Below, piece after piece: positions 1 to 64,000 of a stretch of DNA of 64,000 bases (the first letter of the stretch is position 1; every line of letters starts with the position of its first letter). A program made the position numbers and the translations under genes. The stretch comes from Roseburia sp. 831b (GTDB taxonomy: Bacteria > Bacillota > Clostridia > Lachnospirales > Lachnospiraceae): the NCBI RefSeq assembly GCF_001940165.2, contig NZ_CP135162.1, forward strand, positions 361,501-425,500. Reading direction: 5' to 3'. The notes beneath the pieces are model-generated. The model searched no databases and had not been told where the DNA came from. It saw nothing but the letters and a program-made list of their open reading frames with translations.

Positions 1-2
1 TT

Positions 3-590
3 GCCGGTGTTGTAAAAACAGCTTCAGACCCGGATGAATATGTGAATGATGGAACCGCATTTTTAGTGGTATCCGGTTCCGATGGTCTCTATGTGACGGG
101 AGCAGTCAGCGAATTATTACTTGATCAGGTAGGAGTTGGAACCGTTGTTACAGCAAGTTCCTGGGAGAGTGGCATGTCCTTTGAAGCAGTTATTACAGAA
201 ATTGCAGACTACCCACAGGAGAGTGATGGTTATTATGGGGATGGCAATTCCAATGCTTCCTATTACCAGTATACGGCATACATTGAAGATACCACCGGAT
301 TAAAAAATGGTGAATATCTGGATCTTTCCATTACGACAGGGGCGGATTCTTCGGATGCAATTTATATAGAAAAGGCTTATGTAAGAGAGGAAGACGGTAA
401 GTCTTACGTGATGGTTGCAAATGAGGACGACAAGTTGGAAAAACGCTATGTGACAACCGGAAAAACGATTTATGGTTCCGCAGTAGAGATTACATCGGGC
501 TTAAGTATGGATGACAGAATCGCTTTTCCATATGGCAAGAACGCAGTAGAGGGCGCGAGTGTAACAGAGGCGTCAAATATGTACTATTAA
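3..590 (+). CDS. Efflux periplasmic-adaptor-like protein (HlyD/MacA type), 3' part only
   Basis: The reading frame is open from the first bases of the window, so the gene starts upstream and only about 195 C-terminal residues are visible. The part seen has the beta-rich character of the beta-barrel and membrane-proximal domains of membrane-fusion adaptors (an early 'AGVVKTASDPDEYVNDGTAF' stretch, a late 'KRYVTTGKTIYGSAVEITSGL' stretch). In Gram-positives such proteins are anchored outside the membrane and work with a MacB-like ABC transporter. The gene ends 16 bp before the FtsX-type permease gene, so the two probably form one operon. The missing N-terminus prevents checking for a signal anchor. 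Assignment is from family resemblance and context. Confidence 0.72.
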   Translation, partial: AGVVKTASDPDEYVNDGTAFLVVSGSDGLYVTGAVSELLLDQVGVGTVVTASSWESGMSFEAVITEIADYPQESDGYYGDGNSNASYYQYTAYIEDTTGLKNGEYLDLSITTGADSSDAIYIEKAYVREEDGKSYVMVANEDDKLEKRYVTTGKTIYGSAVEITSGLSMDDRIAFPYGKNAVEGASVTEASNMYY

Positions 591-606
591 TCAGAGGGGG
601 AATACA

Positions 607-1860
607 ATGTTTGAAAATATCAGATTGTCATTTCAGGGAATCTGGTCGCATAAGATGCGTTCTTTCCTGACAATGCTTGGAATTATTATCGGAATTGCAG
701 CTATTATTGCAATTGTTTCTACAATAAAAGGAACAAACGAACAAATTAAACAGAATCTGGTTGGTTCCGGAGAAAACACAGTGGAAGTTTCCTTGTATCA
801 GGGAGATTGGACGTATGAGATGGAATACAATGGAATTCCATCCGGTGTTCCACTTATTTCCGATGATGTGATGGAGGAGATTTCTAAGATTGATGCGGTA
901 GAAAGCGTTTCCCGTTATCTATCCAGACAGGATTATGACGGTGTGTACCGCTTAAATACATCGTTATCCGGTGGCTACGTCAAAGGGATTGACACCAGTT
1001 ATTTTTCCACCTGCAATTTCCTTGTGACAGAGGGAAGAGCGTTTGTGGAGGATGATTACACCAAATACCGCAAGGTAGCAATCTTAGACGAGGATTCGGC
1101 AAATGTCCTGTTTGACGGGGAAGACCCGGTCGGACAGACCATCGAGATTCAAAAAGAGCCATACACCGTGGTAGGAGTTGTAAAAAAGGCAAAAGAATTT
1201 CATCCGGTCATCAATTCGATAGAAGATTATTACACATACAGCCAGGATACAGCAGGAAGTGTTTATATTCCAGACGCAACCTGGTGCATTACCTATCAGT
1301 ATGACGAACCTCAGAATGTTGTGCTAAAGGTGGCAAGCGCAGATGACATGACAAGCGCAGGAAAAGCTTGTGCAAACCTGTTAAATGGTTATCTGACGGT
1401 CAGTGATGATACCATTCAGTACAAAGCGCAGGATTTGATGGAGCAGGCACAGCAGATTCAGGAATTAAGCAGTTCCACGAACACAATGTTAATCTGGATT
1501 GCAGGAATTTCCCTGATTGTCGGAGGTATCGGTGTCATGAATATCATGCTGGTATCCGTGACAGAGCGTACACAGGAGATTGGCTTGAAAAAGGCAATCG
1601 GTGCAAGAAAGTCCAAAATTTTAAATCAGTTTCTGACAGAAGCAGCAGTTCTTACAAGTATGGGTGGACTTATCGGTGTAATCGTTGGTATTATTCTGGC
1701 AAAAATTATTTCCTATGTCAGCGCAACACCAGTTGCCATCAGTATTCCGGCAGCAGTAGGTGCCGTTGTATTTTCGATGGTAATCGGAATTGTCTTTGGA
1801 GTTTTCCCATCCTACAAGGCAGCAAACTTAAACCCAATCGATGCACTGCGACATGAATAA
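607..1860 (+). CDS. MacB-like ABC transporter permease (FtsX domain)
   Basis: A 417-residue membrane protein with MacB permease topology: a short cytoplasmic start, TM1 around residues 18-40 (MLGIIIGIAAIIAIVS), a large extracytoplasmic MacB-PCD-like domain, then three TM segments in the last ~130 residues and a typical ending 'AANLNPIDALRHE'. The motif 'ERTQEIGLKKAIGARKS' after the second TM is the usual coupling loop of FtsX/MacB permeases. It lacks the fused ATPase of Gram-negative MacB (about 650 aa), so a separate ATPase gene should lie upstream of the window. The start follows an AGAGGGGG ribosome site. Likely role: export of a peptide, antibiotic or envelope compound together with the adaptor before it. 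Confidence 0.88.
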   Translation: MFENIRLSFQGIWSHKMRSFLTMLGIIIGIAAIIAIVSTIKGTNEQIKQNLVGSGENTVEVSLYQGDWTYEMEYNGIPSGVPLISDDVMEEISKIDAVESVSRYLSRQDYDGVYRLNTSLSGGYVKGIDTSYFSTCNFLVTEGRAFVEDDYTKYRKVAILDEDSANVLFDGEDPVGQTIEIQKEPYTVVGVVKKAKEFHPVINSIEDYYTYSQDTAGSVYIPDATWCITYQYDEPQNVVLKVASADDMTSAGKACANLLNGYLTVSDDTIQYKAQDLMEQAQQIQELSSSTNTMLIWIAGISLIVGGIGVMNIMLVSVTERTQEIGLKKAIGARKSKILNQFLTEAAVLTSMGGLIGVIVGIILAKIISYVSATPVAISIPAAVGAVVFSMVIGIVFGVFPSYKAANLNPIDALRHE

Positions 1861-3022
1861 ACTTGTGTTAACCACCGGCGGTGTTGAGACGCTCGAATAT
1901 TTTGCAAAACAAATGGGAGCAGAGTTCGAGCGCCTCGGCTATGCGGTGTTTTACTTTGATTTAAAAAATGCACCTTCAAGTGCAAAAAAGGTTCGGAAAT
2001 TCATAAAGACAGGGCAGACAGCGCTTGTGACGTTTAATTTTCAAGGACTTGAGCAGGAAGAGGGTGTTTACAAGGAAGGCATCGGGTATTTGTGGGAAGA
2101 ATACCAGATGCCTTGTTATAATATTGCGGCGGATCATCCTTATTTTTACCATGAGAGATTACAGAATCTTCCGAAAAAATATTTTCATATCAGCATTGAC
2201 AGAATGCATCAGGAATACTTTGAGAAGTTCTACCCGGAGTTTCGAAGCCTTGGATTTTTGCCGTTGGCGGGAAATCAGTTTGAGGGTTCAGAGGATGCCT
2301 GTGATAAAACTACGGATGTAATTATATTGGGAAATTACACGGAACTTCCGTTTTTTACACCTTATATTCACTGGATTAATGATGAATATGCAGCCTTTTA
2401 TCAGGGAATCATAGATGAACTGCTTGTAAGAACAGATGCGACGGTGGAAGAAGTGGCACTTGAGCACTGCGAGCGTGAAATGGGGGAAAACACCATCTGG
2501 GATTTGCGCGGCGCACTTCATAAGATGATTTTCATTGACCTATATGTGCGTAATTACTGGCGTGGAAAGGCAGTTCAGACACTTGTGGATGCAGGCGTTA
2601 CGGTGGATGTGGTTGGAAAAGGCTGGGAGAAGCTGCCGGTGAAATGCCCTGAAAATCTGGTGATTCATCCACAGACAGATTCGAAAACCTGCCTGGAACT
2701 GGTGAAAAAGGCAAAGGTTTCGCTTAATGTGATGCCGTGGTTTAAGGACGGTGCGCATGATCGTGTGTTTACTTCCATCTTAAATGGAACGGTCTGTGTG
2801 TCGGATGAAAGTAAATATCTCCTCGAGACACTGAAAGAACAAGAGGGTGTGTTTTACTACAAATTGCAGGAAATCGAACAATTGCCACAGCTGGTAAAGA
2901 GATTGCTCACCGAGGATGAACTTCGCGAAAAGGCAGTGACACGTGGAAAAGAGATTGTCGAAAAAGAGCATACCTGGGTGGCGAGAGCAAGAAAACTTGC
3001 AGAATGGATGCAAGACGAATAA
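1853..3022 (+). CDS. Glycosyltransferase-like protein (CgeB / family 1 type)
   Basis: About 389 residues. The C-terminal third carries the pattern of the CgeB/DUF3880-linked glycosyltransferase group: 'VDVVGKGWEKLPVKCPENL' followed by 'SLNVMPWFKDGAHDRVFTSI' and a 'NGTVCVSDESKYL' segment, matching the nucleotide-sugar binding half of GT-B enzymes. I chose the ATG at 1853, whose codons overlap the permease stop codon; an in-frame ATG at 1841 is also possible. Neither has a clear ribosome site, so translation is probably coupled to the permease. Substrate is unknown; cell-surface or spore-coat glycosylation are possibilities. The next promoter (3028) belongs to the serS leader, so this is probably the last gene of the efflux operon. 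Confidence 0.68.
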   Translation: MNKLVLTTGGVETLEYFAKQMGAEFERLGYAVFYFDLKNAPSSAKKVRKFIKTGQTALVTFNFQGLEQEEGVYKEGIGYLWEEYQMPCYNIAADHPYFYHERLQNLPKKYFHISIDRMHQEYFEKFYPEFRSLGFLPLAGNQFEGSEDACDKTTDVIILGNYTELPFFTPYIHWINDEYAAFYQGIIDELLVRTDATVEEVALEHCEREMGENTIWDLRGALHKMIFIDLYVRNYWRGKAVQTLVDAGVTVDVVGKGWEKLPVKCPENLVIHPQTDSKTCLELVKKAKVSLNVMPWFKDGAHDRVFTSILNGTVCVSDESKYLLETLKEQEGVFYYKLQEIEQLPQLVKRLLTEDELREKAVTRGKEIVEKEHTWVARARKLAEWMQDE

Positions 3023-3027
3023 GATAC

Positions 3028-3056
3028 TTGCATTTTGGAAAAAATCAAGCTATAAT
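3028..3056 (+). promoter_or_regulatory. Sigma-A promoter of the serS T-box transcript
   Basis: TTGCAT, 17 bp spacer, TATAAT. It lies just after the glycosyltransferase gene and 7 bp before the start of the T-box leader, the expected position for this transcript. Confidence 0.75.
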
Positions 3057-3062
3057 GACAAA

Positions 3063-3354
3063 AGAGTGTAAGAGATTACACAGAGTTGACGTTGAGGAAA
3101 GCTACGATTGTAAGGCTGTGACAGAGAGCTGGTGGGTGGTGTGAACCGGCACAGAGGAGCAATTTTTCCACTTTCTTAGTCGGTGGTGAAAGCCACGAGG
3201 GTCGTACCCTTTATCGTACGTTTGAGAGGTCTTAAGTCTTTTGCGAAGGAGAATTTTTGCCGGAGGAGAAGAACAGGACAATATGGGTGGCAACGCGGAA
3301 GATACAGCCTTTCGTCCCATGTGTAGAACACACAGAGGGCGGAAGGCTTTTTGT
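3063..3354 (+). ncRNA. T-box leader upstream of serS
   Basis: An approximately 290-nt leader contains the T-box hallmark GGGTGGCAACGCGG (3285-3298), which pairs with the NCCA end of uncharged tRNA in the antiterminator. It is followed by an intrinsic terminator whose arms (3305-3318 and about 3337-3348, closing 'AGCCTTTCGTCCC' with 'GGGCGGAAGGCT') lead into TTTTTG. The upstream part has the stem I features AGAGAGCTGGTGG and a GTGAACCGGC loop (3122-3150). Position directly before serS implies induction by uncharged tRNA-Ser; I could not place the serine specifier codon with certainty. Confidence 0.88.
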
Positions 3355-3414
3355 GTATACAAAATTACGAAAGCAGTGTTTTAACACTGTCAAGGAAAGG
3401 TAAGGTTACGTATT

Positions 3415-4704
3415 ATGATCGATTTGAAATTTTTAAGAGAAAATCCAGAAGTAGTAAAACAGAACATCAAAAACAAATTCCAGGATCAGAAATTACCATT
3501 AGTAGATGAGGTAATCGCATTAGATGCTGATGCAAGAAAAACAAAACAGGAAGCGGACGACCTCCGTGCAAGCCGTAACACATTATCCAAGCAGATTGGT
3601 ATGTTAATGGGTCAGGGCAAGAAGGATGAGGCTGAGGAAGTAAAAGCACAGGTTAGTGCAAACGCAGCACGTCTTGCTGAATTAGAAGCAAAAGAGAAAG
3701 AATTACAGGAAAAAATCACAAAAATTATGATGACGATTCCAAACATCATCGATCCATCCGTTCCAATCGGAAAAGATGATTCCTGCAACGTGGAAATTGA
3801 AAAATTCGGTGAGCCGGCAGTGCCTGATTTTGAGGTTCCATATCACACCGATATTATGGAAAGATTCGACGGAATCGACCTTGACGCAGCAGGAAAAGTA
3901 GCAGGTAACGGATTCTACTACTTAATGGGTGACATCGCAAGACTTCATTCTGCAGTCATCTCCTATGCGAGAGATTTCATGATTGACCGTGGATTCACAT
4001 ACTGCATCCCACCGTTCATGATTCGTTCTAACGTGGTAACCGGCGTTATGAGTTTCGACGAGATGGATGCCATGATGTACAAAATCGAGGGCGAAGACCT
4101 CTACTTAATCGGTACATCCGAACATTCCATGATTGGTAAATTCATCGATACCATCCATGAAGAAGAAAAATTGCCATACACATTGACTTCCTACTCTCCA
4201 TGTTTCCGTAAGGAAAAAGGTGCACACGGTATCGAGGAGCGTGGTGTATACCGTATCCACCAGTTCGAGAAACAGGAAATGATTGTTGTCTGCAAACCGG
4301 AAGAATCCAAGATGTGGTATGACAAATTATGGCAGAACACCGTAGATTTATTCAGAAGTTTAGACATCCCGGTTCGTACTTTAGAGTGCTGTTCCGGTGA
4401 CCTTGCTGACTTAAAGGTAAAATCCTGTGATGTAGAAGCATGGTCTCCAAGACAGAAGAAATACTTCGAAGTTGGCAGCTGCTCTAACTTAGGGGATGCA
4501 CAGGCAAGAAGATTAAAGATTCGTGTCAAAGGAAAAGATGGAAACAAATACTTTGCACACACCTTAAACAACACGGTTGTTGCACCACCTCGTATGTTAA
4601 TCGCTTTCCTTGAGAACAACTTAAACGAGGATGGAAGTGTAAACATTCCAAAAGCACTTCAGCCATATATGGGTGGAAAAGAAAAATTAATCCCAAATAA
4701 ATAA
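3415..4704 (+). CDS. serS: Serine--tRNA ligase
   Basis: Full-length 429-residue cytoplasmic enzyme that charges tRNA-Ser (and tRNA-Sec where present) with serine using ATP. The N-terminal ~110 residues form the long antiparallel coiled-coil arm (starting 'MIDLKFLRENPEVVKQNIKN') that grips the variable arm of the tRNA. The class II catalytic core follows, with motif 2 'FRKEKGAHGIEERGVYRIHQ' and a motif 3 region 'NNTVVAPPRMLIAFLENN' near the C-terminus. The motif 3 surroundings (APPR rather than the LPRT common in the family) look like a lineage variant, not a defect, because the arginine is kept. Expression is controlled by the T-box leader in front. Confidence 0.96.
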   Translation: MIDLKFLRENPEVVKQNIKNKFQDQKLPLVDEVIALDADARKTKQEADDLRASRNTLSKQIGMLMGQGKKDEAEEVKAQVSANAARLAELEAKEKELQEKITKIMMTIPNIIDPSVPIGKDDSCNVEIEKFGEPAVPDFEVPYHTDIMERFDGIDLDAAGKVAGNGFYYLMGDIARLHSAVISYARDFMIDRGFTYCIPPFMIRSNVVTGVMSFDEMDAMMYKIEGEDLYLIGTSEHSMIGKFIDTIHEEEKLPYTLTSYSPCFRKEKGAHGIEERGVYRIHQFEKQEMIVVCKPEESKMWYDKLWQNTVDLFRSLDIPVRTLECCSGDLADLKVKSCDVEAWSPRQKKYFEVGSCSNLGDAQARRLKIRVKGKDGNKYFAHTLNNTVVAPPRMLIAFLENNLNEDGSVNIPKALQPYMGGKEKLIPNK

Positions 4705-4782
4705 AAGGATTTGTGGATAAGGAAAGAAAATATTCCGATATCCGTGGATATCGCAGAAGAATATAACTATGTTTATAACTTG

Positions 4783-4815
4783 AAAGAGCTCTGGCATGCC
4801 AGAGCTTTTTCTTTT
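4783..4815 (+). terminator. Intrinsic terminator after serS
   Basis: Perfect 20-bp palindrome at 4787-4806 (AGCTCTGGCA/TGCCAGAGCT) followed by TTTTTCTTTT. It ends where the repeated palindrome at 4812 begins. Confidence 0.8.
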
Positions 4816-4849
4816 GTGTAATAGGAAACTTCGTTCCTATTACACAAAA
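4812..4849. repeat. 38-bp palindromic intergenic repeat, copy 1
   Basis: Sixteen-base arms TTTTGTGTAATAGGAA and TTCCTATTACACAAAA are exact inverses around the 6-base loop ACTTCG. The same element occurs at 21205-21242 with one base different in the loop. Both copies abut the poly-T of an intrinsic terminator. The rest of the gap up to 5034 holds a weaker TGTGGG/CCCACA hairpin (about 4871-4911) and a GGAAC sequence at 4975 that could be part of an ECF-type promoter, which I could not confirm. Confidence 0.85.
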
Positions 4850-5034
4850 AGCTTCGCGGGAATCTTTTTTATGTGGGAGAGAAAACGGAGGTTCGTTTCG
4901 TAATCGCCCACAGTTAAAAATTTTTTTAAAGCATGAGATTATTTTTCCATTTTCCGGGTCTAATAAGTGTAAGAGGAACAAAAAGGACGCTTTTTCGGAA
5001 TCTTAGATGTGCGCGCACAGGAGGAATTGCATAA

Positions 5035-5544
5035 ATGCAAAGTAGAGAAATAACAGCACTTGTAAAAAAGGCGAAGGGAAAAGACGCGGATGCTTTTTCA
5101 GAGCTGATTCACTTTTATAAGACAGATATGTATAAAGTAGCCTACGCGATTCTGCTAAACGATGAAGATGCGGCGGACGCTATTGGGGATACGATTTTAA
5201 CTTGCTGGGAAAAAATAGATTCCCTGCGAAAGGATAAATACTTTAAGACCTGGATGACAAGGATTTTGATTAACCACTGCTATGATATCCGGAAATGGAA
5301 GATGCGGACGACGAACTTTGAGGAGTACGCCGAACCGGAAGCCTTACCGACGGATCAGTTAAATGTAAAGTGGAAAGAAATGTTATCTGTTTTAGAGGAA
5401 CGATATCGGAATGTGCTGATTTTATTTTATGAGGGCGGTTATAAAACCGCGGAGATTGCGGCATTGTTACATATACCGGTGAGCACGGTGCAGACAAGGT
5501 TACAGCGTGGAAGAGAAAAACTGGCAGTTTTTTATGGAAAGTGA
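5035..5544 (+). CDS. ECF-type RNA polymerase sigma factor
   Basis: A 169-residue sigma-70 family protein of the extracytoplasmic-function class with only regions 2 and 4. Region 2 spans roughly residues 20-85 (FSELIHFYKTDMYKVAYAIL, then 'TILTCWEKIDSLRKDKYFKT'). Region 4 is the C-terminal helix-turn-helix 'TAEIAALLHIPVSTVQTRLQ'. A strong AGGAGGAA site lies before the ATG. The next gene, a single-span protein of the DUF4179 group, follows in the same frame and is the probable membrane partner (anti-sigma or regulated protein). Target promoters are not evident. Confidence 0.9.
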   Translation: MQSREITALVKKAKGKDADAFSELIHFYKTDMYKVAYAILLNDEDAADAIGDTILTCWEKIDSLRKDKYFKTWMTRILINHCYDIRKWKMRTTNFEEYAEPEALPTDQLNVKWKEMLSVLEERYRNVLILFYEGGYKTAEIAALLHIPVSTVQTRLQRGREKLAVFYGK

Positions 5545-5655
5545 GGCAGGAAAACGGAAAAGAAAACAATTTTTTCAGAGGAAGTAGAGATTCCGGATAT
5601 TGCGGAAAAAAGGATTGCGGATACCCTTTGCCAGATTCAGACGGAGGGAAAAACC

Positions 5656-6675
5656 ATGAGAAAACAAAAAAAGATTTGGCAGAATAAGGCAGCGGTAGCA
5701 GCATGTGTCTGTGTTGTGGCAGCAGGAACAGTCACAGCGGGGGCAGCCGTACATTATCACTGGGGCAGAGGAACGCAGGGAGCCATTCAGGCAGACGATA
5801 CCCAGCAGCAGAACCTGACAGCACAGGGGGTTGCCGAGGTTTACAATGCCAAGGAGGACTATGAGAGCCTTGCAGTGACAGAAAGCGGCATTACGGTAAA
5901 ACCGGATACCGTGATTACCGATGGAAATATGGTTTACCTGTCATTTCTGGTGGAAGGATATCCGATTGCAGAAGATGCAGAGCCGGGATTTGAAAGTGTG
6001 GACGTTTATCTGGATGGAGAGGATGAGAATGCTTTGAACATGGACGGTGGCTTCTATGACGGAATTGTGTCAAATGAAAATGCGGAGCCGGTTTACGAAG
6101 ACGGAAGCGAGTTAGCGTATACCGATGATGGAAACTTAATTTCACATTATGTCGATGAGGATGGAAACTTAGAATATGTGATTCGTGCATTTTCTTCTGA
6201 GATAGGTGACAGCTTACTTGGTAAAAAATTACATGTTGATTTTACAAACATGGGTACGGTTGAAAAAGCAGACTATGCAGAGGGTGTTGCAGGAAGTTGG
6301 AATTTTATATTGACACTGCCAGACCAGAAGGCATCTGAAGAGATTACATTAGACAGCCGGATTGCAGATTCCGTATTTACGGTAGATTCTGTGGAACTTT
6401 CTCCTGTTTCTATCGAAATTCATTATTCGGTAAATGGAGAGGTGGAGACATCCGGGGATGAAAATGGCGTGCCGGCATTTTGCGGCGTTGTCTTGAAAGA
6501 CGGAACCAGACTTCCCTATCTTGGAGATGGCGGAATGAGTTCTTATACGGACGAGAGTAGAACAGCAGCTTATGTCATAAGTGCATTTGACCGTGTGATA
6601 GAGCCGGACGAGGTGCAGGCACTGTTACTCCGGGTGACACCGGGAGCAGAGTTTGTGACGGTGGAATTACCATAA
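5656..6675 (+). CDS. DUF4179-like membrane protein, probable partner of the ECF sigma factor
   Basis: As annotated from the ATG with a good GGAGGG site (5643-5648), the protein has 339 residues: a basic N-terminus, one TM segment around residues 12-33 (AAVAACVCVVAAGTVTAGAAV) and a long extracytoplasmic acidic beta-rich domain. This is the layout of the DUF4179 proteins that accompany ECF sigma factors in Clostridia. The frame stays open upstream to the sigma-factor stop codon and encodes a credible cytoplasmic N-terminus (…SEEVEIPDIAEKRIADTLCQ…). The true protein may therefore start near 5554, where an ACG codon stands in place of ATG. The ligand or stress sensed is unknown. Confidence 0.7.
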   Translation: MRKQKKIWQNKAAVAACVCVVAAGTVTAGAAVHYHWGRGTQGAIQADDTQQQNLTAQGVAEVYNAKEDYESLAVTESGITVKPDTVITDGNMVYLSFLVEGYPIAEDAEPGFESVDVYLDGEDENALNMDGGFYDGIVSNENAEPVYEDGSELAYTDDGNLISHYVDEDGNLEYVIRAFSSEIGDSLLGKKLHVDFTNMGTVEKADYAEGVAGSWNFILTLPDQKASEEITLDSRIADSVFTVDSVELSPVSIEIHYSVNGEVETSGDENGVPAFCGVVLKDGTRLPYLGDGGMSSYTDESRTAAYVISAFDRVIEPDEVQALLLRVTPGAEFVTVELP

Positions 6676-6798
6676 AAAAATGTCTCTTCAAGTATTTGGT
6701 TTTTGAGTCTGGACTTTGGAGAAACCATAAGAAGGCTAGAATTTCTTATGAAAAAGAGTTATACTGTCTGCATAAGGAAGAAAACAGGAGAAAACCAA

Positions 6799-7308
6799 AT
6801 GATACGAAATGCAGCGCAGGAAGATTTCCAGCAGATTTTACGCATTTATGAATATGCCAGAAATTTTATGAAACAGACGGGAAACCCGACACAGTGGGGA
6901 GACCATTCACCGGCAGTTGATGTCTTAAAGAAAGATATGGAAAAAGGACAACTGTATGTGGTGGAAGAGAATGGTCAGGTCTGCGGTGTGTTTGCTTTTA
7001 TAATAGAAAAAGACCCGACCTATGAACGTATCGAAAACGGTGCGTGGAAGTCTGAGACGGAGTATGGAACCATTCATCGCGTGGCGACAGACGGCACAAA
7101 GCATGGCGTGTTTCACCAGATTGTCTCATTTTGTGAGAAAAAGAGAAACCATCTTCGAATTGATACGCATGAGAATAACAAAATTATGCGCCATCTCATT
7201 CAAAAGAATGGTTTCTTAGAATGTGGAACCATCTATGTTGCAGACGGTTCACCGCGGGTCGCCTACGAAAAGGCTGGGACAACCCGCACTGAAATTTCGG
7301 TAACGTAA
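6799..7308 (+). CDS. GNAT-family N-acetyltransferase
   Basis: A 169-residue acetyltransferase. The start at ATG 6799 is supported by an AGGAG site eight bases before it and by the conserved beginning 'MIRNAAQEDFQQILRIYEYA'. The fold elements of the GNAT family are visible: the N-terminal helix pair, 'CGVFAFIIEKDPTYERIENG', the acetyl-CoA-proximal strand 'GTIHRVATDG', and a C-terminal 'HENNKIMRHLIQKNGFLECG' segment. The R/Q-x-x-G-x-G/A acetyl-CoA loop is weak (TDGTKHGVFHQI), as in the small clostridial subgroup with the 'THENNKIMRHL' motif. The acceptor substrate is unknown. Confidence 0.83.
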   Translation: MIRNAAQEDFQQILRIYEYARNFMKQTGNPTQWGDHSPAVDVLKKDMEKGQLYVVEENGQVCGVFAFIIEKDPTYERIENGAWKSETEYGTIHRVATDGTKHGVFHQIVSFCEKKRNHLRIDTHENNKIMRHLIQKNGFLECGTIYVADGSPRVAYEKAGTTRTEISVT

Positions 7309-7422
7309 GAAGAGATATCTTTGGCAGTAAAGTTATCTGCCACATAATATTCCAGGTAATCCCCATCGGTTACGAGGTGGTGATTTTTCTTGCACTAAAA
7401 GCGATGCATTGTCGTTCATTGA

Positions 7423-7474
7423 AAGAGCGCTCTCCAGGGAAGCCTGAATGCTTCTAGGGGGAACGCTCTTTTTC
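7423..7474. terminator. Intrinsic terminator between acetyltransferase and cyclophilin genes
   Basis: AAGAGCG (7423-7429) pairs with CGCTCTT (7464-7470), with inner CTCTCC/GGGGGA pairing, then a T run. It is usable by the + strand gene; the convergent cyclophilin gene ends about 40 bp further on. Confidence 0.65.
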
Positions 7475-7515
7475 AATAGGAAACACAAAAAGTTCCCTGA
7501 AACATTGTTAGAAAA

Positions 7516-8037
7516 TTAACATTTCTCTGGTTCTGGATATTCCACACCGAAAGTCTCAACAGTTACTTTTTTCATCACCTGAGGAACGACTGGACGGTCA
7601 GAGTAATCCGTTGTGGTCTCTGCGATTTTGTTGACAACGTCCATTCCGTCTGTGATTTTTCCGAATGCTGCATAAGCACCGTCTAAGTGTGGAGAGTTCT
7701 TATGCATGATAAAGAACTGGCTTCCTGCAGAATCAGGATGCATTGCTCTTGCCATAGACAACACACCTTCGGTATGTTTTAAATCATTCTGGAAACCATT
7801 CTGGTTGAATTCACCCTTGATATCATAGCCAGGGCCGCCCATTCCGGTTCCATCCGGACATCCGCCCTGAATCATAAAGCCTTTGATGACACGGTGGAAG
7901 ATTAATCCATCGTAAAAGCCCTTGTTTACTAAGCTGATAAAGTTGTTTACTGTATTTGGTGCGATTTCAGGATAAAGTTCAGCCTTCATCACATCGCCAT
8001 TTTCCATTTCAATTGTAATAACTGGATTCTGTGCCAT
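7516..8037 (-). CDS. Cyclophilin-type peptidyl-prolyl cis-trans isomerase
   Basis: A 173-residue cyclophilin that catalyses cis-trans isomerisation of prolyl bonds during protein folding. I chose the ATG at 8037 (MAQNPVITIEMENG) because a GAAAGAGG ribosome site precedes it; the frame extends 15 codons further upstream without a site. Catalytic and binding segments are present: 'FHRVIKGFMIQGGCPDGTGM' (catalytic Arg and substrate-binding Phe-x-x-x-x-Gln), 'GVLSMARAMHPDSAGSQFFI' and 'HLDGAYAAFGKITDGMDVV'. There is no signal peptide, so it is cytoplasmic. It stands alone, transcribed opposite to both neighbours. Confidence 0.95.
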   Translation of the reverse strand: MAQNPVITIEMENGDVMKAELYPEIAPNTVNNFISLVNKGFYDGLIFHRVIKGFMIQGGCPDGTGMGGPGYDIKGEFNQNGFQNDLKHTEGVLSMARAMHPDSAGSQFFIMHKNSPHLDGAYAAFGKITDGMDVVNKIAETTTDYSDRPVVPQVMKKVTVETFGVEYPEPEKC

Positions 8038-8273
8038 ATTGTTACCTCTTTCTATCTTGATTTTACAGAAAATATTCTGCATTTCACTATTGTATCGGAA
8101 AAATGGGAACTCGTAAAGTATCTAGCCCTTATTTTAGAAAAATTTTCGAATGTTCCGTTTTTAAGGTCGCAATATTTCTGAAAGGCAGGCTGGCGATAAG
8201 AAAAGCAGTGCTTGTCCCTTTTGCCTCATATCAATTAGCAAAAATTAAGAAATTTTCCAGGAGAAGATACTTG

Positions 8274-9215
8274 ATGAAACAGGAAACAGATGGTAGCATA
8301 GAAAAAGGTAAAGATAAGGTACACGTAGCGAGAAAGGGTTATAGAATGAGGAAAAAGAACATTCGAAGCGCGATACTTTTAGGCTTGGCCTTTTGTATTC
8401 TTTTCCAGGGGGCGAGAATGCAGCAGGCAAAGTTTGATAAACAGAATGTAACTACAAATATAAATAAATTGGAGACAGGTCTTTATGCGGGAGCCTGTGC
8501 GGAATTTGAACGGACAGAGCTTGCGACGGTAAAAGCGAACCAGAAGCTTTTGGTGGCAGCAGCATTAGAATCCGAAAATGCGTTGCAAGAGGAGGACGTC
8601 TATTCTTTTTTACAGGGGCCGAAATCCTGGGAGAGCAGACTGCCGTGGTCTGGTGAATGGTGTTTAAAATATGTGAAAGGTCATTATTTTGGAGGCTTTG
8701 GCTGTGGACTTGTCTGTATGGCGAATATTTACAGCACGCTGACCGATTATACCTGTTCTCCGTACGATATGTTTGAGTATGCGACACAGGTGACCGGTTA
8801 TTATCCAAGCAAGAAAAGCGGTGCAATCGGCTGGGGTGAGATGAAGGTGACCTTGCAAAAATGTGGGTTTGACTGTGACCTGTACTACAAACCGGAAACA
8901 TATGAAGCGTTTCAGAGTCAGATCAAAGAGGCGCAGACGGCAATTGTGCTGGTCAGCAGTTACAATGATGATACGTTTTGGAAAAAGACAAGCGGTCATT
9001 ATGTCAACATCTGGCTTTATAATGAAGAAACGGATGAAGTCTTTTTGACGGAGCCTGGCGGCCCGGAGAAAAACAGAACCTGGGTGCCGCTGCGTTATAT
9101 TTATGATGCATTGAAAACGTCAAGCCAGTACCAGTATCTGCGTGTAGACAGCTATGATGAGGCGAACAATACCTGGTTACACAATGGAATTGAAAATGAA
9201 TGGGTTGCTCCGTAA
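8274..9215 (+). CDS. Membrane-anchored C39-like peptidase-family protein
   Basis: About 313 residues from the ATG at 8274, which has an AGGAG site nine bases before it; ATG 8346 (MRKKNIRSAILLG) is a weaker alternative and the open frame runs back to 8103. One hydrophobic segment (NIRSAILLGLAFCILFQG) directs export or anchors the protein. The outer part resembles the Peptidase_C39_2 fold: a likely catalytic Cys in 'FGGFGCGLVCMANIY' and a later His in 'SGHYVNIWLY', followed by a 'VFLTEPGG' strand. It may be a cysteine protease, amidase or inactive binding protein outside the cell. Neighbours give no clue. Confidence 0.7.
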   Translation: MKQETDGSIEKGKDKVHVARKGYRMRKKNIRSAILLGLAFCILFQGARMQQAKFDKQNVTTNINKLETGLYAGACAEFERTELATVKANQKLLVAAALESENALQEEDVYSFLQGPKSWESRLPWSGEWCLKYVKGHYFGGFGCGLVCMANIYSTLTDYTCSPYDMFEYATQVTGYYPSKKSGAIGWGEMKVTLQKCGFDCDLYYKPETYEAFQSQIKEAQTAIVLVSSYNDDTFWKKTSGHYVNIWLYNEETDEVFLTEPGGPEKNRTWVPLRYIYDALKTSSQYQYLRVDSYDEANNTWLHNGIENEWVAP

Positions 9216-9447
9216 GGGGGGCTCATTTTTTTGCTTTATAGGAAATGGCTATGCAATATTTCTTTTTATAAAAGGCATGGAAATAATATTTTTTGTGTAA
9301 AAATAAAGTAAAATTTATGTAAAATCATGGAATCGCAATAGAAATTCTCGGCAAAATAAATCCCATTTTCGAAGAAAATCTTGAATCAGAATCACAGAGA
9401 TGTTACAAAAAAGTGATATATTGACAAAAACGCAGGAGATGATGCAT

Positions 9448-11487
9448 ATGAAAAAAATTTCAACAAAATTACTTAGTATGATTTTGCCGGTTATGGTTTT
9501 GGGGCTGCTATGTCTGGTGGCAATCTGCAGTTTCTTTTCGGTAAGAACAATTGGTGATGAGATATCAGAGCGGATGATGCAGACATTGAAGGCAAATTCG
9601 AATGAGATTTGTGCAAGCATGGAGACTTATGAGAGAGACACGAAGGATGTAGCACTTGCAATCGGACAGACTATTGGAGATGCGCAGGATCTTAGCAAAT
9701 ATGACAACATTATGGAACAGGAAATCACAAACAATGAACTGATTTCCGCAATGGGATTTTTTATTGAACCAGGATACTTTCAGGGAGAACAGAGTGTTTT
9801 TTCATACATGGGAGAGTCCGATGGAAAAGTAAGCAAAGTGGAACTTGGAGATTTTGAATATACAGGGACAGAATGGTACGTTGCAGTAAAGGACACAAAT
9901 ACGTACTATTATACAGACCCATATGTGGATGAAACCTATGGAAAACTCATGATTTCCTATGTAGAACCAATTTATGACCATTCTGGTAAATTTATTGGTG
10001 CGGTAAACACTGATGTGGATATGAGTGGAATCCAGTCACTTGTAGACAATGTCAAGATAGGAGATACCGGAAAAGCGGTATTAATCAATGAGGAAGGTGT
10101 TTATTTAACCAATAGTGATCCGGATAAAGTAACAACGACGAATATTGCAGAAGAAAAGGGAGGTCTCTATAAAGCGGATGCCAAACAGATTCTTGCAAAC
10201 GATTTCGGCAGTTTTTTAAGTAAGAAAGATGGGGTAGCCTACCGAACTTATTTTGAAAAAATACCGGAGTACAACTGGATTTTACTTGTCAGTATGGAAC
10301 GAAGTGAAGTTTCACAATCAATGGAAGGACTTGTGAAATCTTCTATTGTAGTAAGTATTATCACGATTATCGTCTGTGCACTTGTGATTTTCCTTTCAGC
10401 GAAAAAGATTGCAAATTCGATTGCAGAAGTAAAAGATATGTCAAGAAAGATGGCTGGCGGAGATTTCTCCATAGAGCCGATGAAAGTAAAAGGCAAAGAT
10501 GAAGTCGCACAGATGACAGAGGCATTAAATGAAATGCTTTTGTCAAATCGTGATGAGATGCAGCAGATTTCTTACAATTCCAAGACAGTTGGTTTTAACT
10601 GTGATACGTTAAAACAGGCAGTATCTGAATTGGAGGAAAGCTTTGATGAGATTAACCATTCCATTCAGATTATCAGCAGTGCAATGATGGATAACAGTGC
10701 GACAACGGAAGAATTGACCGCTTCTGTCACAGAGGTAAAAGAAACGGTTACCAATCTTGCCAGAAAGGCATCTGAAAGTGAAGAAATGTCTAAGGAAATC
10801 ATGGAACGTGCAAGGATGATTGGAAAAGAGTCGAATGAAAATTTTGACAAGGCAATGGATTTAAGCAAGCAATATGAGAAACGTCTCGAATCAAGTATCG
10901 AGAATTCCAAGGTTGTAAACGAAATCGGAACTATGGCAGATGCTATTTCAGAAATTGCGGAGCAGATTAACCTTTTATCCTTAAATGCGTCCATTGAGGC
11001 TGCAAGAGCAGGAGAACAAGGAAAAGGCTTTGCGGTTGTAGCAGGTGAGATTGGAAATCTTGCAAATCAGACCAGCAATACGGTAACAAGTATTCAGGCT
11101 ACGGTTGCAAAAGTAAAAGAATCGGTGGAAGTATTGTCTTCAGATTCCAAGGCACTGATTGATTTTATTTCCCAAAATGTTACACCGGATTACCGTGCAT
11201 TTGTTGATACGTCCAATCAGTATGAAAATGATGCCAAGAGCATCCAGGACCTTGCAAGTTATCTTGCCGATATTGCTTCCCAGTTAAAGGCAACAATGGA
11301 AGATGTCAATCTTGCAATTCAAAATATTGCGAGTGCCTCCCAGGATGCAGCAGAAAAGAGTACTACTATTTTAGAGAATGTCGATACAGTATCCGACCAT
11401 GTTGAAAATGTAGGGGATATCTCAGAACAGCAAAAAGAGGTTTCCCATACGCTAGATGATGTTGTTGGACGATACAAATTAGAATAG
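9448..11487 (+). CDS. Methyl-accepting chemotaxis protein with extracellular dCache domain
   Basis: A 679-residue chemoreceptor. The ATG at 9448 is preceded by CAGGAG at eight bases and gives a normal TM1 (residues about 8-32). The outer domain has dCache features ('[20 protein letters not shown]', '[13 protein letters not shown]', '[14 protein letters not shown]'), used to sense small molecules such as amino acids. TM2 lies around residues 290-312, followed by a HAMP linker ([20 protein letters not shown]). The signalling hairpin tip '[20 protein letters not shown]' contacts CheA and CheW. The gene is monocistronic and ends at a hairpin terminator. Presence of this receptor implies a chemotaxis system elsewhere in the genome. 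Confidence 0.94.
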
Positions 11488-11590
11488 GAAACAGGATTTA
11501 AGAAATTAGAATATTTTAGGTCAGTTGTCTGTGTTGTAGGAAGACATGTTTCCTGAATTTTGAAAAGTTAAAAGTTAAAAGTGTGAGAAG

Positions 11591-11669
11591 ACCGCCAGAG
11601 TGTGTAAGCTGCTGTTGGACTGTTAACATATTTTCAGTTTTGCAGGAATAGCACATTGCTGGCGGTTTT
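11591..11669 (+). terminator. Possible terminator after the chemoreceptor gene
   Basis: ACCGCCAG (11591-11598) can pair with CTGGCGGT (11659-11666), followed by TTT. The loop is long (about 60 nt), so termination efficiency is uncertain. Confidence 0.45.
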
Positions 11670-11680
11670 GCAGTTAAAAA

Positions 11681-12045
11681 ATATCAAATTTTTAGTAATA
11701 TCAAAAATCATATCTGGTTGGAAGAAGCATCAAAACTCAGGAAATATCACGAATGATATCTGGTTGGAAGAAGCATCAAAACTCAGGAAATATCAAAAAT
11801 CATACCTAGTTGGACAAAGTATCAAAACCCAGGAAATATCACGAATGATATCTGGTTGGAAAAAGTATCAAATTTCAGGAAATATCACGAATGATATCTA
11901 GTTGGAAGAAGCATCAAAACCCAGGAAATATTACGAATGATATCTGGTTAGCAAAAGTATCAAAACTCAGGAAATATCACGAATGATATCTGGTTAGCAA
12001 AAATATCAAATTCTAGGAAGTATCACAAATTATATCTGATTGGAC
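11681..12045. repeat. 46-bp tandem repeat array (about 8 units)
   Basis: Units start at 11694, 11740, 11786, 11832, 11878, 11924, 11970 and 12016, exactly 46 bp apart, preceded by a partial unit. The consensus begins GGAAATATCACGAATGATAT and continues CTGGTTGGAAGAAGCATC plus AAAACYCA. Each unit carries an ATATC-N6-GATAT dyad, intact in most copies. Forty-six is not a multiple of three, so the array is not coding. The last unit diverges after TTGGA and merges into the dispersed element that follows. Confidence 0.93.
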
Positions 12046-12255
12046 AATAGGAACCTATATTTTCAAAATTATCCAAAATGGCATGAAAAACATGTTGTTA
12101 TGTAAACCAATATAATCGTTTTTTACAAGGACATTGCATTCATTAAAAATTTGTAAAAAATTTCTTGAAAAAGGAGTCTATTTTGGACAATTTCTTAATT
12201 ATTTTCTTCTATTGTAAAATGATGCATATTATGTAAACTAAGAGCAATCAAAATC
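12027..12255 (+). repeat. Dispersed non-coding element, copy A
   Basis: This stretch is matched, in inverted orientation, by 49583-49821. Shared landmarks in order are AATTATA then TTGGACAAT, GGACAAT 67 bp before the end of TTATGTAAACC (both copies exactly 67), a TTTTACAA segment, a central hairpin of the form ATTTGT…ACAAT, a second TTATGTAAAC box 131 bp after the first (132 in copy B), and AATCAAAATC near the end. Boxes here are at 12098-12108 and 12229-12239. No open frame of note is present. Confidence 0.72.
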
Positions 12256-12263
12256 AAGGGAAA

Positions 12264-12300
12264 TTGGATAAAAAATCACAAATTAGATTCATTTATCCAA
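12264..12300. other. Inverted repeat in repeat-rich intergenic region
   Basis: TTGGATAAA (12264-12272) and TTTATCCAA (12292-12300) are perfect 9-bp inverse arms around 19 nt. Nothing else recognisable was seen from here to 12476 except AT-rich sequence. Confidence 0.6.
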
Positions 12301-12476
12301 ACCATGTCAAGATTAGTAATATAGTCCTATTAGATGAAGTGCCAGGCTCAAAGTGGAAATTGAAAAAGCGGGAGATAGGAAGCAAGGTTCATAAAAAAGA
12401 TATTTAAGAAAAAACGCATGGGAAAAGGTATCAAAATAGGCTCATAAGGGATATCTAGAAAAACGATATAAGAAAT

Positions 12477-12562
12477 GACACAAAAAAATGCCCCAAAAGA
12501 AAAAGACACAAAAAAATGCCCCAAAAGAAAAAGACACAAAAAATGACACACAAGAAAATGAC
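12477..12562. repeat. 28-bp tandem repeat, three copies (the last degenerate)
   Basis: Units begin GACACAAAAAAATGCCCC at 12477 and 12505 (identical), with a degenerate third from 12533 in which TGACACACAAG replaces the CCCC part. Very purine-rich on the + strand. No coding potential is apparent. Confidence 0.85.
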
Positions 12563-12711
12563 ATAAAAAATCCCTTGACAAAAAGACAATTCTTGACAGA
12601 TAATAAAGTATCATTTCAAGAAAGTTCAATGGAATCATTCATGTAGCAATACATGGTCAAATTTATCCCAAGTCAAATTATGTTTTACACGAAAGCCAGC
12701 CAGGTCACAGG

Positions 12712-12878
12712 TTTAGAAATTTGTAAGACAAATCCAATTTAGAAAATTATAAGACAAATCCAGCCAGAAATCCAATTTAGAAAATTATAAGACAAAATCA
12801 GCCAGGAACCAGGTTGAGAAAATTGTAAGACAAATCCAGCCTCCAAACCACCTAAGAAAGTATATAAGACGAAAACAA
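12712..12878. repeat. 38-bp repeat array directly before the nuclease-like gene
   Basis: The core TAAGACAAATCC recurs with its AAGAC at 12725, 12751, 12789, 12827 and 12866 (spacings 26, 38, 38, 39). Units read TTTAGAAAATTATAAGAC then AAATCCAGCCAG. The first copy contains a perfect dyad ATTTGT-AAG-ACAAAT (12719-12733), partly kept in later copies. The array ends at the beginning of the next gene. Confidence 0.85.
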
Positions 12879-12880
12879 TC

Positions 12881-13735
12881 GTGCTCCGCCAAGAGAGTTA
12901 CAGTACAAAAGCCAGCAACAGCTATCCATCATCTATAAGAAAAAGGAGGTACTTGTATACGGTATACAATAATTTGAAAAAGGAGCTTGCTGTACTAGAG
13001 CAGGAAATCCAAAGCTTGCAACAGGAAATAGAGAAGCTTCCAGAAGGAAAGTTACTTTGTGTGCAAAATGGAGCCTATGTGAAGTGGTATAAGAGCAATG
13101 GCGCACATCCAATTTATATTAAGAAAAGTGAAGAAGAATATGCGAAAAAACTGGCAATCAAAAAATATAACAGTTATCGCCTGGAAGAATTGAAAGGGAA
13201 GTATTTATTACTGAAAAAATATGCTGACCTCTATGAAAAGGAAAAAGAAAAATCAAAAGATTTGGTGGAACAGAATCCGGCATATGCTTCTCTTTTAGCG
13301 GATTATTTTAAGGATACGCAGGATCAATCAAATAGCTGGCAGGAGGAGCCGTATCCACACAACACGAAATATAAGGAAAATATAATATATAAGACGCTTG
13401 CAGGGCATATGGTTCGTTCCAAATCCGAGGTTTTAATTGCAAATGCCTTATTTTTAAATGGGATTCCATATCGTTATGAGTGTGCATTACGACTTGAGGG
13501 ATTTACATTGTACCCGGATTTTACGATTAGACATCCAAAAACGAAACAGATATATTATTGGGAGCATTTTGGAATGGCAGACAAATTGGAGTATCAGGAC
13601 AGGATGACAGAGAAACTAAAGCTCTATCTGCGAAATGGAATCATTCCAACGATTGACCTTATTTTAAGTTATGAGACGTCGAAGACCCCGCTTGATATCG
13701 AAAAAATAGAATGGTTGATACGAGAATACTTTTAA
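12881..13735 (+). CDS. Orphan protein with a PD-(D/E)XK nuclease-like C-terminal domain
   Basis: I do not recognise a named gene. As drawn from the GTG at 12881 it has 284 residues; a TTG at 12953, close behind an AGGAGG (12944-12949), is an alternative start giving 260 residues. Residues about 30-56 form a short coiled coil (KKELAVLEQEIQSLQQEIEK). Residues about 176-256 resemble the restriction-endonuclease-like core: 'MVRSKSEVLIANALFLNGIP' with E183, 'LYPDFTI' with D213, and 'IYYWEHFGM' with E228. The usual E-x-K lysine is not obvious; H229 takes a nearby place. Such domains occur alone or fused to helicases in Firmicutes. It stands alone behind three tandem-repeat families. Confidence 0.62.
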   Translation: MLRQESYSTKASNSYPSSIRKRRYLYTVYNNLKKELAVLEQEIQSLQQEIEKLPEGKLLCVQNGAYVKWYKSNGAHPIYIKKSEEEYAKKLAIKKYNSYRLEELKGKYLLLKKYADLYEKEKEKSKDLVEQNPAYASLLADYFKDTQDQSNSWQEEPYPHNTKYKENIIYKTLAGHMVRSKSEVLIANALFLNGIPYRYECALRLEGFTLYPDFTIRHPKTKQIYYWEHFGMADKLEYQDRMTEKLKLYLRNGIIPTIDLILSYETSKTPLDIEKIEWLIREYF

Positions 13736-13750
13736 ATAATATTTCTTAGA

Positions 13751-13785
13751 CAAAAAACGCCAGGGTTCCCATAGAAACCCTGGCG
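13751..13785 (-). terminator. Terminator of the cellobiose phosphorylase gene
   Basis: Ten-base arms CGCCAGGGTT/AACCCTGGCG (13758-13767, 13776-13785). Read on the minus strand the hairpin is followed by TTTTTTG, so it serves the phosphorylase gene; the + strand side has no T run. Confidence 0.8.
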
Positions 13786-13843
13786 CCATGTATTACCACC
13801 GGGGGGATGGTGGTAAAAAGAGAGGAAGTATGTGTAAGAGTTT

Positions 13844-16294
13844 TTAACCCATTACAACCTTAACTTGAACAGAATCTTTACCATGATTTAATGGAATCAT
13901 GTTGCCGGCTACTTCTTTGCCATCAACGGTCATGGAAGCAACGCCTTTTTCCACATGGTTTGGATTCTCAACGGTGATGTGGTAAGTGACACCACGGAAA
14001 TCACGTTTTGCAGTAAATCCATCTAAAGTGGATGGAATACATGGATCAATGACAAGACCATCGTAGTCCGGGCGGATTCCTAAGATGTACTGTGAAACAT
14101 CAAGGAAAGTCCATGCTGCAGTACCGGTTAACCAGCTGTTTTTCGCTTCACCGAAGTTTGGAGCATCTTTTCCGGCAATCATCTGTGAGTATACATAAGG
14201 TTCTGTACGGTGAATTTCGCTAATATCCTCGATATAAGCAGGACAAGTTCTGGTGTATACCTGCCAAGCACGGTTTCCGCGTCCGACAACAGTCTCTGCG
14301 ATAGAAATCCATGGGTTGTTGTGGCAGAAGATACCGGCATTTTCCTTATATCCAGGTGGATAAGAGGAGATTTCACCAAGTTCAACGTGATATTTATGAT
14401 AAGGTGGCTGTAATAATACAATGCCGTACTTGGTATCTAAGTATTTTTCGACAGACTGTAAAGCCTGTAAACATTTGCCTTCTTTTAAACCAATCTCTGC
14501 GATAACACAGAATCCCTGAGGTTCGATAAAAATCTTACCGTCTTCACATTCCTTAGAACCAATTTTGTGTTTGTAGTGGTCGTAAGCACGTAAATACCAT
14601 TCGCCATCCCAGCCGGCATCCAATACCGTTTTTTCCATGGAAGCGATTGCTTTTTCCGCTTCTTCGGCTTCCTCGTTCAATCCGCGGTGTCTGCAAATTG
14701 CTGCGTAATCTTTTCCATATTTTACAAACATACCTGCAATGAATACGGACTCAGCATTTGGTCCCTCGGATGGACCGAAAGTCTGGAAAGATTCACCCGG
14801 TTCTTCGGAGAAGCAGTTTAGGTTCAGACAGTCATTCCAGTCAGCACGACCGATTAATGGAAGTCCGTGAGGTCCAAGATGTTCGATGGTGTAACGGAAA
14901 GAACGTCTTAGGTGTTCCATAAAATCAGTAGCTTTGCTCATATCGCTGTCGTATGCAGTCATTTCATCTAAGATGGTGTAATCGCCGGTCTCTTTGATAT
15001 AGGCAGCAGCAGCGGCAATCAGCCACAATGGATCATCGTTAAAACCACTTCCGATATCGGAGTTTCCTTTTTTGGTCAGTGGCTGGTACTGGTGATAAGC
15101 ACTGCCATCCTCAAACTGGGTTGCGGCAATATCTAAGATACGTTCACGTGCACGGTCAGGAATCAAATGAACAAATCCTAATAAATCCTGACAAGAGTCA
15201 CGGAATCCCATTCCACGTCCGATTCCAGATTCAAAATAAGAAGCAGAACGGCTCATGTTAAAGGTAACCATACACTGGTACTGGTGCCATACATTTACCA
15301 TACGGTCCAGTTTCTTTTCGGAAGAGGAGATGGTAAAGTGATTTAATAAAGAATCCCAATATTCTTTTAAGTCTGCAAGAGCTTTGTCTGTTTTCTCAAC
15401 CGTGTCAAACTGTGCAAGCATTTTTTTTGCAGGAGCACGGTTGATGACGCCATTTTCAGCAGGGCCAACCCATTTTTCTTCGACTGGATTTTCGACATAA
15501 CCCAATACGAAAATATAGGTTTTGGATTCTCCCGGTGCAAGAGAAACTTCCAAATGGTGGGAACCGATAGGAGCCCATCCACTTGCAACCGAGTTTTTGG
15601 ATGTTCCGGTTGTCACAACTTCCGGTGCAGAGTTCTCACCGTAAGCACCCAGGAAGGAATCGCGGTCTGTATCAAATCCTGCAACCGATGCGTTCACCGC
15701 ATAAACGGCATAATGGTTACGGCGCTCTCTGTATTCGGTTTTATGGTAAAGTTCAGAACCGTCTGCATGAATCTCAACTTCCCCTGTTGAAAAGTTTCTC
15801 TGGAAGTTGGTCATATCGTCCATTGCATTCCAGAGACAGAACTCTACATAGGAAAAAACAGAGAAGTTCTTTTCTGTGTCGCTCTCATTGGTGAGGGTTA
15901 ATTTGTTGACCTCACAGGTAGAACCCATAGGAACAAAATCAGTAAGGGATGCTTTTAATCCATTTTTGCTTCCTGTAAAAACGGAATATCCCATACCATG
16001 ACGGCATTCGTAGGAATCCAGTTCAGTTTTAGAAGGCATCCAGCCAGGATTCCAGACGGTATTTCCATCTTTAATATAGTAGTAATGTCCGTTACTGTCA
16101 TAAGGCACGTTGTTGTAACGGTATCTGGTCAGACGCAATAATTTTGCATCCTTATAAAAGCTGTATCCGCCACAGGTATTTGAAACGAGTGAGAAGAAGT
16201 TCTCGCATCCCAAATAGTTAATCCATGGCAATGGTGTTTTTGGTGATGTGATGACATATTCCTTGTTGGCATCATCAAAGTATCCAAATTTCAT
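13844..16294 (-). CDS. Cellobiose phosphorylase (glycoside hydrolase family 94)
   Basis: A full-length 816-residue cytoplasmic enzyme of the size of known cellobiose phosphorylases. It splits cellobiose with phosphate into glucose 1-phosphate and glucose, saving ATP. The N-terminal beta-sandwich begins '[20 protein letters not shown]'. The (alpha/alpha)6 catalytic barrel contains '[14 protein letters not shown]', whose second Asp (about residue 488) corresponds to the general acid of the family, and '[18 protein letters not shown]', the substrate/phosphate region. Specificity for cellobiose over chitobiose is inferred from overall likeness. It is divergent from the LacI gene and ABC importer, with a strong GGAGGAAA site and its own promoter. 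Confidence 0.92.
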
Positions 16295-16307
16295 GTTTCC
16301 TCCATTC

Positions 16308-16325
16308 TGTCACAGTGATGTGACA
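16308..16325. other. Inverted repeat in the phosphorylase 5' leader
   Basis: TGTCACA-GTGA-TGTGACA, a perfect 7-bp inverted repeat just upstream of the phosphorylase ribosome site. It could be an mRNA hairpin or a further protein site. Confidence 0.5.
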
Positions 16326-16349
16326 AATCATATATGTTTTTGCTAAACC

Positions 16350-16368
16350 AATCGTTACGAAAACGATT
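16350..16368. promoter_or_regulatory. LacI-type operator 1 (phosphorylase side)
   Basis: AATCGTT-ACGAA-AACGATT, an inverted repeat, sits downstream of the phosphorylase -10 box. It shares TACGAAAACGATTAAGT with the operators at 16524 and 16683. Confidence 0.75.
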
Positions 16369-16390
16369 AAGTTAAGTTTTCTTAACTGAA

Positions 16391-16419
16391 AGTATAGACG
16401 CAATAGTATTAAAATGCAA
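16391..16419 (-). promoter_or_regulatory. Promoter of the cellobiose phosphorylase gene
   Basis: On the minus strand: TTGCAT (16419-16414), 17 bp, TATACT (16396-16391). Operator 1 follows about 22 bp downstream, so a bound repressor would block early elongation. Confidence 0.65.
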
Positions 16420-16523
16420 GGGAAAACGCCTTGAAAATAGCATTTTTAGCACATTGAACAAAAAAAGGAATAGAATATAGAAGAAAGCAACAAAAACAGT
16501 TTAGCAGCATTGAAAATGATAAA

Positions 16524-16542
16524 TTACGAAAACGAATAAGTT
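16524..16542. promoter_or_regulatory. LacI-type operator 2 (middle of the divergent region)
   Basis: TTACGAAAACGAATAAGTT differs from the other two copies at one core position. Three sites 174 and 159 bp apart would allow DNA looping by a dimeric or tetrameric repressor. Confidence 0.6.
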
Positions 16543-16649
16543 ATAAAAGAATAAAAACGAATACTAAGAAAAGAATGAAAAATATAAAGTAAAAATGCAC
16601 AAAAAATGATTTGGAAAAATGTAAAAACGGACGAATTGCTAAAAAACGG

Positions 16650-16700
16650 TTGCAATCAGGATACAGAAAGGGTATAGTAAAGGTACGAAAACGATTAAGT
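16650..16700 (+). promoter_or_regulatory. Promoter and LacI-type operator 3 of the regulator/importer genes
   Basis: TTGCAA (16650-16655), 17 bp, TATAGT (16673-16678), with GTACGAAAACGATTAAGT (16683-16700) directly at the expected transcription start. The layout indicates autorepression of the LacI gene. Confidence 0.78.
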
Positions 16701-16732
16701 GTTTTGCACGAAATAGGAAGCTGGAGGAGCCT

Positions 16733-17749
16733 ATGGTATCTTTGAAAACAATTGCTGAGAAATGTGGTGTTTCCACTGCGACAGTCAGCAAGGCATTGAA
16801 TGATCAAAAAGATATCGGGGAAGAGACAAAGAACCGCATCAAACAGACCGCAGAGGCGATGGGATATTTTCCAAATGCGGCAGCCAGATCACTGAAAACA
16901 AAACGTTCTTATAATATAGGTGTTCTGTTTGAGGAAGAAGCAGGAAGTGGTCTGACACATGAATATTTTTCAGGCGTGTTAAATGGTTTGAAGGTTCAGG
17001 CTGAGAAGCAGGGGTATGATATTACATTTATCAATACATGTTTTGAAAACCGCAAGATGTCCTATTACGAACATTGCAAATACCGGAACTTTTCCGGAGT
17101 CGCAATCGTATGTGCGGATTTCAATGATCCGGACGTCATGGAGCTTATGAACAGTGATTTACCGGTTGTGACAATCGACTATGTGCATCACAATTGCACA
17201 GCAGTCAGTTCCAATAATATACAGGGCATCGAAGATCTTGTGAAGTACATTGCTTCACAGGGACACCAAAAGATAGCATATATTCACGGACAGGATAGTT
17301 CCTCCGTAACCAAAGACCGCCTGGCAAGCTTTTACCGGACGATGGATGGTTTGGGACTGAATGTGCCGGATGAGTATATAAGAGCTGCAGATTACCTTGA
17401 AACAAAGGAGGCAGCTAGGCAGACGAAGGCACTTTTGAATTTAGAGGAGCCGCCGACCTGCATTTTATATCCTGATGACACCTCTTTAATAGGAGGAAGA
17501 AATGTCATCATAGAGATGGGACTAAGGATTCCCAATGATATATCTGTTGCAGGATATGATGGAATCCGCATGTCGCAGCTGCTTCATCCGAAGTTGACGA
17601 CGATTCGACAGAATACAGAGTTAATTGGAAAAGAAGCGGCAAAGAGACTGATTAGTACCATCGAGAAACCAAAGACAACGCTCATTGAGAGAGTTGTCAT
17701 TGAAGGAATCCTGATAAAAGGACAGTCTGTTGGGAAACTTTCCGAATGA
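16733..17749 (+). CDS. LacI-family transcriptional regulator of the cellobiose locus
   Basis: A 338-residue repressor. Residues 3-25 form the LacI helix-turn-helix (SLKTIAEKCGVSTATVSKAL), followed by the hinge 'AAARSLKTKRSYNIGVLFEE' and the two-lobed sugar-binding domain (…VSVAGYDGIRMSQLLHPKLT…). It probably senses cellobiose or a related sugar and binds the three TACGAAAACGATTAAGT sites in front of it. A GGAGG-like site precedes the ATG. The next gene starts about 100 bp later, after a small AATTTGCCC/GGGCACAAATT hairpin, so importer genes may be co-transcribed with it or use their own promoter. Confidence 0.93.
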   Translation: MVSLKTIAEKCGVSTATVSKALNDQKDIGEETKNRIKQTAEAMGYFPNAAARSLKTKRSYNIGVLFEEEAGSGLTHEYFSGVLNGLKVQAEKQGYDITFINTCFENRKMSYYEHCKYRNFSGVAIVCADFNDPDVMELMNSDLPVVTIDYVHHNCTAVSSNNIQGIEDLVKYIASQGHQKIAYIHGQDSSSVTKDRLASFYRTMDGLGLNVPDEYIRAADYLETKEAARQTKALLNLEEPPTCILYPDDTSLIGGRNVIIEMGLRIPNDISVAGYDGIRMSQLLHPKLTTIRQNTELIGKEAAKRLISTIEKPKTTLIERVVIEGILIKGQSVGKLSE

Positions 17750-17847
17750 TTTAGTTGTTGCAGTATAAAATGGGAAGGTAAGGCAGTTAAGGGTTCGTTC
17801 AAAAACAATTTGCCCAAAAGGGCACAAATTAAGAAGGAGGGTTTTCT

Positions 17848-19266
17848 ATGAAAAAGAAAATCGTAAGCGTACTTTTATGTGTGTCAATGGTAGCAACAAT
17901 GGCAGCAGGATGTGGTTCATCGGGGGATGATACAACAACTACAGACAGCAACAGTGCATCTGGAACAACAGAGTCAGCAGACGCTTCTGGTTCTGATGCA
18001 GCAACAGGTGGTCTTGCTTACACAGGCGATCTTGAGATTATGCACTTCTCTACAGAAGAAGAATCACAGGGGAATGGTGGTTCTGATGGTATGAGAACTG
18101 TATTACAGCAGTGGGCAGACAACAACACAGGAATCAATTTAACACAGACAGTTCTTGCAAATGCAGATTACAAGACACAGATTCAGACTCTTGCAAATGC
18201 AGACGATCTTCCAGATGTTTTCCTGATTCAGGGTATGAACGTAAAACAGTGGGCAGAGCAGGGATTGATTCTTGACTTAACAGATTACATTAAGAGTTCT
18301 CCATACTCAGCAGATTACAACGAATCATACTTTACACCATTTAAAGATGAAGCTGGAAATATCTACGGTTTCCCAGCATTGACAGGTGGTACTTGTACCG
18401 TTGTAGTTTATGATTCCAAAGCATGGGCAGATGCAGGATATGATACATTCCCATCTACATGGGAAGATGTAGAAGCTGCGATTCCAAAGCTTCAGGAAGC
18501 AGGATATCAGGAAGCAATTGCTTTTGGTAACCAGGGACAGTGGAACATGAACTCTGATTTCTTATCAACATTAGGCGACAGATATACCGGAAAAGACTGG
18601 TTCCAGTCCATGATTGATAAGAAGGGTGCAGCATTTACAGATGATGAATTTGTTGCAGCATTAACAGAAACACAGAGATTATTCAAAGATACGGATATCT
18701 TTAACAAAGACTTTAACGCAATCACAAACGAAGATGCGCGTGAATACTACATTGGTCAGGATGCAGCAGCATTCATCGGTGGTAACTGGGATGTTTCTTA
18801 TATCCAGGCTTCCTTAGAGGGAACAGATTTATATGACACAACCAAATTTGCAGTATTACCACAGCCAAAAGATGCAAAATATGATGCAGACAGCCAGAAC
18901 ATTGGTTTAGGATATGCGGTAGCAATCAACTCCAAATTAGCAGATGATCCAGATAAATTAGCAGCAGCAATTGACCTTGCTGAGTACATTACCGGACCAG
19001 AATTCGCAAACTTTGTATGCGACAAATATGCTTTAGGTGGATTAACAAAAGTTAACGATGTTGATTTAAGCAAATTCGACCAGTTTACACAGGATTTCTA
19101 CAACTACTCTTATGTAGATACAACTCCTTGTGAAATCTACGATTCTTACCTTTCAAGTGATGTATGGAGCGTAGTAAATACAGATCTTCAGTCTATGGTA
19201 AATGGTGATATGACACCAGAAGAAGTTGCAAAGGATGCTCAGGAAGCATACGAAGCAAATTACTAA
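17848..19266 (+). CDS. Extracellular solute-binding lipoprotein of a sugar ABC importer
   Basis: A 472-residue family 1 binding protein. The signal peptide ends in the lipobox MAAGC (Cys about residue 22) and is followed by a Thr/Ser/Ala/Asp-rich linker (residues 23-55), placing it on the outer face of the membrane. The mature domain has typical motifs, for example '[19 protein letters not shown]' and '[14 protein letters not shown]', which contains an aromatic residue used for sugar stacking. Context with cellobiose phosphorylase suggests cellobiose or cello-oligosaccharides. The AAGGAGG site and A/T-ending codons suggest high expression. Confidence 0.92.
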
Positions 19267-19287
19267 AAAATGACTAGATAGTATGAC

Positions 19288-19330
19288 AGGGCTGTTTCAA
19301 GACAATCTTGGTTTTGGGGCAGCCCTTTTA
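19288..19330 (+). terminator. Partial terminator/attenuator between binding-protein and permease genes
   Basis: AGGGCTG (19288-19294) pairs with CAGCCCT (19320-19326), with an inner CAA/TTG pairing, followed by TTTTAT. Such hairpins let the binding protein be made in excess over the membrane subunits. Confidence 0.65.
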
Positions 19331-19369
19331 TACAAAAAGTATTACGTGTAAAGGGAGGTAGATTGTCTT

Positions 19370-20269
19370 ATGATGCCGAAATCAATGCAATCGAACAAAA
19401 AGGTGATAGCGGCGTATTTGAGTATTCCGATTATCGTCTATGTATTTTCCGTGTTTGTTCCATTAATTACAGCTTTTATAGACAGTTTTTACAATTGGAG
19501 AAGTGGTCCGCATAAGACATTTGGTGGTCTTACGAACTACATACAATTATTCCATGATCAGACATTCTGGGAGTCTTTTGGACACAATATTTATTTGGTA
19601 GCAGTGTGTATTGTTGGACAGATTGGTATTGCATTCATTTTTGTTTTAATGATTGATTCAAAGTTAGTGAAATTAAAAGGAATTCATCGTACATTTGGTT
19701 TCTTCCCAAGTACAATCTCTGCGGTATGCATTGGTTTTATTTGGAAAATGATTTACGACTATAATCGAGGAATATTGAACTGGTTCTTGAATTTAATTGG
19801 CAAATCAGATGCGACAAAGGTATGGTTAAATGAGCCGAGTCTGGTAATGCTATTGGTATCCATCCCACTTATCTGGCAGTATATTGGATACTACATGGTC
19901 ATCCTGTTATCTGGTGTTTCTGCGATTGATAAGGAAATCTTTGAGAGTGCAGAAATCGATGGCGCAAATGCTTTCCAGAGAGCATGGTATATTGTATTTC
20001 CATTGATTAAGAATACCGTATTGATTTGTATTACACTTTGTATCGCCGGTAACATGAAAGCATTTGATAATATCTATGTTATGACATCTGGTGGACCGGG
20101 AACAAAATCCATGGTTATGGCGTTATATGGATATACCGTTTCCTTCAAACAGAACAATATGGGATATGGATGTTGTATTTCCGTTGCAATCTTCGTCTTA
20201 AGCTTGATTGTAATTATGGGATCACAGAAATTATTCAACTTCTTGTTGAGAGATAAGGGGGTAGAATAA
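19370..20269 (+). CDS. Sugar ABC transporter permease (MalF/UgpA type)
   Basis: A 299-residue integral membrane protein with six predicted TM segments. The EAA loop that contacts the ATPase is visible as 'EIFESAEIDGANAFQRAWYI' at about residues 185-205. It belongs to the CUT1 (carbohydrate uptake 1) family. It follows the binding-protein gene after an attenuating hairpin and is 1 bp from the second permease gene. No ATPase gene is present in this locus, so a shared MsmK-like ATPase elsewhere probably energises it. Confidence 0.93.
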   Translation: MMPKSMQSNKKVIAAYLSIPIIVYVFSVFVPLITAFIDSFYNWRSGPHKTFGGLTNYIQLFHDQTFWESFGHNIYLVAVCIVGQIGIAFIFVLMIDSKLVKLKGIHRTFGFFPSTISAVCIGFIWKMIYDYNRGILNWFLNLIGKSDATKVWLNEPSLVMLLVSIPLIWQYIGYYMVILLSGVSAIDKEIFESAEIDGANAFQRAWYIVFPLIKNTVLICITLCIAGNMKAFDNIYVMTSGGPGTKSMVMALYGYTVSFKQNNMGYGCCISVAIFVLSLIVIMGSQKLFNFLLRDKGVE

Positions 20270-20270
20270 G

Positions 20271-21146
20271 ATGACAGAACTTAGAACCGCAGGAAAAGAT
20301 TCCACAGGAAAGAAAGTTGGAAAAGGTATTCTGGCAGTGGTAATGAATGCAATTTTAATTATTTTCTCTGCCACCTGTATTTTCCCGCTTGTGTGGATGT
20401 TAAACTCCGCATTGAAATTAAAAAGAGATTTTAACTCAGATATTATTGGAATTGTAAAGCATCCTGTATTATCAAACTTTAAAGATATTTTAAGCAATGC
20501 AAACTACCATTTGGGACAGTCCATCTGGAACAGTACAAGAACAACAGTTCTTTCGGTGTTCTTCATTGTATTATTCGGATTTATCGTAGGATATATTCTT
20601 GCGAGAATCCAGTTTAAAGGAAACCGTTTGTTATACACAATGTTTTTGATGGGTATGTTAATTCCACAGCATTCTTTATTAGTACCTATCTATGTGGTAT
20701 TTAAGACATGTGGCTTATCAAACACCTGGTTTACCCTGATTATTCCGTATGTTGCATTCGGTTTGCCAATTTCCATTTTCTTAGTGGAAGGCTTTGTAAA
20801 ATCGATTCCAACAGAGTTAGAGCAGGCAGCCGCAATCGATGGCTGCAGCTTCAGTCAGACTATGTTCCAGATTATTATGCCGGTCTGCCGTCCAATCATG
20901 GTAACCGTTGCAATCATCCAGTCTTTTGGATGCTGGAACGAGTTCTCGTTTGCGTTAGTTTTGATCAAAGATCAGGCATTGCAGACAGTACCACTTGCGC
21001 TGACACAGTTTACCGGACAGTTCAATTCCGACTATCCGAAGATTATGGCAGCAATGTTAATTACAATGGCACCAATCGTAATCCTTTACTTTGCGTTTAG
21101 TAAAGAGATTATCAAGGGTATGGTTGCCGGAGCAGTAAAAGGTTAA
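20271..21146 (+). CDS. Sugar ABC transporter permease (MalG/UgpE type)
   Basis: A 291-residue partner of the preceding permease, with six TM segments and the EAA loop 'ELEQAAAIDGCSFSQTMFQI'. The ending '…KEIIKGMVAGAVKG' is typical of CUT1 inner-membrane subunits. The ATG is one base after the previous stop codon and has a GGGGG ribosome site inside the upstream gene, so the two are translationally coupled. Together with the lipoprotein they form the uptake system that feeds the cellobiose phosphorylase. The gene ends at a strong terminator. Confidence 0.93.
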   Translation: MTELRTAGKDSTGKKVGKGILAVVMNAILIIFSATCIFPLVWMLNSALKLKRDFNSDIIGIVKHPVLSNFKDILSNANYHLGQSIWNSTRTTVLSVFFIVLFGFIVGYILARIQFKGNRLLYTMFLMGMLIPQHSLLVPIYVVFKTCGLSNTWFTLIIPYVAFGLPISIFLVEGFVKSIPTELEQAAAIDGCSFSQTMFQIIMPVCRPIMVTVAIIQSFGCWNEFSFALVLIKDQALQTVPLALTQFTGQFNSDYPKIMAAMLITMAPIVILYFAFSKEIIKGMVAGAVKG

Positions 21147-21173
21147 TCTTTTTCAATTTCCTCATAATATATA

Positions 21174-21208
21174 AAAAAGGGTCATGTGGTTGCTACATGG
21201 CTCTTTTT
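21174..21208 (+). terminator. Terminator of the sugar importer operon
   Basis: AAAAGGGTCATGT pairs with ACATGGCTCTTTT around GGTTGCT, followed by the T run that begins the repeated palindrome. Confidence 0.8.
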
Positions 21209-21242
21209 GTGTAATAGGAAATTTCGTTCCTATTACACAAAA
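21205..21242. repeat. 38-bp palindromic intergenic repeat, copy 2
   Basis: Arms TTTTGTGTAATAGGAA and TTCCTATTACACAAAA around ATTTCG. It is identical to the copy at 4812-4849 except for one loop base, and again directly follows a terminator. Confidence 0.88.
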
Positions 21243-21348
21243 AATTTCTCTTTTCAATAAAAAATGAATATGATATACTTAATATATCGTAAGAAATTCG
21301 GACAAACTCATGGAGAAGAAGTGAATCATTATATTAGGAGATGAGAGT

Positions 21349-21486
21349 ATGACAGAGGGTGGATTACTAATTTTTCTTGGCATCTTATTGCTGCTGGTTG
21401 TAATTGTAGCGGTTGTAGCAGTGGTTGCATCGGTAGCAGGGGCAGCAGCTGCAATTGTAGATGATGAAGATGGCGAAGACCAATAG
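21349..21486 (+). CDS. Small single-span membrane protein (45 aa)
   Basis: ATG at 21349 has an AGGAG site eight bases upstream. The product is MTEGG, then a long hydrophobic span of about 32 residues (LLIFLGILLLLVVIVAVVAV…), then an acidic tail IVDDEDGEDQ. It ends just before a terminator hairpin, so it is a self-contained small gene between the sugar importer and the RND pump. Function unknown; by shape it could be a small regulatory or stress-related membrane peptide. The good ribosome site and clean membrane-protein profile support it being real. Confidence 0.68.
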   Translation: MTEGGLLIFLGILLLLVVIVAVVAVVASVAGAAAAIVDDEDGEDQ

Positions 21487-21504
21487 CGCAGGAAAAGAAG
21501 AAAA

Positions 21505-21547
21505 GGCGTGCGAATCAGAAAAGAAAATCTGGTTGGCACGCTTTTTT
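21505..21547 (+). terminator. Terminator after the small membrane protein gene
   Basis: GCGTGC (21506-21511) pairs with GCACGC (21536-21541), with inner AATCAG/CTGGTT pairing, followed by TTTTTT. Confidence 0.72.
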
Positions 21548-21605
21548 CTTGATAAGATGCTCCCCAAAATTCTATAAAGATTTTCTAAAATAATCGCCGG
21601 AACAC

Positions 21606-21655
21606 TTGAAAATACAGGCGGACGAGATATACTGAAAGAAAACCGACCGGTCGGT
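21606..21655 (+). promoter_or_regulatory. RND pump promoter with perfect TetR-type operator
   Basis: TTGAAA (21606-21611), 16 bp, TATACT (21628-21633). A perfect 14-bp palindrome ACCGACC/GGTCGGT (21642-21655) covers the expected transcription start. The pump gene is followed by a TetR-family gene, the likely ligand of this site. Confidence 0.82.
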
Positions 21656-21688
21656 CGGAATGCGAAGGAAAAAGTGGAGGAGACGAGA

Positions 21689-24600
21689 TTGATTTCAAAG
21701 TTTAGTGTAAAAAAACCATATACGGTATTAGTATGCGTGGTTTTGGTTCTGGTTCTTGGCGTAGTATCGTTAACGCGAATGACAACGGACCTGCTTCCGA
21801 GCATGAGTTTACCGTATGCACTTGTTATCACAACAGATGTAGGAGCAAGCCCGGAAGAGGTGGAAAGTGATGTGACGGCTCCGATTGAGGCTGCAATGGC
21901 TACGACATCGAATATCAAAAATGTAACATCGATGTCTTACAATAGCTATTCCATCGTAACATTGGAGTACGAGCAGTCTACCAATATGGATTCCACGATT
22001 ATCGAGATTCAGCAAAAGCTGGATCAGCTCAAAGGCAACTGGGCAGATACGGTTGGAAGTCCGATGATTATGCAGATTAATCCAGATATGATGCCGGTGC
22101 TTATGGCTTCGGTTGATGTGGATGGAATGTCACAGGAAGAGATTTCAGATTATGTAAACCAGGAGCTTTCTGCCAGTCTGGAAAGTATTGAAGGTGTAGC
22201 ATCTGTCACAACGACAGGCGCATTGGAAGAAAATGTTCAGGTTACGCTGGATCAGGACAAAATTGATGCACTAAACGAGAAGATTCAGGACAAAATCAAA
22301 GAACAGTTTGCGGATGCTCAGAGTCAACTGGATGATGCAAAAGGTCAGGTGGAGTCCGGACAAAAGGCAATCGAAGAAGGTTCTGGTCAGCTTACCGGTG
22401 CGGTGGATGAAGTTTTATCCAAAAAATCAGAATTATATCAGACACAGAAAGATTTGGAGTCGAATCTGACACAGCTTCAGACCCAAAAAGAGATGCTTGA
22501 GAATGCAATCTCACAGTTAAAGCAGGCGTATGACGGAGCCGTGCAGATTCAGCAGGCAATCGATGCACTGAATCAGATAAAACAATCTGGAAATATAGAG
22601 GGACAGACAGGTGAAATTCCATCGAATGGTGAGATGGACGCACAGACTTCGGAGCAGATTCAGGCAATTTTGCAGGGCTTGATGCAAAATCAAAGTCCGG
22701 CTGTCTCGGAACAGCTTGCGAATCTGATGGAACAGTTTAACGGAAATATTGATCAGCAGATTGCGGCATTGCAGGCGCAGTTAGATACCATCAATGCAAC
22801 CATTTCCTCACAGGGGGCAGCGTTTGCAGCGATGGGTGTGACGTTAAATACATACCAGGATATTCCGGCAGCAATCACAACGTTAACAGACCTTTTGACG
22901 CAGGTGAATACCGGAATCAGCACGATTCAGAACGCACTGACACAGATTGAAGCCGGAAAAGTGACGATGGATGATGCGATTACAACGCTCAATTCCAACG
23001 CAGTCTTAGCATCCCTTAAGATGAGCAGTTCCCTTGCACAGCTTGAGACAGCAAACGCCTCCTTGCAGCAGGCGCAGACCTCTTTGGACAGTGCAAAAGA
23101 TCAGGCACTTGACTCTGCGGATATGAACACGGTATTGTCGATTGATACGTTAAGCGGATTGTTAGTGGCACAGAACTTTTCCATGCCGGCAGGCTATGTA
23201 GCGGATGGGGAGGAAAACTATCTGGTGCGTGTCGGGGATAAAGTGGAGTCCATCGACGATTTGAAAAATCTTGTGTTAATTGACCTTGGAATGGATGGAA
23301 TTGAACCGATTACATTAGCGGATGTTGCAGAAGTTGAAATTGCCGACAATGCATCAGAAAGCTATTCGAAGGTAAATGGAAATCCGGCAGTCATGATTTC
23401 CATGGAAAAACAGACCGGATATTCCACAGGTGATGTAACCAACCGTTTGCTGGCTAAGTTTAAATCTTTGGAAAAGAGCACAGATGGTTTACACCTGACT
23501 GTGCTGATGAACCAGGGTGTTTATATTGACATGATTGTAGATTCTGTTGTGCAAAATATGATTTTGGGAGCAATTCTTGCAATTTTTGTCCTGATTTTGT
23601 TTTTAAAAGATTTCAGACCGACTTTAGTCATCACATGTTCGATTCCACTAAGTGTTATTTTTGCAGTAGTATTGATGTATTTTTCCAATATCAGCTTAAA
23701 TATCATTTCCATGTCGGGACTTGCGCTTGGAATCGGTATGCTGGTGGATAACTCAATTGTTGTAATTGAGAATATTTATCGTTTGAGAAATGAGGGCTAT
23801 TCCATCCGAAAAGCGGCTGTCGAGGGAGCAAGCCAGGTAACGGGTGCGATTATTGCGTCAACCCTTACCACGGTATGTGTGTTTGCCCCGATTATTTTTA
23901 CAGAAGGAATCACAAGACAGCTCTTTACCGATATGGCGCTAACGATTGCCTTTACATTAGGCGCAAGCCTTCTGGTGGCGTTGACATTAGTTCCTGCGAT
24001 GGCAGCAGGCTTGTTGAAAAATACCAAAGAAATCAAGCATGGATTTTTGGATAAGGTAAAAGCGGGATACGCAAAACTTTTACGGGTAGCATTGCATTTT
24101 AAACCTGTGGTATTTTTGCTGGCGATTGTTCTTTTAATTGGAAGCACACTTGCAGCTTTTTCTAGAGGAATGTCCTTTATCGATATGGACATGGAGACCG
24201 ACCAGATGACGGTTACGGTCGAGGCAAAAGAGGACGAGACGCTTACATTCGAGGAACTTAAGGCGATATCGGATGAAGTTGCAGATAAAATTTCAACAAT
24301 TGATGGAATTGACACAATTGGTGCAATGGCGGGTGGAAACAGCACTTTTAGCCTGATGGGAAGCGGTTCCACCGATTCTGTGAGTATGTACCTGATTTTG
24401 GATGAGAATCGTAAGAATACCACAAAAGAGATTGCAAAAGAAATCGAAAAACGAACAAAAGACCTTGATTGTGCCATCAGCACAGACAACTCTTCGATGG
24501 ATATGACCGCAATGTTTGGAAGCGGTGTGACAGTCCAGATTAAGGGAAGCGATATTGATAAATTACAGGAAATTGCAAAACAGGTAACTGATGTTGTGGA

Positions 24601-25717
24601 AAAAACAGAGGGAACCTGTGATGTCGAGAATGGATTGGACGATAACACACCGGTATTTACCATTTCCGTGGACAAAGAAAAAGCAGCGGAATATGGAATG
24701 ACGGTTGCACAGGTTTACCAGCTGGTTTATGCAAAGATGGCATCGAATACCTCTGCAACGACAATTACAACCGACATCAAGAACTATGATGTGTTTATCA
24801 AGACACAGGAGCAGGATGAGGTAACGCTTGACGATATCAAGAACATGACGTTTACCTACACACCAAAGAGTGCAAGCATGGATGCGGGCACAGGTTTATC
24901 TTTGGGGGATGAGCCTGTGCAAGGCGAAGGTGAAGATACAAAAGAGACAGAGGAATCAGAAGAGAATGAGGATGGAACACAAGAGATTCCGCTGAGTGAG
25001 ATTGCAACGTTTACAGAGGGAAGCACCTTAAGTACCATCTACCGTGATTCCCAGACCAGATATATCAATGTGACGGCAGGAATCGATGAGACACACAATG
25101 TTACGTTGGTAAGTAATGAAATTCAAAAAGAATTAGACAAATTAGAGCTGCCGGAAGGTTATTCCATTAAGATGACAGGTGAGGATGAGACAATTGCGGA
25201 ATCTATGAACCAGGTGTATTTAATGCTGTTGTTGGCGGTTATCTTTATTTATCTGATTATGGTAGCACAGTTTCAGTCCCTGCTCTCGCCATTTATCATT
25301 ATGTTTACCATTCCGCTTGCATTCACCGGAGGATTTTTTGCACTGTTTATCACCGGAAATGAAGTCAGTGTCATCGGTATGATTGGATTTGTAATGCTTG
25401 CCGGAATCATTGTAAACAATGGTATCGTGCTGATAGATTACATCAATCAGTTGCGACGTGGCGGAATGGACAAAAAGGAAGCAATCATAGAGGCAGGACA
25501 GACAAGACTCCGTCCAATTTTAATGACAGCACTCACCACCATTATCTCCATGTCCACGATGGCAGTTGGGGTCGGAAGTGGTTCTGAGATGATGCAGCCA
25601 ATGGCGATTGTAACAGTAGGTGGTCTGATTTACGGAACACTGTTGACACTGTTTGTCGTGCCTTGTATTTACGATGCATTTTTCAGAAATAAAAGCATGG
25701 TAGAGGAGGAACTTTAG
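21689..25717 (+). CDS. RND-family efflux transporter with large coiled-coil insertion
   Basis: About 1342 residues from TTG 21689, which has a GGAGGAG site six bases before it; GTG 21674 is an alternative adding five residues. It has HAE1/AcrB-like RND architecture: TM1 near residues 10-32, a first porter domain, a TM2-6 block with 'GMLVDNSIVVIENIYRL' (Asp near residue 686 as proton-relay residue), a second outer domain and a last TM block. Unlike AcrB (about 1050 aa) it carries an extra Gln/Ala-rich coiled-coil stretch at about residues 195-475 inside the first outer domain. An acidic linker lies near residues 1075-1105. It probably exports a toxic or lipid-like compound across the single membrane. 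Confidence 0.92.
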   Translation: MISKFSVKKPYTVLVCVVLVLVLGVVSLTRMTTDLLPSMSLPYALVITTDVGASPEEVESDVTAPIEAAMATTSNIKNVTSMSYNSYSIVTLEYEQSTNMDSTIIEIQQKLDQLKGNWADTVGSPMIMQINPDMMPVLMASVDVDGMSQEEISDYVNQELSASLESIEGVASVTTTGALEENVQVTLDQDKIDALNEKIQDKIKEQFADAQSQLDDAKGQVESGQKAIEEGSGQLTGAVDEVLSKKSELYQTQKDLESNLTQLQTQKEMLENAISQLKQAYDGAVQIQQAIDALNQIKQSGNIEGQTGEIPSNGEMDAQTSEQIQAILQGLMQNQSPAVSEQLANLMEQFNGNIDQQIAALQAQLDTINATISSQGAAFAAMGVTLNTYQDIPAAITTLTDLLTQVNTGISTIQNALTQIEAGKVTMDDAITTLNSNAVLASLKMSSSLAQLETANASLQQAQTSLDSAKDQALDSADMNTVLSIDTLSGLLVAQNFSMPAGYVADGEENYLVRVGDKVESIDDLKNLVLIDLGMDGIEPITLADVAEVEIADNASESYSKVNGNPAVMISMEKQTGYSTGDVTNRLLAKFKSLEKSTDGLHLTVLMNQGVYIDMIVDSVVQNMILGAILAIFVLILFLKDFRPTLVITCSIPLSVIFAVVLMYFSNISLNIISMSGLALGIGMLVDNSIVVIENIYRLRNEGYSIRKAAVEGASQVTGAIIASTLTTVCVFAPIIFTEGITRQLFTDMALTIAFTLGASLLVALTLVPAMAAGLLKNTKEIKHGFLDKVKAGYAKLLRVALHFKPVVFLLAIVLLIGSTLAAFSRGMSFIDMDMETDQMTVTVEAKEDETLTFEELKAISDEVADKISTIDGIDTIGAMAGGNSTFSLMGSGSTDSVSMYLILDENRKNTTKEIAKEIEKRTKDLDCAISTDNSSMDMTAMFGSGVTVQIKGSDIDKLQEIAKQVTDVVEKTEGTCDVENGLDDNTPVFTISVDKEKAAEYGMTVAQVYQLVYAKMASNTSATTITTDIKNYDVFIKTQEQDEVTLDDIKNMTFTYTPKSASMDAGTGLSLGDEPVQGEGEDTKETEESEENEDGTQEIPLSEIATFTEGSTLSTIYRDSQTRYINVTAGIDETHNVTLVSNEIQKELDKLELPEGYSIKMTGEDETIAESMNQVYLMLLLAVIFIYLIMVAQFQSLLSPFIIMFTIPLAFTGGFFALFITGNEVSVIGMIGFVMLAGIIVNNGIVLIDYINQLRRGGMDKKEAIIEAGQTRLRPILMTALTTIISMSTMAVGVGSGSEMMQPMAIVTVGGLIYGTLLTLFVVPCIYDAFFRNKSMVEEEL

Positions 25718-26347
25718 ATGACAATGGAGGGCGAAAAACTTCCGGAAAAAGTCATTTTGATGTATGATGCGGTCATCGGGATGTTAGAAGATGGAATCGA
25801 CTTAAATCGGATGAAGGTCATCGACATTACAAAGCGTGCCGGAATTGGAAAAGGAACGGCGTATGAGTATGTTTCTTCCAAGGAAGAACTGATTGTAGGG
25901 GCACTTTTATACGATATCCAAAAGCAGTTTGAGCGGATTATAGGCGCCATTACGGCCATAGACGGATTTCAGCCAAAAGTAGAGCGGATCTTAGACTGGA
26001 TTCTCGATAACTTCAGGGAATGTAAGACGTTTGCACTGTTTGCACGAATCGGAATGGGAACCTATGATATCTCGGAACATCTGAAAAATGAGATGCGAAA
26101 AGCGCGCGCAAAGGAGTGCTGCGTTACCAGCATACTAGAACAGGTCGTGGATGAAATCATGGAGTGCGGTGTAAAAGAAGGAATTTTAAAACCTGCCAAA
26201 AAGGAGTTGCAGCGCATGGCATTCGGCTCCCAGATTTTGATTTTCAGTATGTATCTGGCGGATTTAGAGCATCGGAAGCAAAGTGAACTTTCTATGGAAG
26301 AGGTAAAACGTTTTACCTATGAGAGCATTGTAAAAGCATTAAATTAA
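25718..26347 (+). CDS. TetR-family regulator of the RND pump
   Basis: A 209-residue regulator. Residues about 25-55 form the TetR helix-turn-helix ('MKVIDITKRAGIGKGTAYEY' then 'VSSKEELIVGALLYD'); the rest is the all-helical ligand-binding domain. The ATG directly follows the pump stop codon, with an AGAGGAGG site inside the pump gene, so the repressor is made together with its target. The perfect ACCGACC/GGTCGGT palindrome at the pump promoter is the probable binding site, giving negative autoregulation relieved by the pump's substrate. Confidence 0.92.
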   Translation: MTMEGEKLPEKVILMYDAVIGMLEDGIDLNRMKVIDITKRAGIGKGTAYEYVSSKEELIVGALLYDIQKQFERIIGAITAIDGFQPKVERILDWILDNFRECKTFALFARIGMGTYDISEHLKNEMRKARAKECCVTSILEQVVDEIMECGVKEGILKPAKKELQRMAFGSQILIFSMYLADLEHRKQSELSMEEVKRFTYESIVKALN

Positions 26348-26358
26348 CAAAAATACGC

Positions 26359-26387
26359 TTGACTTTTGAGGAAAGGGAATTTAAGAT
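26359..26387 (+). promoter_or_regulatory. Promoter of the valS T-box transcript
   Basis: TTGACT, 17 bp, TAAGAT, immediately after the TetR gene and just ahead of the valS leader. Confidence 0.65.
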
Positions 26388-26393
26388 AAGAAA

Positions 26394-26698
26394 AGAAACA
26401 GTTCTGCAAAAAGCAGAAGAAAAAGGTAGTGAGAAAGAGGAGTACACATAGGCATTTTGAAAGAGAAGGACATTCACCGGCTGAAAGATGTCCGCAGAAT
26501 AAGCATGTGGAAGGTAGCTTTTGAACCGGAATACCCAGAAACGCATCCGATTGCGATAAGTATTCCCGCATTGTTCCCGTTAGCGAACAGAAGAGATTGC
26601 GAAAGAGATTGTGAAATTTCTCACAATTGCTTTTGTGAACAAAGGTGGTACCGCGATAACACGCCCTTTGCATCCGAGTGGATGCAAAGGGCTTTTTT
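26394..26698 (+). ncRNA. T-box leader upstream of valS
   Basis: Contains the canonical T-box sequence AAAGGTGGTACCGCG (26641-26655). It is followed by a terminator with 13-base arms GCCCTTTGCATCC/GGATGCAAAGGGC (26663-26692) and a T run. The stem I distal part is visible as AGAGAAGGACATTC… CTGAAAGATGTCC (about 26462-26492). A GTA triplet at 26514-26516 followed by G is a candidate valine specifier. Placed 17 bp before valS, it should raise transcription when tRNA-Val is uncharged. Confidence 0.9.
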
Positions 26699-26715
26699 AA
26701 TGAAAGGAAAGAGAT

Positions 26716-29364
26716 ATGAGCAAAGAATTAGCAAAGACTTATGACCCGAAGGGCATTGAAGGCCGCTTATATGAAAAGTGGGAACAGAATGGATATTTTC
26801 ATGCAGAAGTAGATAGAAGCAAGAAACCTTTTACCATTGTGATGCCACCTCCAAACATTACAGGACAGCTTCACATGGGACACGCATTGGATAACACAAT
26901 GCAGGATATTTTAATCCGTTACAAGAAAATGCAAGGTTACAATGCACTCTGGCAGCCTGGTACTGACCATGCAGCAATTGCGACAGAGGTAAAAGTTATC
27001 CAGAATTTAAAGAAACAGGGCATTGACAAGCATGACCTTGGACGTGAAGGTTTCCTGGAGAAATGTTATGAATGGAAGGATGAATACGGCAACCGTATCA
27101 TCAACCAGTTAAAGAAAATGGGTTCCGCTGCCGACTGGGAGAGAGAACGTTTTACCATGGATAAAGGCTGTTCCGATGCAGTACAGGAAGTTTTCATCAA
27201 GTTATATGAAAAAGGATTGATTTACAAAGGTAGTCGAATTGTAAACTGGTGTCCAATCTGTAAAACCTCCATTTCCGATGCTGAGGTTGAGCACGAAGAG
27301 CAGGATGGATTTTTCTGGCACATCAATTATCCGGTTGTAGGCGAGGAAGGCAGATTTGTGGAAATCGCAACCACACGTCCTGAGACTCTGTTTGGTGATA
27401 CAGCCGTTGCTGTTAACCCGGATGACGAAAGATATCAGGATATTATTGGAAAGACATTGAAACTTCCAATGACAGACCGTGAAATTCCGGTAATTGCAGA
27501 TGCTTATGTCGATAAAGAATTTGGTACCGGCTGTGTAAAAATCACACCGGCACATGACCCGAACGACTTTGAGGTTGGAAAACGTCATAACTTAGAAGAA
27601 ATCGTTGTTATCAATGATGATGCGACCATGAATGCTTTGGCTGGAAAATACGAAGGTATGGACCGCTACGAATGTAGAAAAGCACTTGTTGCAGATTTGG
27701 AAAAAGAAGGACTTCTTGTAAAAGTTGTGCCACATTCCCATAACGTAGGTACACATGACCGCTGTGGTACGACCGTAGAGCCAATGGTAAAACAGCAGTG
27801 GTTTGTAAAAATGGATGAACTCATCAAACCAGCCGTAGAAGCCGTAAAAAATGGTGACATCCAGCTTCTTCCAAAACGTATGGAAAAAACATACTTCAAC
27901 TGGACAGACAACATCCGTGACTGGTGTATTTCCCGTCAGTTATGGTGGGGACACAGAATCCCGGCTTACTACTGCCCGGATTGCGGTGAGATGGTAGTTG
28001 CAAAAGAAGCACCACACAAGTGTCCGAAATGTGGATGTGACCACATGGAGCAGGACCCGGATACCTTGGATACCTGGTTCTCATCCGCACTCTGGCCATT
28101 CTCTACACTCGGCTGGCCGGAAAAAACAGAAGATTTGGATTATTTCTTCCCGACAGATGTCCTTGTAACCGGATATGATATTATCTTCTTCTGGGTAATC
28201 CGTATGATTTTCTCAAGTTACGAGCAGACCGGAAAAGCACCATTCCACACCGTATTGTTCCACGGACTGGTTCGTGATTCCCAGGGACGTAAGATGAGTA
28301 AATCCTTAGGAAACGGTATCGACCCATTGGAGGTTATTGATAAATACGGCGCTGATGCACTTCGTCTGACTTTGATTACCGGTAATGCACCTGGAAACGA
28401 TATGCGTTTCTACTGGGAGAGAGTAGAAGCTTCCCGTAACTTTGCAAACAAAGTATGGAATGCTTCCCGTTTCATCATGATGAACCTTGAGGACGCTGCG
28501 ATTGAGACACCATCTTACGATGAGTTAAAACCTGCAGATAAATGGATTCTCTCAAAAGTCAACACACTTGCAAAAGATGTGACAGAGAACATGGATAAAT
28601 ACGAGATGGGTATCGCAGTACAGAAAGTTTACGATTTCATCTGGGATGAATTCTGTGACTGGTACATCGAGATTACCAAAGTCCGTACTTACAACAAAGA
28701 AAAAGATCCAAAATCCGCAAATGCAGCATTCTGGACTTTAAAGACAGTATTGACAGAGGGATTAAAGCTGTTGCATCCATTCATGCCATTTATCACAGAA
28801 GAGATTTTCTGTACCCTTCATCCGGAAGAGGAAACAATTATGTTAGCAAAATGGCCGGAATACAAAGATGAGTGGAATTTTGCAGCAGAAGAAGAAATGA
28901 TTGAGCATTGCAAAGACCTTGTAAAAGGTGTTCGTAATGTCCGCACCGAGATGGATGTTCCACCATCAAGAAAAGCAAAGATGTTTGTAGTTTCTGATGA
29001 TGCCGCTTTAAGAGAGACATTTGAGATAACAAAAGAAGTATACATGAATCTTGCATCTGCCAGCGAAGCAGCCGTACAGGCAGACAAAGCCGGAATCGGT
29101 GAAGATGCAGTATCCGTTGTGATTCCTGGCGCAACCATCTACCTTCCATTAGAAGATCTGGTTGATTTTGAAAAAGAAAAAGAACGTCTCTTAAAAGAAC
29201 AGGCACGTCTGGAAAAAGAGCTGGCACGTTCTAAGGGAATGCTTTCAAATGAAAAATTCTTAAGCAAAGCACCGGAAGCAAAAGTAAATGAAGAAAAAGA
29301 AAAACTTGCCGGATATGAAAAAATGATGGAACAGGTCAAAGAAAGACTTGCACAAATGAAATAA
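26716..29364 (+). CDS. valS: Valine--tRNA ligase
   Basis: Full-length 882-residue class I synthetase that attaches valine to tRNA-Val and edits mischarged threonine. The ATP-binding HIGH-type motif is HMGH at residues 53-56 after 'MPPPNITGQL'. The CP1 editing domain follows (about residues 190-350, 'TTRPETLFGDTAVAVNP'). The KMSKS loop is at residues 526-530. The anticodon-binding helical domain and the C-terminal coiled-coil arm (about 810-880) typical of ValRS are both present. It is controlled by the T-box leader and ends at a hairpin terminator. Confidence 0.97.
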   Translation: MSKELAKTYDPKGIEGRLYEKWEQNGYFHAEVDRSKKPFTIVMPPPNITGQLHMGHALDNTMQDILIRYKKMQGYNALWQPGTDHAAIATEVKVIQNLKKQGIDKHDLGREGFLEKCYEWKDEYGNRIINQLKKMGSAADWERERFTMDKGCSDAVQEVFIKLYEKGLIYKGSRIVNWCPICKTSISDAEVEHEEQDGFFWHINYPVVGEEGRFVEIATTRPETLFGDTAVAVNPDDERYQDIIGKTLKLPMTDREIPVIADAYVDKEFGTGCVKITPAHDPNDFEVGKRHNLEEIVVINDDATMNALAGKYEGMDRYECRKALVADLEKEGLLVKVVPHSHNVGTHDRCGTTVEPMVKQQWFVKMDELIKPAVEAVKNGDIQLLPKRMEKTYFNWTDNIRDWCISRQLWWGHRIPAYYCPDCGEMVVAKEAPHKCPKCGCDHMEQDPDTLDTWFSSALWPFSTLGWPEKTEDLDYFFPTDVLVTGYDIIFFWVIRMIFSSYEQTGKAPFHTVLFHGLVRDSQGRKMSKSLGNGIDPLEVIDKYGADALRLTLITGNAPGNDMRFYWERVEASRNFANKVWNASRFIMMNLEDAAIETPSYDELKPADKWILSKVNTLAKDVTENMDKYEMGIAVQKVYDFIWDEFCDWYIEITKVRTYNKEKDPKSANAAFWTLKTVLTEGLKLLHPFMPFITEEIFCTLHPEEETIMLAKWPEYKDEWNFAAEEEMIEHCKDLVKGVRNVRTEMDVPPSRKAKMFVVSDDAALRETFEITKEVYMNLASASEAAVQADKAGIGEDAVSVVIPGATIYLPLEDLVDFEKEKERLLKEQARLEKELARSKGMLSNEKFLSKAPEAKVNEEKEKLAGYEKMMEQVKERLAQMK

Positions 29365-29374
29365 AGACGAAAAT

Positions 29375-29416
29375 AAGCAGAATCGTACGAAAATGGTAGG
29401 CGCTTCTGCTTGTTTT
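29375..29416 (+). terminator. Terminator of valS
   Basis: AAGCAGAA (29375-29382) pairs with TTCTGCTT (29404-29411) and is followed by GTTTT. Confidence 0.65.
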
Positions 29417-29525
29417 ATATGGTAAAATAAAAAATAATAGGTTGGATTTTTATTCCATAAATGATAGAATCATGTTAGTAAGTGTGAAGTAGTATCTGAA
29501 ATTTCCGATTGGAGCTGTATGGGGT

Positions 29526-30905
29526 ATGGGAGACGAGAAAACAGAAGTTAGAATCTCTTCTGATGAGATGGAAGCATATATAACATTACATGAAGATGCT
29601 GAAACAGAATATGGTCTAAAGTCTATTTTGGAGTCGCTCGAGAAGGCGGGAGTAAGAGCTGGAATTGATGAGCAGAAGATACAAAGTGTGATTGATAGAC
29701 AGATATACGATCGAGAGGTTGTAATTGCAAAGGGCGTTCCTGCAAAAGATGGCAAGGAAGGCTATTTCGATTACAATTTTGATTGTAATTTTGACAATAA
29801 ACCGAAGATATTGCCGGACGGCAGTGTAGATTACTGGAGCATTCATAACATTGAGACTGTCGTGGAGGGACAGGTGATTGCAGTGTATCACCCGGCAACA
29901 ATGGGTGAGAATGGCTTTACCGTCAAAGGAAAGACGTTGATTGGAAAGAAGGGACGTGAGCTTCCTCCGTTAAAAGGAAAGGGATTTGAGCGGAGCGAGG
30001 ATAACGTGACCTACACCGCAACCTTGACCGGCAAGATTGAAAAACAGGGAGAGCGTATTGCCGTTCTTCCGGTTTATGAGATTTTTGGAAATGCAGAGCT
30101 GGTGAACGGAGTCATTGATTTTAAAGGGGATTTGATTATCCATGGTGGTGTGGAGGCAGGAATGAAGATTTCTGCAACCGGGAATATCACAATTGATGGA
30201 GTCGTAGAACCAAGTGAGATAACCGCGCGGAAGAACGTCATTTTGCGAAGTGGAATGCTAGGAGGTTCCATTGTTGCAAAAGGAGATTTGAGTGCCAAGT
30301 TCTTAGAAAATGTTAATGCCAGAATAGATGGGAATATTGAAGCCGATGTTTTTATGAATTCTGACATCAGCTGCCGTGGCAAGGTACATCTGAATGGAAC
30401 GCGTGGAAGAATTATTGGCGGACAGACTTATGGTGTGGAAGGCATTATTGCATCCGACATTGGAAATTCCGCAGAGATAAAGACGAATGTGGCAGTCGGA
30501 ATGGATTTGGAATCCGCGGAGAAGATTCGTGAACTGGAGAAGAGAATCCAGGAGAACGAAGATTATTCGGTTAAGATTGAATTAGGATTAGCAAAATTCG
30601 CGGAGATGGAGAGAACACAGGGAGTCAGTATGAGAGAGGACCCTAGAAGAGTTGCGCTTTTGCGTGAAAAAGTAAAATGCAGTGCGACGCTTGCAACCGA
30701 CCAGAGCCAGCTTAAGGTATTAAAGCGTGAGTCGGAGCTTTCAAAAGGGGCATTTGTCCGTGTGTTCCGGAATTTATATCCGGGGGTTTGCGTCTGCATT
30801 GATGAGACGAGAATCTACAACAGACAGCAGCAGGAATGTGTGGATGTCATCCGCAGGGGCGATAAAATCGTTTTGTGCCGTATCGAGGAGGATGCGGTCA
30901 GTTAA
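29526..30905 (+). CDS. FapA-family (DUF342) protein
   Basis: A 459-residue protein of the DUF342/FapA family (flagellar assembly protein A and relatives). The N-terminal domain is followed by 'YWSIHNIETVVEGQVIAVYH' and 'GENGFTVKGKTLIGKKGREL'. A central polymer-forming beta-helix-like region then shows regular GDLIIHGGV/GNITIDGVV/KNVILRSGML repeats, and a C-terminal coiled coil (about residues 325-395) ends the protein. In motile bacteria relatives affect flagellar placement or polysaccharide handling. Here the gene is not in a flagellar operon, so the exact role is open. It ends before a strong terminator and is probably monocistronic. Confidence 0.85.
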   Translation: MGDEKTEVRISSDEMEAYITLHEDAETEYGLKSILESLEKAGVRAGIDEQKIQSVIDRQIYDREVVIAKGVPAKDGKEGYFDYNFDCNFDNKPKILPDGSVDYWSIHNIETVVEGQVIAVYHPATMGENGFTVKGKTLIGKKGRELPPLKGKGFERSEDNVTYTATLTGKIEKQGERIAVLPVYEIFGNAELVNGVIDFKGDLIIHGGVEAGMKISATGNITIDGVVEPSEITARKNVILRSGMLGGSIVAKGDLSAKFLENVNARIDGNIEADVFMNSDISCRGKVHLNGTRGRIIGGQTYGVEGIIASDIGNSAEIKTNVAVGMDLESAEKIRELEKRIQENEDYSVKIELGLAKFAEMERTQGVSMREDPRRVALLREKVKCSATLATDQSQLKVLKRESELSKGAFVRVFRNLYPGVCVCIDETRIYNRQQQECVDVIRRGDKIVLCRIEEDAVS

Positions 30906-30962
30906 AGACGAAGATTGCGCTAAAAATTAGAAAAACTTAATAGAAAATCTCTTGATTATTAT

Positions 30963-31010
30963 CATCACTATATTATAATGGAAAAGAAAATAATATAGTG
31001 ATGTTTTTTT
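30963..31010 (+). terminator. Terminator after the FapA-family gene
   Basis: Fourteen-base perfect arms CATCACTATATTAT and ATAATATAGTGATG (30963-30976, 30990-31003) followed by TTTTTTT. Confidence 0.88.
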
Positions 31011-31076
31011 TGATGAAGCTTGAAACAGAACTCATGTAAAATAGAAGTTGAAAGAAAGTTAGAGGAAAGAAAGAGT

Positions 31077-31220
31077 ATGATTAACTTTGAAGAAGAATTA
31101 AAGAATTTTCAGCCAAGTCTTGAAGTAGAAGAGGCAGAGGAGGCTATTTATAATCACAAATTAACAGACATGACCGACGTATTAGAAGAGATGATGAAAG
31201 AAATGAAACGTAACATGTAA
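31077..31220 (+). CDS. Small acidic helical protein (47 aa)
   Basis: The ATG at 31077 is preceded by AGAGGAAAGAAAGAGT. The product (MINFEEELKNFQPSLEVEEA… ending MMKEMKRNM) is acidic, without a membrane segment, and predicted helical. It lies 27 bp before the zinc-ribbon TPR protein gene and is likely in the same transcript. I do not recognise the family. The good ribosome site and the tight spacing to the next gene support a real gene. Confidence 0.62.
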   Translation: MINFEEELKNFQPSLEVEEAEEAIYNHKLTDMTDVLEEMMKEMKRNM

Positions 31221-31247
31221 TGTTTTTTTGAGAGGGATAGAAGAAAA

Positions 31248-32627
31248 ATGAAATGTTTTAATTGTGGAACCAAGCTTGGCAAGGAGAATGTCTGCCCAAA
31301 TTGTGGTGTAAATGTAAAAGTATACAAGAAGATTATCATGGCGTCGAATGCCCACTATAACGAAGGATTGGCGAAAGCAAATGTAAGAGACCTTTCCGGT
31401 GCGATTGACAGCTTAAAATTAAGTCTTCGTTTTAATAAGATGAATACCAATGCAAGAAACTTGTTAGGTCTTGTTTATTTTGAGATGGGAGAAGTTGTAG
31501 ATGCGTTATCCGAATGGGTCATCAGCAAGAATTTCCAGCCAAAAGATAACGATGCGAGCCGTTATTTAGAGGAGATTCAGCAGAATCAGGCAAGGTTAGA
31601 TTCCGTCAACCAGACGATTAAAAAATACAATCAGGCGTTGCTTTACTGCAGACAGGAGAGCAGGGATCTTGCGATTATCCAGTTGAAGAAAGTAATTTCC
31701 CTGAATCCGAAGATGGTAAAGGCACATCAGCTTTTAGCATTGCTTTATATTCAGAACGAGAATTACGAGCAGGCAAAGAAATACCTTCGCAATGCAGGAA
31801 AGATTGATGCAAATAACACCATCACACTCCGCTATCTGAAAGAAGCAAATGCAGGTATCCGTGAGACAAAACCAAGCAAAAAGAAGCAGGATGACCTCGT
31901 ATCATATCAGAGTGGTAACGATACCATTATCCAGCCAACACATTTTAAAGATACCTCTGCAATGACCACCATTATCAATATGGTAATCGGAGTTGCCATT
32001 GGTGTCGCGATTACCTGTTTTTTGATTGTACCGGGTGTAAAACATACCATTCAAAACAATGCCAAGCAGGAAGTAAAAACTGCAAATGACACCATTTCAG
32101 ACCGCAACCAGACCATCTCTTCCCTGGAAGATCAGATTGATGAGTTAAACAACAAGGTGAAGAAGGCAGAGAACGGTCAGGAAGATAACGATAATAAGAT
32201 TACAAGTTATGAGCAGCTGTTGTTAGCATATTCCAAATATATCCAGAATGATGTGGAAGCTGCAGGAACAGCAATGGAGAATGTAAATGCAGATTACTTA
32301 GATGCCGACAGCAAGGCAGTCTATGATGAAATCAATGAAAAAGTAAATGCAGAGTACATTGCAACGATGTATGCAGAAGGATATCAGGCATACAACAGTC
32401 AGAACTATCAGGATGCAGCAACAGATTTACAGAAGGTAGTGGATATCGACGAAAATTACCAGGATGGAAATGCCCTGTATTATCTGGCGCAGTCCTATCG
32501 TAAGAACGAAGATATTGAGAAGGCGACCCAGTATTATCAGAAGATGGTAGAGCTTTATCCAAATACAGAGCGTGCTGCAAATTCACAGAATTACCTGGAT
32601 GAATTCCAGAATCAGACAGCAGAATAG
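31248..32627 (+). CDS. Membrane-anchored TPR protein with N-terminal zinc ribbon
   Basis: A 459-residue protein with a modular layout. Residues 3-20 form a zinc ribbon (CFNCGTKLGKENVCPNCG, two CxxC pairs). Several tetratricopeptide repeats follow on the inner side (about residues 35-195). One TM segment lies near residues 242-268 (TTIINMVIGVAIGVAITCFLIV), then a coiled coil (about 280-320) and two or more outer TPRs at the C-terminus. This suggests a scaffold linking cytoplasmic and external partners. It is the neighbour of the spoIIA operon but separated from it by a terminator. Partners are unknown. Confidence 0.82.
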   Translation: MKCFNCGTKLGKENVCPNCGVNVKVYKKIIMASNAHYNEGLAKANVRDLSGAIDSLKLSLRFNKMNTNARNLLGLVYFEMGEVVDALSEWVISKNFQPKDNDASRYLEEIQQNQARLDSVNQTIKKYNQALLYCRQESRDLAIIQLKKVISLNPKMVKAHQLLALLYIQNENYEQAKKYLRNAGKIDANNTITLRYLKEANAGIRETKPSKKKQDDLVSYQSGNDTIIQPTHFKDTSAMTTIINMVIGVAIGVAITCFLIVPGVKHTIQNNAKQEVKTANDTISDRNQTISSLEDQIDELNNKVKKAENGQEDNDNKITSYEQLLLAYSKYIQNDVEAAGTAMENVNADYLDADSKAVYDEINEKVNAEYIATMYAEGYQAYNSQNYQDAATDLQKVVDIDENYQDGNALYYLAQSYRKNEDIEKATQYYQKMVELYPNTERAANSQNYLDEFQNQTAE

Positions 32628-32689
32628 AGTGTGAAACACATTTTGTGCCAGACACAGAAGTTTGAACAAAAAGTTTTTTGGGATACAAA

Positions 32690-32727
32690 AGAGACGTAAG
32701 GAGAAAATTCTTTCGTCTCTTTTTTTG
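32690..32727 (+). terminator. Terminator before the spoIIA operon
   Basis: AGAGACG (32690-32696) pairs with CGTCTCT (32714-32720), followed by seven T. Confidence 0.75.
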
Positions 32728-32805
32728 TATTTTTATGGGATTTTGCGGGAAAAGGGTGAAAGTATTTTCCGAAAATCCCGGCACGAAAAGGAAAGGAGAA
32801 GAGAC

Positions 32806-33147
32806 ATGGAATGTAAGTATGAACTAAAGGGGGGCAATCTCACGATTCGGATGCCAAAGGAGCTAGACCATCACTGTGCATCCCAGATTCAGGTGGAGGC
32901 AGATTTACTTTTACAATCGTACCTGGTGAAGCGGCTGGTCTTTGATTTTTCTGAGACAGAGTTTATGGACAGCTCCGGTATAGGGGTGATTATTGGCAGA
33001 TATCAAAATCTGCGTTACGCGGGAGGGGAAGTCGTGGCAAGTCATCTGAATGCCAGAATGAGCAAGATTTTTGTGATATCAGGTTTACATAAAATTGTCA
33101 AAATAGAAAAGGAAGAGGATGGAAGCGAGAGTGGAGATGAAAAATAA
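32806..33147 (+). CDS. spoIIAA: Anti-sigma F factor antagonist
   Basis: A 113-residue STAS-domain protein. The start at 32806 has an AAGGAGAAG site and matches the family beginning ([20 protein letters not shown]). The phosphorylated serine of SpoIIAA lies in '[20 protein letters not shown]'. Unphosphorylated SpoIIAA binds SpoIIAB and frees sigma F in the forespore; SpoIIAB phosphorylates and inactivates it. It is the first gene of the spoIIA operon, overlapping spoIIAB by 11 bp. I could not identify a clear 0A box or sigma-H promoter in the 80 bp before it. Confidence 0.93.
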
Positions 33148-33586
33148 GAATGAAATGAGTCTGGAGTTTGATGCGTTATCCGTGAACGAAGCATTTGCAA
33201 GAACAGTTGTGGCAGCATTTGTGGCACAGTTAAATCCAACTTTGGACGAGCTTTCCGATGTTAAGACGGCGGTGTCGGAGGCAGTTACCAACAGCATTAT
33301 TCACGGCTATGAAATGGAGCCTGGAAAAATCGTACTTTCCTGTCAGACGAAGGAAAATGAAGTCCAGATTGTTGTGGAAGATTCTGGCAAGGGAATCGAG
33401 GATGTGGAAAAGGCGAAGGAGCCTTTTTTTTCGACAAAACCGGAACTGGAGCGCTCTGGAATGGGCTTCGCATTTATGGAGGCGTTCATGGATGAGGTCG
33501 AGGTCTTCTCGAAGAAAGGTCAGGGAACGAAGGTAACCATGCGAAAAAAAATAGGACAGGCACTGTCAGGCGAGGCATCGTTTTAA
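33137..33586 (+). CDS. spoIIAB: Anti-sigma F factor / serine kinase
   Basis: A 149-residue GHKL-fold kinase. I place the start at 33137 because the product then begins '[20 protein letters not shown]', aligning with the known SpoIIAB start; ATG 33119 is possible. ATP-binding boxes are visible: '[13 protein letters not shown]' (N box), '[10 protein letters not shown]' (G1 box) and '[17 protein letters not shown]' (G2 box). It binds and inhibits sigma F and phosphorylates SpoIIAA. It overlaps spoIIAA upstream and directly abuts sigF (the stop codon is followed at once by the sigF ATG), so translation of the three is coupled. Confidence 0.95.
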
Positions 33587-34333
33587 ATGGAAGAAATGGC
33601 CAGACGAATGGAAAAAGCGCACAGAGGGGATAAGGTGGCAAGAGACAGTCTTGTCACGGAAAATTTAGGGCTGGTGCATGCCGTGATTCGCAGATTTGAA
33701 AACAGAGGACATGACAGGGAAGAACTTTTTCAGATTGGGTGCATTGGCCTGATGAAGTCGGTTGATAAGTTTGACACCTCGCTTGGGCTGGCATTTTCGA
33801 CCTATGCGGTTCCGATGATTATGGGGGAAATCCGTCGTTTCCTGCGGGATGACGGTATGGTAAAAGTCAGCCGGAGCCTGAAAGAAAATGGCTATAAAAT
33901 AAGAAAGGCGAAAGACATTTTAGGGACAGAGCTTGGAAGGGAGCCGACACTTTTGGAGATTGCGGCACTGACGGAACTCTCAACCGAAGATGTGGTGCTT
34001 GCACTAGAGGCAAATTCACAGGTAGAATCCATTTACCGGCCTCTGTTCCAGTCCGACGGGGAGGAATTGCTTTTGATTGACCAGTTAAACGGGGCACAGG
34101 GCATGTATGAGGTGCACGGCGGCAAGAGCGAGCAGGAGCAGTTGTTAAATGAAATCCTGATTGGTCAGCTGCTAGAGTCCTTAGAGAAGCGGGAACGTCA
34201 GCTGATACAGTATCGCTATTTTGAAAACCTGACGCAGACAGAGGTGGCGCGCCGGCTGGATATGAATCAGGTTCAGGTTTCCAGACTGGAAAAAAAGATT
34301 TTACGGAAACTGCGAATAGAACTACAAAAGTAG
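33587..34333 (+). CDS. sigF: RNA polymerase sigma-F factor (forespore)
   Basis: A 248-residue sigma-70 family factor with regions 2, 3 and 4. Region 2 includes 'ENLGLVHAVIRRFENRGHDR', 'EELFQIGCIGLMKSVDKFDT' and 'FSTYAVPMIMGEIRRFLRDD'. Region 4 ends in the helix-turn-helix 'LTQTEVARRLDMNQVQVSRL'. Position directly after spoIIAB identifies it as the compartment-specific sporulation factor rather than sigma G. Its presence shows that the organism, or a recent ancestor, can sporulate. Confidence 0.96.
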   Translation: MEEMARRMEKAHRGDKVARDSLVTENLGLVHAVIRRFENRGHDREELFQIGCIGLMKSVDKFDTSLGLAFSTYAVPMIMGEIRRFLRDDGMVKVSRSLKENGYKIRKAKDILGTELGREPTLLEIAALTELSTEDVVLALEANSQVESIYRPLFQSDGEELLLIDQLNGAQGMYEVHGGKSEQEQLLNEILIGQLLESLEKRERQLIQYRYFENLTQTEVARRLDMNQVQVSRLEKKILRKLRIELQK

Positions 34334-34382
34334 TAGAGTTGGAAAAAATTGTCGGAAATATGACGAAAATAGTCAGTTTTGC

Positions 34383-34411
34383 TTGAAACATCGGAAAAAT
34401 TTTGATATGGT
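34383..34411 (+). promoter_or_regulatory. Sigma-A-like promoter of the second chemoreceptor gene
   Basis: TTGAAA, 17 bp, TATGGT, 89 bp ahead of the ATG at 34500. It is not of the flagellar sigma type. Confidence 0.5.
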
Positions 34412-34499
34412 ATCAAAAGAGAAAAAGTATGGAATCCAAAAAGTAGGAAACGCCTGGAGTTAGAACTGGGCAGTAACAAAGTAACTGGAGAGAAAAAAT

Positions 34500-35966
34500 A
34501 TGGAGAAAAAGAATATTTCAGAAGTGGCGAGGAGTAACGGACTTGGTTTTTGGGCACATGGAATCATGGCAGGCATTATTTCCCTGTTTTATGTAAAAGA
34601 ATGTGTTGCAGGACAGCGAGGAGTCGGATATGTGGCACTTGTCATTGTGCTTGCATTAACGCCAGTCCTTGCAGAGGCATATTTCTATAGAAGAGATAAA
34701 GAAACACCCATGATTAAGCATCTGGTAGGAATTGGATTTGCAATTACCTATACGTTTATAATGTTTACGGCGACGACAAATAAGATATATGTGTTTGTCA
34801 TCCCAATGATTCTGGCAATCACGGTGTTTAATGATTTCAAATATTGTATCGAGATTAATATAGGCTGTGTTATCGTAAATACAATTGCAATTATAGCAGG
34901 TGCATTTACTGGAAAAATGGGATATGATGATTTGGACGCTGCAATTATTCAGTTTATCCTGATGGTTGCGGTTGGAATCTATTCTGTTGTAACAGCAAAG
35001 ATTTCTGCCGCAAACAGCAACCAGAAGCTGCAGATTATCGAGGAGGAGCACGGAAAAACAGAAAGTGTTTTAAAAGGTGTGATGTCCGTTTCAGAGGGAA
35101 TGACAAAGGGAATCGGCATTATTTATGAGAAACTGGATCATTTGAAAGAGGCAGCGGATATTACGAAGCAGGCAATGCAGGAAGTCAATATGGGTTCCAC
35201 AGATACGGCTGAGGCTGTACAAAAGCAGTTAACAGAGACCAACCAGATTCAGGAAAAGGTCGAACAGGTGGCAGAGGCATCCCGCATCATCAGTGAGAAT
35301 ATGGAACAGACATTAAAAGTTCTAGAAGCTGGAAACGAAAATGTAAGCCGTCTGGTGACACAGGTGGAGAATTCGGTAGAGTCCGGTGCAGATGTTGCTG
35401 CAAAGTTAGAGACATTAGACAGTTATATGTCAGAAATGAATTCTATCGTAGAGCTGATTGGTGGAATCACCTCACAGACCAGTCTTCTTGCGCTCAATGC
35501 AAGCATCGAGGCAGCAAGAGCAGGAGATGCAGGTCGTGGATTTGCAGTGGTAGCATCTGAGATTTCCGGTATGGCAACACAGACAAAGGATGCAACCGTA
35601 CATATTACCAAGCTGATTCAGGATGTGTCCGAGGCAATTTCCCAGGTGGTTACTGTGGTGCGTGAGATGATTGCGGAAATCAATGAGGAGAAGACATCAA
35701 CAGCAACGACAGCAGAAAGTTTTGGCAAGATTGAGAAAAATACAACCGTGATTGAAAGCCACGTAAAAAATCTTTCTGCATGCGTGGAAGAGTTACAGAC
35801 GGCAAACGAACAGATTGGACAGTCTATCCAGACCATTTCCGCCATTTCAGAAGAAGTGTCGGCTCATTCGAATGAGACCTACGAGTCAGAGGTAAAGAAT
35901 GCAGGTATTCTAGAAGAGATTGCAAGCGTTGCAGACGAATTAAAGGAACTGACAAAACAGATTTAA
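34500..35966 (+). CDS. Methyl-accepting chemotaxis protein with multi-span membrane domain
   Basis: A 488-residue chemoreceptor without a large outer domain. The first ~165 residues contain about five or six TM segments ([55 protein letters not shown]…), so sensing probably occurs within the membrane or on the cell interior. The rest is the cytoplasmic signalling coil with the hairpin '[20 protein letters not shown]' and '[20 protein letters not shown]'. No HAMP domain is obvious. The gene directly precedes the HAD phosphatase gene with about 14 bp between them. Confidence 0.92.
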
Positions 35967-35980
35967 GGGGACACATTAGG

Positions 35981-36787
35981 ATGAAAAATTACATTTTTGA
36001 TTTATATGGAACACTTGTGGATATCCATACCGATGAAGGAAAAGAAGAATTATGGGAAAAGCTTGCCCTCTTTTATGGATATTACAATGCAAGATATGAG
36101 GCGAAGGAACTTGAAAAAAGATTCCGGGAGCTGATTTCGAATAAGGAGCAGTCACGTAAAGAAGAGCTTGAGAAAAAGGATGCCATCCAAAAGCAGGATG
36201 ATGTGCATGAGGCTCACCCGGAAATCCACATTGAGGACGTGTTTGCTGCCCTTTACCGGGAAAAGGGAGTAGAGCCGGACGAGGCGTTAAGTGTACATAC
36301 CGGTCAGTTTTTCCGGGTACTCTCAACCGAGTATGTCCGCTTATACGATGGTGTGGTAGAGTTGCTGCAGGCATTAAAAGACCAGGGCAAAAAGGTTTAC
36401 CTGCTTTCGAATGCACAGCGTATTTTTACGGAATACGAAATGCATACACTTGATATTGCAAAATATTTTGATGATATTTTCATTTCATCGGTATGCGGCG
36501 TGAAAAAGCCGGATGAACGTTTTTACCAGATGTTGTTAGACAAACACCAGTTAGACCCGAAGGAATCCATTATGATTGGAAATGATGCAGTTTCGGATAT
36601 TGCGGGAGCAAAGGCGGTTGGTTTATCTACATTTTATATTCATTCCAATATTTCACCAAAGTTAAAAACACACGTTAAGAAAGATGAGAATGGAAACCAG
36701 GTAGAAGTGGAAGAGATTCCAGATGCTGATTACGTACTGCTTCATATGGATTTAAAAGAAGTAAAAAGAATCTTGTTAGAACTTTAA
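35981..36787 (+). CDS. HAD-superfamily phosphatase
   Basis: A 268-residue haloacid dehalogenase-like hydrolase. Motif I is 'FDLYGTLVD' (nucleophile Asp at about residue 7, acid Asp missing from the usual +2 place, which is Tyr-Gly-Thr here), motif II 'YLLSNAQ', motif III Lys in 'CGVKKPDERF', and motif IV 'MIGNDAVSDIAGAKAVGL'. D-x-Y-G-T-L motifs occur in dehalogenase and YjjG-type members. A charged insertion (about residues 45-75, EQSRKEELEKKDAIQKQDDV) forms part of the cap. Probable nucleotide or sugar-phosphate phosphatase; substrate unknown. A strong terminator follows. Confidence 0.87.
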   Translation: MKNYIFDLYGTLVDIHTDEGKEELWEKLALFYGYYNARYEAKELEKRFRELISNKEQSRKEELEKKDAIQKQDDVHEAHPEIHIEDVFAALYREKGVEPDEALSVHTGQFFRVLSTEYVRLYDGVVELLQALKDQGKKVYLLSNAQRIFTEYEMHTLDIAKYFDDIFISSVCGVKKPDERFYQMLLDKHQLDPKESIMIGNDAVSDIAGAKAVGLSTFYIHSNISPKLKTHVKKDENGNQVEVEEIPDADYVLLHMDLKEVKRILLEL

Positions 36788-36794
36788 TAAAATA

Positions 36795-36846
36795 AAAAAG
36801 CAGCCATGTGAGATGAGAACCTGCCTCATGCCACATGGCTGTTTTT
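36795..36846 (+). terminator. Terminator after the HAD phosphatase gene
   Basis: CAGCCATGTG (36801-36810) pairs with CACATGGCTG (36832-36841), with inner ATGAG/CTCAT pairing and a TTTT tail. A run of A on the left side also allows use from the minus strand, where the small gene at 36888-37010 ends. Confidence 0.85.
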
Positions 36847-36887
36847 CTAAACTTAATTTTGAAAAAATCATTTCTTCCAAATTGTTT

Positions 36888-37010
36888 TTATAGATACTGT
36901 TTCTTTGGTTTTTTGTGATGCTTTGGTGCGTGAAGGGTTGATGTTGTTCCTTCTGTTTCATTTAATGCTGCGCTTACGCTTGATGTTTTTGTAGCTTTTT
37001 TGTTTTTCAT
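36888..37010 (-). CDS. Small basic protein (40 aa)
   Basis: On the minus strand an AAAGGATGG precedes ATG 37010. The product begins MKNKKATKTSSVSAALNETE and ends in a His/Lys/Pro-rich tail (APKHHKKPKKQYL), predicted disordered and strongly basic, with no membrane segment. A different frame from ATG 37020 gives only 20 residues. It faces the bidirectional terminator at 36795-36846. I do not recognise the family; it could be a nucleic-acid-binding or ribosome-associated small protein. Expression evidence would be needed to be sure it is translated. Confidence 0.5.
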   Translation of the reverse strand: MKNKKATKTSSVSAALNETEGTTSTLHAPKHHKKPKKQYL

Positions 37011-37200
37011 ATTTATCCATCCTTTCTATATCTAAAAAGTGTAAATAGAAGTTCTCTACGGTCTTTATTGTAGTCTTTTTCCAATAGAAAACAAGAGAAA
37101 AATTCACTAAAAAAGGCGCGCACAATTGAGAAAAAACCGTCAAAATAAAAGAATTGTATTAAATTAACTGATAATTCAAAAAATATTAAGGAGATAAATA

Positions 37201-37229
37201 TTGACAAGGGGGTGTAAGAAAGCTATTCT
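37201..37229 (+). promoter_or_regulatory. Promoter of the YfhO-like/acyltransferase genes
   Basis: TTGACA, 17 bp, TATTCT, followed by a leader of about 65 nt before the ATG at 37301. Confidence 0.72.
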
Positions 37230-37300
37230 TAATACTCGGAGAAGGATGGGAAGAATTTGAAAGTTTAGATGGGGTTGTTGGATTTATGGAGGAAATAAAA

Positions 37301-40036
37301 ATGCAACAGACACGACTAAATTTCTGGGAGCGTGGACTTGCGAAGAAAGTGACGAAGAGGCGTTTCCAGTTTTTCTTGGCATATACGATTTGCTATCTGA
37401 TTTTAGCATATGCTATCTTTTACGTATTCTTAACGGAGCAAAAGAGCTTTGTGTGGGTGCCGGATGGATTGCAGCAGCATTTCAACGCCCTGCTTTATTA
37501 TAGAAGGTGGCTGCGTGAAATTGTACATACGCTCTTTGTGGAGCATCAATTTAGCGTAAAATTATGGGATATTCACATCGGGATGGGTTCCGATGTCCTG
37601 ACAACGTTACATTATTATGTGATTGGAGATCCGCTGAATCTTTTGTCTGTGTTTGTGACAGATGAATCTTATATGGAACTTTTTTATGACGGCATGATTT
37701 TACTCCGTATCTATCTTGCCGGACTTGCATTTGCAGCGTATTGCAGATTCCACGGACAAAGACCGTATCCAACGCTGCTTGGTTCTATCGTCTATGCATT
37801 TTGCTACTGGGTTATCATTGCGATTCGTCATCCATATTTTTTAAATCCGATGATTTATCTGCCTTTGATTTTAATCGGGGTCGATAAGATTTATCAGAAA
37901 AAGAAACCGTGGCTTTACATTGCGATGTTAGCAATTGCAACCATCAGCAGTTTTTACTTTGCATACATGATCTGCATTTTTATTGTGATTTACGTTACCC
38001 TTCGTTATTTTATGCAGTATCACCATTTTGTGATAAAAAAAGATGTGTTTGGCTGGGTTGGAAAGTTTTTGCTTTATTCCGTGATAGCGCTTCTCATCGC
38101 ATCGGTCATTTTACTTCCGGTTGTGATGATGACACTGTCGACGGGGCGGGCGAATACATCTACCTATTTGCCGGTTTTATATCCGATTTCCTATTATAAG
38201 CAGTTGTTTGTCGGATTTTTAATTGGTGGTTCTTCCTATTGGAGTGAGCTTGGATATACCGGACTCCAGATAATTACAGTTGTAGTTCTATTGATGAACC
38301 GGAATCGTTTCAAAGGGTTAAAGGCAGGCGTTCTTTTTATGACCCTTCTGTTGTTGGTGCCATTTGCCGGACATATGTTAAACGGCGGAAGCTATGTCAT
38401 CAACCGCTTTATGTGGGCATACTCGATGTTAATTGCCTTTGTCGCAGTAAAAATGTATCCGGCAATCGTTGACATCAGGAGAAAAAAGAAGGCGGTTCTC
38501 CTTTTGGTCTGTCTTGCATACTGCTATGTCTGTTACCGGATTTATCAGACAACAGAAAAGACGTATATTTTATTTGCGTTAATCATGCTGCTTATGATGC
38601 TTACGATGATTGTTCTGACATCAAAGCCGGAAAAAGAGACCATCTGGTTTCGCACGATGTTTCTATTTTTAATCATGGGACAGCTTACCTATCAGGGACG
38701 TATGACCTATGAGCCGGTTGGAAAAGACTATGTCTCTGAATTTGCAGGAAAAGGAGAAGCACTTGAACTTCTTAGCACGCAGACGGCGGGAAGCCTCGTA
38801 CAAAAAATGAACCCGGAAAACAATTACCGCTACGAGTCTTCCAGGGAGGCAGAATTAAAGAATACAGCAATGCAGCTTGGAATCAATGGTGTTTCCTATT
38901 ATTTTAGCCTTGCAAATCCTTATATCAACCAATTCCAGCGTGAGATGTATATCAATCAGACCAGAGATTTCTGTTACAGTGGATTTGATGGAAGAACGAT
39001 TTTAGATGAGCTTGCGGGCGTCCGTTATTATGTGGTAAAAGAGAGCGAGAGTGCACTCTGCCCTTACCAATATGACGAGCTTGTCGATACGGATACCTTA
39101 GGTACCAACGATGAGAACGAGGAGCAGTATATCGCATTTGAAAATAAGAATGCGCTTTCGATTGGCTTTTCTTCCAACCGCTATATTTTGCGCAGTGATT
39201 ATGACAAAATGACAGTGACACAGAAACAGCAGGCACTTTTGCAGGGAATCGTGCTTGAGGATGAGGCGGCAGCAGGTCTTTCTCTAAAAAAGGCAGACGT
39301 CACATTTACGGATGAAGATATGCCGTATACGGTTGCGAAGGAAGAAGGATTGACGGTAAAAGGAAATACCATCGAAGTGACAGATAATAATGCGGTACTC
39401 ACATTAAAATTCAAAGGGACTGCAGAGAGTGAAGTCTATCTGATTTTAGAGGGACTTGATTACGAAAACGAGGACAATAATACTAGCAGAGTCCACATAT
39501 TTAGTTATTGTGGCGGTGTGAAAAAAGAAATTGCGTTCTTAAGCAAGAAAAATAAGTTTTACAGTGGTGTCGATAATATTTTATCCAATATGGGATATCA
39601 TGAAGAGGGAGTAAAGAAACTTAAGATTCGCTTCAAAGAGCCAGGAACCTATTCTTTTGACAGTATGAAGATTGTCTGCCAGCCGGTATCAAATTTAAAG
39701 GAACAGGAAGCAGCGCTTCGTGCAGACGAAATCCAAAATCTTACATTTGCAGACAATGAGGTGAGCGGAACCATCACAACGAGTGAGGCAAAGCTGTTTT
39801 GCATGTCACTTCCATATAGTGACGGATTTACTGCATATGTGGATGGTAAAAAGACGGATATCCTTCGTGCGGACAGTATGTATATGGCTGTCTATCTCCC
39901 GGCGGGGACACATCAGATAAGTTTTGTATACTGTACACCGTATTTGAAAGAGGGAATTTTGATGACATGCATTGGAATTCTACTGTTACTAGGACTCATT
40001 GTGTGGGAGCGGAGAAGAGGGCATGGGGAATCGTGA
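37301..40036 (+). CDS. YfhO-family multi-span membrane protein
   Basis: About 911 residues. I use ATG 37301 because GGAGGAAATAAAA precedes it; ATG 37286 would overlap that site. The first ~500 residues hold roughly a dozen TM segments in the style of GT-C glycosyltransferases, with the conserved start region 'SFVWVPDGLQQHFNALLYYR' that carries an acidic residue after TM1, and 'KLWDIHIGMGSDVLTTLHYY'. A large outer beta domain follows and a final TM segment lies near the C-terminus. YfhO proteins are linked to glycosylation of lipoteichoic acid or other envelope glycans. The overlap with an acyltransferase gene fits a role in surface-polymer decoration. Confidence 0.9.
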   Translation: MQQTRLNFWERGLAKKVTKRRFQFFLAYTICYLILAYAIFYVFLTEQKSFVWVPDGLQQHFNALLYYRRWLREIVHTLFVEHQFSVKLWDIHIGMGSDVLTTLHYYVIGDPLNLLSVFVTDESYMELFYDGMILLRIYLAGLAFAAYCRFHGQRPYPTLLGSIVYAFCYWVIIAIRHPYFLNPMIYLPLILIGVDKIYQKKKPWLYIAMLAIATISSFYFAYMICIFIVIYVTLRYFMQYHHFVIKKDVFGWVGKFLLYSVIALLIASVILLPVVMMTLSTGRANTSTYLPVLYPISYYKQLFVGFLIGGSSYWSELGYTGLQIITVVVLLMNRNRFKGLKAGVLFMTLLLLVPFAGHMLNGGSYVINRFMWAYSMLIAFVAVKMYPAIVDIRRKKKAVLLLVCLAYCYVCYRIYQTTEKTYILFALIMLLMMLTMIVLTSKPEKETIWFRTMFLFLIMGQLTYQGRMTYEPVGKDYVSEFAGKGEALELLSTQTAGSLVQKMNPENNYRYESSREAELKNTAMQLGINGVSYYFSLANPYINQFQREMYINQTRDFCYSGFDGRTILDELAGVRYYVVKESESALCPYQYDELVDTDTLGTNDENEEQYIAFENKNALSIGFSSNRYILRSDYDKMTVTQKQQALLQGIVLEDEAAAGLSLKKADVTFTDEDMPYTVAKEEGLTVKGNTIEVTDNNAVLTLKFKGTAESEVYLILEGLDYENEDNNTSRVHIFSYCGGVKKEIAFLSKKNKFYSGVDNILSNMGYHEEGVKKLKIRFKEPGTYSFDSMKIVCQPVSNLKEQEAALRADEIQNLTFADNEVSGTITTSEAKLFCMSLPYSDGFTAYVDGKKTDILRADSMYMAVYLPAGTHQISFVYCTPYLKEGILMTCIGILLLLGLIVWERRRGHGES

Positions 40037-41081
40037 GAAAAATGGCGTAGGAGTGGAACATAAAATGTCAAAAAAAAATTATATTCAGATGGATTATGCA
40101 AAATTTTTTGCCGCAATTCTTGTGGTGGCAATCCATATTCCACCTTTGCAGGATGTGAACGAAACGGCATCGCTTGTGCTGCAACAGGTAATCTGTCGTC
40201 TGGCAGTGCCATTCTTTTTCCTGTGCAGCGGATTTTTCCTTGGGAAAAAGTTAGAACGGAAGGCTGATACAATGCGTTATGCAAAACGGATTGCGACGAT
40301 GTATCTGCTTTGGAGTGCGCTCTATCTTCCGGCAATTCTTGAACGTTTTTGGAAACAGGATAAAACATTAGGGGAGAACTTAGGCGAGCTGTTGCGCAGA
40401 TTTTTCCTGATTGGCTCCTACATCCAGCTTTGGTATCTTCTGGGGACGTTGTATGGAGTTCTGGTGCTTTATCTTTTGTTGCAGGTAAAAGGGATGACGA
40501 AGAAGCGTCTCGCGGTGCTTGCACTTGTGGTGTACCTTCTTGGCGTTGCAGGGAATTCCTATCGCCATCTGTGGGATGGCATGCCTGGCATCGTGGCAGT
40601 ATTGGACAGGTACCGGGACTGGTTTGCAACTACAAGAAATGGATTTTTCTTTGCATTTCCATTTCTTACGATGGGCTATCTGTTTTCCGGGAAGCAGGAT
40701 AAGGTAAAAAATACGGTCAAGTGGACAGGTGCATCGCTTTTTTCTTTGCTGGCGCTCTTTTTGGAATTTTTTGCATTGGAACGTTGGGGAAACATCGCCT
40801 CTTTTGATATGTATCTGATGACACCGGTTGCCGTCGGATGCCTGTTTTGCCTGTTACTAACGGTCCAAGTCTCGGAAAAAAGACAGGCAGCGGGGCAGAT
40901 GTTAAGAGGAATTTCTACCTATATCTTCTTACTTCATATGATGGTCAACTTTTATTTTAAGAAGATTCCATTTTTGAAAAAAGGCTGGATGTCTCATAGT
41001 TTCAGCCATTTTTTACTGGTTTTACTGGCAAGTATTCTAATTGCAATGGTGCTGCAAAAGAGAAAAATGAAAAAATTTTAA
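40023..41081 (+). CDS. Acyltransferase-3-family membrane protein
   Basis: Around 352 residues from ATG 40023, which overlaps the end of the YfhO gene and has GGAG eight bases before it. ATG 40065 (MSKKNYIQMDYAKFFAAILV) also fits the family start. About ten TM segments are visible, beginning with the typical 'DYAKFFAAILVVAIHIPP' (the His is the expected catalytic residue) and 'RLAVPFFFLCSGFFLGKKLE'. Members transfer acyl groups to sugars of cell-surface polymers. It is translationally coupled to the YfhO-like gene, suggesting that the two act on the same glycan. Confidence 0.88.
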   Translation: MGNREKNGVGVEHKMSKKNYIQMDYAKFFAAILVVAIHIPPLQDVNETASLVLQQVICRLAVPFFFLCSGFFLGKKLERKADTMRYAKRIATMYLLWSALYLPAILERFWKQDKTLGENLGELLRRFFLIGSYIQLWYLLGTLYGVLVLYLLLQVKGMTKKRLAVLALVVYLLGVAGNSYRHLWDGMPGIVAVLDRYRDWFATTRNGFFFAFPFLTMGYLFSGKQDKVKNTVKWTGASLFSLLALFLEFFALERWGNIASFDMYLMTPVAVGCLFCLLLTVQVSEKRQAAGQMLRGISTYIFLLHMMVNFYFKKIPFLKKGWMSHSFSHFLLVLLASILIAMVLQKRKMKKF

Positions 41082-41085
41082 AAAA

Positions 41086-41128
41086 TTAGCACTCACCTCT
41101 TTACAGTGCTAACAAAACGTGCTATATT
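41086..41128 (+). promoter_or_regulatory. CIRCE element (HrcA operator) and clpB promoter
   Basis: TTAGCACTC-N9-CAGTGCTAA (41086-41112) is a CIRCE inverted repeat with one mismatch to the consensus GAGTGCTAA arm. The promoter TTTACA (41100-41105), 17 bp, TATATT (41123-41128) overlaps it, so HrcA binding would hide the -35 region. Confidence 0.9.
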
Positions 41129-41152
41129 GCATTTAGAAACAAAGAAAACAAC

Positions 41153-41216
41153 ATCCCAAAGAACGCAGAAACATTTTTACGAAAGGTAAGGATGTGTGAT
41201 TCTTTGGGATATTTTT
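41153..41216 (+). terminator. Terminator-like hairpin in the clpB leader
   Basis: Perfect 11-base arms ATCCCAAAGAA (41153-41163) and TTCTTTGGGAT (41200-41210) are followed by ATTTTTAG. It stands between the promoter and the clpB ribosome site and might attenuate transcription. Confidence 0.65.
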
Positions 41217-41218
41217 AG
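41192..41218 (+). CDS. Possible 8-codon leader peptide in the clpB leader
   Basis: ATG 41192 directly follows AAAGGTAAGG and encodes MCDSLGYF before TAG. The frame runs through the 3' arm of the leader hairpin, so a translating ribosome would open that hairpin. The spacing from the AGG to the ATG is short, so translation is uncertain. Confidence 0.3.
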   Translation: MCDSLGYF

Positions 41219-41243
41219 ATAGTGTGAAAAGGAGGGATACAGT

Positions 41244-43829
41244 ATGAATATTCAGAAATTCACGCAAAAATCAGTAGAAGCAATCAACGATTGTGAAAAA
41301 TTAGCTTATGAATATGGCAATCAGGAAATCGAACAGGAACATCTGCTTGTTGCATTGCTTGAGCAGGAAGATGGACTGATTTTAAAACTGATTGAGAAAA
41401 TGGAAATTTTGAAAGAGCATTTTGTGGATAACGCAAAGCGTCATCTCGAAGCCCGTGTAAAAGTCTCCGGTGGTCAGGTTTATGTGGGACAGGATTTGAA
41501 CAAGGTCCTGATTCACGCAGAGGACGAAGCAAAGCAGATGGGAGATGAGTATGTCTCGGTAGAGCATCTGTTCCTATCCTTGTTAAAATACCCGAACAAG
41601 GCGATGAAAGAGATTTTCAAGGAATATGGCATCACAAGAGAGCGTTTCTTGCAGGCACTTTCTACCGTGCGGGGCAATCAGCGTGTGACATCGGATAACC
41701 CGGAAGCAACCTATGATACCCTTGAAAAATATGGATACGATATGGTACAGCGTGCCAAAGACCAGAAGATGGACCCGGTCATCGGTCGAGATGCCGAGAT
41801 TCGAAACGTGGTTCGTATTTTGTCAAGAAAGACGAAAAACAACCCGGTTTTAATCGGTGAACCTGGTGTTGGTAAGACCGCAGTTGTAGAGGGATTGGCA
41901 CAGCGTATTGTGCGTGGCGATGTCCCGGAAGGATTAAAAGATAAGAAACTATTTGCCCTTGATATGGGAGCGCTTGTTGCAGGTGCAAAATATAGAGGCG
42001 AGTTTGAGGAACGTTTAAAAGCCGTTTTGGATGAGGTAAAAGGTTCCGATGGACAGATAATTTTGTTTATCGATGAGCTTCATACCATTGTCGGAGCCGG
42101 TAAGACGGATGGTGCGATGGATGCCGGACAGTTGTTAAAACCAATGCTTGCGCGTGGTGAACTTCACTGTATCGGTGCCACAACACTCGATGAGTACCGG
42201 GAATACATTGAAAAGGATGCAGCGTTAGAGCGAAGATTCCAGCCGGTTCAGGTTGATGAGCCAACGGTGGAAGATACCATTTCAATCCTGCGTGGTTTGA
42301 AGGAACGTTATGAGGTGTTCCACGGAGTTAAGATTACCGACGGTGCATTGGTTTCGGCAGCAGTCTTATCCAACCGTTATATCTCAGACCGTTTCCTTCC
42401 AGATAAGGCAATCGACCTTGTCGATGAGGCTTGTGCTTTGATTAAGACAGAGTTAGATTCCATGCCGACAGAACTAGACGAGCTGAACCGTCGTGTGATG
42501 CAGATGGAAATCGAGGAGACTGCGCTTAAGAAAGAGACAGACCGCTTAAGTCAGGATCGTCTGACAACCTTACAGAAAGAACTTGCAGAATTAAAAGCAG
42601 AGTTCACAACGAAGAAAGCACAGTGGGAGAATGAGAAGAGTTCTGTTGAAAAAGTCCAAAAACTCCGTGAAGAGTTAGAAAGCTTACGAAACGAGATTAA
42701 GTTAGCCCAGCAAAACTATGATTTGGAAAAGGCAGCAGAATTGCAGTATGGCAAACTTCCACAACTCGAAAAACAGCTTGAAATTGAGGAAGAGCAGGTT
42801 AAGAAAAAGGATTTATCCCTGGTTCATGAAAATGTCAGTGAAGAGGAAATCGCAAGAATTATCTCCCGCTGGACCGGAATCCCGGTTGCAAAATTGACCG
42901 AGAGTGAACGTAATAAGACCTTACACCTCGATGAAGAGCTTCATAAACGTGTCATTGGACAGGATGAGGGTGTTACGAAGGTAACTGAGGCAATCATCCG
43001 TTCCAAAGCAGGAATCAAAGATCCAAGCAAACCAATCGGTTCCTTCTTATTCTTAGGACCAACCGGTGTAGGTAAGACAGAGCTTGCAAAAGCTTTGGCA
43101 GCAAGCCTGTTTGATGATGAAGCAAATATGGTTCGACTCGATATGAGTGAGTACATGGAGAAATATTCCGTGTCCCGTCTGATTGGAGCGCCTCCAGGAT
43201 ATGTTGGATACGACGAAGGTGGACAGCTGACCGAGGCCGTCAGAAGAAAACCATATTCGGTTGTCTTGTTTGATGAGGTAGAAAAGGCACATCCAGATGT
43301 GTTCAACGTACTGCTTCAGGTGTTGGATGATGGCCGGATTACGGACTCACAGGGACGTACCGTCGACTTTAAGAACACGATTATCATTATGACTTCAAAC
43401 CTTGGTTCCGCACACCTGCTGGAGGGAATCGATGAAAATGGTGACATCAACCCACAGTGTGAAGAAGCGGTTATGGCAGAGCTACGTGGTCATTTCAGAC
43501 CGGAATTTTTAAACCGTCTTGATGAAATCATCATGTTCAAGCCATTGACCAAGGACAACATCGGCAACATCATTACCTTGTTGATGAAAGAATTGAACGA
43601 CCGTCTGGTTGACCGTGAGATTTCCGTGGAACTTACAGATGCAGCCAAAGCTTACATTGTAGAACACGGATATGATCCAATCTACGGTGCAAGACCTCTG
43701 AAACGATTCTTGCAAAAACACGTAGAGACACTTTCTGCGAAGATGATTCTGGCAGATAGAGTAGGCGCCGGAGATGTCATTTTGATTGATGTCGTAGATG
43801 GAGAACTCAGTGCCCGTGTGAAGGCATGA
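41244..43829 (+). CDS. clpB: ATP-dependent disaggregase ClpB
   Basis: A full-length 861-residue Hsp100 chaperone that, with DnaK, pulls proteins out of aggregates after heat stress. Domain order: N-terminal Clp repeats (residues 1-145), AAA1 with Walker A GEPGVGKT (205-212), the coiled-coil M domain (about 405-530) that separates ClpB from ClpA, AAA2 with Walker A GPTGVGKT (605-612), and '[14 protein letters not shown]'. A class-specific aromatic pore loop '[14 protein letters not shown]' is visible in AAA1. The AAGGAGG site precedes the ATG. Regulation is by CIRCE/HrcA, with a possible leader hairpin. It is monocistronic. Confidence 0.97.
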
Positions 43830-43840
43830 GGGTAATATAG

Positions 43841-43885
43841 AAGGGAGTTGCCGCACGAAGTTTTCGTGCGGCAACTCCCTTTTTG
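43841..43885. terminator. Bidirectional terminator between clpB and the GH13 gene
   Basis: A perfect 19-bp inverted repeat (43841-43859 and 43863-43881, core GGGAGTTGCCGCACGAA) with a three-base loop GTT, followed by TTTTTG on the + strand and CTT-rich sequence on the other. It separates the convergent clpB and glucosidase genes. Confidence 0.92.
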
Positions 43886-43931
43886 TCATTTTACTACATA
43901 TTGGACTTACTCATATCGTAGATTTTCAAAT

Positions 43932-45242
43932 TTAATCATGCATCTTCCAGTAAGCGGCACTGTAACCCGGCAGATCACTTCCACCGGCAAATTCATGTGT
44001 CGTATCGGTCAAAAGCTCCGTTGCAGTGGCACATCCGGCATCAAATTCTGCATGGAATGGATTCTCGTCTGCATTGATGGCGACCAGGATTCGATCAGAG
44101 TCTGTTTTCCGTTCAAAGATGCATTGACGGTTGGTTAACAAAACAGAGCGGAAATCACCGTAATTTAAAGCGTTTGATAATTTTTTCACAGAGGCAAGCT
44201 TGGCAATGAAATCGGTAAGAAAATTCCACTCCGGTGTCAAAAAGCTGGCGCGCAGAGCAGGGTCACCGTCCTCTTTTCTTGCTTTAGCGCCCCATTCACT
44301 TCCATAGTAGACGCATGGGATTCCAGGCATACCAAAGGCGAGCGCATAAATGAGTGGAAGGTGATGCTCATTGGTTAGGATGCTGGCAATTCTTGTGACG
44401 TCATGGTTGTCTACAAAGGAAAGCAGGTGTTTTCCCTTGTAAAGTGTCCACTGGTCCGGTCCAAACTGGCGGAGCAGGGAGTGATTAATCTCAAACATAT
44501 TCATGCTGTTAAAGCTAGAATAAAGTCCCTTGTAACATTCATAGTTGGTAACGGAATGCAGCATGGAATCATTCATCCATTGGTTATAATTGCCGTGCAA
44601 GGTTTCACCAACCAGGAAGAAATCCGGTTTCAATCCATCACACAGGGTGCGCAGACGGCGCAGGAAATCATGATCCAGACAGTAAGCAACGTCAAGCCGC
44701 AATCCGTCGATATCAAATTCGTTCACCCATCCTTTGATGCACTGAAAAAGATAGGAGATAACGTCTTCATTTCGAAGATTTAATTTTACAAGGTCAAAAT
44801 TTCCTTCCCAGCCTTCGTACCACAGGCCGTCATTGTAATTGGAATTTCCACCAAAGTTTAAGAAAAACCAATCCTTATAAGGAGAATTTTCGCGATTTTT
44901 TAATACATCTTCAAAAGCGAAAAATCCACGTCCAACGTGATTAAAAACACCATCTAATACAACACGGATGCCTTCTTTGTGAAGATTTTCACAAACAGTC
45001 TTAAAATCCTCGTTCGTGCCAAGCCGGACATCAATTTTTGCATAATCTCTTGTATTATAGCCGTGTGTATCAGACTCGAACACAGGCGAAAAATAGATGG
45101 CGTTTGCACCAAGTTTTTTGATGTGTGGAATCCATTCATTTACTTTTAAAATGCGATGCTTCAACTGTCCATCATTTTCAAAAGGAGCCCCACAAAATCC
45201 CAAAGGGTAAATCTGATAAAAAACGCTTTCATATGCCCACAT
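43932..45242 (-). CDS. GH13-family alpha-glucosidase/maltodextrin hydrolase
   Basis: A 436-residue alpha-amylase family enzyme without signal peptide, hence intracellular. The start at 45242 (MWAYESVFYQIYPLGFCG) has a GGAGGCAG site; a 12-codon extension has none. The four conserved regions are seen: 'VVLDGVFNHVG', 'GLRLDVAYCLDH' (nucleophile Asp), 'FFLVGETLHG' (acid/base Glu) and 'LLSFVDNHDVTRI' (stabilising Asp). There is no large N-terminal CBM34 domain, so it is shorter than neopullulanases. It probably cleaves imported maltodextrins. It lies 110 bp from proC, in the same direction, so it may be read from an upstream promoter. Confidence 0.9.
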   Translation of the reverse strand: MWAYESVFYQIYPLGFCGAPFENDGQLKHRILKVNEWIPHIKKLGANAIYFSPVFESDTHGYNTRDYAKIDVRLGTNEDFKTVCENLHKEGIRVVLDGVFNHVGRGFFAFEDVLKNRENSPYKDWFFLNFGGNSNYNDGLWYEGWEGNFDLVKLNLRNEDVISYLFQCIKGWVNEFDIDGLRLDVAYCLDHDFLRRLRTLCDGLKPDFFLVGETLHGNYNQWMNDSMLHSVTNYECYKGLYSSFNSMNMFEINHSLLRQFGPDQWTLYKGKHLLSFVDNHDVTRIASILTNEHHLPLIYALAFGMPGIPCVYYGSEWGAKARKEDGDPALRASFLTPEWNFLTDFIAKLASVKKLSNALNYGDFRSVLLTNRQCIFERKTDSDRILVAINADENPFHAEFDAGCATATELLTDTTHEFAGGSDLPGYSAAYWKMHD

Positions 45243-45322
45243 AATGCTGCCTCCAATCTTTTTGTGAAAAATTATCATAGGATTCAGATGTAAAAATCTG
45301 TTTCTTTCATTATTTTAAAACT

Positions 45323-46132
45323 TTATTTGCTCATATCTTTTGATTTCTGTACGCAGGCACGTTGCGCTGCGATAACGGTGTTGCGAAGTCCGTTTTCTTC
45401 CAAAGATGCAACTGCCTCAATCGTGGTTCCGCCAGGGGAGCAAACGGCATCTTTTAATTCTCCAGGATGTTTTCCCGTCTCCAATACCATTTTTGCAGAA
45501 CCAAGGACTGACTGCGCCGCAAATTTGTATGCCTGTGCACGTGGCATGCCATCGGCAACAGCAGCATCCGCCATAGCCTCGATAAACAGATAAACATAGG
45601 CAGGGGAAGAACCGGAAACACCGATTACGGCATCCATCAGTTTTTCTGCAACCACCTCACATTTTCCGAAGCTGTTAAAAATAGAAACAACATCTGCAAG
45701 TTCAGCATCGGTAATCGTTTCATTTTTACACAAAGCGCTCATGGCTTCCCCGACAAGAGCAGGTGTATTTGGCATTGCACGAACCAGCTTAATTGGACGG
45801 TCAAAAGCATCTTCAATGGCGCGGATGGTTTTGCCGGCGGCGATGGAGACGATGACACAGTCTGATTTTACATGGTCGCGAATCTGAGGAATAACCTCAT
45901 CAAATTTATCCGGCTTCACTGCAAGAAATAAGATATCAGCCTGCTCGGCAACCTTTGTGTTGTCCGGTGTCGTCTCAATTGCAAATTTGTTACGAATCTT
46001 TTCCAAGGTAGCAGTAGAATGAGCGCTTGCAATAATCTGGCTCGTAGTTGCAAGGGAAGAATCCAGAATTCCGCCGATAATTGCACTGCCCATATTTCCT
46101 GCACCGATAAAACCAATCATTTTGTCAAACAT
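45323..46132 (-). CDS. proC: Pyrroline-5-carboxylate reductase
   Basis: A 269-residue enzyme that makes the last step of proline synthesis, reducing 1-pyrroline-5-carboxylate with NAD(P)H. The Rossmann motif GAGNMGSA lies at residues 10-17, and the C-terminal dimerisation domain contains 'GVSGSSPAYVYLFIEAMADA' and 'DAVCSPGGTTIEAVASLEEN', both hallmarks of ProC. The ATG has a perfect AAGGAGG five bases upstream. The ribosome-site region is present twice in tandem (46137-46219). Confidence 0.96.
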   Translation of the reverse strand: MFDKMIGFIGAGNMGSAIIGGILDSSLATTSQIIASAHSTATLEKIRNKFAIETTPDNTKVAEQADILFLAVKPDKFDEVIPQIRDHVKSDCVIVSIAAGKTIRAIEDAFDRPIKLVRAMPNTPALVGEAMSALCKNETITDAELADVVSIFNSFGKCEVVAEKLMDAVIGVSGSSPAYVYLFIEAMADAAVADGMPRAQAYKFAAQSVLGSAKMVLETGKHPGELKDAVCSPGGTTIEAVASLEENGLRNTVIAAQRACVQKSKDMSK

Positions 46133-46136
46133 AAAA

Positions 46137-46219
46137 TCCTCCTTGTTTTGCGGAGCAAAATGCGACTGCCCATGCAGGAGCAGAGGATTTTCCTCCTTGT
46201 TTTGCGGAGTAAAATGCGA
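46137..46219. repeat. Duplicated 29-bp segment containing the proC ribosome site
   Basis: TCCTCCTTGTTTTGCGGAG then (C/T)AAAATGCGA occurs at 46137-46165 and 46191-46219, offset by 54 bp and differing at one base. Read on the coding strand each copy ends in AAGGAGGA; only the proximal copy is next to proC. Confidence 0.85.
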
Positions 46220-46280
46220 TTTCCTGCTTTACCCCACTAAAATATTCCTGCTTCTATCGTAGTTCATTTTGGCTAAAAGG

Positions 46281-47606
46281 TCAATGCACAAAAAAGCCAC
46301 AGAGAATGAAAATTGTGGTAATCACCCAGGAAACAGGAAATGCTCGGTACAGAGTTTCTAGTTGCGGGGAAAACTGAAAAACGGTGTAAATCCATAAAAT
46401 GCGGAAGGCACATGTTCCAATCACCGTCGCAATAGCGGGAAAAAGCGAGCGCCCCATGCCTCTTAACACACCGGCGGGTATTTCGTAGAAACTGCAGACT
46501 GGTTCAAAGAGCAAGATGCACATCATGCGGATACAGGCATTTTCAATGACTGCAGGTTCCGTGGAAAAGAATCCGGCAAAGCGGTTACGAAACAGGATGA
46601 TAGGCACAATCAAAAACAGACTGAAGAAAAAAGAAAACGTGATACAAAGCCAAAGAATCTGACGACACCGTTTCTTTTGACCGGCAGCATAGTTTTGGCT
46701 GACAAATGTGGTAGCAGTTTGTCCGAAGGCAGTAATAACATAATAGGAAAAATATTCAAAATTCATGGCAATGGTACTTCCGGCAATTGTCTGTGCACCA
46801 AAACGGTTGACGGAAGCCTGGATGAAAATATTCGCAAAGCAAAAGACAGCACCCTGAATGGCAGCAGGAATTCCATTTTTTAGAATTTGGATAAGATAGG
46901 AAGAACGCATGCGGCAAGGAAAGAAGGAAACGTGAGATAGGGATGAGTCATTCCAAAGCCGTAACAGAATAATAATTGCCGAAAATGCGGTGGATAGAAC
47001 TGTTGCAAGTGCGACTCCGGCAACGCCAATGTGGAATACAAGGACAAAAAACAGATTCAGCAGTACATTAAGAATCCCGGCAATTGTAAGTATAAGGAAG
47101 GGATACCGGCTGTCTCCTTTTGCACGAAGGATTGCAGAACCAAAATCAAATAGCAGTAAAAAAGGGTATCCTAGAAAATAAATTCTAAGATATAATTTTG
47201 CCGGAGCCATGACGTCGCCGGGTGTTTTAATCAGAAGAAGCAGCGGGTTTGTGATACACTGTCTGAGAAGCAGCCCAATGATGCCAAAGATTCCCGCAAA
47301 TAGGAGGGCGGTTTTTAGGATGCCGGACAGGTGTTCCTTTTTTTGTTGACCGATTTGTTGTGCAATCAAGATATTAGCACCGATGGATAAACCGGAAGAT
47401 AAGGAAACAATCAAGGCGATGATTTCTCCGTTTGTTCCGACCGCTGCAAGAGAAGTGGCGGTATCAAAATATCCGACAATGGAGGTATCTGCGGCGTGGA
47501 AGAGCTGTTGCAGCATGCTGCTAAGCGCAATGGGGAGTGTAAAAAGCAGGATTTTTTTCGGAAGTGCGCCGTGAAGCATATCAATTGTGGTGGTTGTCTG
47601 TTTCAT
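46281..47606 (-). CDS. MATE-family multidrug/sodium antiporter
   Basis: A 441-residue transporter with twelve predicted TM segments in two MatE halves. I start it at 47606 (MKQTTTTIDMLHGALPKKIL), where a GAAAGGACAG site lies upstream; the open frame runs 37 codons further back over the promoter region. Typical segments are 'LPIALSSMLQQLFHAADTSI' and 'GQTATTFVSQNYAAGQKKRC'. It exports cationic compounds in exchange for sodium ions or protons. It is divergent from a LysR regulator gene with a shared 102-bp control region, so the regulator may act on it. Confidence 0.9.
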   Translation of the reverse strand: MKQTTTTIDMLHGALPKKILLFTLPIALSSMLQQLFHAADTSIVGYFDTATSLAAVGTNGEIIALIVSLSSGLSIGANILIAQQIGQQKKEHLSGILKTALLFAGIFGIIGLLLRQCITNPLLLLIKTPGDVMAPAKLYLRIYFLGYPFLLLFDFGSAILRAKGDSRYPFLILTIAGILNVLLNLFFVLVFHIGVAGVALATVLSTAFSAIIILLRLWNDSSLSHVSFFPCRMRSSYLIQILKNGIPAAIQGAVFCFANIFIQASVNRFGAQTIAGSTIAMNFEYFSYYVITAFGQTATTFVSQNYAAGQKKRCRQILWLCITFSFFFSLFLIVPIILFRNRFAGFFSTEPAVIENACIRMMCILLFEPVCSFYEIPAGVLRGMGRSLFPAIATVIGTCAFRILWIYTVFQFSPQLETLYRAFPVSWVITTIFILCGFFVH

Positions 47607-47636
47607 TTTTTTCTGTCCTTTCAAAAGATTCTTGCA

Positions 47637-47662
47637 ATATTGTACGCGTTTTATTACAATAT
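47637..47662. promoter_or_regulatory. Candidate LysR-type binding site between divergent genes
   Basis: ATATTGT-N12-ACAATAT, a perfect 7-bp inverted repeat containing the T-N11-A spacing typical of LysR targets, in the MATE/LysR intergenic region. Confidence 0.55.
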
Positions 47663-47708
47663 AAAAAGTGAATAAAAATGATTTATTATATCGAAAAAAG
47701 GAATAAAC

Positions 47709-48593
47709 ATGGATCATAATATTTTAAAATATCTTGCTTTTGTGAAAACCGTTGAAAAAGGGAGCTTTACAAAAGCTGCAGAAGATTTGAATTATGCGCA
47801 GTCGTCCATCAGTAAAATGATTGCGGATTTGGAGGAAGAATGGGGAGTTACCTTATTGCAGCGCAGCAAGAATGGAGTGGTGCTGACTTCCGCAGGGGAG
47901 CAGATACTTCCTTCTATAAGGAAAATATTAAGTGATTTTGGGAAACTTGAGGAACAGATCAACCAAATGAATGGTGTACAAAGCGGTATCGTGAGGATTG
48001 GCACCTTTTCAAGTGTGGCAATTCACTGGCTGCCGAACATATTTGCTGAATTTCAAAAGGATTATCCTGGAATTGATTATGAAATGCTTTTGGGCGATTA
48101 TGGAGAGGTAGAACGCTGGATTGATGAGGGGCGTGTAGACTGTGGATTTTTAAGGCTGCCGACTGCGGTAAAGTTCGATGTGATGCCGCTCAAAAAGGAT
48201 GAGTATAAGGTGGTACTTCCGAAGAAGCATCCTCTGGCACAAAAAGAGAAGATAAAGGTAACGGATCTGGATGGGCAGCCATTTTTATTGTTAGAACATG
48301 GAGGAAAAACGGAGGTTTCGGATTTCTTAGAAAAAAATGGTGTACATCCTAAGGTGCGGTTCACGACGTGGGAAGATTTTGCTATTATGTCAATGGTTGA
48401 AAAAGGGTTGGGTATCGGAGTTTTGCCAGATATGATTTTAAAACGGATTCCGTATCAGATTGAGGTTCGCCCATTAGAAGCGCCCTATTACAGAGAAATT
48501 GGCATCGCAATGAAAAACAGGCAACGCTTGAGTGCTGCAACGCAAAAGTTTATGGAATATTTAAAGTACAGGGAGAGTGATTCCCTAAGATAG
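47709..48593 (+). CDS. LysR-family transcriptional regulator
   Basis: A 294-residue LysR regulator. The N-terminal winged helix-turn-helix is 'YLAFVKTVEKGSFTKAAEDL' with 'NYAQSSISKMIADLEEEWGV'. The effector-binding domain starts near residue 90 ('GIVRIGTFSSVAIHWLPNIF'). It is divergent from the MATE gene and only a few bases from the downstream EamA-family permease gene, so it probably controls one or both exporters. The effector is unknown. Confidence 0.93.
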   Translation: MDHNILKYLAFVKTVEKGSFTKAAEDLNYAQSSISKMIADLEEEWGVTLLQRSKNGVVLTSAGEQILPSIRKILSDFGKLEEQINQMNGVQSGIVRIGTFSSVAIHWLPNIFAEFQKDYPGIDYEMLLGDYGEVERWIDEGRVDCGFLRLPTAVKFDVMPLKKDEYKVVLPKKHPLAQKEKIKVTDLDGQPFLLLEHGGKTEVSDFLEKNGVHPKVRFTTWEDFAIMSMVEKGLGIGVLPDMILKRIPYQIEVRPLEAPYYREIGIAMKNRQRLSAATQKFMEYLKYRESDSLR

Positions 48594-48609
48594 AAGGATG
48601 GTTATTGAA

Positions 48610-49497
48610 ATGAAGAAGAAAAAAGTATGGGTTGCAGATTTTTTATGTGTACTGGTTGCTGCAATCTGGGGAACTGGATTTATCGCAAGCCAGGTGGCGA
48701 TTGATGCGAAACTGAGTGCGTCTTTGATTATGGCGCTTCGCTTTTTGATTGCGGCAGCAGTGATGCTGGTGGCATGCCTGCCAAGATTAAAACAGCTTAA
48801 CTTATCCGTAGTAAAAGCAGGAATGATTCCTGGATTTTTCCTTTTTGGAGGGTTCTATACGCAGATTTTGGGACAGCAGAGAACGACGGTATCACACTGT
48901 GCATTTTTGACGGCAACAAATGTTGTGATGACTCCATTTCTTGTCTGGCTGTTTGAAAGACGACGTCCACCGGTCCGCACATTTGTCATAACCGTGTTTA
49001 CGTTAATTGGAATTGCAGTATTAAGTATCACACCGGGCAGTTTTGAATTCAGTTTTAATTTTGGTGATTTGTTATCGTTGTTATGTGCTTTCTTTTTTGC
49101 AATGCATATTACTGTGCTGGGGAAGGTGACCAAAAAGGCAGATCCGATGCTGATTAATTTTGTCCAGCTGGCAACAGCCGCCATCATATCGGTGCTTGTT
49201 TTGGCGGTTACGGATGCGGATGCCCTTTCCAGGGCAGATATGTCATCTGGAATCTGGGCGATTTTATTTTTGGGATTGTTTAGCACATGTCTTTGCTTTT
49301 TCCTGCAGACGTATGCCCAGAAATATACGACATCTGCGCAGGCAGGCGTGCTTCTTTCCATGGAAGGATTGTTTGGCAGCGTGTTTTCTGTCCTGCTTGG
49401 GATGGAGGCGCTCACAGGCAATATGATAGCAGGAGGCGCAATGATTTTATGCTCGGTTATTGCACTTGAATTCTTTTCGGGAGCGTTGGAAAAGTAA
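48610..49497 (+). CDS. EamA/DMT-superfamily permease
   Basis: About 295 residues from ATG 48610; ATG 48598 is in frame but has its AAGG too close. Ten TM segments in two EamA halves are visible: 'FLCVLVAAIWGTGFIASQVA' in the first, 'LLSLLCAFFFAMHITVLGKV' and 'SAQAGVLLSMEGLFGSVFSV' in the second. Members export or import metabolites such as amino acids or nucleosides. It follows the LysR gene within about 15 bp and is probably in the same transcript. Confidence 0.9.
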   Translation: MKKKKVWVADFLCVLVAAIWGTGFIASQVAIDAKLSASLIMALRFLIAAAVMLVACLPRLKQLNLSVVKAGMIPGFFLFGGFYTQILGQQRTTVSHCAFLTATNVVMTPFLVWLFERRRPPVRTFVITVFTLIGIAVLSITPGSFEFSFNFGDLLSLLCAFFFAMHITVLGKVTKKADPMLINFVQLATAAIISVLVLAVTDADALSRADMSSGIWAILFLGLFSTCLCFFLQTYAQKYTTSAQAGVLLSMEGLFGSVFSVLLGMEALTGNMIAGGAMILCSVIALEFFSGALEK

Positions 49498-49582
49498 GGA
49501 ATATATTATATCAAGAGGCAAATGCACAAAGTGTGTTATGTAGCATATTGGATATATCGGTACAATATATAATAAATTGTCC

Positions 49583-49821
49583 GATTTTGATTCATTTTGC
49601 ACATGTTGGTTTACATAAAAATAGCCTTTTGGATAATCATAAATTATTTGAAGAAAATTACCCAAATTCTGTGCGAATTTCAGCAGATTTTGGGTAATTT
49701 TTTTCGTTTGCGGTGTAATTGTAAAATCCTATCATATTCGGTTTACATAACATCAAAAATTAAGGTACTTTTGGAAAATTTATAAAAGAACAGCTTCTAA
49801 TTGTCCAATGTACTATAATTG
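49583..49821 (-). repeat. Dispersed non-coding element, copy B
   Basis: This is the inverted, diverged counterpart of 12027-12255. On the minus strand it shows AATTATA…TTGGACAAT (from 49821), GGACAAT 67 bp ahead of the end of TTATGTAAACC (box 49750-49740), a TTTTACAA segment, a hairpin ATTACCCAAA…TTTGGGTAAT (49658-49699), a second ATGTAAACC box (49618-49608) and AATCAAAATC (to 49583). The hairpin followed by seven T on the + strand may also act as a terminator for the EamA gene. The rest of the 49498-50032 gap holds only AT-rich sequence and the crotonase terminator. Confidence 0.72.
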
Positions 49822-49910
49822 GCATTTACAACACATTGATTAATATCGAATAAAAAGAAAATGAAACCAACATCTGCCCTTTCTTTTTCAAGAAGTAAGG
49901 AACACAAGGT

Positions 49911-49942
49911 AAAAAAATACCGCCGGTCAAATCTGACCGGCG
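49911..49942 (-). terminator. Terminator of the crotonase gene
   Basis: CGCCGGTCA-AATC-TGACCGGCG (49921-49942). On the minus strand the hairpin is followed by GTATTTTTTT. Confidence 0.85.
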
Positions 49943-50032
49943 ATATTTATAAGTACATTTGTGAGTTCTAAAAGTTATCGCAGTGCCTGCCCTATCTTAT
50001 GTAAGAACCACTTTCCTTATTATCTGGAAAAA

Positions 50033-50836
50033 TTAGAAATCTGTTAAGTCAGCAGCTCTCTTCTCTAAGAATGCTGTCATACCTTCTTTTTTGTCATGTG
50101 TAGAACATGTTACACCAAAGAGGTTTGCTTCCATCTCAACAGCGTTCTTGATATCCATGTCATAACCGTTGTTGATAGCAGCTTTTGCGATAGATACGGC
50201 ATAGCTTCCTTTGGAAACAATCTTAGCAGCCATAGCTTTTGCGGTTGCCATTAATTCTTCTGGAGCAACAACTTTGTTAACAAGACCGATGCGGTATGCT
50301 TCGTCAGCTTTGATGTTGTCACATGTGAAGATCATTTCTTTTGCACGTCCCATACCAACAAGACGAGCTAATCTCTGAGTACCACCGAATCCTGGGATGA
50401 TACCAAGACCACATTCTGGCTGTCCGAAGATTGCGTTGTCAGATGCGATACGGATATCACATGCCATAGAAATCTCACAACCACCGCCGAGTGCAAAGCC
50501 GTTAACAGCTGCGATTGTAACCTGACGCATGTTCATTAATTTGAAGAATGGTACGCTTGCTTTCATACCAAATGTTCTTGCTTCTGCTGCAGAGAAATTA
50601 ACCATTTCTGCAATATCAGCACCAGCAACGAAAGATTTGAATTCGTTGCCTTTTTTATCAGGACCACCTGTTAAAATAACAACTTTGACATCATCTCTTG
50701 CTTCGATTTCGGTTAAAGCTACGTTTAACTCGTCAAGTGTCTCGCTGTTTAATGCATTTAAAGCAGCTGGTCTGGAAATAGTAAGAACGGCAACTTCGTT
50801 CTCAACATCCAATTTTAAATTCTTGAATTCACTCAT
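50033..50836 (-). CDS. crt: Enoyl-CoA hydratase / crotonase family (3-hydroxybutyryl-CoA dehydratase type)
   Basis: A 267-residue crotonase-fold enzyme that interconverts 3-hydroxyacyl-CoA and enoyl-CoA. The oxyanion-hole segments 'FVAGADIAEM' and 'VNGFALGGGCEISMACDIRI' are present, and the catalytic Glu lies in 'FGQPECGLGIIPGFGGTQRL'. Close likeness to clostridial Crt suggests the butyrate pathway. The gene stands alone with its own promoter and terminator instead of in the usual thl-crt-bcd-etf-hbd cluster. The A/T-rich, regular codon use and the strong GGAGGGTT site suggest high expression. Confidence 0.9.
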   Translation of the reverse strand: MSEFKNLKLDVENEVAVLTISRPAALNALNSETLDELNVALTEIEARDDVKVVILTGGPDKKGNEFKSFVAGADIAEMVNFSAAEARTFGMKASVPFFKLMNMRQVTIAAVNGFALGGGCEISMACDIRIASDNAIFGQPECGLGIIPGFGGTQRLARLVGMGRAKEMIFTCDNIKADEAYRIGLVNKVVAPEELMATAKAMAAKIVSKGSYAVSIAKAAINNGYDMDIKNAVEMEANLFGVTCSTHDKKEGMTAFLEKRAADLTDF

Positions 50837-50890
50837 GATAGGAACCCTCCTGAATAAGTTTGATAAAAAATTAACAATATCGTTATGATT

Positions 50891-50919
50891 AGCTTATTCC
50901 TTTTTACAGATTTTGTCAA
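50891..50919 (-). promoter_or_regulatory. Promoter of the crotonase gene
   Basis: On the minus strand: TTGACA (50919-50914), 17 bp, TAAGCT (50896-50891). Confidence 0.6.
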
Positions 50920-50960
50920 GTGAAAAAGCGAAATGTGGCACATTTTTTCATACCAGAAAT

Positions 50961-51100
50961 GTTAGTTGCCAAAAGGCTGTTCTTCCTTTTTGCGATGGTC
51001 AAAATGGAAGAGGCCTGGCTGATCGGTTCCACGGCATTCAACGCACAACAGAAGGCATACTAAGATTTTCTAAGATTCCGAAATTAAACATTTCCAACTG
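50961..51100. repeat. Degenerate relative of the 56.7-kb inverted-repeat element
   Basis: Shares AGGCATACTAAGATTTTCTAA (51053-51073; 20+ identical bases) and GGCATTCAA with the element at 56709-57036, and has its own outer AAATGTT/AACATTT arms. The inner hairpins of the larger copy are missing. The remainder of the 50837-51174 gap holds the crotonase promoter and a TTTCCA-17-TATACT promoter (51091-51119) for the next gene. Confidence 0.55.
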
Positions 51101-51174
51101 TGGTTAGATTTGGTATACTGTGTTAGGAAATTATTGACGTTTGAAGGATTAGAAAGAGGAAAAACAAGGAAATC

Positions 51175-52146
51175 ATGTGGAATAAATTGGAAAAAAAGGT
51201 TGTCATCTTAGCCGTGGTACCGTTTCTTTTAACCGGGATTCTAACGGGCTGTACGGATGAAAAGCAGGAGAATGAGGATGCTTACCGGCAGATTGGAATC
51301 AACTGTATGAAAAGCAATGATTACGAGGGTGCAATCAGCGCGTTTGACAGTGCATTAGATCAAAAGATTGGAAAAATAGGCGACGAAGAGGTTGATATCT
51401 GCTATTACAAGGCAGCAGCACAATATGCAAACGGTGATACCGATGGAGCATTGGCCACTTATACCTCACTGGTGGACTATGACGACACCAACAGCAATGC
51501 TTATTATTTAAGAGGTGTGCTTTATCTTTCCATGCAAAATAATGCGGCAGCACTTGCAGATTTTTCCAGTGCGGTTGCAAATACGGATGCAAGCTATGAG
51601 CTTTATTTAAATATTTATCAGCAGCTTACGCAGGCGGGACTTTCAACGGAGGCACAGGATTATCTGGATAAGGCGCTGGAACTAAAAGGAAAAACAGCAG
51701 ATGATTATTTCTGGCGGGGAAGAATTTATCAGACAACCGGAAAATATGAGGATGCGATTGAGCAGTACAAAGCAGCAATTGACAAGAAAAAGACAGAGGC
51801 AAATCTTTACCTGGCGCAGGTGTACGAGGCACAGGGCGATACTGATACAGCAGAGACTTATTATCAGGCTTACATTGATTCTGGAATTGCAGATTCCGAG
51901 GCAATGAATGCCCTTGGAAAAGTTGAGATGAACCAGCAGAATTACAAAGAGGCAATTGAATATTTTAAATCTGGATTAGAGATGGATGAGGTAACAAACG
52001 AGCAGGAGCTTTTGAAGAATCTGGTGCTTGCGTACGAGAATAACCGGGATTTCGAATCTGCAAAACAGACGATGGAGACCTATCTTTCCAAGTATCCGGA
52101 TGACGAGGAAGCAAAGAGAGAATATACATTTTTATGTAACCGCTAA
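51175..52146 (+). CDS. TPR-repeat lipoprotein
   Basis: A 323-residue secreted lipoprotein. The signal peptide ends in the lipobox LTGC (Cys about residue 26), and the mature part is built from about seven tetratricopeptide repeats (for example 'EDAYRQIGINCMKSNDYEGA' and 'GKYEDAIEQYKAAIDKKKTE'). It is therefore likely an outer-face scaffold for protein-protein contacts, of unknown partner. It lies 69 bp before hflX, in the same direction. The start is supported by an AAGGAAATC site, and a sigma-A-like promoter is seen 55 bp upstream. Confidence 0.87.
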   Translation: MWNKLEKKVVILAVVPFLLTGILTGCTDEKQENEDAYRQIGINCMKSNDYEGAISAFDSALDQKIGKIGDEEVDICYYKAAAQYANGDTDGALATYTSLVDYDDTNSNAYYLRGVLYLSMQNNAAALADFSSAVANTDASYELYLNIYQQLTQAGLSTEAQDYLDKALELKGKTADDYFWRGRIYQTTGKYEDAIEQYKAAIDKKKTEANLYLAQVYEAQGDTDTAETYYQAYIDSGIADSEAMNALGKVEMNQQNYKEAIEYFKSGLEMDEVTNEQELLKNLVLAYENNRDFESAKQTMETYLSKYPDDEEAKREYTFLCNR

Positions 52147-52215
52147 AAAGTTTGAAATGTATAAACGGACAGATTGTGTGAAACAGGAAAGTTTCACAGC
52201 AGAATAGGAGCATAT

Positions 52216-53460
52216 ATGGCAGAAACATATAAGATAGAAGAAGTAGAGGAAAAAGTCCTCCTAATCGGAGTGAGTGAGCAGGAGGGAGACGATGCAGAAG
52301 ATTCTCTCACGGAGCTTGCAGAACTGGTAAAAACAGCGGGAGCAACCGTGGTTGGCACGCTGATTCAAAAAAGAGAATTGATTCACCCGGGGTATTATGT
52401 GGGAACCGGTAAGGTGCAGGAGATTCAGGAACTTATCGAACAGACCGGAGCAACCGGAATTGTGTGCGATGACGAACTGACACCGGCGCAGCTTCGCAAC
52501 TTAGAGGATGCGCTTGACACGAAGGTGATGGACCGTACCCTGATTATCCTTGATATTTTTGCGGCACGTGCAACGACCAGTGAAGGAAAAATCCAGGTAG
52601 AATTAGCACAGTTAAAATACAGACTGGGACGACTGACCGGTATGGGAACTTCGATGTCACGTCTTGGTGGTGGAATCGGAACAAGGGGACCGGGAGAGAA
52701 AAAGTTAGAGGTAGACCGCCGTCTGATTAAAGACCGCATTGCGCAGCTCAACCGCGAATTAAAGGAAGTCAGACAGCACCGGGAGGTGACAAGAGCCCAA
52801 AGAGCGAAAAATCATGTGCCGGTTGCAGCGATTGTAGGTTATACCAATGCCGGAAAATCAACACTTTTGAACCGTCTGACGGATGCGGGCGTGTTAGAGG
52901 AAGACAAACTTTTTGCAACACTAGACCCAACTACCCGTGTACTTGAATTGCCGGGACGTCAGGAAATTTTACTGACAGATACCGTAGGTTTTATCCGAAA
53001 GCTGCCACATCACTTGATTGAGGCGTTTAAGAGTACCTTAGAGGAAGCAAAATATGCAGATTACATCATTCATGTGGTGGATTCTTCCAATCCGCAGATG
53101 GAAAAACAAATGCATATTGTATACGAGACACTCTCTGACTTAGAGGTAAAAGACAAACCGGTTGTGACACTTTTTAACAAGCAGGACAAGCGTACGGATG
53201 ACGAACCGCTGCGGGATATGAAGGCAGATTATGTGCTTCACATTTCCGCTGCAAAAGGGGAAGGACTCGATGAGGTAAAAGAGCTGCTGTGCGAACTTTT
53301 GCGGGAAAACAAGATTCTGCTAGAACGTCTCATTTCGTATCAGGATGCAGGCATTATCCAGCAGATTCGGAAACAGGGAGAACTTTTGAAGGAAGAGTAC
53401 CGCCCGGAAGGAATTTACATTGAAGCGTATGTTCCCATGCAGTTATATGGAAAACTTTAA
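52216..53460 (+). CDS. hflX: GTPase HflX
   Basis: A 414-residue ribosome-binding GTPase that splits stalled 70S ribosomes after heat or antibiotic stress. The start at 52216 has a TAGGAG site. The N-terminal HflX domain contains 'HPGYYVGTGKVQEIQELIEQ', the glycine-rich linker 'SRLGGGIGTRGPGEKKLEVD', and the P-loop GYTNAGKST (about residue 208), followed by G3 'DTVGFI' and G4 'NKQD'. All GTPase motifs are intact and the length fits the family. It is probably co-transcribed with the TPR lipoprotein gene. Confidence 0.96.
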   Translation: MAETYKIEEVEEKVLLIGVSEQEGDDAEDSLTELAELVKTAGATVVGTLIQKRELIHPGYYVGTGKVQEIQELIEQTGATGIVCDDELTPAQLRNLEDALDTKVMDRTLIILDIFAARATTSEGKIQVELAQLKYRLGRLTGMGTSMSRLGGGIGTRGPGEKKLEVDRRLIKDRIAQLNRELKEVRQHREVTRAQRAKNHVPVAAIVGYTNAGKSTLLNRLTDAGVLEEDKLFATLDPTTRVLELPGRQEILLTDTVGFIRKLPHHLIEAFKSTLEEAKYADYIIHVVDSSNPQMEKQMHIVYETLSDLEVKDKPVVTLFNKQDKRTDDEPLRDMKADYVLHISAAKGEGLDEVKELLCELLRENKILLERLISYQDAGIIQQIRKQGELLKEEYRPEGIYIEAYVPMQLYGKL

Positions 53461-53638
53461 GGCGATGTGAAAGGTTTTCATTAAGAGACGGTTATCCCGA
53501 AAAGATTTTGTGGAGAAACGATGGCTTGTGTGCTAGAATAAAGGTAAATAAGCGATAGAAAGTCAGAACAGTTATCGCACCTTACAAATGGAATAAGAAT
53601 GAAGTGATAAATTCACAATAGAGAAATGGAGAACGCGT

Positions 53639-54967
53639 ATGACCTTATTAATTAAAAACGGGCAGGTCATCAACCCTGCTACCGAGATGGACGAGATTGC
53701 AGATGTCTATGTGGAAGACGGAAAAGTTGCCGAGATTGGCAAAGGCTTAAAGAAGAAAGCAGACCGCGTCATTGACGCAAAAGGCTGCTTTGTCATGCCG
53801 GGATTTATTGACATGCATGTACATTTAAGAGATCCGGGTTTTGAACAGAAAGAGACGATTGAGACCGGATGTAAGGCGGCAGCACATGGCGGTTACACCA
53901 CAATTCTTGCGATGCCAAATACAAAACCGGTGGTCGATAATGCGGATGTTGTAAAATATGTCCAGAACAAGGCAAAGGCAGTTGGAGTTGTCAATGTTCT
54001 TCAGGTTGGTGCCATTACCAAGGGACAGCAGGGAAAAGAATTGGCAGATATCGAGGGTATGGTAGCAGCCGGAATCCCAGCCATCAGCGAGGATGGAAAG
54101 TCCGTGATGAATGCCCAGCTTTACCGGGAAGCAATGCAAAAAGCAGCAGAGTTAAACATTCCTGTGCTGGCACATTGTGAAGATATTAACATGGTCAATG
54201 GCGGCGTGATGAATCAGGACGAGAAATCCAAAGAGCTTGGTCTAAAAGGAATCACAAACGCTGTGGAAGATATTATCACTGCAAGAGACATTATGTTAAG
54301 CAAAGAGACAGGGGCGAGATTACACCTTTGCCACTGTTCTACCTATGAATCGGTCGACATGGTAAAACATGCCAAAATGGAGAACATCAAAGTATCCGCG
54401 GAGGTTTGCCCACATCATTTTACCCTGACATCGGATGATATCCACAAAATCGACGCATCGGTAGACCCGACACACCAGATTTCGATTGAGGCAGATGCGG
54501 ACACCAATTACAAAATGAATCCGCCACTCCGTACCAGACGTGATGTGGAACGTTTGAAGGAAGGACTTCGCGATGGTATCATGGAGGTCATTTCTACTGA
54601 CCATGCACCACATACCTTTGAGGAAAAGAATACTTCCATGGCAAAGGCACCGTTTGGAATTGTCGGACTTGAGACAGCAGCATGCTTAACCTATTCGGAA
54701 CTTGTACTAGGCGGATATCTCACACCGATGCAGATGGCAGAGAAAATGAGTTACAATCCGGCACGTATTGTCGGAATCGACAAAGGTGATATTGAGCCTG
54801 GAAAAGTTGCAGATATCGTGATTTTTGATCCAAAGAAAGAATATACGATTGATAAAAATGAGTTTGCAAGTAAAAGTAAGAATACCCCATTCCATGGTAG
54901 AAAAGTAACTGGAAAAGTTAGAACTACAATTGTAAATGGAACGGTTGTATATGAGGAAAAAAAGTAA
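53639..54967 (+). CDS. pyrC: Dihydroorotase
   Basis: A 442-residue class I dihydroorotase (amidohydrolase superfamily) that closes carbamoyl-aspartate to dihydroorotate in pyrimidine synthesis. Metal ligands are visible: 'GFIDMHVHLRDPGFEQKETI' (H-x-H), 'AHCEDINMV', 'HLCHCS' and the catalytic Asp in 'ISTDHAPHTFEEKN'. It is first in a pyrC-pyrK-pyrD operon with pyrK starting 13 bp after its stop. An extended -10 TGCTAGAAT lies at 53531-53539; no PyrR-type attenuator was recognised. Confidence 0.96.
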   Translation: MTLLIKNGQVINPATEMDEIADVYVEDGKVAEIGKGLKKKADRVIDAKGCFVMPGFIDMHVHLRDPGFEQKETIETGCKAAAHGGYTTILAMPNTKPVVDNADVVKYVQNKAKAVGVVNVLQVGAITKGQQGKELADIEGMVAAGIPAISEDGKSVMNAQLYREAMQKAAELNIPVLAHCEDINMVNGGVMNQDEKSKELGLKGITNAVEDIITARDIMLSKETGARLHLCHCSTYESVDMVKHAKMENIKVSAEVCPHHFTLTSDDIHKIDASVDPTHQISIEADADTNYKMNPPLRTRRDVERLKEGLRDGIMEVISTDHAPHTFEEKNTSMAKAPFGIVGLETAACLTYSELVLGGYLTPMQMAEKMSYNPARIVGIDKGDIEPGKVADIVIFDPKKEYTIDKNEFASKSKNTPFHGRKVTGKVRTTIVNGTVVYEEKK

Positions 54968-54980
54968 AAAGGAGTTAGAA

Positions 54981-55748
54981 ATGCCGGAAAAATTCGAAGA
55001 AACAGCAATTATCATCAGACAGGAAGAGATTGCGGATGACATTTACAGCATGTGGCTTAGAACAGATGAGATTGCGGCACATGCAAAAGCAGGACAGTTT
55101 GTGTCCGTCTATTGTAAGGAAGGAAGCAGACTTTTACCGCGTCCAATCAGTATTTGTGAGATTGATGCAAAAGATGGCGCAATCCGTCTTGTGTACCGTG
55201 TCGCCGGAAAAGGAACCGATGAATTCAGCAGAATGAGCACAGGAATGCAGCTTAAAATTGTGGGACCACTCGGAAATGGTTTCCCGAAAAAGAATAAGAA
55301 AGCATTCTTAATCGGAGGAGGAATCGGAATCCCGCCAATGTTACAGCTTGCAAAAGAATTAGACTGTGAAAAACAAATCGTGCTTGGTTTCCGCGACGAA
55401 CTCTTTTTGATGGACGAGTTCCGCGCGCAGGGAGAGGTCTATGTAGCAACCGAGGACGGAAGTGCGGGAACAGAAGGAAATGTGTTAGATGCCATCCGTG
55501 AAAATGGTCTGGAAGCAGATATCATTTATGCCTGCGGTCCATTGCCGATGCTTCGTGCGTTAAAGACTTATGCGGCAGAAAAAAACATCGAATGCTGGAT
55601 TTCCATGGAAGAGCGCATGGCATGCGGAATCGGTGCCTGTCTTGCCTGCGTTTGTAAATCCAAAGAAAAGGATGCACACTCAAACGTCAACAACAAGAGA
55701 GTCTGTAAAGAGGGTCCGGTATTCCGTGCAGAGGAGGTAGAATTCTAA
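54981..55748 (+). CDS. pyrK: Dihydroorotate dehydrogenase electron transfer subunit
   Basis: A 255-residue flavoprotein of the ferredoxin-reductase type that passes electrons from PyrD to NAD+ through FAD and a 2Fe-2S cluster. ATG 54981 has an AAAGGAG site. The FAD motif 'LLPRPISICEI' and NAD motif 'LIGGGIGIPPMLQLAKEL' are present. The cluster ligands are Cys215, Cys220, Cys223 and Cys242 in 'ACGIGACLAC…RVC'. The stop codon overlaps the pyrD ATG (TAATG), so the two subunits are made in step. Confidence 0.96.
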   Translation: MPEKFEETAIIIRQEEIADDIYSMWLRTDEIAAHAKAGQFVSVYCKEGSRLLPRPISICEIDAKDGAIRLVYRVAGKGTDEFSRMSTGMQLKIVGPLGNGFPKKNKKAFLIGGGIGIPPMLQLAKELDCEKQIVLGFRDELFLMDEFRAQGEVYVATEDGSAGTEGNVLDAIRENGLEADIIYACGPLPMLRALKTYAAEKNIECWISMEERMACGIGACLACVCKSKEKDAHSNVNNKRVCKEGPVFRAEEVEF

Positions 55749-56659
55749 TGGCAAACATGAAAGTAGACCTTTGTGGTGTAACCTTAAACAATCCGGTTAT
55801 GACAGCGTCCGGTACGTTTGGTTCCGGAGAAGAATTTTCCGAATTTGTGGATTTGAATAAATTAGGTGCCGTTGTGACAAAAGGTGTTGCAAATGTGCCG
55901 TGGGAAGGAAATCCTACCCCTCGTGTGGCTGAGGTATACGGTGGCATGTTAAATGCAATCGGACTGCAGAATCCGGGTATTGATTTATTTGTGGAACGCG
56001 ATATTCCTTTTTTGAAAAAATACGATACGAAGATTATTGTCAATGTCTGCGGACGTACCATCGAAGATTACTGTGAGGTGGTAGATCGTCTCGCCGACCA
56101 GCCGATTGACATGATGGAAATCAATATTTCCTGCCCGAATGTCAAGGAAGGCGGAATCGCCTGGGGACAGGACCCGAAGGCAGTAGAGCAGATTACCAAA
56201 GAAGTGATGAAACATGCAAAACAGCCTGTCATCATGAAGTTATCTCCAAATGTGACAGACATTACCGAGATGGCAAAGGCAGCAGAGGCAGGTGGTGCAG
56301 ATGCACTTTCTTTGATTAATACCTTAACCGGAATGAAGATTGACATTCACAGACGCTGCTTTGCACTTGCAAACCGCACCGGCGGAATGTCAGGCCCGGC
56401 CGTACATCCGGTGGCTGTGCGTATGGTTTACCAGACCGCACAGGCAGTGAAGATTCCAATCGTTGGAATGGGCGGCATTTTAACGGCAGAGGATGCCATT
56501 GAACTGATTTTAGCAGGAGCAACCGCCGTATCGGTTGGAACCGCGAACTTTACCGACCCTTCTGTTACAATGAAGATTGTAGACGGAATCGAAGATTACA
56601 TGGATCGTTATCAGGTCAAAGATATAAAAGAATTAATCGGAGCGGTACACGACCGCTAG
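55748..56659 (+). CDS. pyrD: Dihydroorotate dehydrogenase, class 1B catalytic subunit
   Basis: A 303-residue FMN-containing TIM-barrel enzyme that oxidises dihydroorotate to orotate and gives electrons to PyrK. The class 1 catalytic Cys is residue 129 in 'EINISCPNVKEGG'; the FMN-binding 'GTASGTFGSGEEF'-like start (TASGTFGSGEEFSEF) and 'GMGGILTAEDAIELILAGAT' are present. As class 1B it uses NAD+ and needs PyrK, fitting an anaerobe. It ends at a strong terminator. Confidence 0.97.
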   Translation: MANMKVDLCGVTLNNPVMTASGTFGSGEEFSEFVDLNKLGAVVTKGVANVPWEGNPTPRVAEVYGGMLNAIGLQNPGIDLFVERDIPFLKKYDTKIIVNVCGRTIEDYCEVVDRLADQPIDMMEINISCPNVKEGGIAWGQDPKAVEQITKEVMKHAKQPVIMKLSPNVTDITEMAKAAEAGGADALSLINTLTGMKIDIHRRCFALANRTGGMSGPAVHPVAVRMVYQTAQAVKIPIVGMGGILTAEDAIELILAGATAVSVGTANFTDPSVTMKIVDGIEDYMDRYQVKDIKELIGAVHDR

Positions 56660-56670
56660 AGAATAGAAGA

Positions 56671-56707
56671 AAAGCCCGTATGGCAGAGATGCTGTGCGGG
56701 CTTTTTT
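56671..56707 (+). terminator. Terminator of the pyrCKD operon
   Basis: AAAGCCCG pairs with CGGGCTTT around a partly paired loop, followed by TTTTT. The T run touches the left end of the inverted-repeat element. Confidence 0.82.
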
Positions 56708-56708
56708 C

Positions 56709-57036
56709 AAAATAGGATTCGGGTGTCAAAAGGCAGCTTACAGTTTTCTTGTTGGCAAATTGTACAAGGGCTGGACTCTTTTGTTCCGATGAGTAAACAT
56801 AAGAAAAGTCTAAGTATGCCTAATGAAGATTATTATGAAAAGACGTGACCGGCATTCAATGAACCGTCCATGGTTCATGAAGCCTTGTTCTGCCATCCAT
56901 GGCAGAACATCACTGGGTACCTTGAGGCATACTAAGATTTTCTAATGTTTTCTCAAAGTCACGAAAAGAGTCCAGCCCTTGTGCAATTTGCCAGCAACTA
57001 ATTTGTGTGCTGCCTTTTGGCACCCGAATCCTATTT
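56709..57036. repeat. 328-bp long inverted-repeat element (MITE-like)
   Basis: The outer ends AATAGGATTCGGGTG…CAAAAGGCAGC and their inverse GCTGCCTTTTGGCACCCG…AATCCTATT match over about 27 bases with one mismatch. The inverted likeness continues inward with gaps (ACAAGGGCTGGACTCTTTT against AAAAGAGTCCAGCCCTTGT; AGTCTAAGTATGCC against GGCATACTAAGATT). Two small hairpins sit in the middle (GAACCGTCC… and GTTCTGCCATCC…GGCAGAAC). No transposase frame is inside. A degenerate relative lies at 50961-51100. Confidence 0.85.
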
Positions 57037-57093
57037 CAAAAATGCTCCGTGAGGATTCTTTCTTACAAATGTACGCCTTAATTCGAAAGGATA

Positions 57094-57141
57094 TTGACGA
57101 AATAGAAGAAATCTTTTGTTATGAAGTTAGTTGTAACTAAC
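57094..57141 (+). promoter_or_regulatory. Promoter and operator of the broken ABC operon
   Basis: TTGACG (57094-57099), 17 bp, TGTTAT (57117-57122), followed by GTTAGTT-GT-AACTAAC (57126-57141) at the transcription start. The half-sites GTTAG…CTAAC with six bases between them recur at 63894-63909. Confidence 0.72.
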
Positions 57142-57162
57142 CAACAGAAAGAGGATGAGAAA

Positions 57163-57473
57163 ATGTTTTTAGAAATCAAGGGAATTGAAAAAAGTTTTGG
57201 CAGCAGAGAACGGCAATCGGAAGAGCGACTGTGAAAAACCCGGATATTTTGCTCTGCGATGAACCGACCGGGGTCCTCGACTACCACACTTCGAAAGAGA
57301 TTTTAAAGCTGATTGAGGATGTCAACAAGAAGTACGGCAACACGATTATCATTGTCACACACAACGATGCCATCAAGGATATGGCAGACCGCGTTGTCAT
57401 GCTCCACGATGGAAAAATCCGAAAGACTTACCGGAATGAGCATAAAATACCGGCACAAGAGTTAGAGTGGTAA
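57163..57473 (+). pseudogene. ABC transporter ATPase gene with large internal deletion
   Basis: The ATG at 57163 (AGAGGATG site before it) starts a normal ABC ATPase N-terminus, MFLEIKGIEKSFG. At about 57199 the sequence jumps to the end of the signature region in another frame (QQRTAIGRATVKNPDILLCD), then continues with Walker B 'ILLCDEPTGVLDYHTSKEIL', the H-loop 'VTHND' and a normal C-terminus. About 115-130 codons including the Walker A, Q-loop and LSGG are missing, and the remaining parts are out of frame. The product cannot hydrolyse ATP. The family is the LolD/MacB-type ATPase that normally pairs with the FtsX-like permease encoded next. Confidence 0.85.
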
Positions 57474-57486
57474 GGAGGATAGTGGC

Positions 57487-59757
57487 ATGAAAAATCCGAT
57501 GAATCGCAGATACCTAAGGGAATTAAGGGATGATTTTGGAAAATATGTGGTGCTGTTTCTTTTTATGGCAGGCATGATAGCGTTAGTGTCCGGCTTTTTG
57601 GTATCAAATGACAGCATGCAGGCGTCTTATGAAGAGAGTTTTACAAAGTACAACATTGAGGACGGTAACTTTGAACTCTCGGAGGAGGCAGACGAGACAC
57701 TGCTTGATACGCTTGAAAAAGAAGACCTGACCATCTATAAGAATTATTATCTTGAGGAAGAGACCAAAGAGGTCGACAGTACCCTGCGTATTTTTATAAA
57801 TCGTGAAAAGATTAACAAAGCTTGTCTGATGGAGGGAGCATTTCCAACAGAAAAAAATGAGATTGCGATTGACCGTATGTATGCGGACAACAATGAGCTG
57901 AAAGTTGGAGATACGATTACCATTCAGAATCAGAAAATGAAGATTACCGGGCTGGTGGCACTTTCCGATTACAGCGCGCTTTTTTCCAATAATTCAGACA
58001 TGATGTTTGATGCAATGAAGTTTGGTGTCGCTGTTGTAACCGAGGAAGGTTTTGCACAGTTTTCGGAGGACAATCTTCATTACAGTTATTCCTGGTTTTA
58101 CGATGAAAAGCCAGAGGATGATACCGAAGCAAAAGAGATGGCAGACGATTTCATGAAAGTGCTGTCGGAAAATGCGATGATGGAAAACAGAATGCTCGAA
58201 AATTATATTCCGCAGTATTTGAACCAGGCAATTCACTTTACCGGGGATGATATGGTGGGTGATAATGCGATGATTGCGATTTTCCTGTATATTGTCGTAT
58301 TGATTATTGCATTTGTCATGGCGATTACGACGAGCAACACAATCTCAAAAGAAGCAAACGTAATCGGAACACTCCGCGCGTCCGGTTACAGCAGGGGTGA
58401 GCTGGTGCGTCACTATATGGTGTTACCGCTCATTGTCATGTTTGTCGCCGCAGTTGTCGGAAATATCTTAGGATACAGTGCCGTCAAAGGTTATATGGCA
58501 AGTCTCTACTATGGAAGCTATAGTCTGCCGACTTATGTCACATGCTGGAATGCGGACGCTTTTATCCGGACAACGATTGTTCCGCTTGTCATTATGTTTG
58601 TCATTAATTTTGCTGTCCTTACAAAGAAAATGCGCCTATCACCGCTGCGCTTCTTACGGCGTGATTTAGCGACGAGAAAGAGGGAAAAGGCATTCCGCTT
58701 AAATACCAAGATTCCGATTTTTACCAGATTCCAGCTTCGTGTGTTTTTCCAGAACATCCCAAACTATGTGGTGATTTTTATCGGAATCATGTTTGCAAAC
58801 TTTATTCTGCTGTTTGGATTCCTGTTCAACCCATTGCTGGATAAGTTTTCCGATGAGATTTTAGCGAAGATGATTTCGGATTATCAGTACGTTCTTAAGA
58901 TGCCGGTTGAGACAGAGAATACGGATGCAGAAAAATACATTGCAGGAACCCTAAAGACCTTAGAGGGAAGCTTTAAGGTGGAGGATGTCTTAATCTATGG
59001 CATTGAGGCGGACAGCGATTACGTGACGATTGATTTTAAAAAGGACAGTGACATCTATATTTCGAGTGCCTATGCCGATAAATATGGTCTGGAAAAAGGC
59101 GATACCATCACACTTTCACAGAAGTACGGCGAGAAAGAATATGACTTTACAGTGGATGGTATTTACGATTATCCGTCCTCGATTGCCGTGTTTATGACAA
59201 TGGATGAATATTGTGATATTTTTGACAAAGACGAAGGATATTTCAATGGCTACTTTTCAAATACAAAGTTAGACGATATAGAGGATAAGGTGGTTTCCAC
59301 CATCATCACACAGGATGACCTGACGAAAACATCAAGGCAGTTAAAACTTTCCATGGGTGGTCAGATGGCAATCTTCTGGGTATTTGGTGTGGTGATGTTC
59401 CTTTCCCTCATCTACCCTTTGAGTAAAATTATCATTGAGAAGAACTCGGTATCCATTTCCATGACCAAGATTTTAGGATACAACAACGGGGAGATTAACC
59501 GGCTTTACATGATGTCGACAACCAGCGCAGTGCTGTTGTCACTTTTGCTTACGATTCCACTTGACAACTGCATTATGAAGGGAATGTGCGTCAGCCTTTT
59601 CGCGGATTATCCGGGTTATTTCCCATATTATGTGCCGGGTATTACATATGTGAAAATGCTCGTGCTCGGAGTACTTTCCTATGCTGTGGTAGCTGTGTTA
59701 CAGATGAAAAAAATCAAGAAAGTTCCACTTGGCGAAGCCTTAAAAAATGTGGAATAA
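57487..59757 (+). CDS. FtsX-like ABC transporter permease
   Basis: A 756-residue membrane protein with two FtsX domains: TM1 near residues 18-40, a first outer domain, a three-TM block (about 255-390), TM5 near 425-450, a second outer domain, and a last three-TM block ending 'LQMKKIKKVPLGEALKNVE'. Such permeases, with a partner ATPase, export lipids or peptides or protect against antimicrobial peptides. The frame is intact although its cognate ATPase gene 14 bp upstream is broken. It may be non-functional, or served by another ATPase. Confidence 0.9.
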   Translation: MKNPMNRRYLRELRDDFGKYVVLFLFMAGMIALVSGFLVSNDSMQASYEESFTKYNIEDGNFELSEEADETLLDTLEKEDLTIYKNYYLEEETKEVDSTLRIFINREKINKACLMEGAFPTEKNEIAIDRMYADNNELKVGDTITIQNQKMKITGLVALSDYSALFSNNSDMMFDAMKFGVAVVTEEGFAQFSEDNLHYSYSWFYDEKPEDDTEAKEMADDFMKVLSENAMMENRMLENYIPQYLNQAIHFTGDDMVGDNAMIAIFLYIVVLIIAFVMAITTSNTISKEANVIGTLRASGYSRGELVRHYMVLPLIVMFVAAVVGNILGYSAVKGYMASLYYGSYSLPTYVTCWNADAFIRTTIVPLVIMFVINFAVLTKKMRLSPLRFLRRDLATRKREKAFRLNTKIPIFTRFQLRVFFQNIPNYVVIFIGIMFANFILLFGFLFNPLLDKFSDEILAKMISDYQYVLKMPVETENTDAEKYIAGTLKTLEGSFKVEDVLIYGIEADSDYVTIDFKKDSDIYISSAYADKYGLEKGDTITLSQKYGEKEYDFTVDGIYDYPSSIAVFMTMDEYCDIFDKDEGYFNGYFSNTKLDDIEDKVVSTIITQDDLTKTSRQLKLSMGGQMAIFWVFGVVMFLSLIYPLSKIIIEKNSVSISMTKILGYNNGEINRLYMMSTTSAVLLSLLLTIPLDNCIMKGMCVSLFADYPGYFPYYVPGITYVKMLVLGVLSYAVVAVLQMKKIKKVPLGEALKNVE

Positions 59758-59831
59758 TGCAAAGATGCGGACGTTTCGCGCCGCAATTTTGAAAAGATAC
59801 GATTGTTGAGAAAAGTTGCCCAGTAACTTCG

Positions 59832-59884
59832 TTGACAGTATATATAGGAATTTCTAAAATAACAGTGTTAGCTAACACTGTTAT
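59832..59884 (+). promoter_or_regulatory. Promoter and 26-bp palindromic operator of the TetR/ABC exporter operon
   Basis: TTGACA (59832-59837), 17 bp, TAAAAT (59855-59860). A perfect palindrome ATAACAGTGTTAG/CTAACACTGTTAT (59859-59884) overlaps the -10 box and start site. It is followed by seven T, so as RNA hairpin it could also terminate the upstream permease transcript. Confidence 0.85.
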
Positions 59885-59915
59885 TTTTTTGACCAAAACC
59901 AAGGAGGAACTTGAG

Positions 59916-60542
59916 ATGCCGGATAAGACAATCACACAGGAAAAAATCTTAGAATCTGCGAAAACAGAATTTTTAGAGAAAGGATTTTTGAATGCGTCAT
60001 TACGAAACATTGTGAAGAACGCCGGTGTGACGACGGGAGCTTTTTACCGCTATTATGACAGCAAGGAAGCGCTCTTTGAAGCAATCGTCGGGGAGCATGC
60101 GCAACATGTGCTTGCATTGTTTTGTCATACGATTGACCACTTTGAAGAACTTCCGGGGCAGGAACAGACCGAGCAGATGCTTGAACTGTCCACGGACTGC
60201 ATCGGGGAGATGCTTGACTATGTGTATGAGCATTATGATGCATTTAAACTTTTAGTCGGATGTGCAGACGGAACGATATATGCTGATTTTATTCACAAGC
60301 TCGTGGAAAAGGAAGTGGAGTCGACGTACTTTTACATCGGGACGTTAGAGCGCATGGGACATAAAATGGAGCCGATTAACAAAAATCTGATTCACATGAT
60401 AGCAAGCGGGCAGTTTACCGGCATCTTTGAGGCGATTGTGCATGACATGCCAAAAGAAGAGGCGGTCGAGTATGTGACACAGATGCGGCGCTTTTACTCT
60501 GCGGGATGGTCAGAACTTATGAATATTCAATTTGGCAGATGA
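59916..60542 (+). CDS. TetR-family transcriptional regulator
   Basis: A 208-residue TetR regulator. ATG 59916 has an AAGGAGG site. The DNA-binding domain occupies residues about 5-55: 'TQEKILESAKTEFLEKGFLN' and 'ASLRNIVKNAGVTTGAFYRY' with 'YDSKEALFEAIV'. The rest is the helical effector domain. It is the first gene of an operon with two ABC exporter genes and has a perfect palindrome over its promoter, so it probably represses itself and the exporter. Related half-sites at 57126 and 63894 suggest a wider local regulon. Confidence 0.93.
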   Translation: MPDKTITQEKILESAKTEFLEKGFLNASLRNIVKNAGVTTGAFYRYYDSKEALFEAIVGEHAQHVLALFCHTIDHFEELPGQEQTEQMLELSTDCIGEMLDYVYEHYDAFKLLVGCADGTIYADFIHKLVEKEVESTYFYIGTLERMGHKMEPINKNLIHMIASGQFTGIFEAIVHDMPKEEAVEYVTQMRRFYSAGWSELMNIQFGR

Positions 60543-60555
60543 AAGAGGAGGACAT

Positions 60556-62319
60556 ATGAAACAGAAAGAAAAATCAACCCTAGGATGGCTTGCTGAATTC
60601 GCCGGTACGCACAAAAAGGAATACATAAAAAGTGTTGTGTATGCGGTATGCGGCGTTATCTGCAGCCTGCTTCCCTATTTTATCATAGGGGATCTGGTGA
60701 CAAATCTGATTGCGGGAAACCGCGACTGGGAGTTTTACCTGAAGGAAGGTATCTGGATGGCAGCATTTTGGCTTGCGCGCGTGCTGTTCCATGCACTTTC
60801 GACAAGCTGTTCCCATAAAGCAACCTTTGCGGTGCTTGGAAATATCCGAAAGAGATTGTGCGATAAGCTGGCAAGAGTGCCGCTTGGAAAAGTAAAAGAG
60901 GCATCTTCCGGCTCTTTAAAAAATATTATCGTGGAGCGCGTGGACAGCATTGAGACAACGCTCGCCCATATTTTGCCGGAATTTACGGCAAATCTGTTAG
61001 CTCCCATCTGTGTATTTGTTTATTTTTTAACAATTGACTGGAGAATGGCGCTGGTTTCTTTGATTACGTTTCCACTTGGCATGATTTGCTACATGGGCAT
61101 GATGGTCGGATACGAGGAGAGTTTTCAAAATACCGTGACAAAGACGAAAGTGCTCAACGATACCGCAGTGGAATACATCAACGGAATCGAGGTGATTAAG
61201 GCGTTTGGCAAGGCAGAAAATTCTTACGAGAAATTTAAAATTGCCGCAAAAGAAGGCGCTGACTGTTACATCGAATGGATGAGACGATGCAATGTATTTT
61301 TCTGTCTGGCAATGACGGTGACACCATGTACGATGCTGACGGTACTTCCAATCGGTGGCTGTTTTGTGAAAAACGGAACGCTTGGAGTAGCGGATTTTAT
61401 CATGTGCCTGATTCTGTCCATGGGACTTTTGACGCCACTCATCACAGTGATGTCCTATTCCGATGATATTGGAAAAATGCGCACGATTTTAGGGGAAGTG
61501 ACAGACGTTTTAAGCTGGGAAGAGTTAGAACGTCCGGAGACCTTGAAAGACGAGCCGATGAGTTTTGACGTCGAGTTAGAGCATGTGACTTTCGGTTATG
61601 ATGAAAAAGAAGTGTTACACGATATCAGCATGAAGATGAAAGAAGGAACCGTCAATGCTTTGGTTGGACCGTCAGGAAGCGGAAAATCTACCATTGCCAA
61701 ACTGATTGCCTCCCTCTGGGATGTGCGAAGCGGAAGCATCCGCATCGGTGGTGTGGATGTAAAAGAACTTCCGTTAGAGGTGCATAACCGCAAGGTTGCC
61801 TATGTGTCACAGGATAATTATCTGTTTGATGATACCATCCGTGAAAATATCCGGATGGGACGCCCGGATGCGACGGATGCAGAGGTGGAGGAAGTTGCGA
61901 AAAACAGCGGATGCCATGATTTTATCATGCAGTTAGAGGACGGTTATGACACGATTGCGGGCGGCGCCGGCGGTCATCTTTCCGGTGGAGAACGACAGCG
62001 GATTGCGATTGCGCGCTCCGTGTTAAAGGATGCACCAATCGTCGTGCTAGACGAGGCGACAGCCTATACGAACCCGGAGAGCGAGGCTGTGATTCAGGCC
62101 TCAGGGGCAAAGCTTGTCCGCGGAAAAACATTGATTGTTATTGCACACCGCCTTTCTACCGTTGCCGATGCCGATAAGATTTTTGTCATTGAAAATGGAA
62201 AAGTAGAAGAGTGCGGAACACATGAGGAACTGTTAGGACAGCAAAAACTTTATCAAAAGATGTGGGAAGCCCATATTTCCACAAAAGATGACGGAGAGGA
62301 GAATACTGTTTATGCTTAA
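60556..62319 (+). CDS. ABC exporter, ATPase-membrane fusion (first half of a heterodimer)
   Basis: A 587-residue half-transporter. ATG 60556 has an AGAGGAGG site. Six TM segments occupy about residues 20-310; the ATPase domain has Walker A 'GPSGSGKST', the signature 'HLSGGERQRIAIARSVLKDA', Walker B 'IVVLDEATAYTNPESEAVIQ' and the H-loop 'VIAHRLSTV'. The D-loop 'AYTNPESE' resembles the IrtAB/YbtPQ group, many of whose members handle siderophores, so iron-related transport is one possibility. It should pair with the next gene product, which is broken. Confidence 0.92.
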   Translation: MKQKEKSTLGWLAEFAGTHKKEYIKSVVYAVCGVICSLLPYFIIGDLVTNLIAGNRDWEFYLKEGIWMAAFWLARVLFHALSTSCSHKATFAVLGNIRKRLCDKLARVPLGKVKEASSGSLKNIIVERVDSIETTLAHILPEFTANLLAPICVFVYFLTIDWRMALVSLITFPLGMICYMGMMVGYEESFQNTVTKTKVLNDTAVEYINGIEVIKAFGKAENSYEKFKIAAKEGADCYIEWMRRCNVFFCLAMTVTPCTMLTVLPIGGCFVKNGTLGVADFIMCLILSMGLLTPLITVMSYSDDIGKMRTILGEVTDVLSWEELERPETLKDEPMSFDVELEHVTFGYDEKEVLHDISMKMKEGTVNALVGPSGSGKSTIAKLIASLWDVRSGSIRIGGVDVKELPLEVHNRKVAYVSQDNYLFDDTIRENIRMGRPDATDAEVEEVAKNSGCHDFIMQLEDGYDTIAGGAGGHLSGGERQRIAIARSVLKDAPIVVLDEATAYTNPESEAVIQASGAKLVRGKTLIVIAHRLSTVADADKIFVIENGKVEECGTHEELLGQQKLYQKMWEAHISTKDDGEENTVYA

Positions 62320-63829
62320 AATATATCAGAAATTCTTTCGCTTTTGCGGAAAAGTAAACAAAGGAAAATTCTACCGCTCCTTAGCAGACGGCGTAATGAT
62401 TGCAATGATGGAGGCATTAAAAATTCCGGCGATGCTTTTGATGCTTCAGGGAGCAATCAATGGAACCATTACAGGAACTTTGATTTTAGAGTGTGTAGGA
62501 ATTTTAGTGGCAAGTATTCTTATCAGTGCGGCATTCAAATACCGCTCCACGATGTATCAGTGTGAGGCAGGGTATGGAACGGCAGCAGGAAAAAGAATTG
62601 AGATTGCCCAGCATCTGCGCTATCTGCCGATGGGGTATTTTAACCGGAACAGCCTAGGTTCCATCACATCTGTCACAACAAACACGATGGAAGGACTTGC
62701 AGACGTAGCGACAAGAGTAGTTATGATGACAACGCAGGGAATTTTATCACCGGAATTATTGCAGTTTTGATGCTGCTTTATGACTGGCGCATCGGACTTA
62801 TTGTATTTGCGGGAATTGCTCTGTTTTTCCTGGCAAACAGCCGGATACAGAAAAAGAGCCAGCGGCTTTCTCCAAGAAAATATGAGGTGGACCGCTCCCT
62901 GGTTGAAAAAGTAATCGAGTATGTGCAGAGGATTTCCGAGGTAAAAAGTTACAACCTGACCGGAAAAATGGCTGGAAAATTAAATCGGGCAATTCAGGAA
63001 AACACAGACTGCAACACGGAGATGGAGCTTACGTTTGTTCCTTTGATGGCATTACAGAATGGGATTATCAAACTGACCGGAGTTGCCATCACGCTCTGTT
63101 CCGTAGCTTTTTATCTAAACGGAAGCATGGAACTTTTAATCTGCATCGGAATGATTATCTGCTCGTTTATGGTATTTTCAAGTTTAGAGCAGGCGGGAAA
63201 TTATTCGGCATTGCTTCGTACCGTGGATGTCTCTGTGGACCGTGCACAGGAGATTTTAGACTTGTCGGCGATGGATATTGATGGAAAAGAAATCACACCG
63301 CAGACGCATGATGTAGAATTGCGGGATGTAACATTTTCCTATGAAAAGAAGAAAATTATCGACGGTATTTCGGTTCGGATTCCGGAAAAAACGACAACGG
63401 CAATCGTTGGACCTTCCGGTGGCGGAAAGACCACACTGTGTCATCTGATTGCAAGATTCTGGGATACCGATACCGGTGAGATTTTATTGGGCGGTCACAA
63501 TGTAAAAGAGTACAGCATGGACAGCCTGATGAAAAACTTCAGTTTCGTGTTCCAGAATGTGTATTTATTCCAGGATACGATTGCGAATAACATCCGCTTC
63601 GGACAGGAGGACGCCCCGATGGAAAAAGTAATCGAGGCGGCAAAACAGGCGTGCTGCCACGACTTTATCATGGCGCTGCCGGACGGCTATGAGACGGGCG
63701 GACACCATCCTTGTCGTAGACAAGGGAAAAATTGTGCAGCAGGGCAGACATGAGGAACTGATGCAGCAGGATGGAATCTACAGGCGGTTTGTGACATCAC
63801 GTGAGCTTGCGGCAAGCTGGAAATTGTAA
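62312..63829 (+). pseudogene. ABC exporter second half, with frameshift and internal deletion
   Basis: From ATG 62312 the product begins MLKIYQKFFRFCGKVNKGKF and shows TM segments. Near 62740 an extra A in GGAATTT shifts the frame: the upstream frame ends in …GILSPELLQF, while the other frame reads FITGIIAVLMLLYDWRIG, the expected continuation. The second frame has Walker A 'GPSGGGKTT' and the Q-loop, up to 'ALPDGYET'. At about 63695 it jumps to 'ADTILVVDKGKIVQQGRHEE' in a third frame, ending …LAASWKL. Signature, Walker B and H-loop are lost. Both lesions must be checked against raw reads. Confidence 0.85.
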
Positions 63830-63857
63830 AAGTGAGAAATCCTCTCAATAGGAATTC

Positions 63858-63909
63858 TTGATTTTCCTGTTAAAATTCATTATGATAAACGAGGTTAGGA
63901 ATGACTAAC
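63858..63909 (+). promoter_or_regulatory. Promoter and operator at the right edge
   Basis: TTGATT (63858-63863), 17 bp, TATGAT (63881-63886), followed by AGGTTAG-N6-CTAACCT (63892-63911) at the transcription start. The core GTTAG-N6-CTAAC (63894-63909) equals that at 57126-57141. The controlled gene lies beyond the window. Confidence 0.72.
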
Positions 63910-63911
63910 CT

Positions 63912-64000
63912 GTGTAAATCAATAAGACTCCTTGCGAACTGCAAAGCTGCTGAATTTGGAGTTCACCGGAAGTTGCTACCTTCCGGAAGGAGTTTCTTAG
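63912..64000 (+). ncRNA. Structured leader RNA candidate (runs out of the window)
   Basis: After the operator the leader holds ACTCC (63927-63931), which can pair with GGAGT at 63958-63962 or, as ACTCCTT, with AAGGAGT at 63986-63992. In between, CCGGAAG/CTTCCGG (63966-63972, 63980-63986) forms a separate hairpin. Two exclusive pairings suggest a regulatory switch or attenuator, but no known class was recognised and the 3' end is missing. Confidence 0.4.

Follow-up and report, generated by a model that had tools for sequence, protein, structure and literature searches.

The 64,000-nucleotide stretch of Roseburia sp. 831b analysed here (the window) contains three tandem-repeat arrays in one intergenic gap (11488-12952) next to a gene for a nuclease-like protein, which raises the question whether repeats and protein belong together. 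A preliminary description had proposed an undescribed repeat-plus-nuclease locus in which the protein, or a partner, recognises one of the arrays. TRF confirmed the three arrays with periods of 46, 28 and 38 bp (Table 1), and all of them are genuine and far beyond chance: when the gap was shuffled 200 times under a Markov model, no score exceeded 68, and a score of 50 was reached in 13 of the shuffles. No plausible gene was found between the arrays, as described before, and the gap did not match any Rfam family. Elsewhere in the window, a full-length TwoAYGGAY RNA (RF01731) was detected at 56788-56957 on the minus strand with 123 bits.

Table 1 Features of the window locus and its neighbours.
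Feature	Position	Strand	Basis
Chemoreceptor gene, other neighbour of the gap	9400-11487		
46-bp tandem array	11697..12044	.	TRF: 7.6 copies, 0% indels, score 463
28-bp tandem array, AT-rich	12473..12570	.	TRF: 3.5 copies, score 147
26-bp pair at the start of the 38-bp array region (12712..12870)	12712-12762	.	TRF
38-bp tandem array	12730-12870	.	TRF: 2.9-3.7 copies, scores 166 and 134
Likely ribosome-binding site (AGGAGG) for the nuclease-like gene	12944..12949	+	Sequence
Nuclease-like gene, 260 aa, probable TTG start	12953..13735	+	Start inferred from homologues
GH94 enzyme gene, convergent, past the nuclease-like gene	13844-16294		

The nuclease-like gene had been described as starting at 12881, directly at the end of the arrays. 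Judged from the AGGAGG sequence and from the two closest homologues (P0004 and P0005), which begin at the codon matching 12953, the start is probably at 12953, so that the last array ends about 80 bp short of the gene. The stand-alone protein has a PD-(D/E)XK-like fold, in agreement with the preliminary description, and belongs to no Pfam family. In the structural model, an N-terminal helical hairpin plus beta hairpin precedes a C-terminal restriction-endonuclease-like fold, which seems to resemble the homing endonuclease I-Bth0305I; the N-terminal part has no match there. The 2531 relatives found form a large, uncharacterised family in gut bacteria, whose members have about 260 residues, including a short N-terminal part of their own, and whose nuclease-like residues are invariant across 93 homologues. 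Presence of this family is patchy, with a match in at most 52 of 150 genomes of the bacterial family, a tally that includes fragments and matches of the C-terminal domain only in a long frame (G121, G174). Regarding the two ORFs of at least 120 codons on each side, no neighbour gene is conserved, the largest neighbour family being present at 6 of 112 loci, and all four orientations of the neighbours were seen. A number of the nuclease genes are situated close to the end of their contig, at a distance of a few hundred bases at most (e.g. G095:C103, G172:C40, G107:C4, G144:C46), as would be expected if dispersed repeats break the assembly.

Two candidate readings of this family were dropped. Phage or plasmid cargo was rejected because nine loci on viral contigs matched the C-terminal domain alone and the other records were eight from plasmids, none covering 80% of the query, and three from phages, one of them at 88% query coverage; of the eight plasmid matches to the C-terminal domain, seven carry a helicase or AAA ATPase annotation. 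A CRISPR-like or iteron-replicon system was rejected because no such protein stood out in profile searches with the gene and its relatives, in which 28 family members gave single weak matches to Cas13b and Cas12a.

The window genome encodes four paralogues besides the window gene. Two of them carry one in-frame stop each (G000:C1:181434-182195 and 3069926-3070687), which suggests that copies decay. According to TRF, three paralogues have upstream tandem arrays, with units of 14 and 35 bp, of about 20/42 bp and of 64 bp, respectively, and upstream of the fourth (L012) we found AAACAGT half-sites in 28-bp pairs with 72-bp steps. The arrays of the window and of the paralogues are mutually unrelated, except that the 46-bp array has a single weak match next to L011 (E 0.09). 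Arrays scoring at least 80 were present at four of the five nuclease loci, or at three of four without the window, which had been chosen for its arrays, compared to 7 of 84 gaps of at least 100 bp in 240 kb sampled from this genome, and to 4 of the 16 gaps of at least 400 bp in that sample.

Arrays were also common within 1.5 kb of relatives in other named genomes (best 80 of 518 confirmed matches), upstream at 28 and downstream at 37 of 79 loci. Since tandem-repeat scores revealed no upstream rule, we switched to motif counts, in which the commonest 7-mer on both strands of the intergenic flanks, whatever its sequence, was compared to 40 shuffles. The 79 loci were complemented by the 40 best-scoring places outside the window genome from an even draw over 150 genera of the bacterial family; 115 of these 119 loci had enough gap, and removal of seven duplicates left 108. 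A locus-specific 7-bp motif exceeded every shuffle at 61 of the 108 loci, compared to 15 of 141 control gaps, and had in addition at least two copies per strand at 50 loci and in nine control gaps. The gene family is thereby associated with motif repeats in gaps of 600-1000 bp (34/54 nuclease loci versus 7/48 controls) as well as of 300-600 bp (11/31 versus 8/92), and in the even draw alone (18/32). Some of the hits in control gaps were further copies of the neighbouring nuclease's own motif (TGTCCAA in L020, TACCCAA in L021). The excess was absent at 47 of the 108 loci, so that homologues in ordinary surroundings, which the preliminary description named as evidence against its idea, do exist in part. 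Homologous sequence flanked the gene on both sides at 16 of 78 loci versus 2 of 127 shifted controls, and in 12 of these 16 loci the best match was direct. Across the 50 loci, motif similarity is correlated with protein identity (Mantel r 0.395, 0 of 2000 permutations).

The top motifs differ among these 50 loci (TGTCCAA, ATGCCCA, ATACCCA, AGACCCC, TGCCTAA, AACCGTA, AAGCATC, GCTGAAT and others), and their arrangement follows a common geometry. Of 242 distances between neighbouring inverted copies, 112 measured 28-32 bp, a spacing present at 34 of the 50 loci. Same-strand distances clustered at 52, 72 and 82 bp; for their 61 distinct values, the Rayleigh R was 0.64 at 10.4 bp (p about 1e-11), whereas phasing was only weak among inverted distances of more than 34 bp (R 0.26, p 0.03). 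Among the palindromes listed that are dispersed over eight genomes, clusters at nuclease loci excluded, R was 0.78 at 10.25 bp, which none of 1000 uniform sets equalled (44 distinct values); it was 0.745 for the 16 values left without the genomes G061 and G074, and 0.89 for the 24 successive distances of G061 alone. The steps are approximately multiples of about 10.3 bp, that is, one DNA turn. Internal base pairing of the half-sites did not exceed that of permuted arms in 107 palindromes from loci with at least two, a test limited by the relatedness of arms from the same locus. Phased spacing without extra internal pairing suggests proteins lined up along one side of the duplex rather than hairpins.

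Measured by this geometry, the window locus is an atypical member, with tandem instead of phased inverted arrays. The dyads that had been described for the units of two arrays were recovered for one: ATATC-N6-GATAT of the 46-bp units occurs four times exactly as ATATCA-N4-TGATAT, with half-sites 10 bp apart and 36 bp to the next pair, and 46 bp does not correspond to an integral number of helical turns. ATTTGT-AAG-ACAAAT is complete in a single unit (12719-12733), the other 38-bp units reading ATTATAAGACAAA or ATTGTAAGACAAAT, and we saw no consistent dyad in the 28-bp or the 38-bp array. A BLAST search against the own genome yielded no further copies of the window arrays, but weak short matches at most, so that dispersed copies are absent. 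This member, with its 46-bp array, may be built in another way or may have degenerated. In its general form, the proposal of a protein tied to repeats is well supported for the gene family, in which motif excess, geometry, correlation with the protein and the coincidence described below agree with it, and only weakly borne out for the arrays of the window, considering their spacing, missing dyads and missing copies.

Dispersal over the chromosome was observed in some genomes. With exact patterns in 28 genomes, of which those with high copy numbers had partly been selected by their motif, TGGGCAT-N21-24-ATGCCCA was found 52 times in G074 (0-10 in the others), TTGGACA-N21-26-TGTCCAA 163 times in G061 (0-8) and TGGGTAT-N20-24-ATACCCA 28 times in G074 (0-12), while reversed-pattern controls gave 0 or 1. 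The ATGCCCA family of G074 is an element of about 237 bp with four palindromes; 15 of the 17 aligned copies lie outside ORFs of at least 120 codons, and one lies directly upstream of a nuclease gene. Each of the two repeat families of G074 is adjoined by its own separate nuclease. At L143:3873-4367 (G074 C15), several four-palindrome copies are nested in a longer repeat, about 0.5 kb in length, which has a 55-bp inverted repeat at its ends; this end sequence matches one place in G267 too.

In order to relate dispersed pairs to nucleases, we tabulated three motifs in 15 of the 28 genomes, picked for having pairs or motif flanks, in which the nuclease was searched; flanks were read for 44 of 52 nuclease matches, since the other eight were duplicate or fragmentary or belonged to a gene already matched by another piece. 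At least three half-sites in a nuclease flank were found in 14 of the 17 cells with at least three distant pairs (away from nuclease loci), and in 3 of the 28 other cells (p 2e-6). Distant pairs without such a flank occurred in G070 (ATGCCCA), G075 and G076 (both ATACCCA), and flanks without distant pairs in G073 (two motifs) and G083. Arrays away from the gene, which had been named as a second observation against the idea, thus occur in part, but mostly where the genome also encodes a nuclease with the motif concerned. A broad motif class was at background level in 150 genomes of the bacterial family, with or without the gene, and was dropped as a family-wide marker.

Within these repeats, the half-sites are better conserved than their surroundings. 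Identity among copies of the G074 element was 0.972 in half-site columns and 0.753 in other columns, and the match to the consensus was 0.975 for half-sites and 0.840 for spacers when one perfect pair per copy was dropped, which offsets the search bias. In G061, three clusters and the gene flank have half-sites in common, but no more than 41-67 bp of other alignable sequence; the sites thus seem to outlast the copies. Target duplications were not evident by eye in the 17-copy alignment. When 5.2 kb containing two copies of the element were compared to 41 genomes drawn as the G074 genus, some genomes matched one flank or the other, and joined flanks of an empty site were absent among the matches listed. 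Recent transposition from identical copies was considered and dropped: in the pairs L070/L072 and L245/L246, identity is complete or 99.9% across almost the entire stretch compared, which makes them uninformative. L070 and L072 (contig JAGAQI010000047.1) lie in two inverted 10.8-kb stretches of 100% identity that include the nuclease gene, which may be a large duplication or an assembly artefact.

To our knowledge, REPIN-RAYT is the one bacterial repeat population that is tied to a gene. It has been characterised by a separate repeat class per gene copy, inverted doublets, dispersed extragenic copies and co-evolution of repeat and protein (PMC3116915). The family shares with it the gene-specific repeat class with inverted doublets in the flanks, at about half of the loci, and the dispersed extragenic copies in several genomes; in the window, the 46-bp array alone has a dyad, at another spacing, and copies of the arrays are lacking. 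RAYT is a Y1 transposase, whereas the fold of the family protein is PD-(D/E)XK-like, and the Pfam matches of the gene and its relatives included no Y1 (HUH) tyrosine transposase; a further difference lies in the half-sites, which are short, follow the helical phase and, in the limited test, showed no additional internal pairing. Homing genes replace one cut site, whereas many motif copies surround the family gene, which sets it apart from I-Bth0305I and Vsr-like nucleases. Compared to TnsA and Tn7-type ends, the family consists of a single gene without a conserved partner among the neighbouring ORFs, and no TnsB-type transposase or other Tns gene accompanies it as a neighbour family at more than 6 of 112 loci. 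The C-terminal domain is shared with the candidate defence proteins PDC-S68 and PDC-S69 of PADLOC (28 of 28 members match, best 5e-35), but the PDC-S68 profiles comprise about 1200 residues and are matched at their end alone, unlike the proteins of about 260 residues here. In the literature covered, to which subscription journals contribute little, we found no account linking such a nuclease with such repeats.

We consider it rather probable that the family protein is a nuclease-fold reader with its own half-site arrays, which are spread via its activity in a layout like that of REPIN-RAYT. Binding of the protein itself to the motif of its locus is quite likely, in our view, whereas we propose only tentatively that nuclease activity drives the spread. 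A domesticated protein that binds phased half-sites and organises or regulates the chromosome, as a nucleoid-type protein or an autoregulator, with the nuclease incidental or lost and host use keeping the arrays in place, would account for the conserved half-sites, for the G061 sites that seem to outlast copies, and for a helical phasing that suits a protein-DNA scaffold; since patchy presence, in-frame stops in paralogues, a separate motif per copy and invariant nuclease-like residues all fit a selfish element better, we regard it as unlikely. It is distinctly improbable that, in the manner of homing, the gene lands by cutting in pre-existing arrays read by another protein. The C-terminal fold and the genes between homologous flanks (16/78) would agree with this, but the motif follows the protein, dispersed families mostly coincide with a nuclease of their motif, and the loci have no second conserved gene.

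Type III toxin-antitoxin systems (ToxIN, CptIN, TenpIN) have tandem repeats upstream of a nuclease-like gene, and the upstream position of the window arrays would allow a transcribed array to act as RNA, like their antitoxin. This is very unlikely, as arrays are also found downstream and far away, half-site complementarity did not exceed that of permuted arms in the limited test, phasing points to duplex DNA, the fold differs, and the Pfam matches of the gene and its relatives contained no ToxN/CptN/TenpN-type toxin, just as the gap contained no Rfam family. Ordinary repeats of the kind common in long AT-rich gaps, beside a coincidental neighbour, which the arrays in sampled gaps, the long ones in particular, would suggest, are hardly credible either, given the arrays at four of five nuclease loci of the window genome, the excess within both control-gap classes and the common pair spacing of unrelated motifs.

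According to the mechanism that we propose, each family member would read a short half-site of about 7-10 bp specific to its own locus, and the inverted pairs, typically 28-32 bp apart and on one helix face, would place protein dimers next to each other. If the arrays are cut or nicked from time to time and then repaired or recombined, they could be amplified locally, which would produce tandem repeats as well as repeats that match across the gene, and copies could be seeded elsewhere in the chromosome, much as has been proposed for RAYTs and their REPINs. With some hesitation, we suggest that this is a selfish system, in which a stand-alone PD-(D/E)XK nuclease diversifies in specificity with each copy and each copy spreads its own phased half-site arrays. 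If this is true, the family would parallel REPIN-RAYT without being homologous to it and would act on duplex DNA, and such a second, unrelated solution with a changeable short motif would show that this arrangement evolves repeatedly. The family also provides a series, made by nature, in which nuclease-fold proteins come with their probable target motifs and specificity change is directly testable, and a system of gene plus repeats would help to explain the repeat-rich gaps in genomes of gut Lachnospiraceae.
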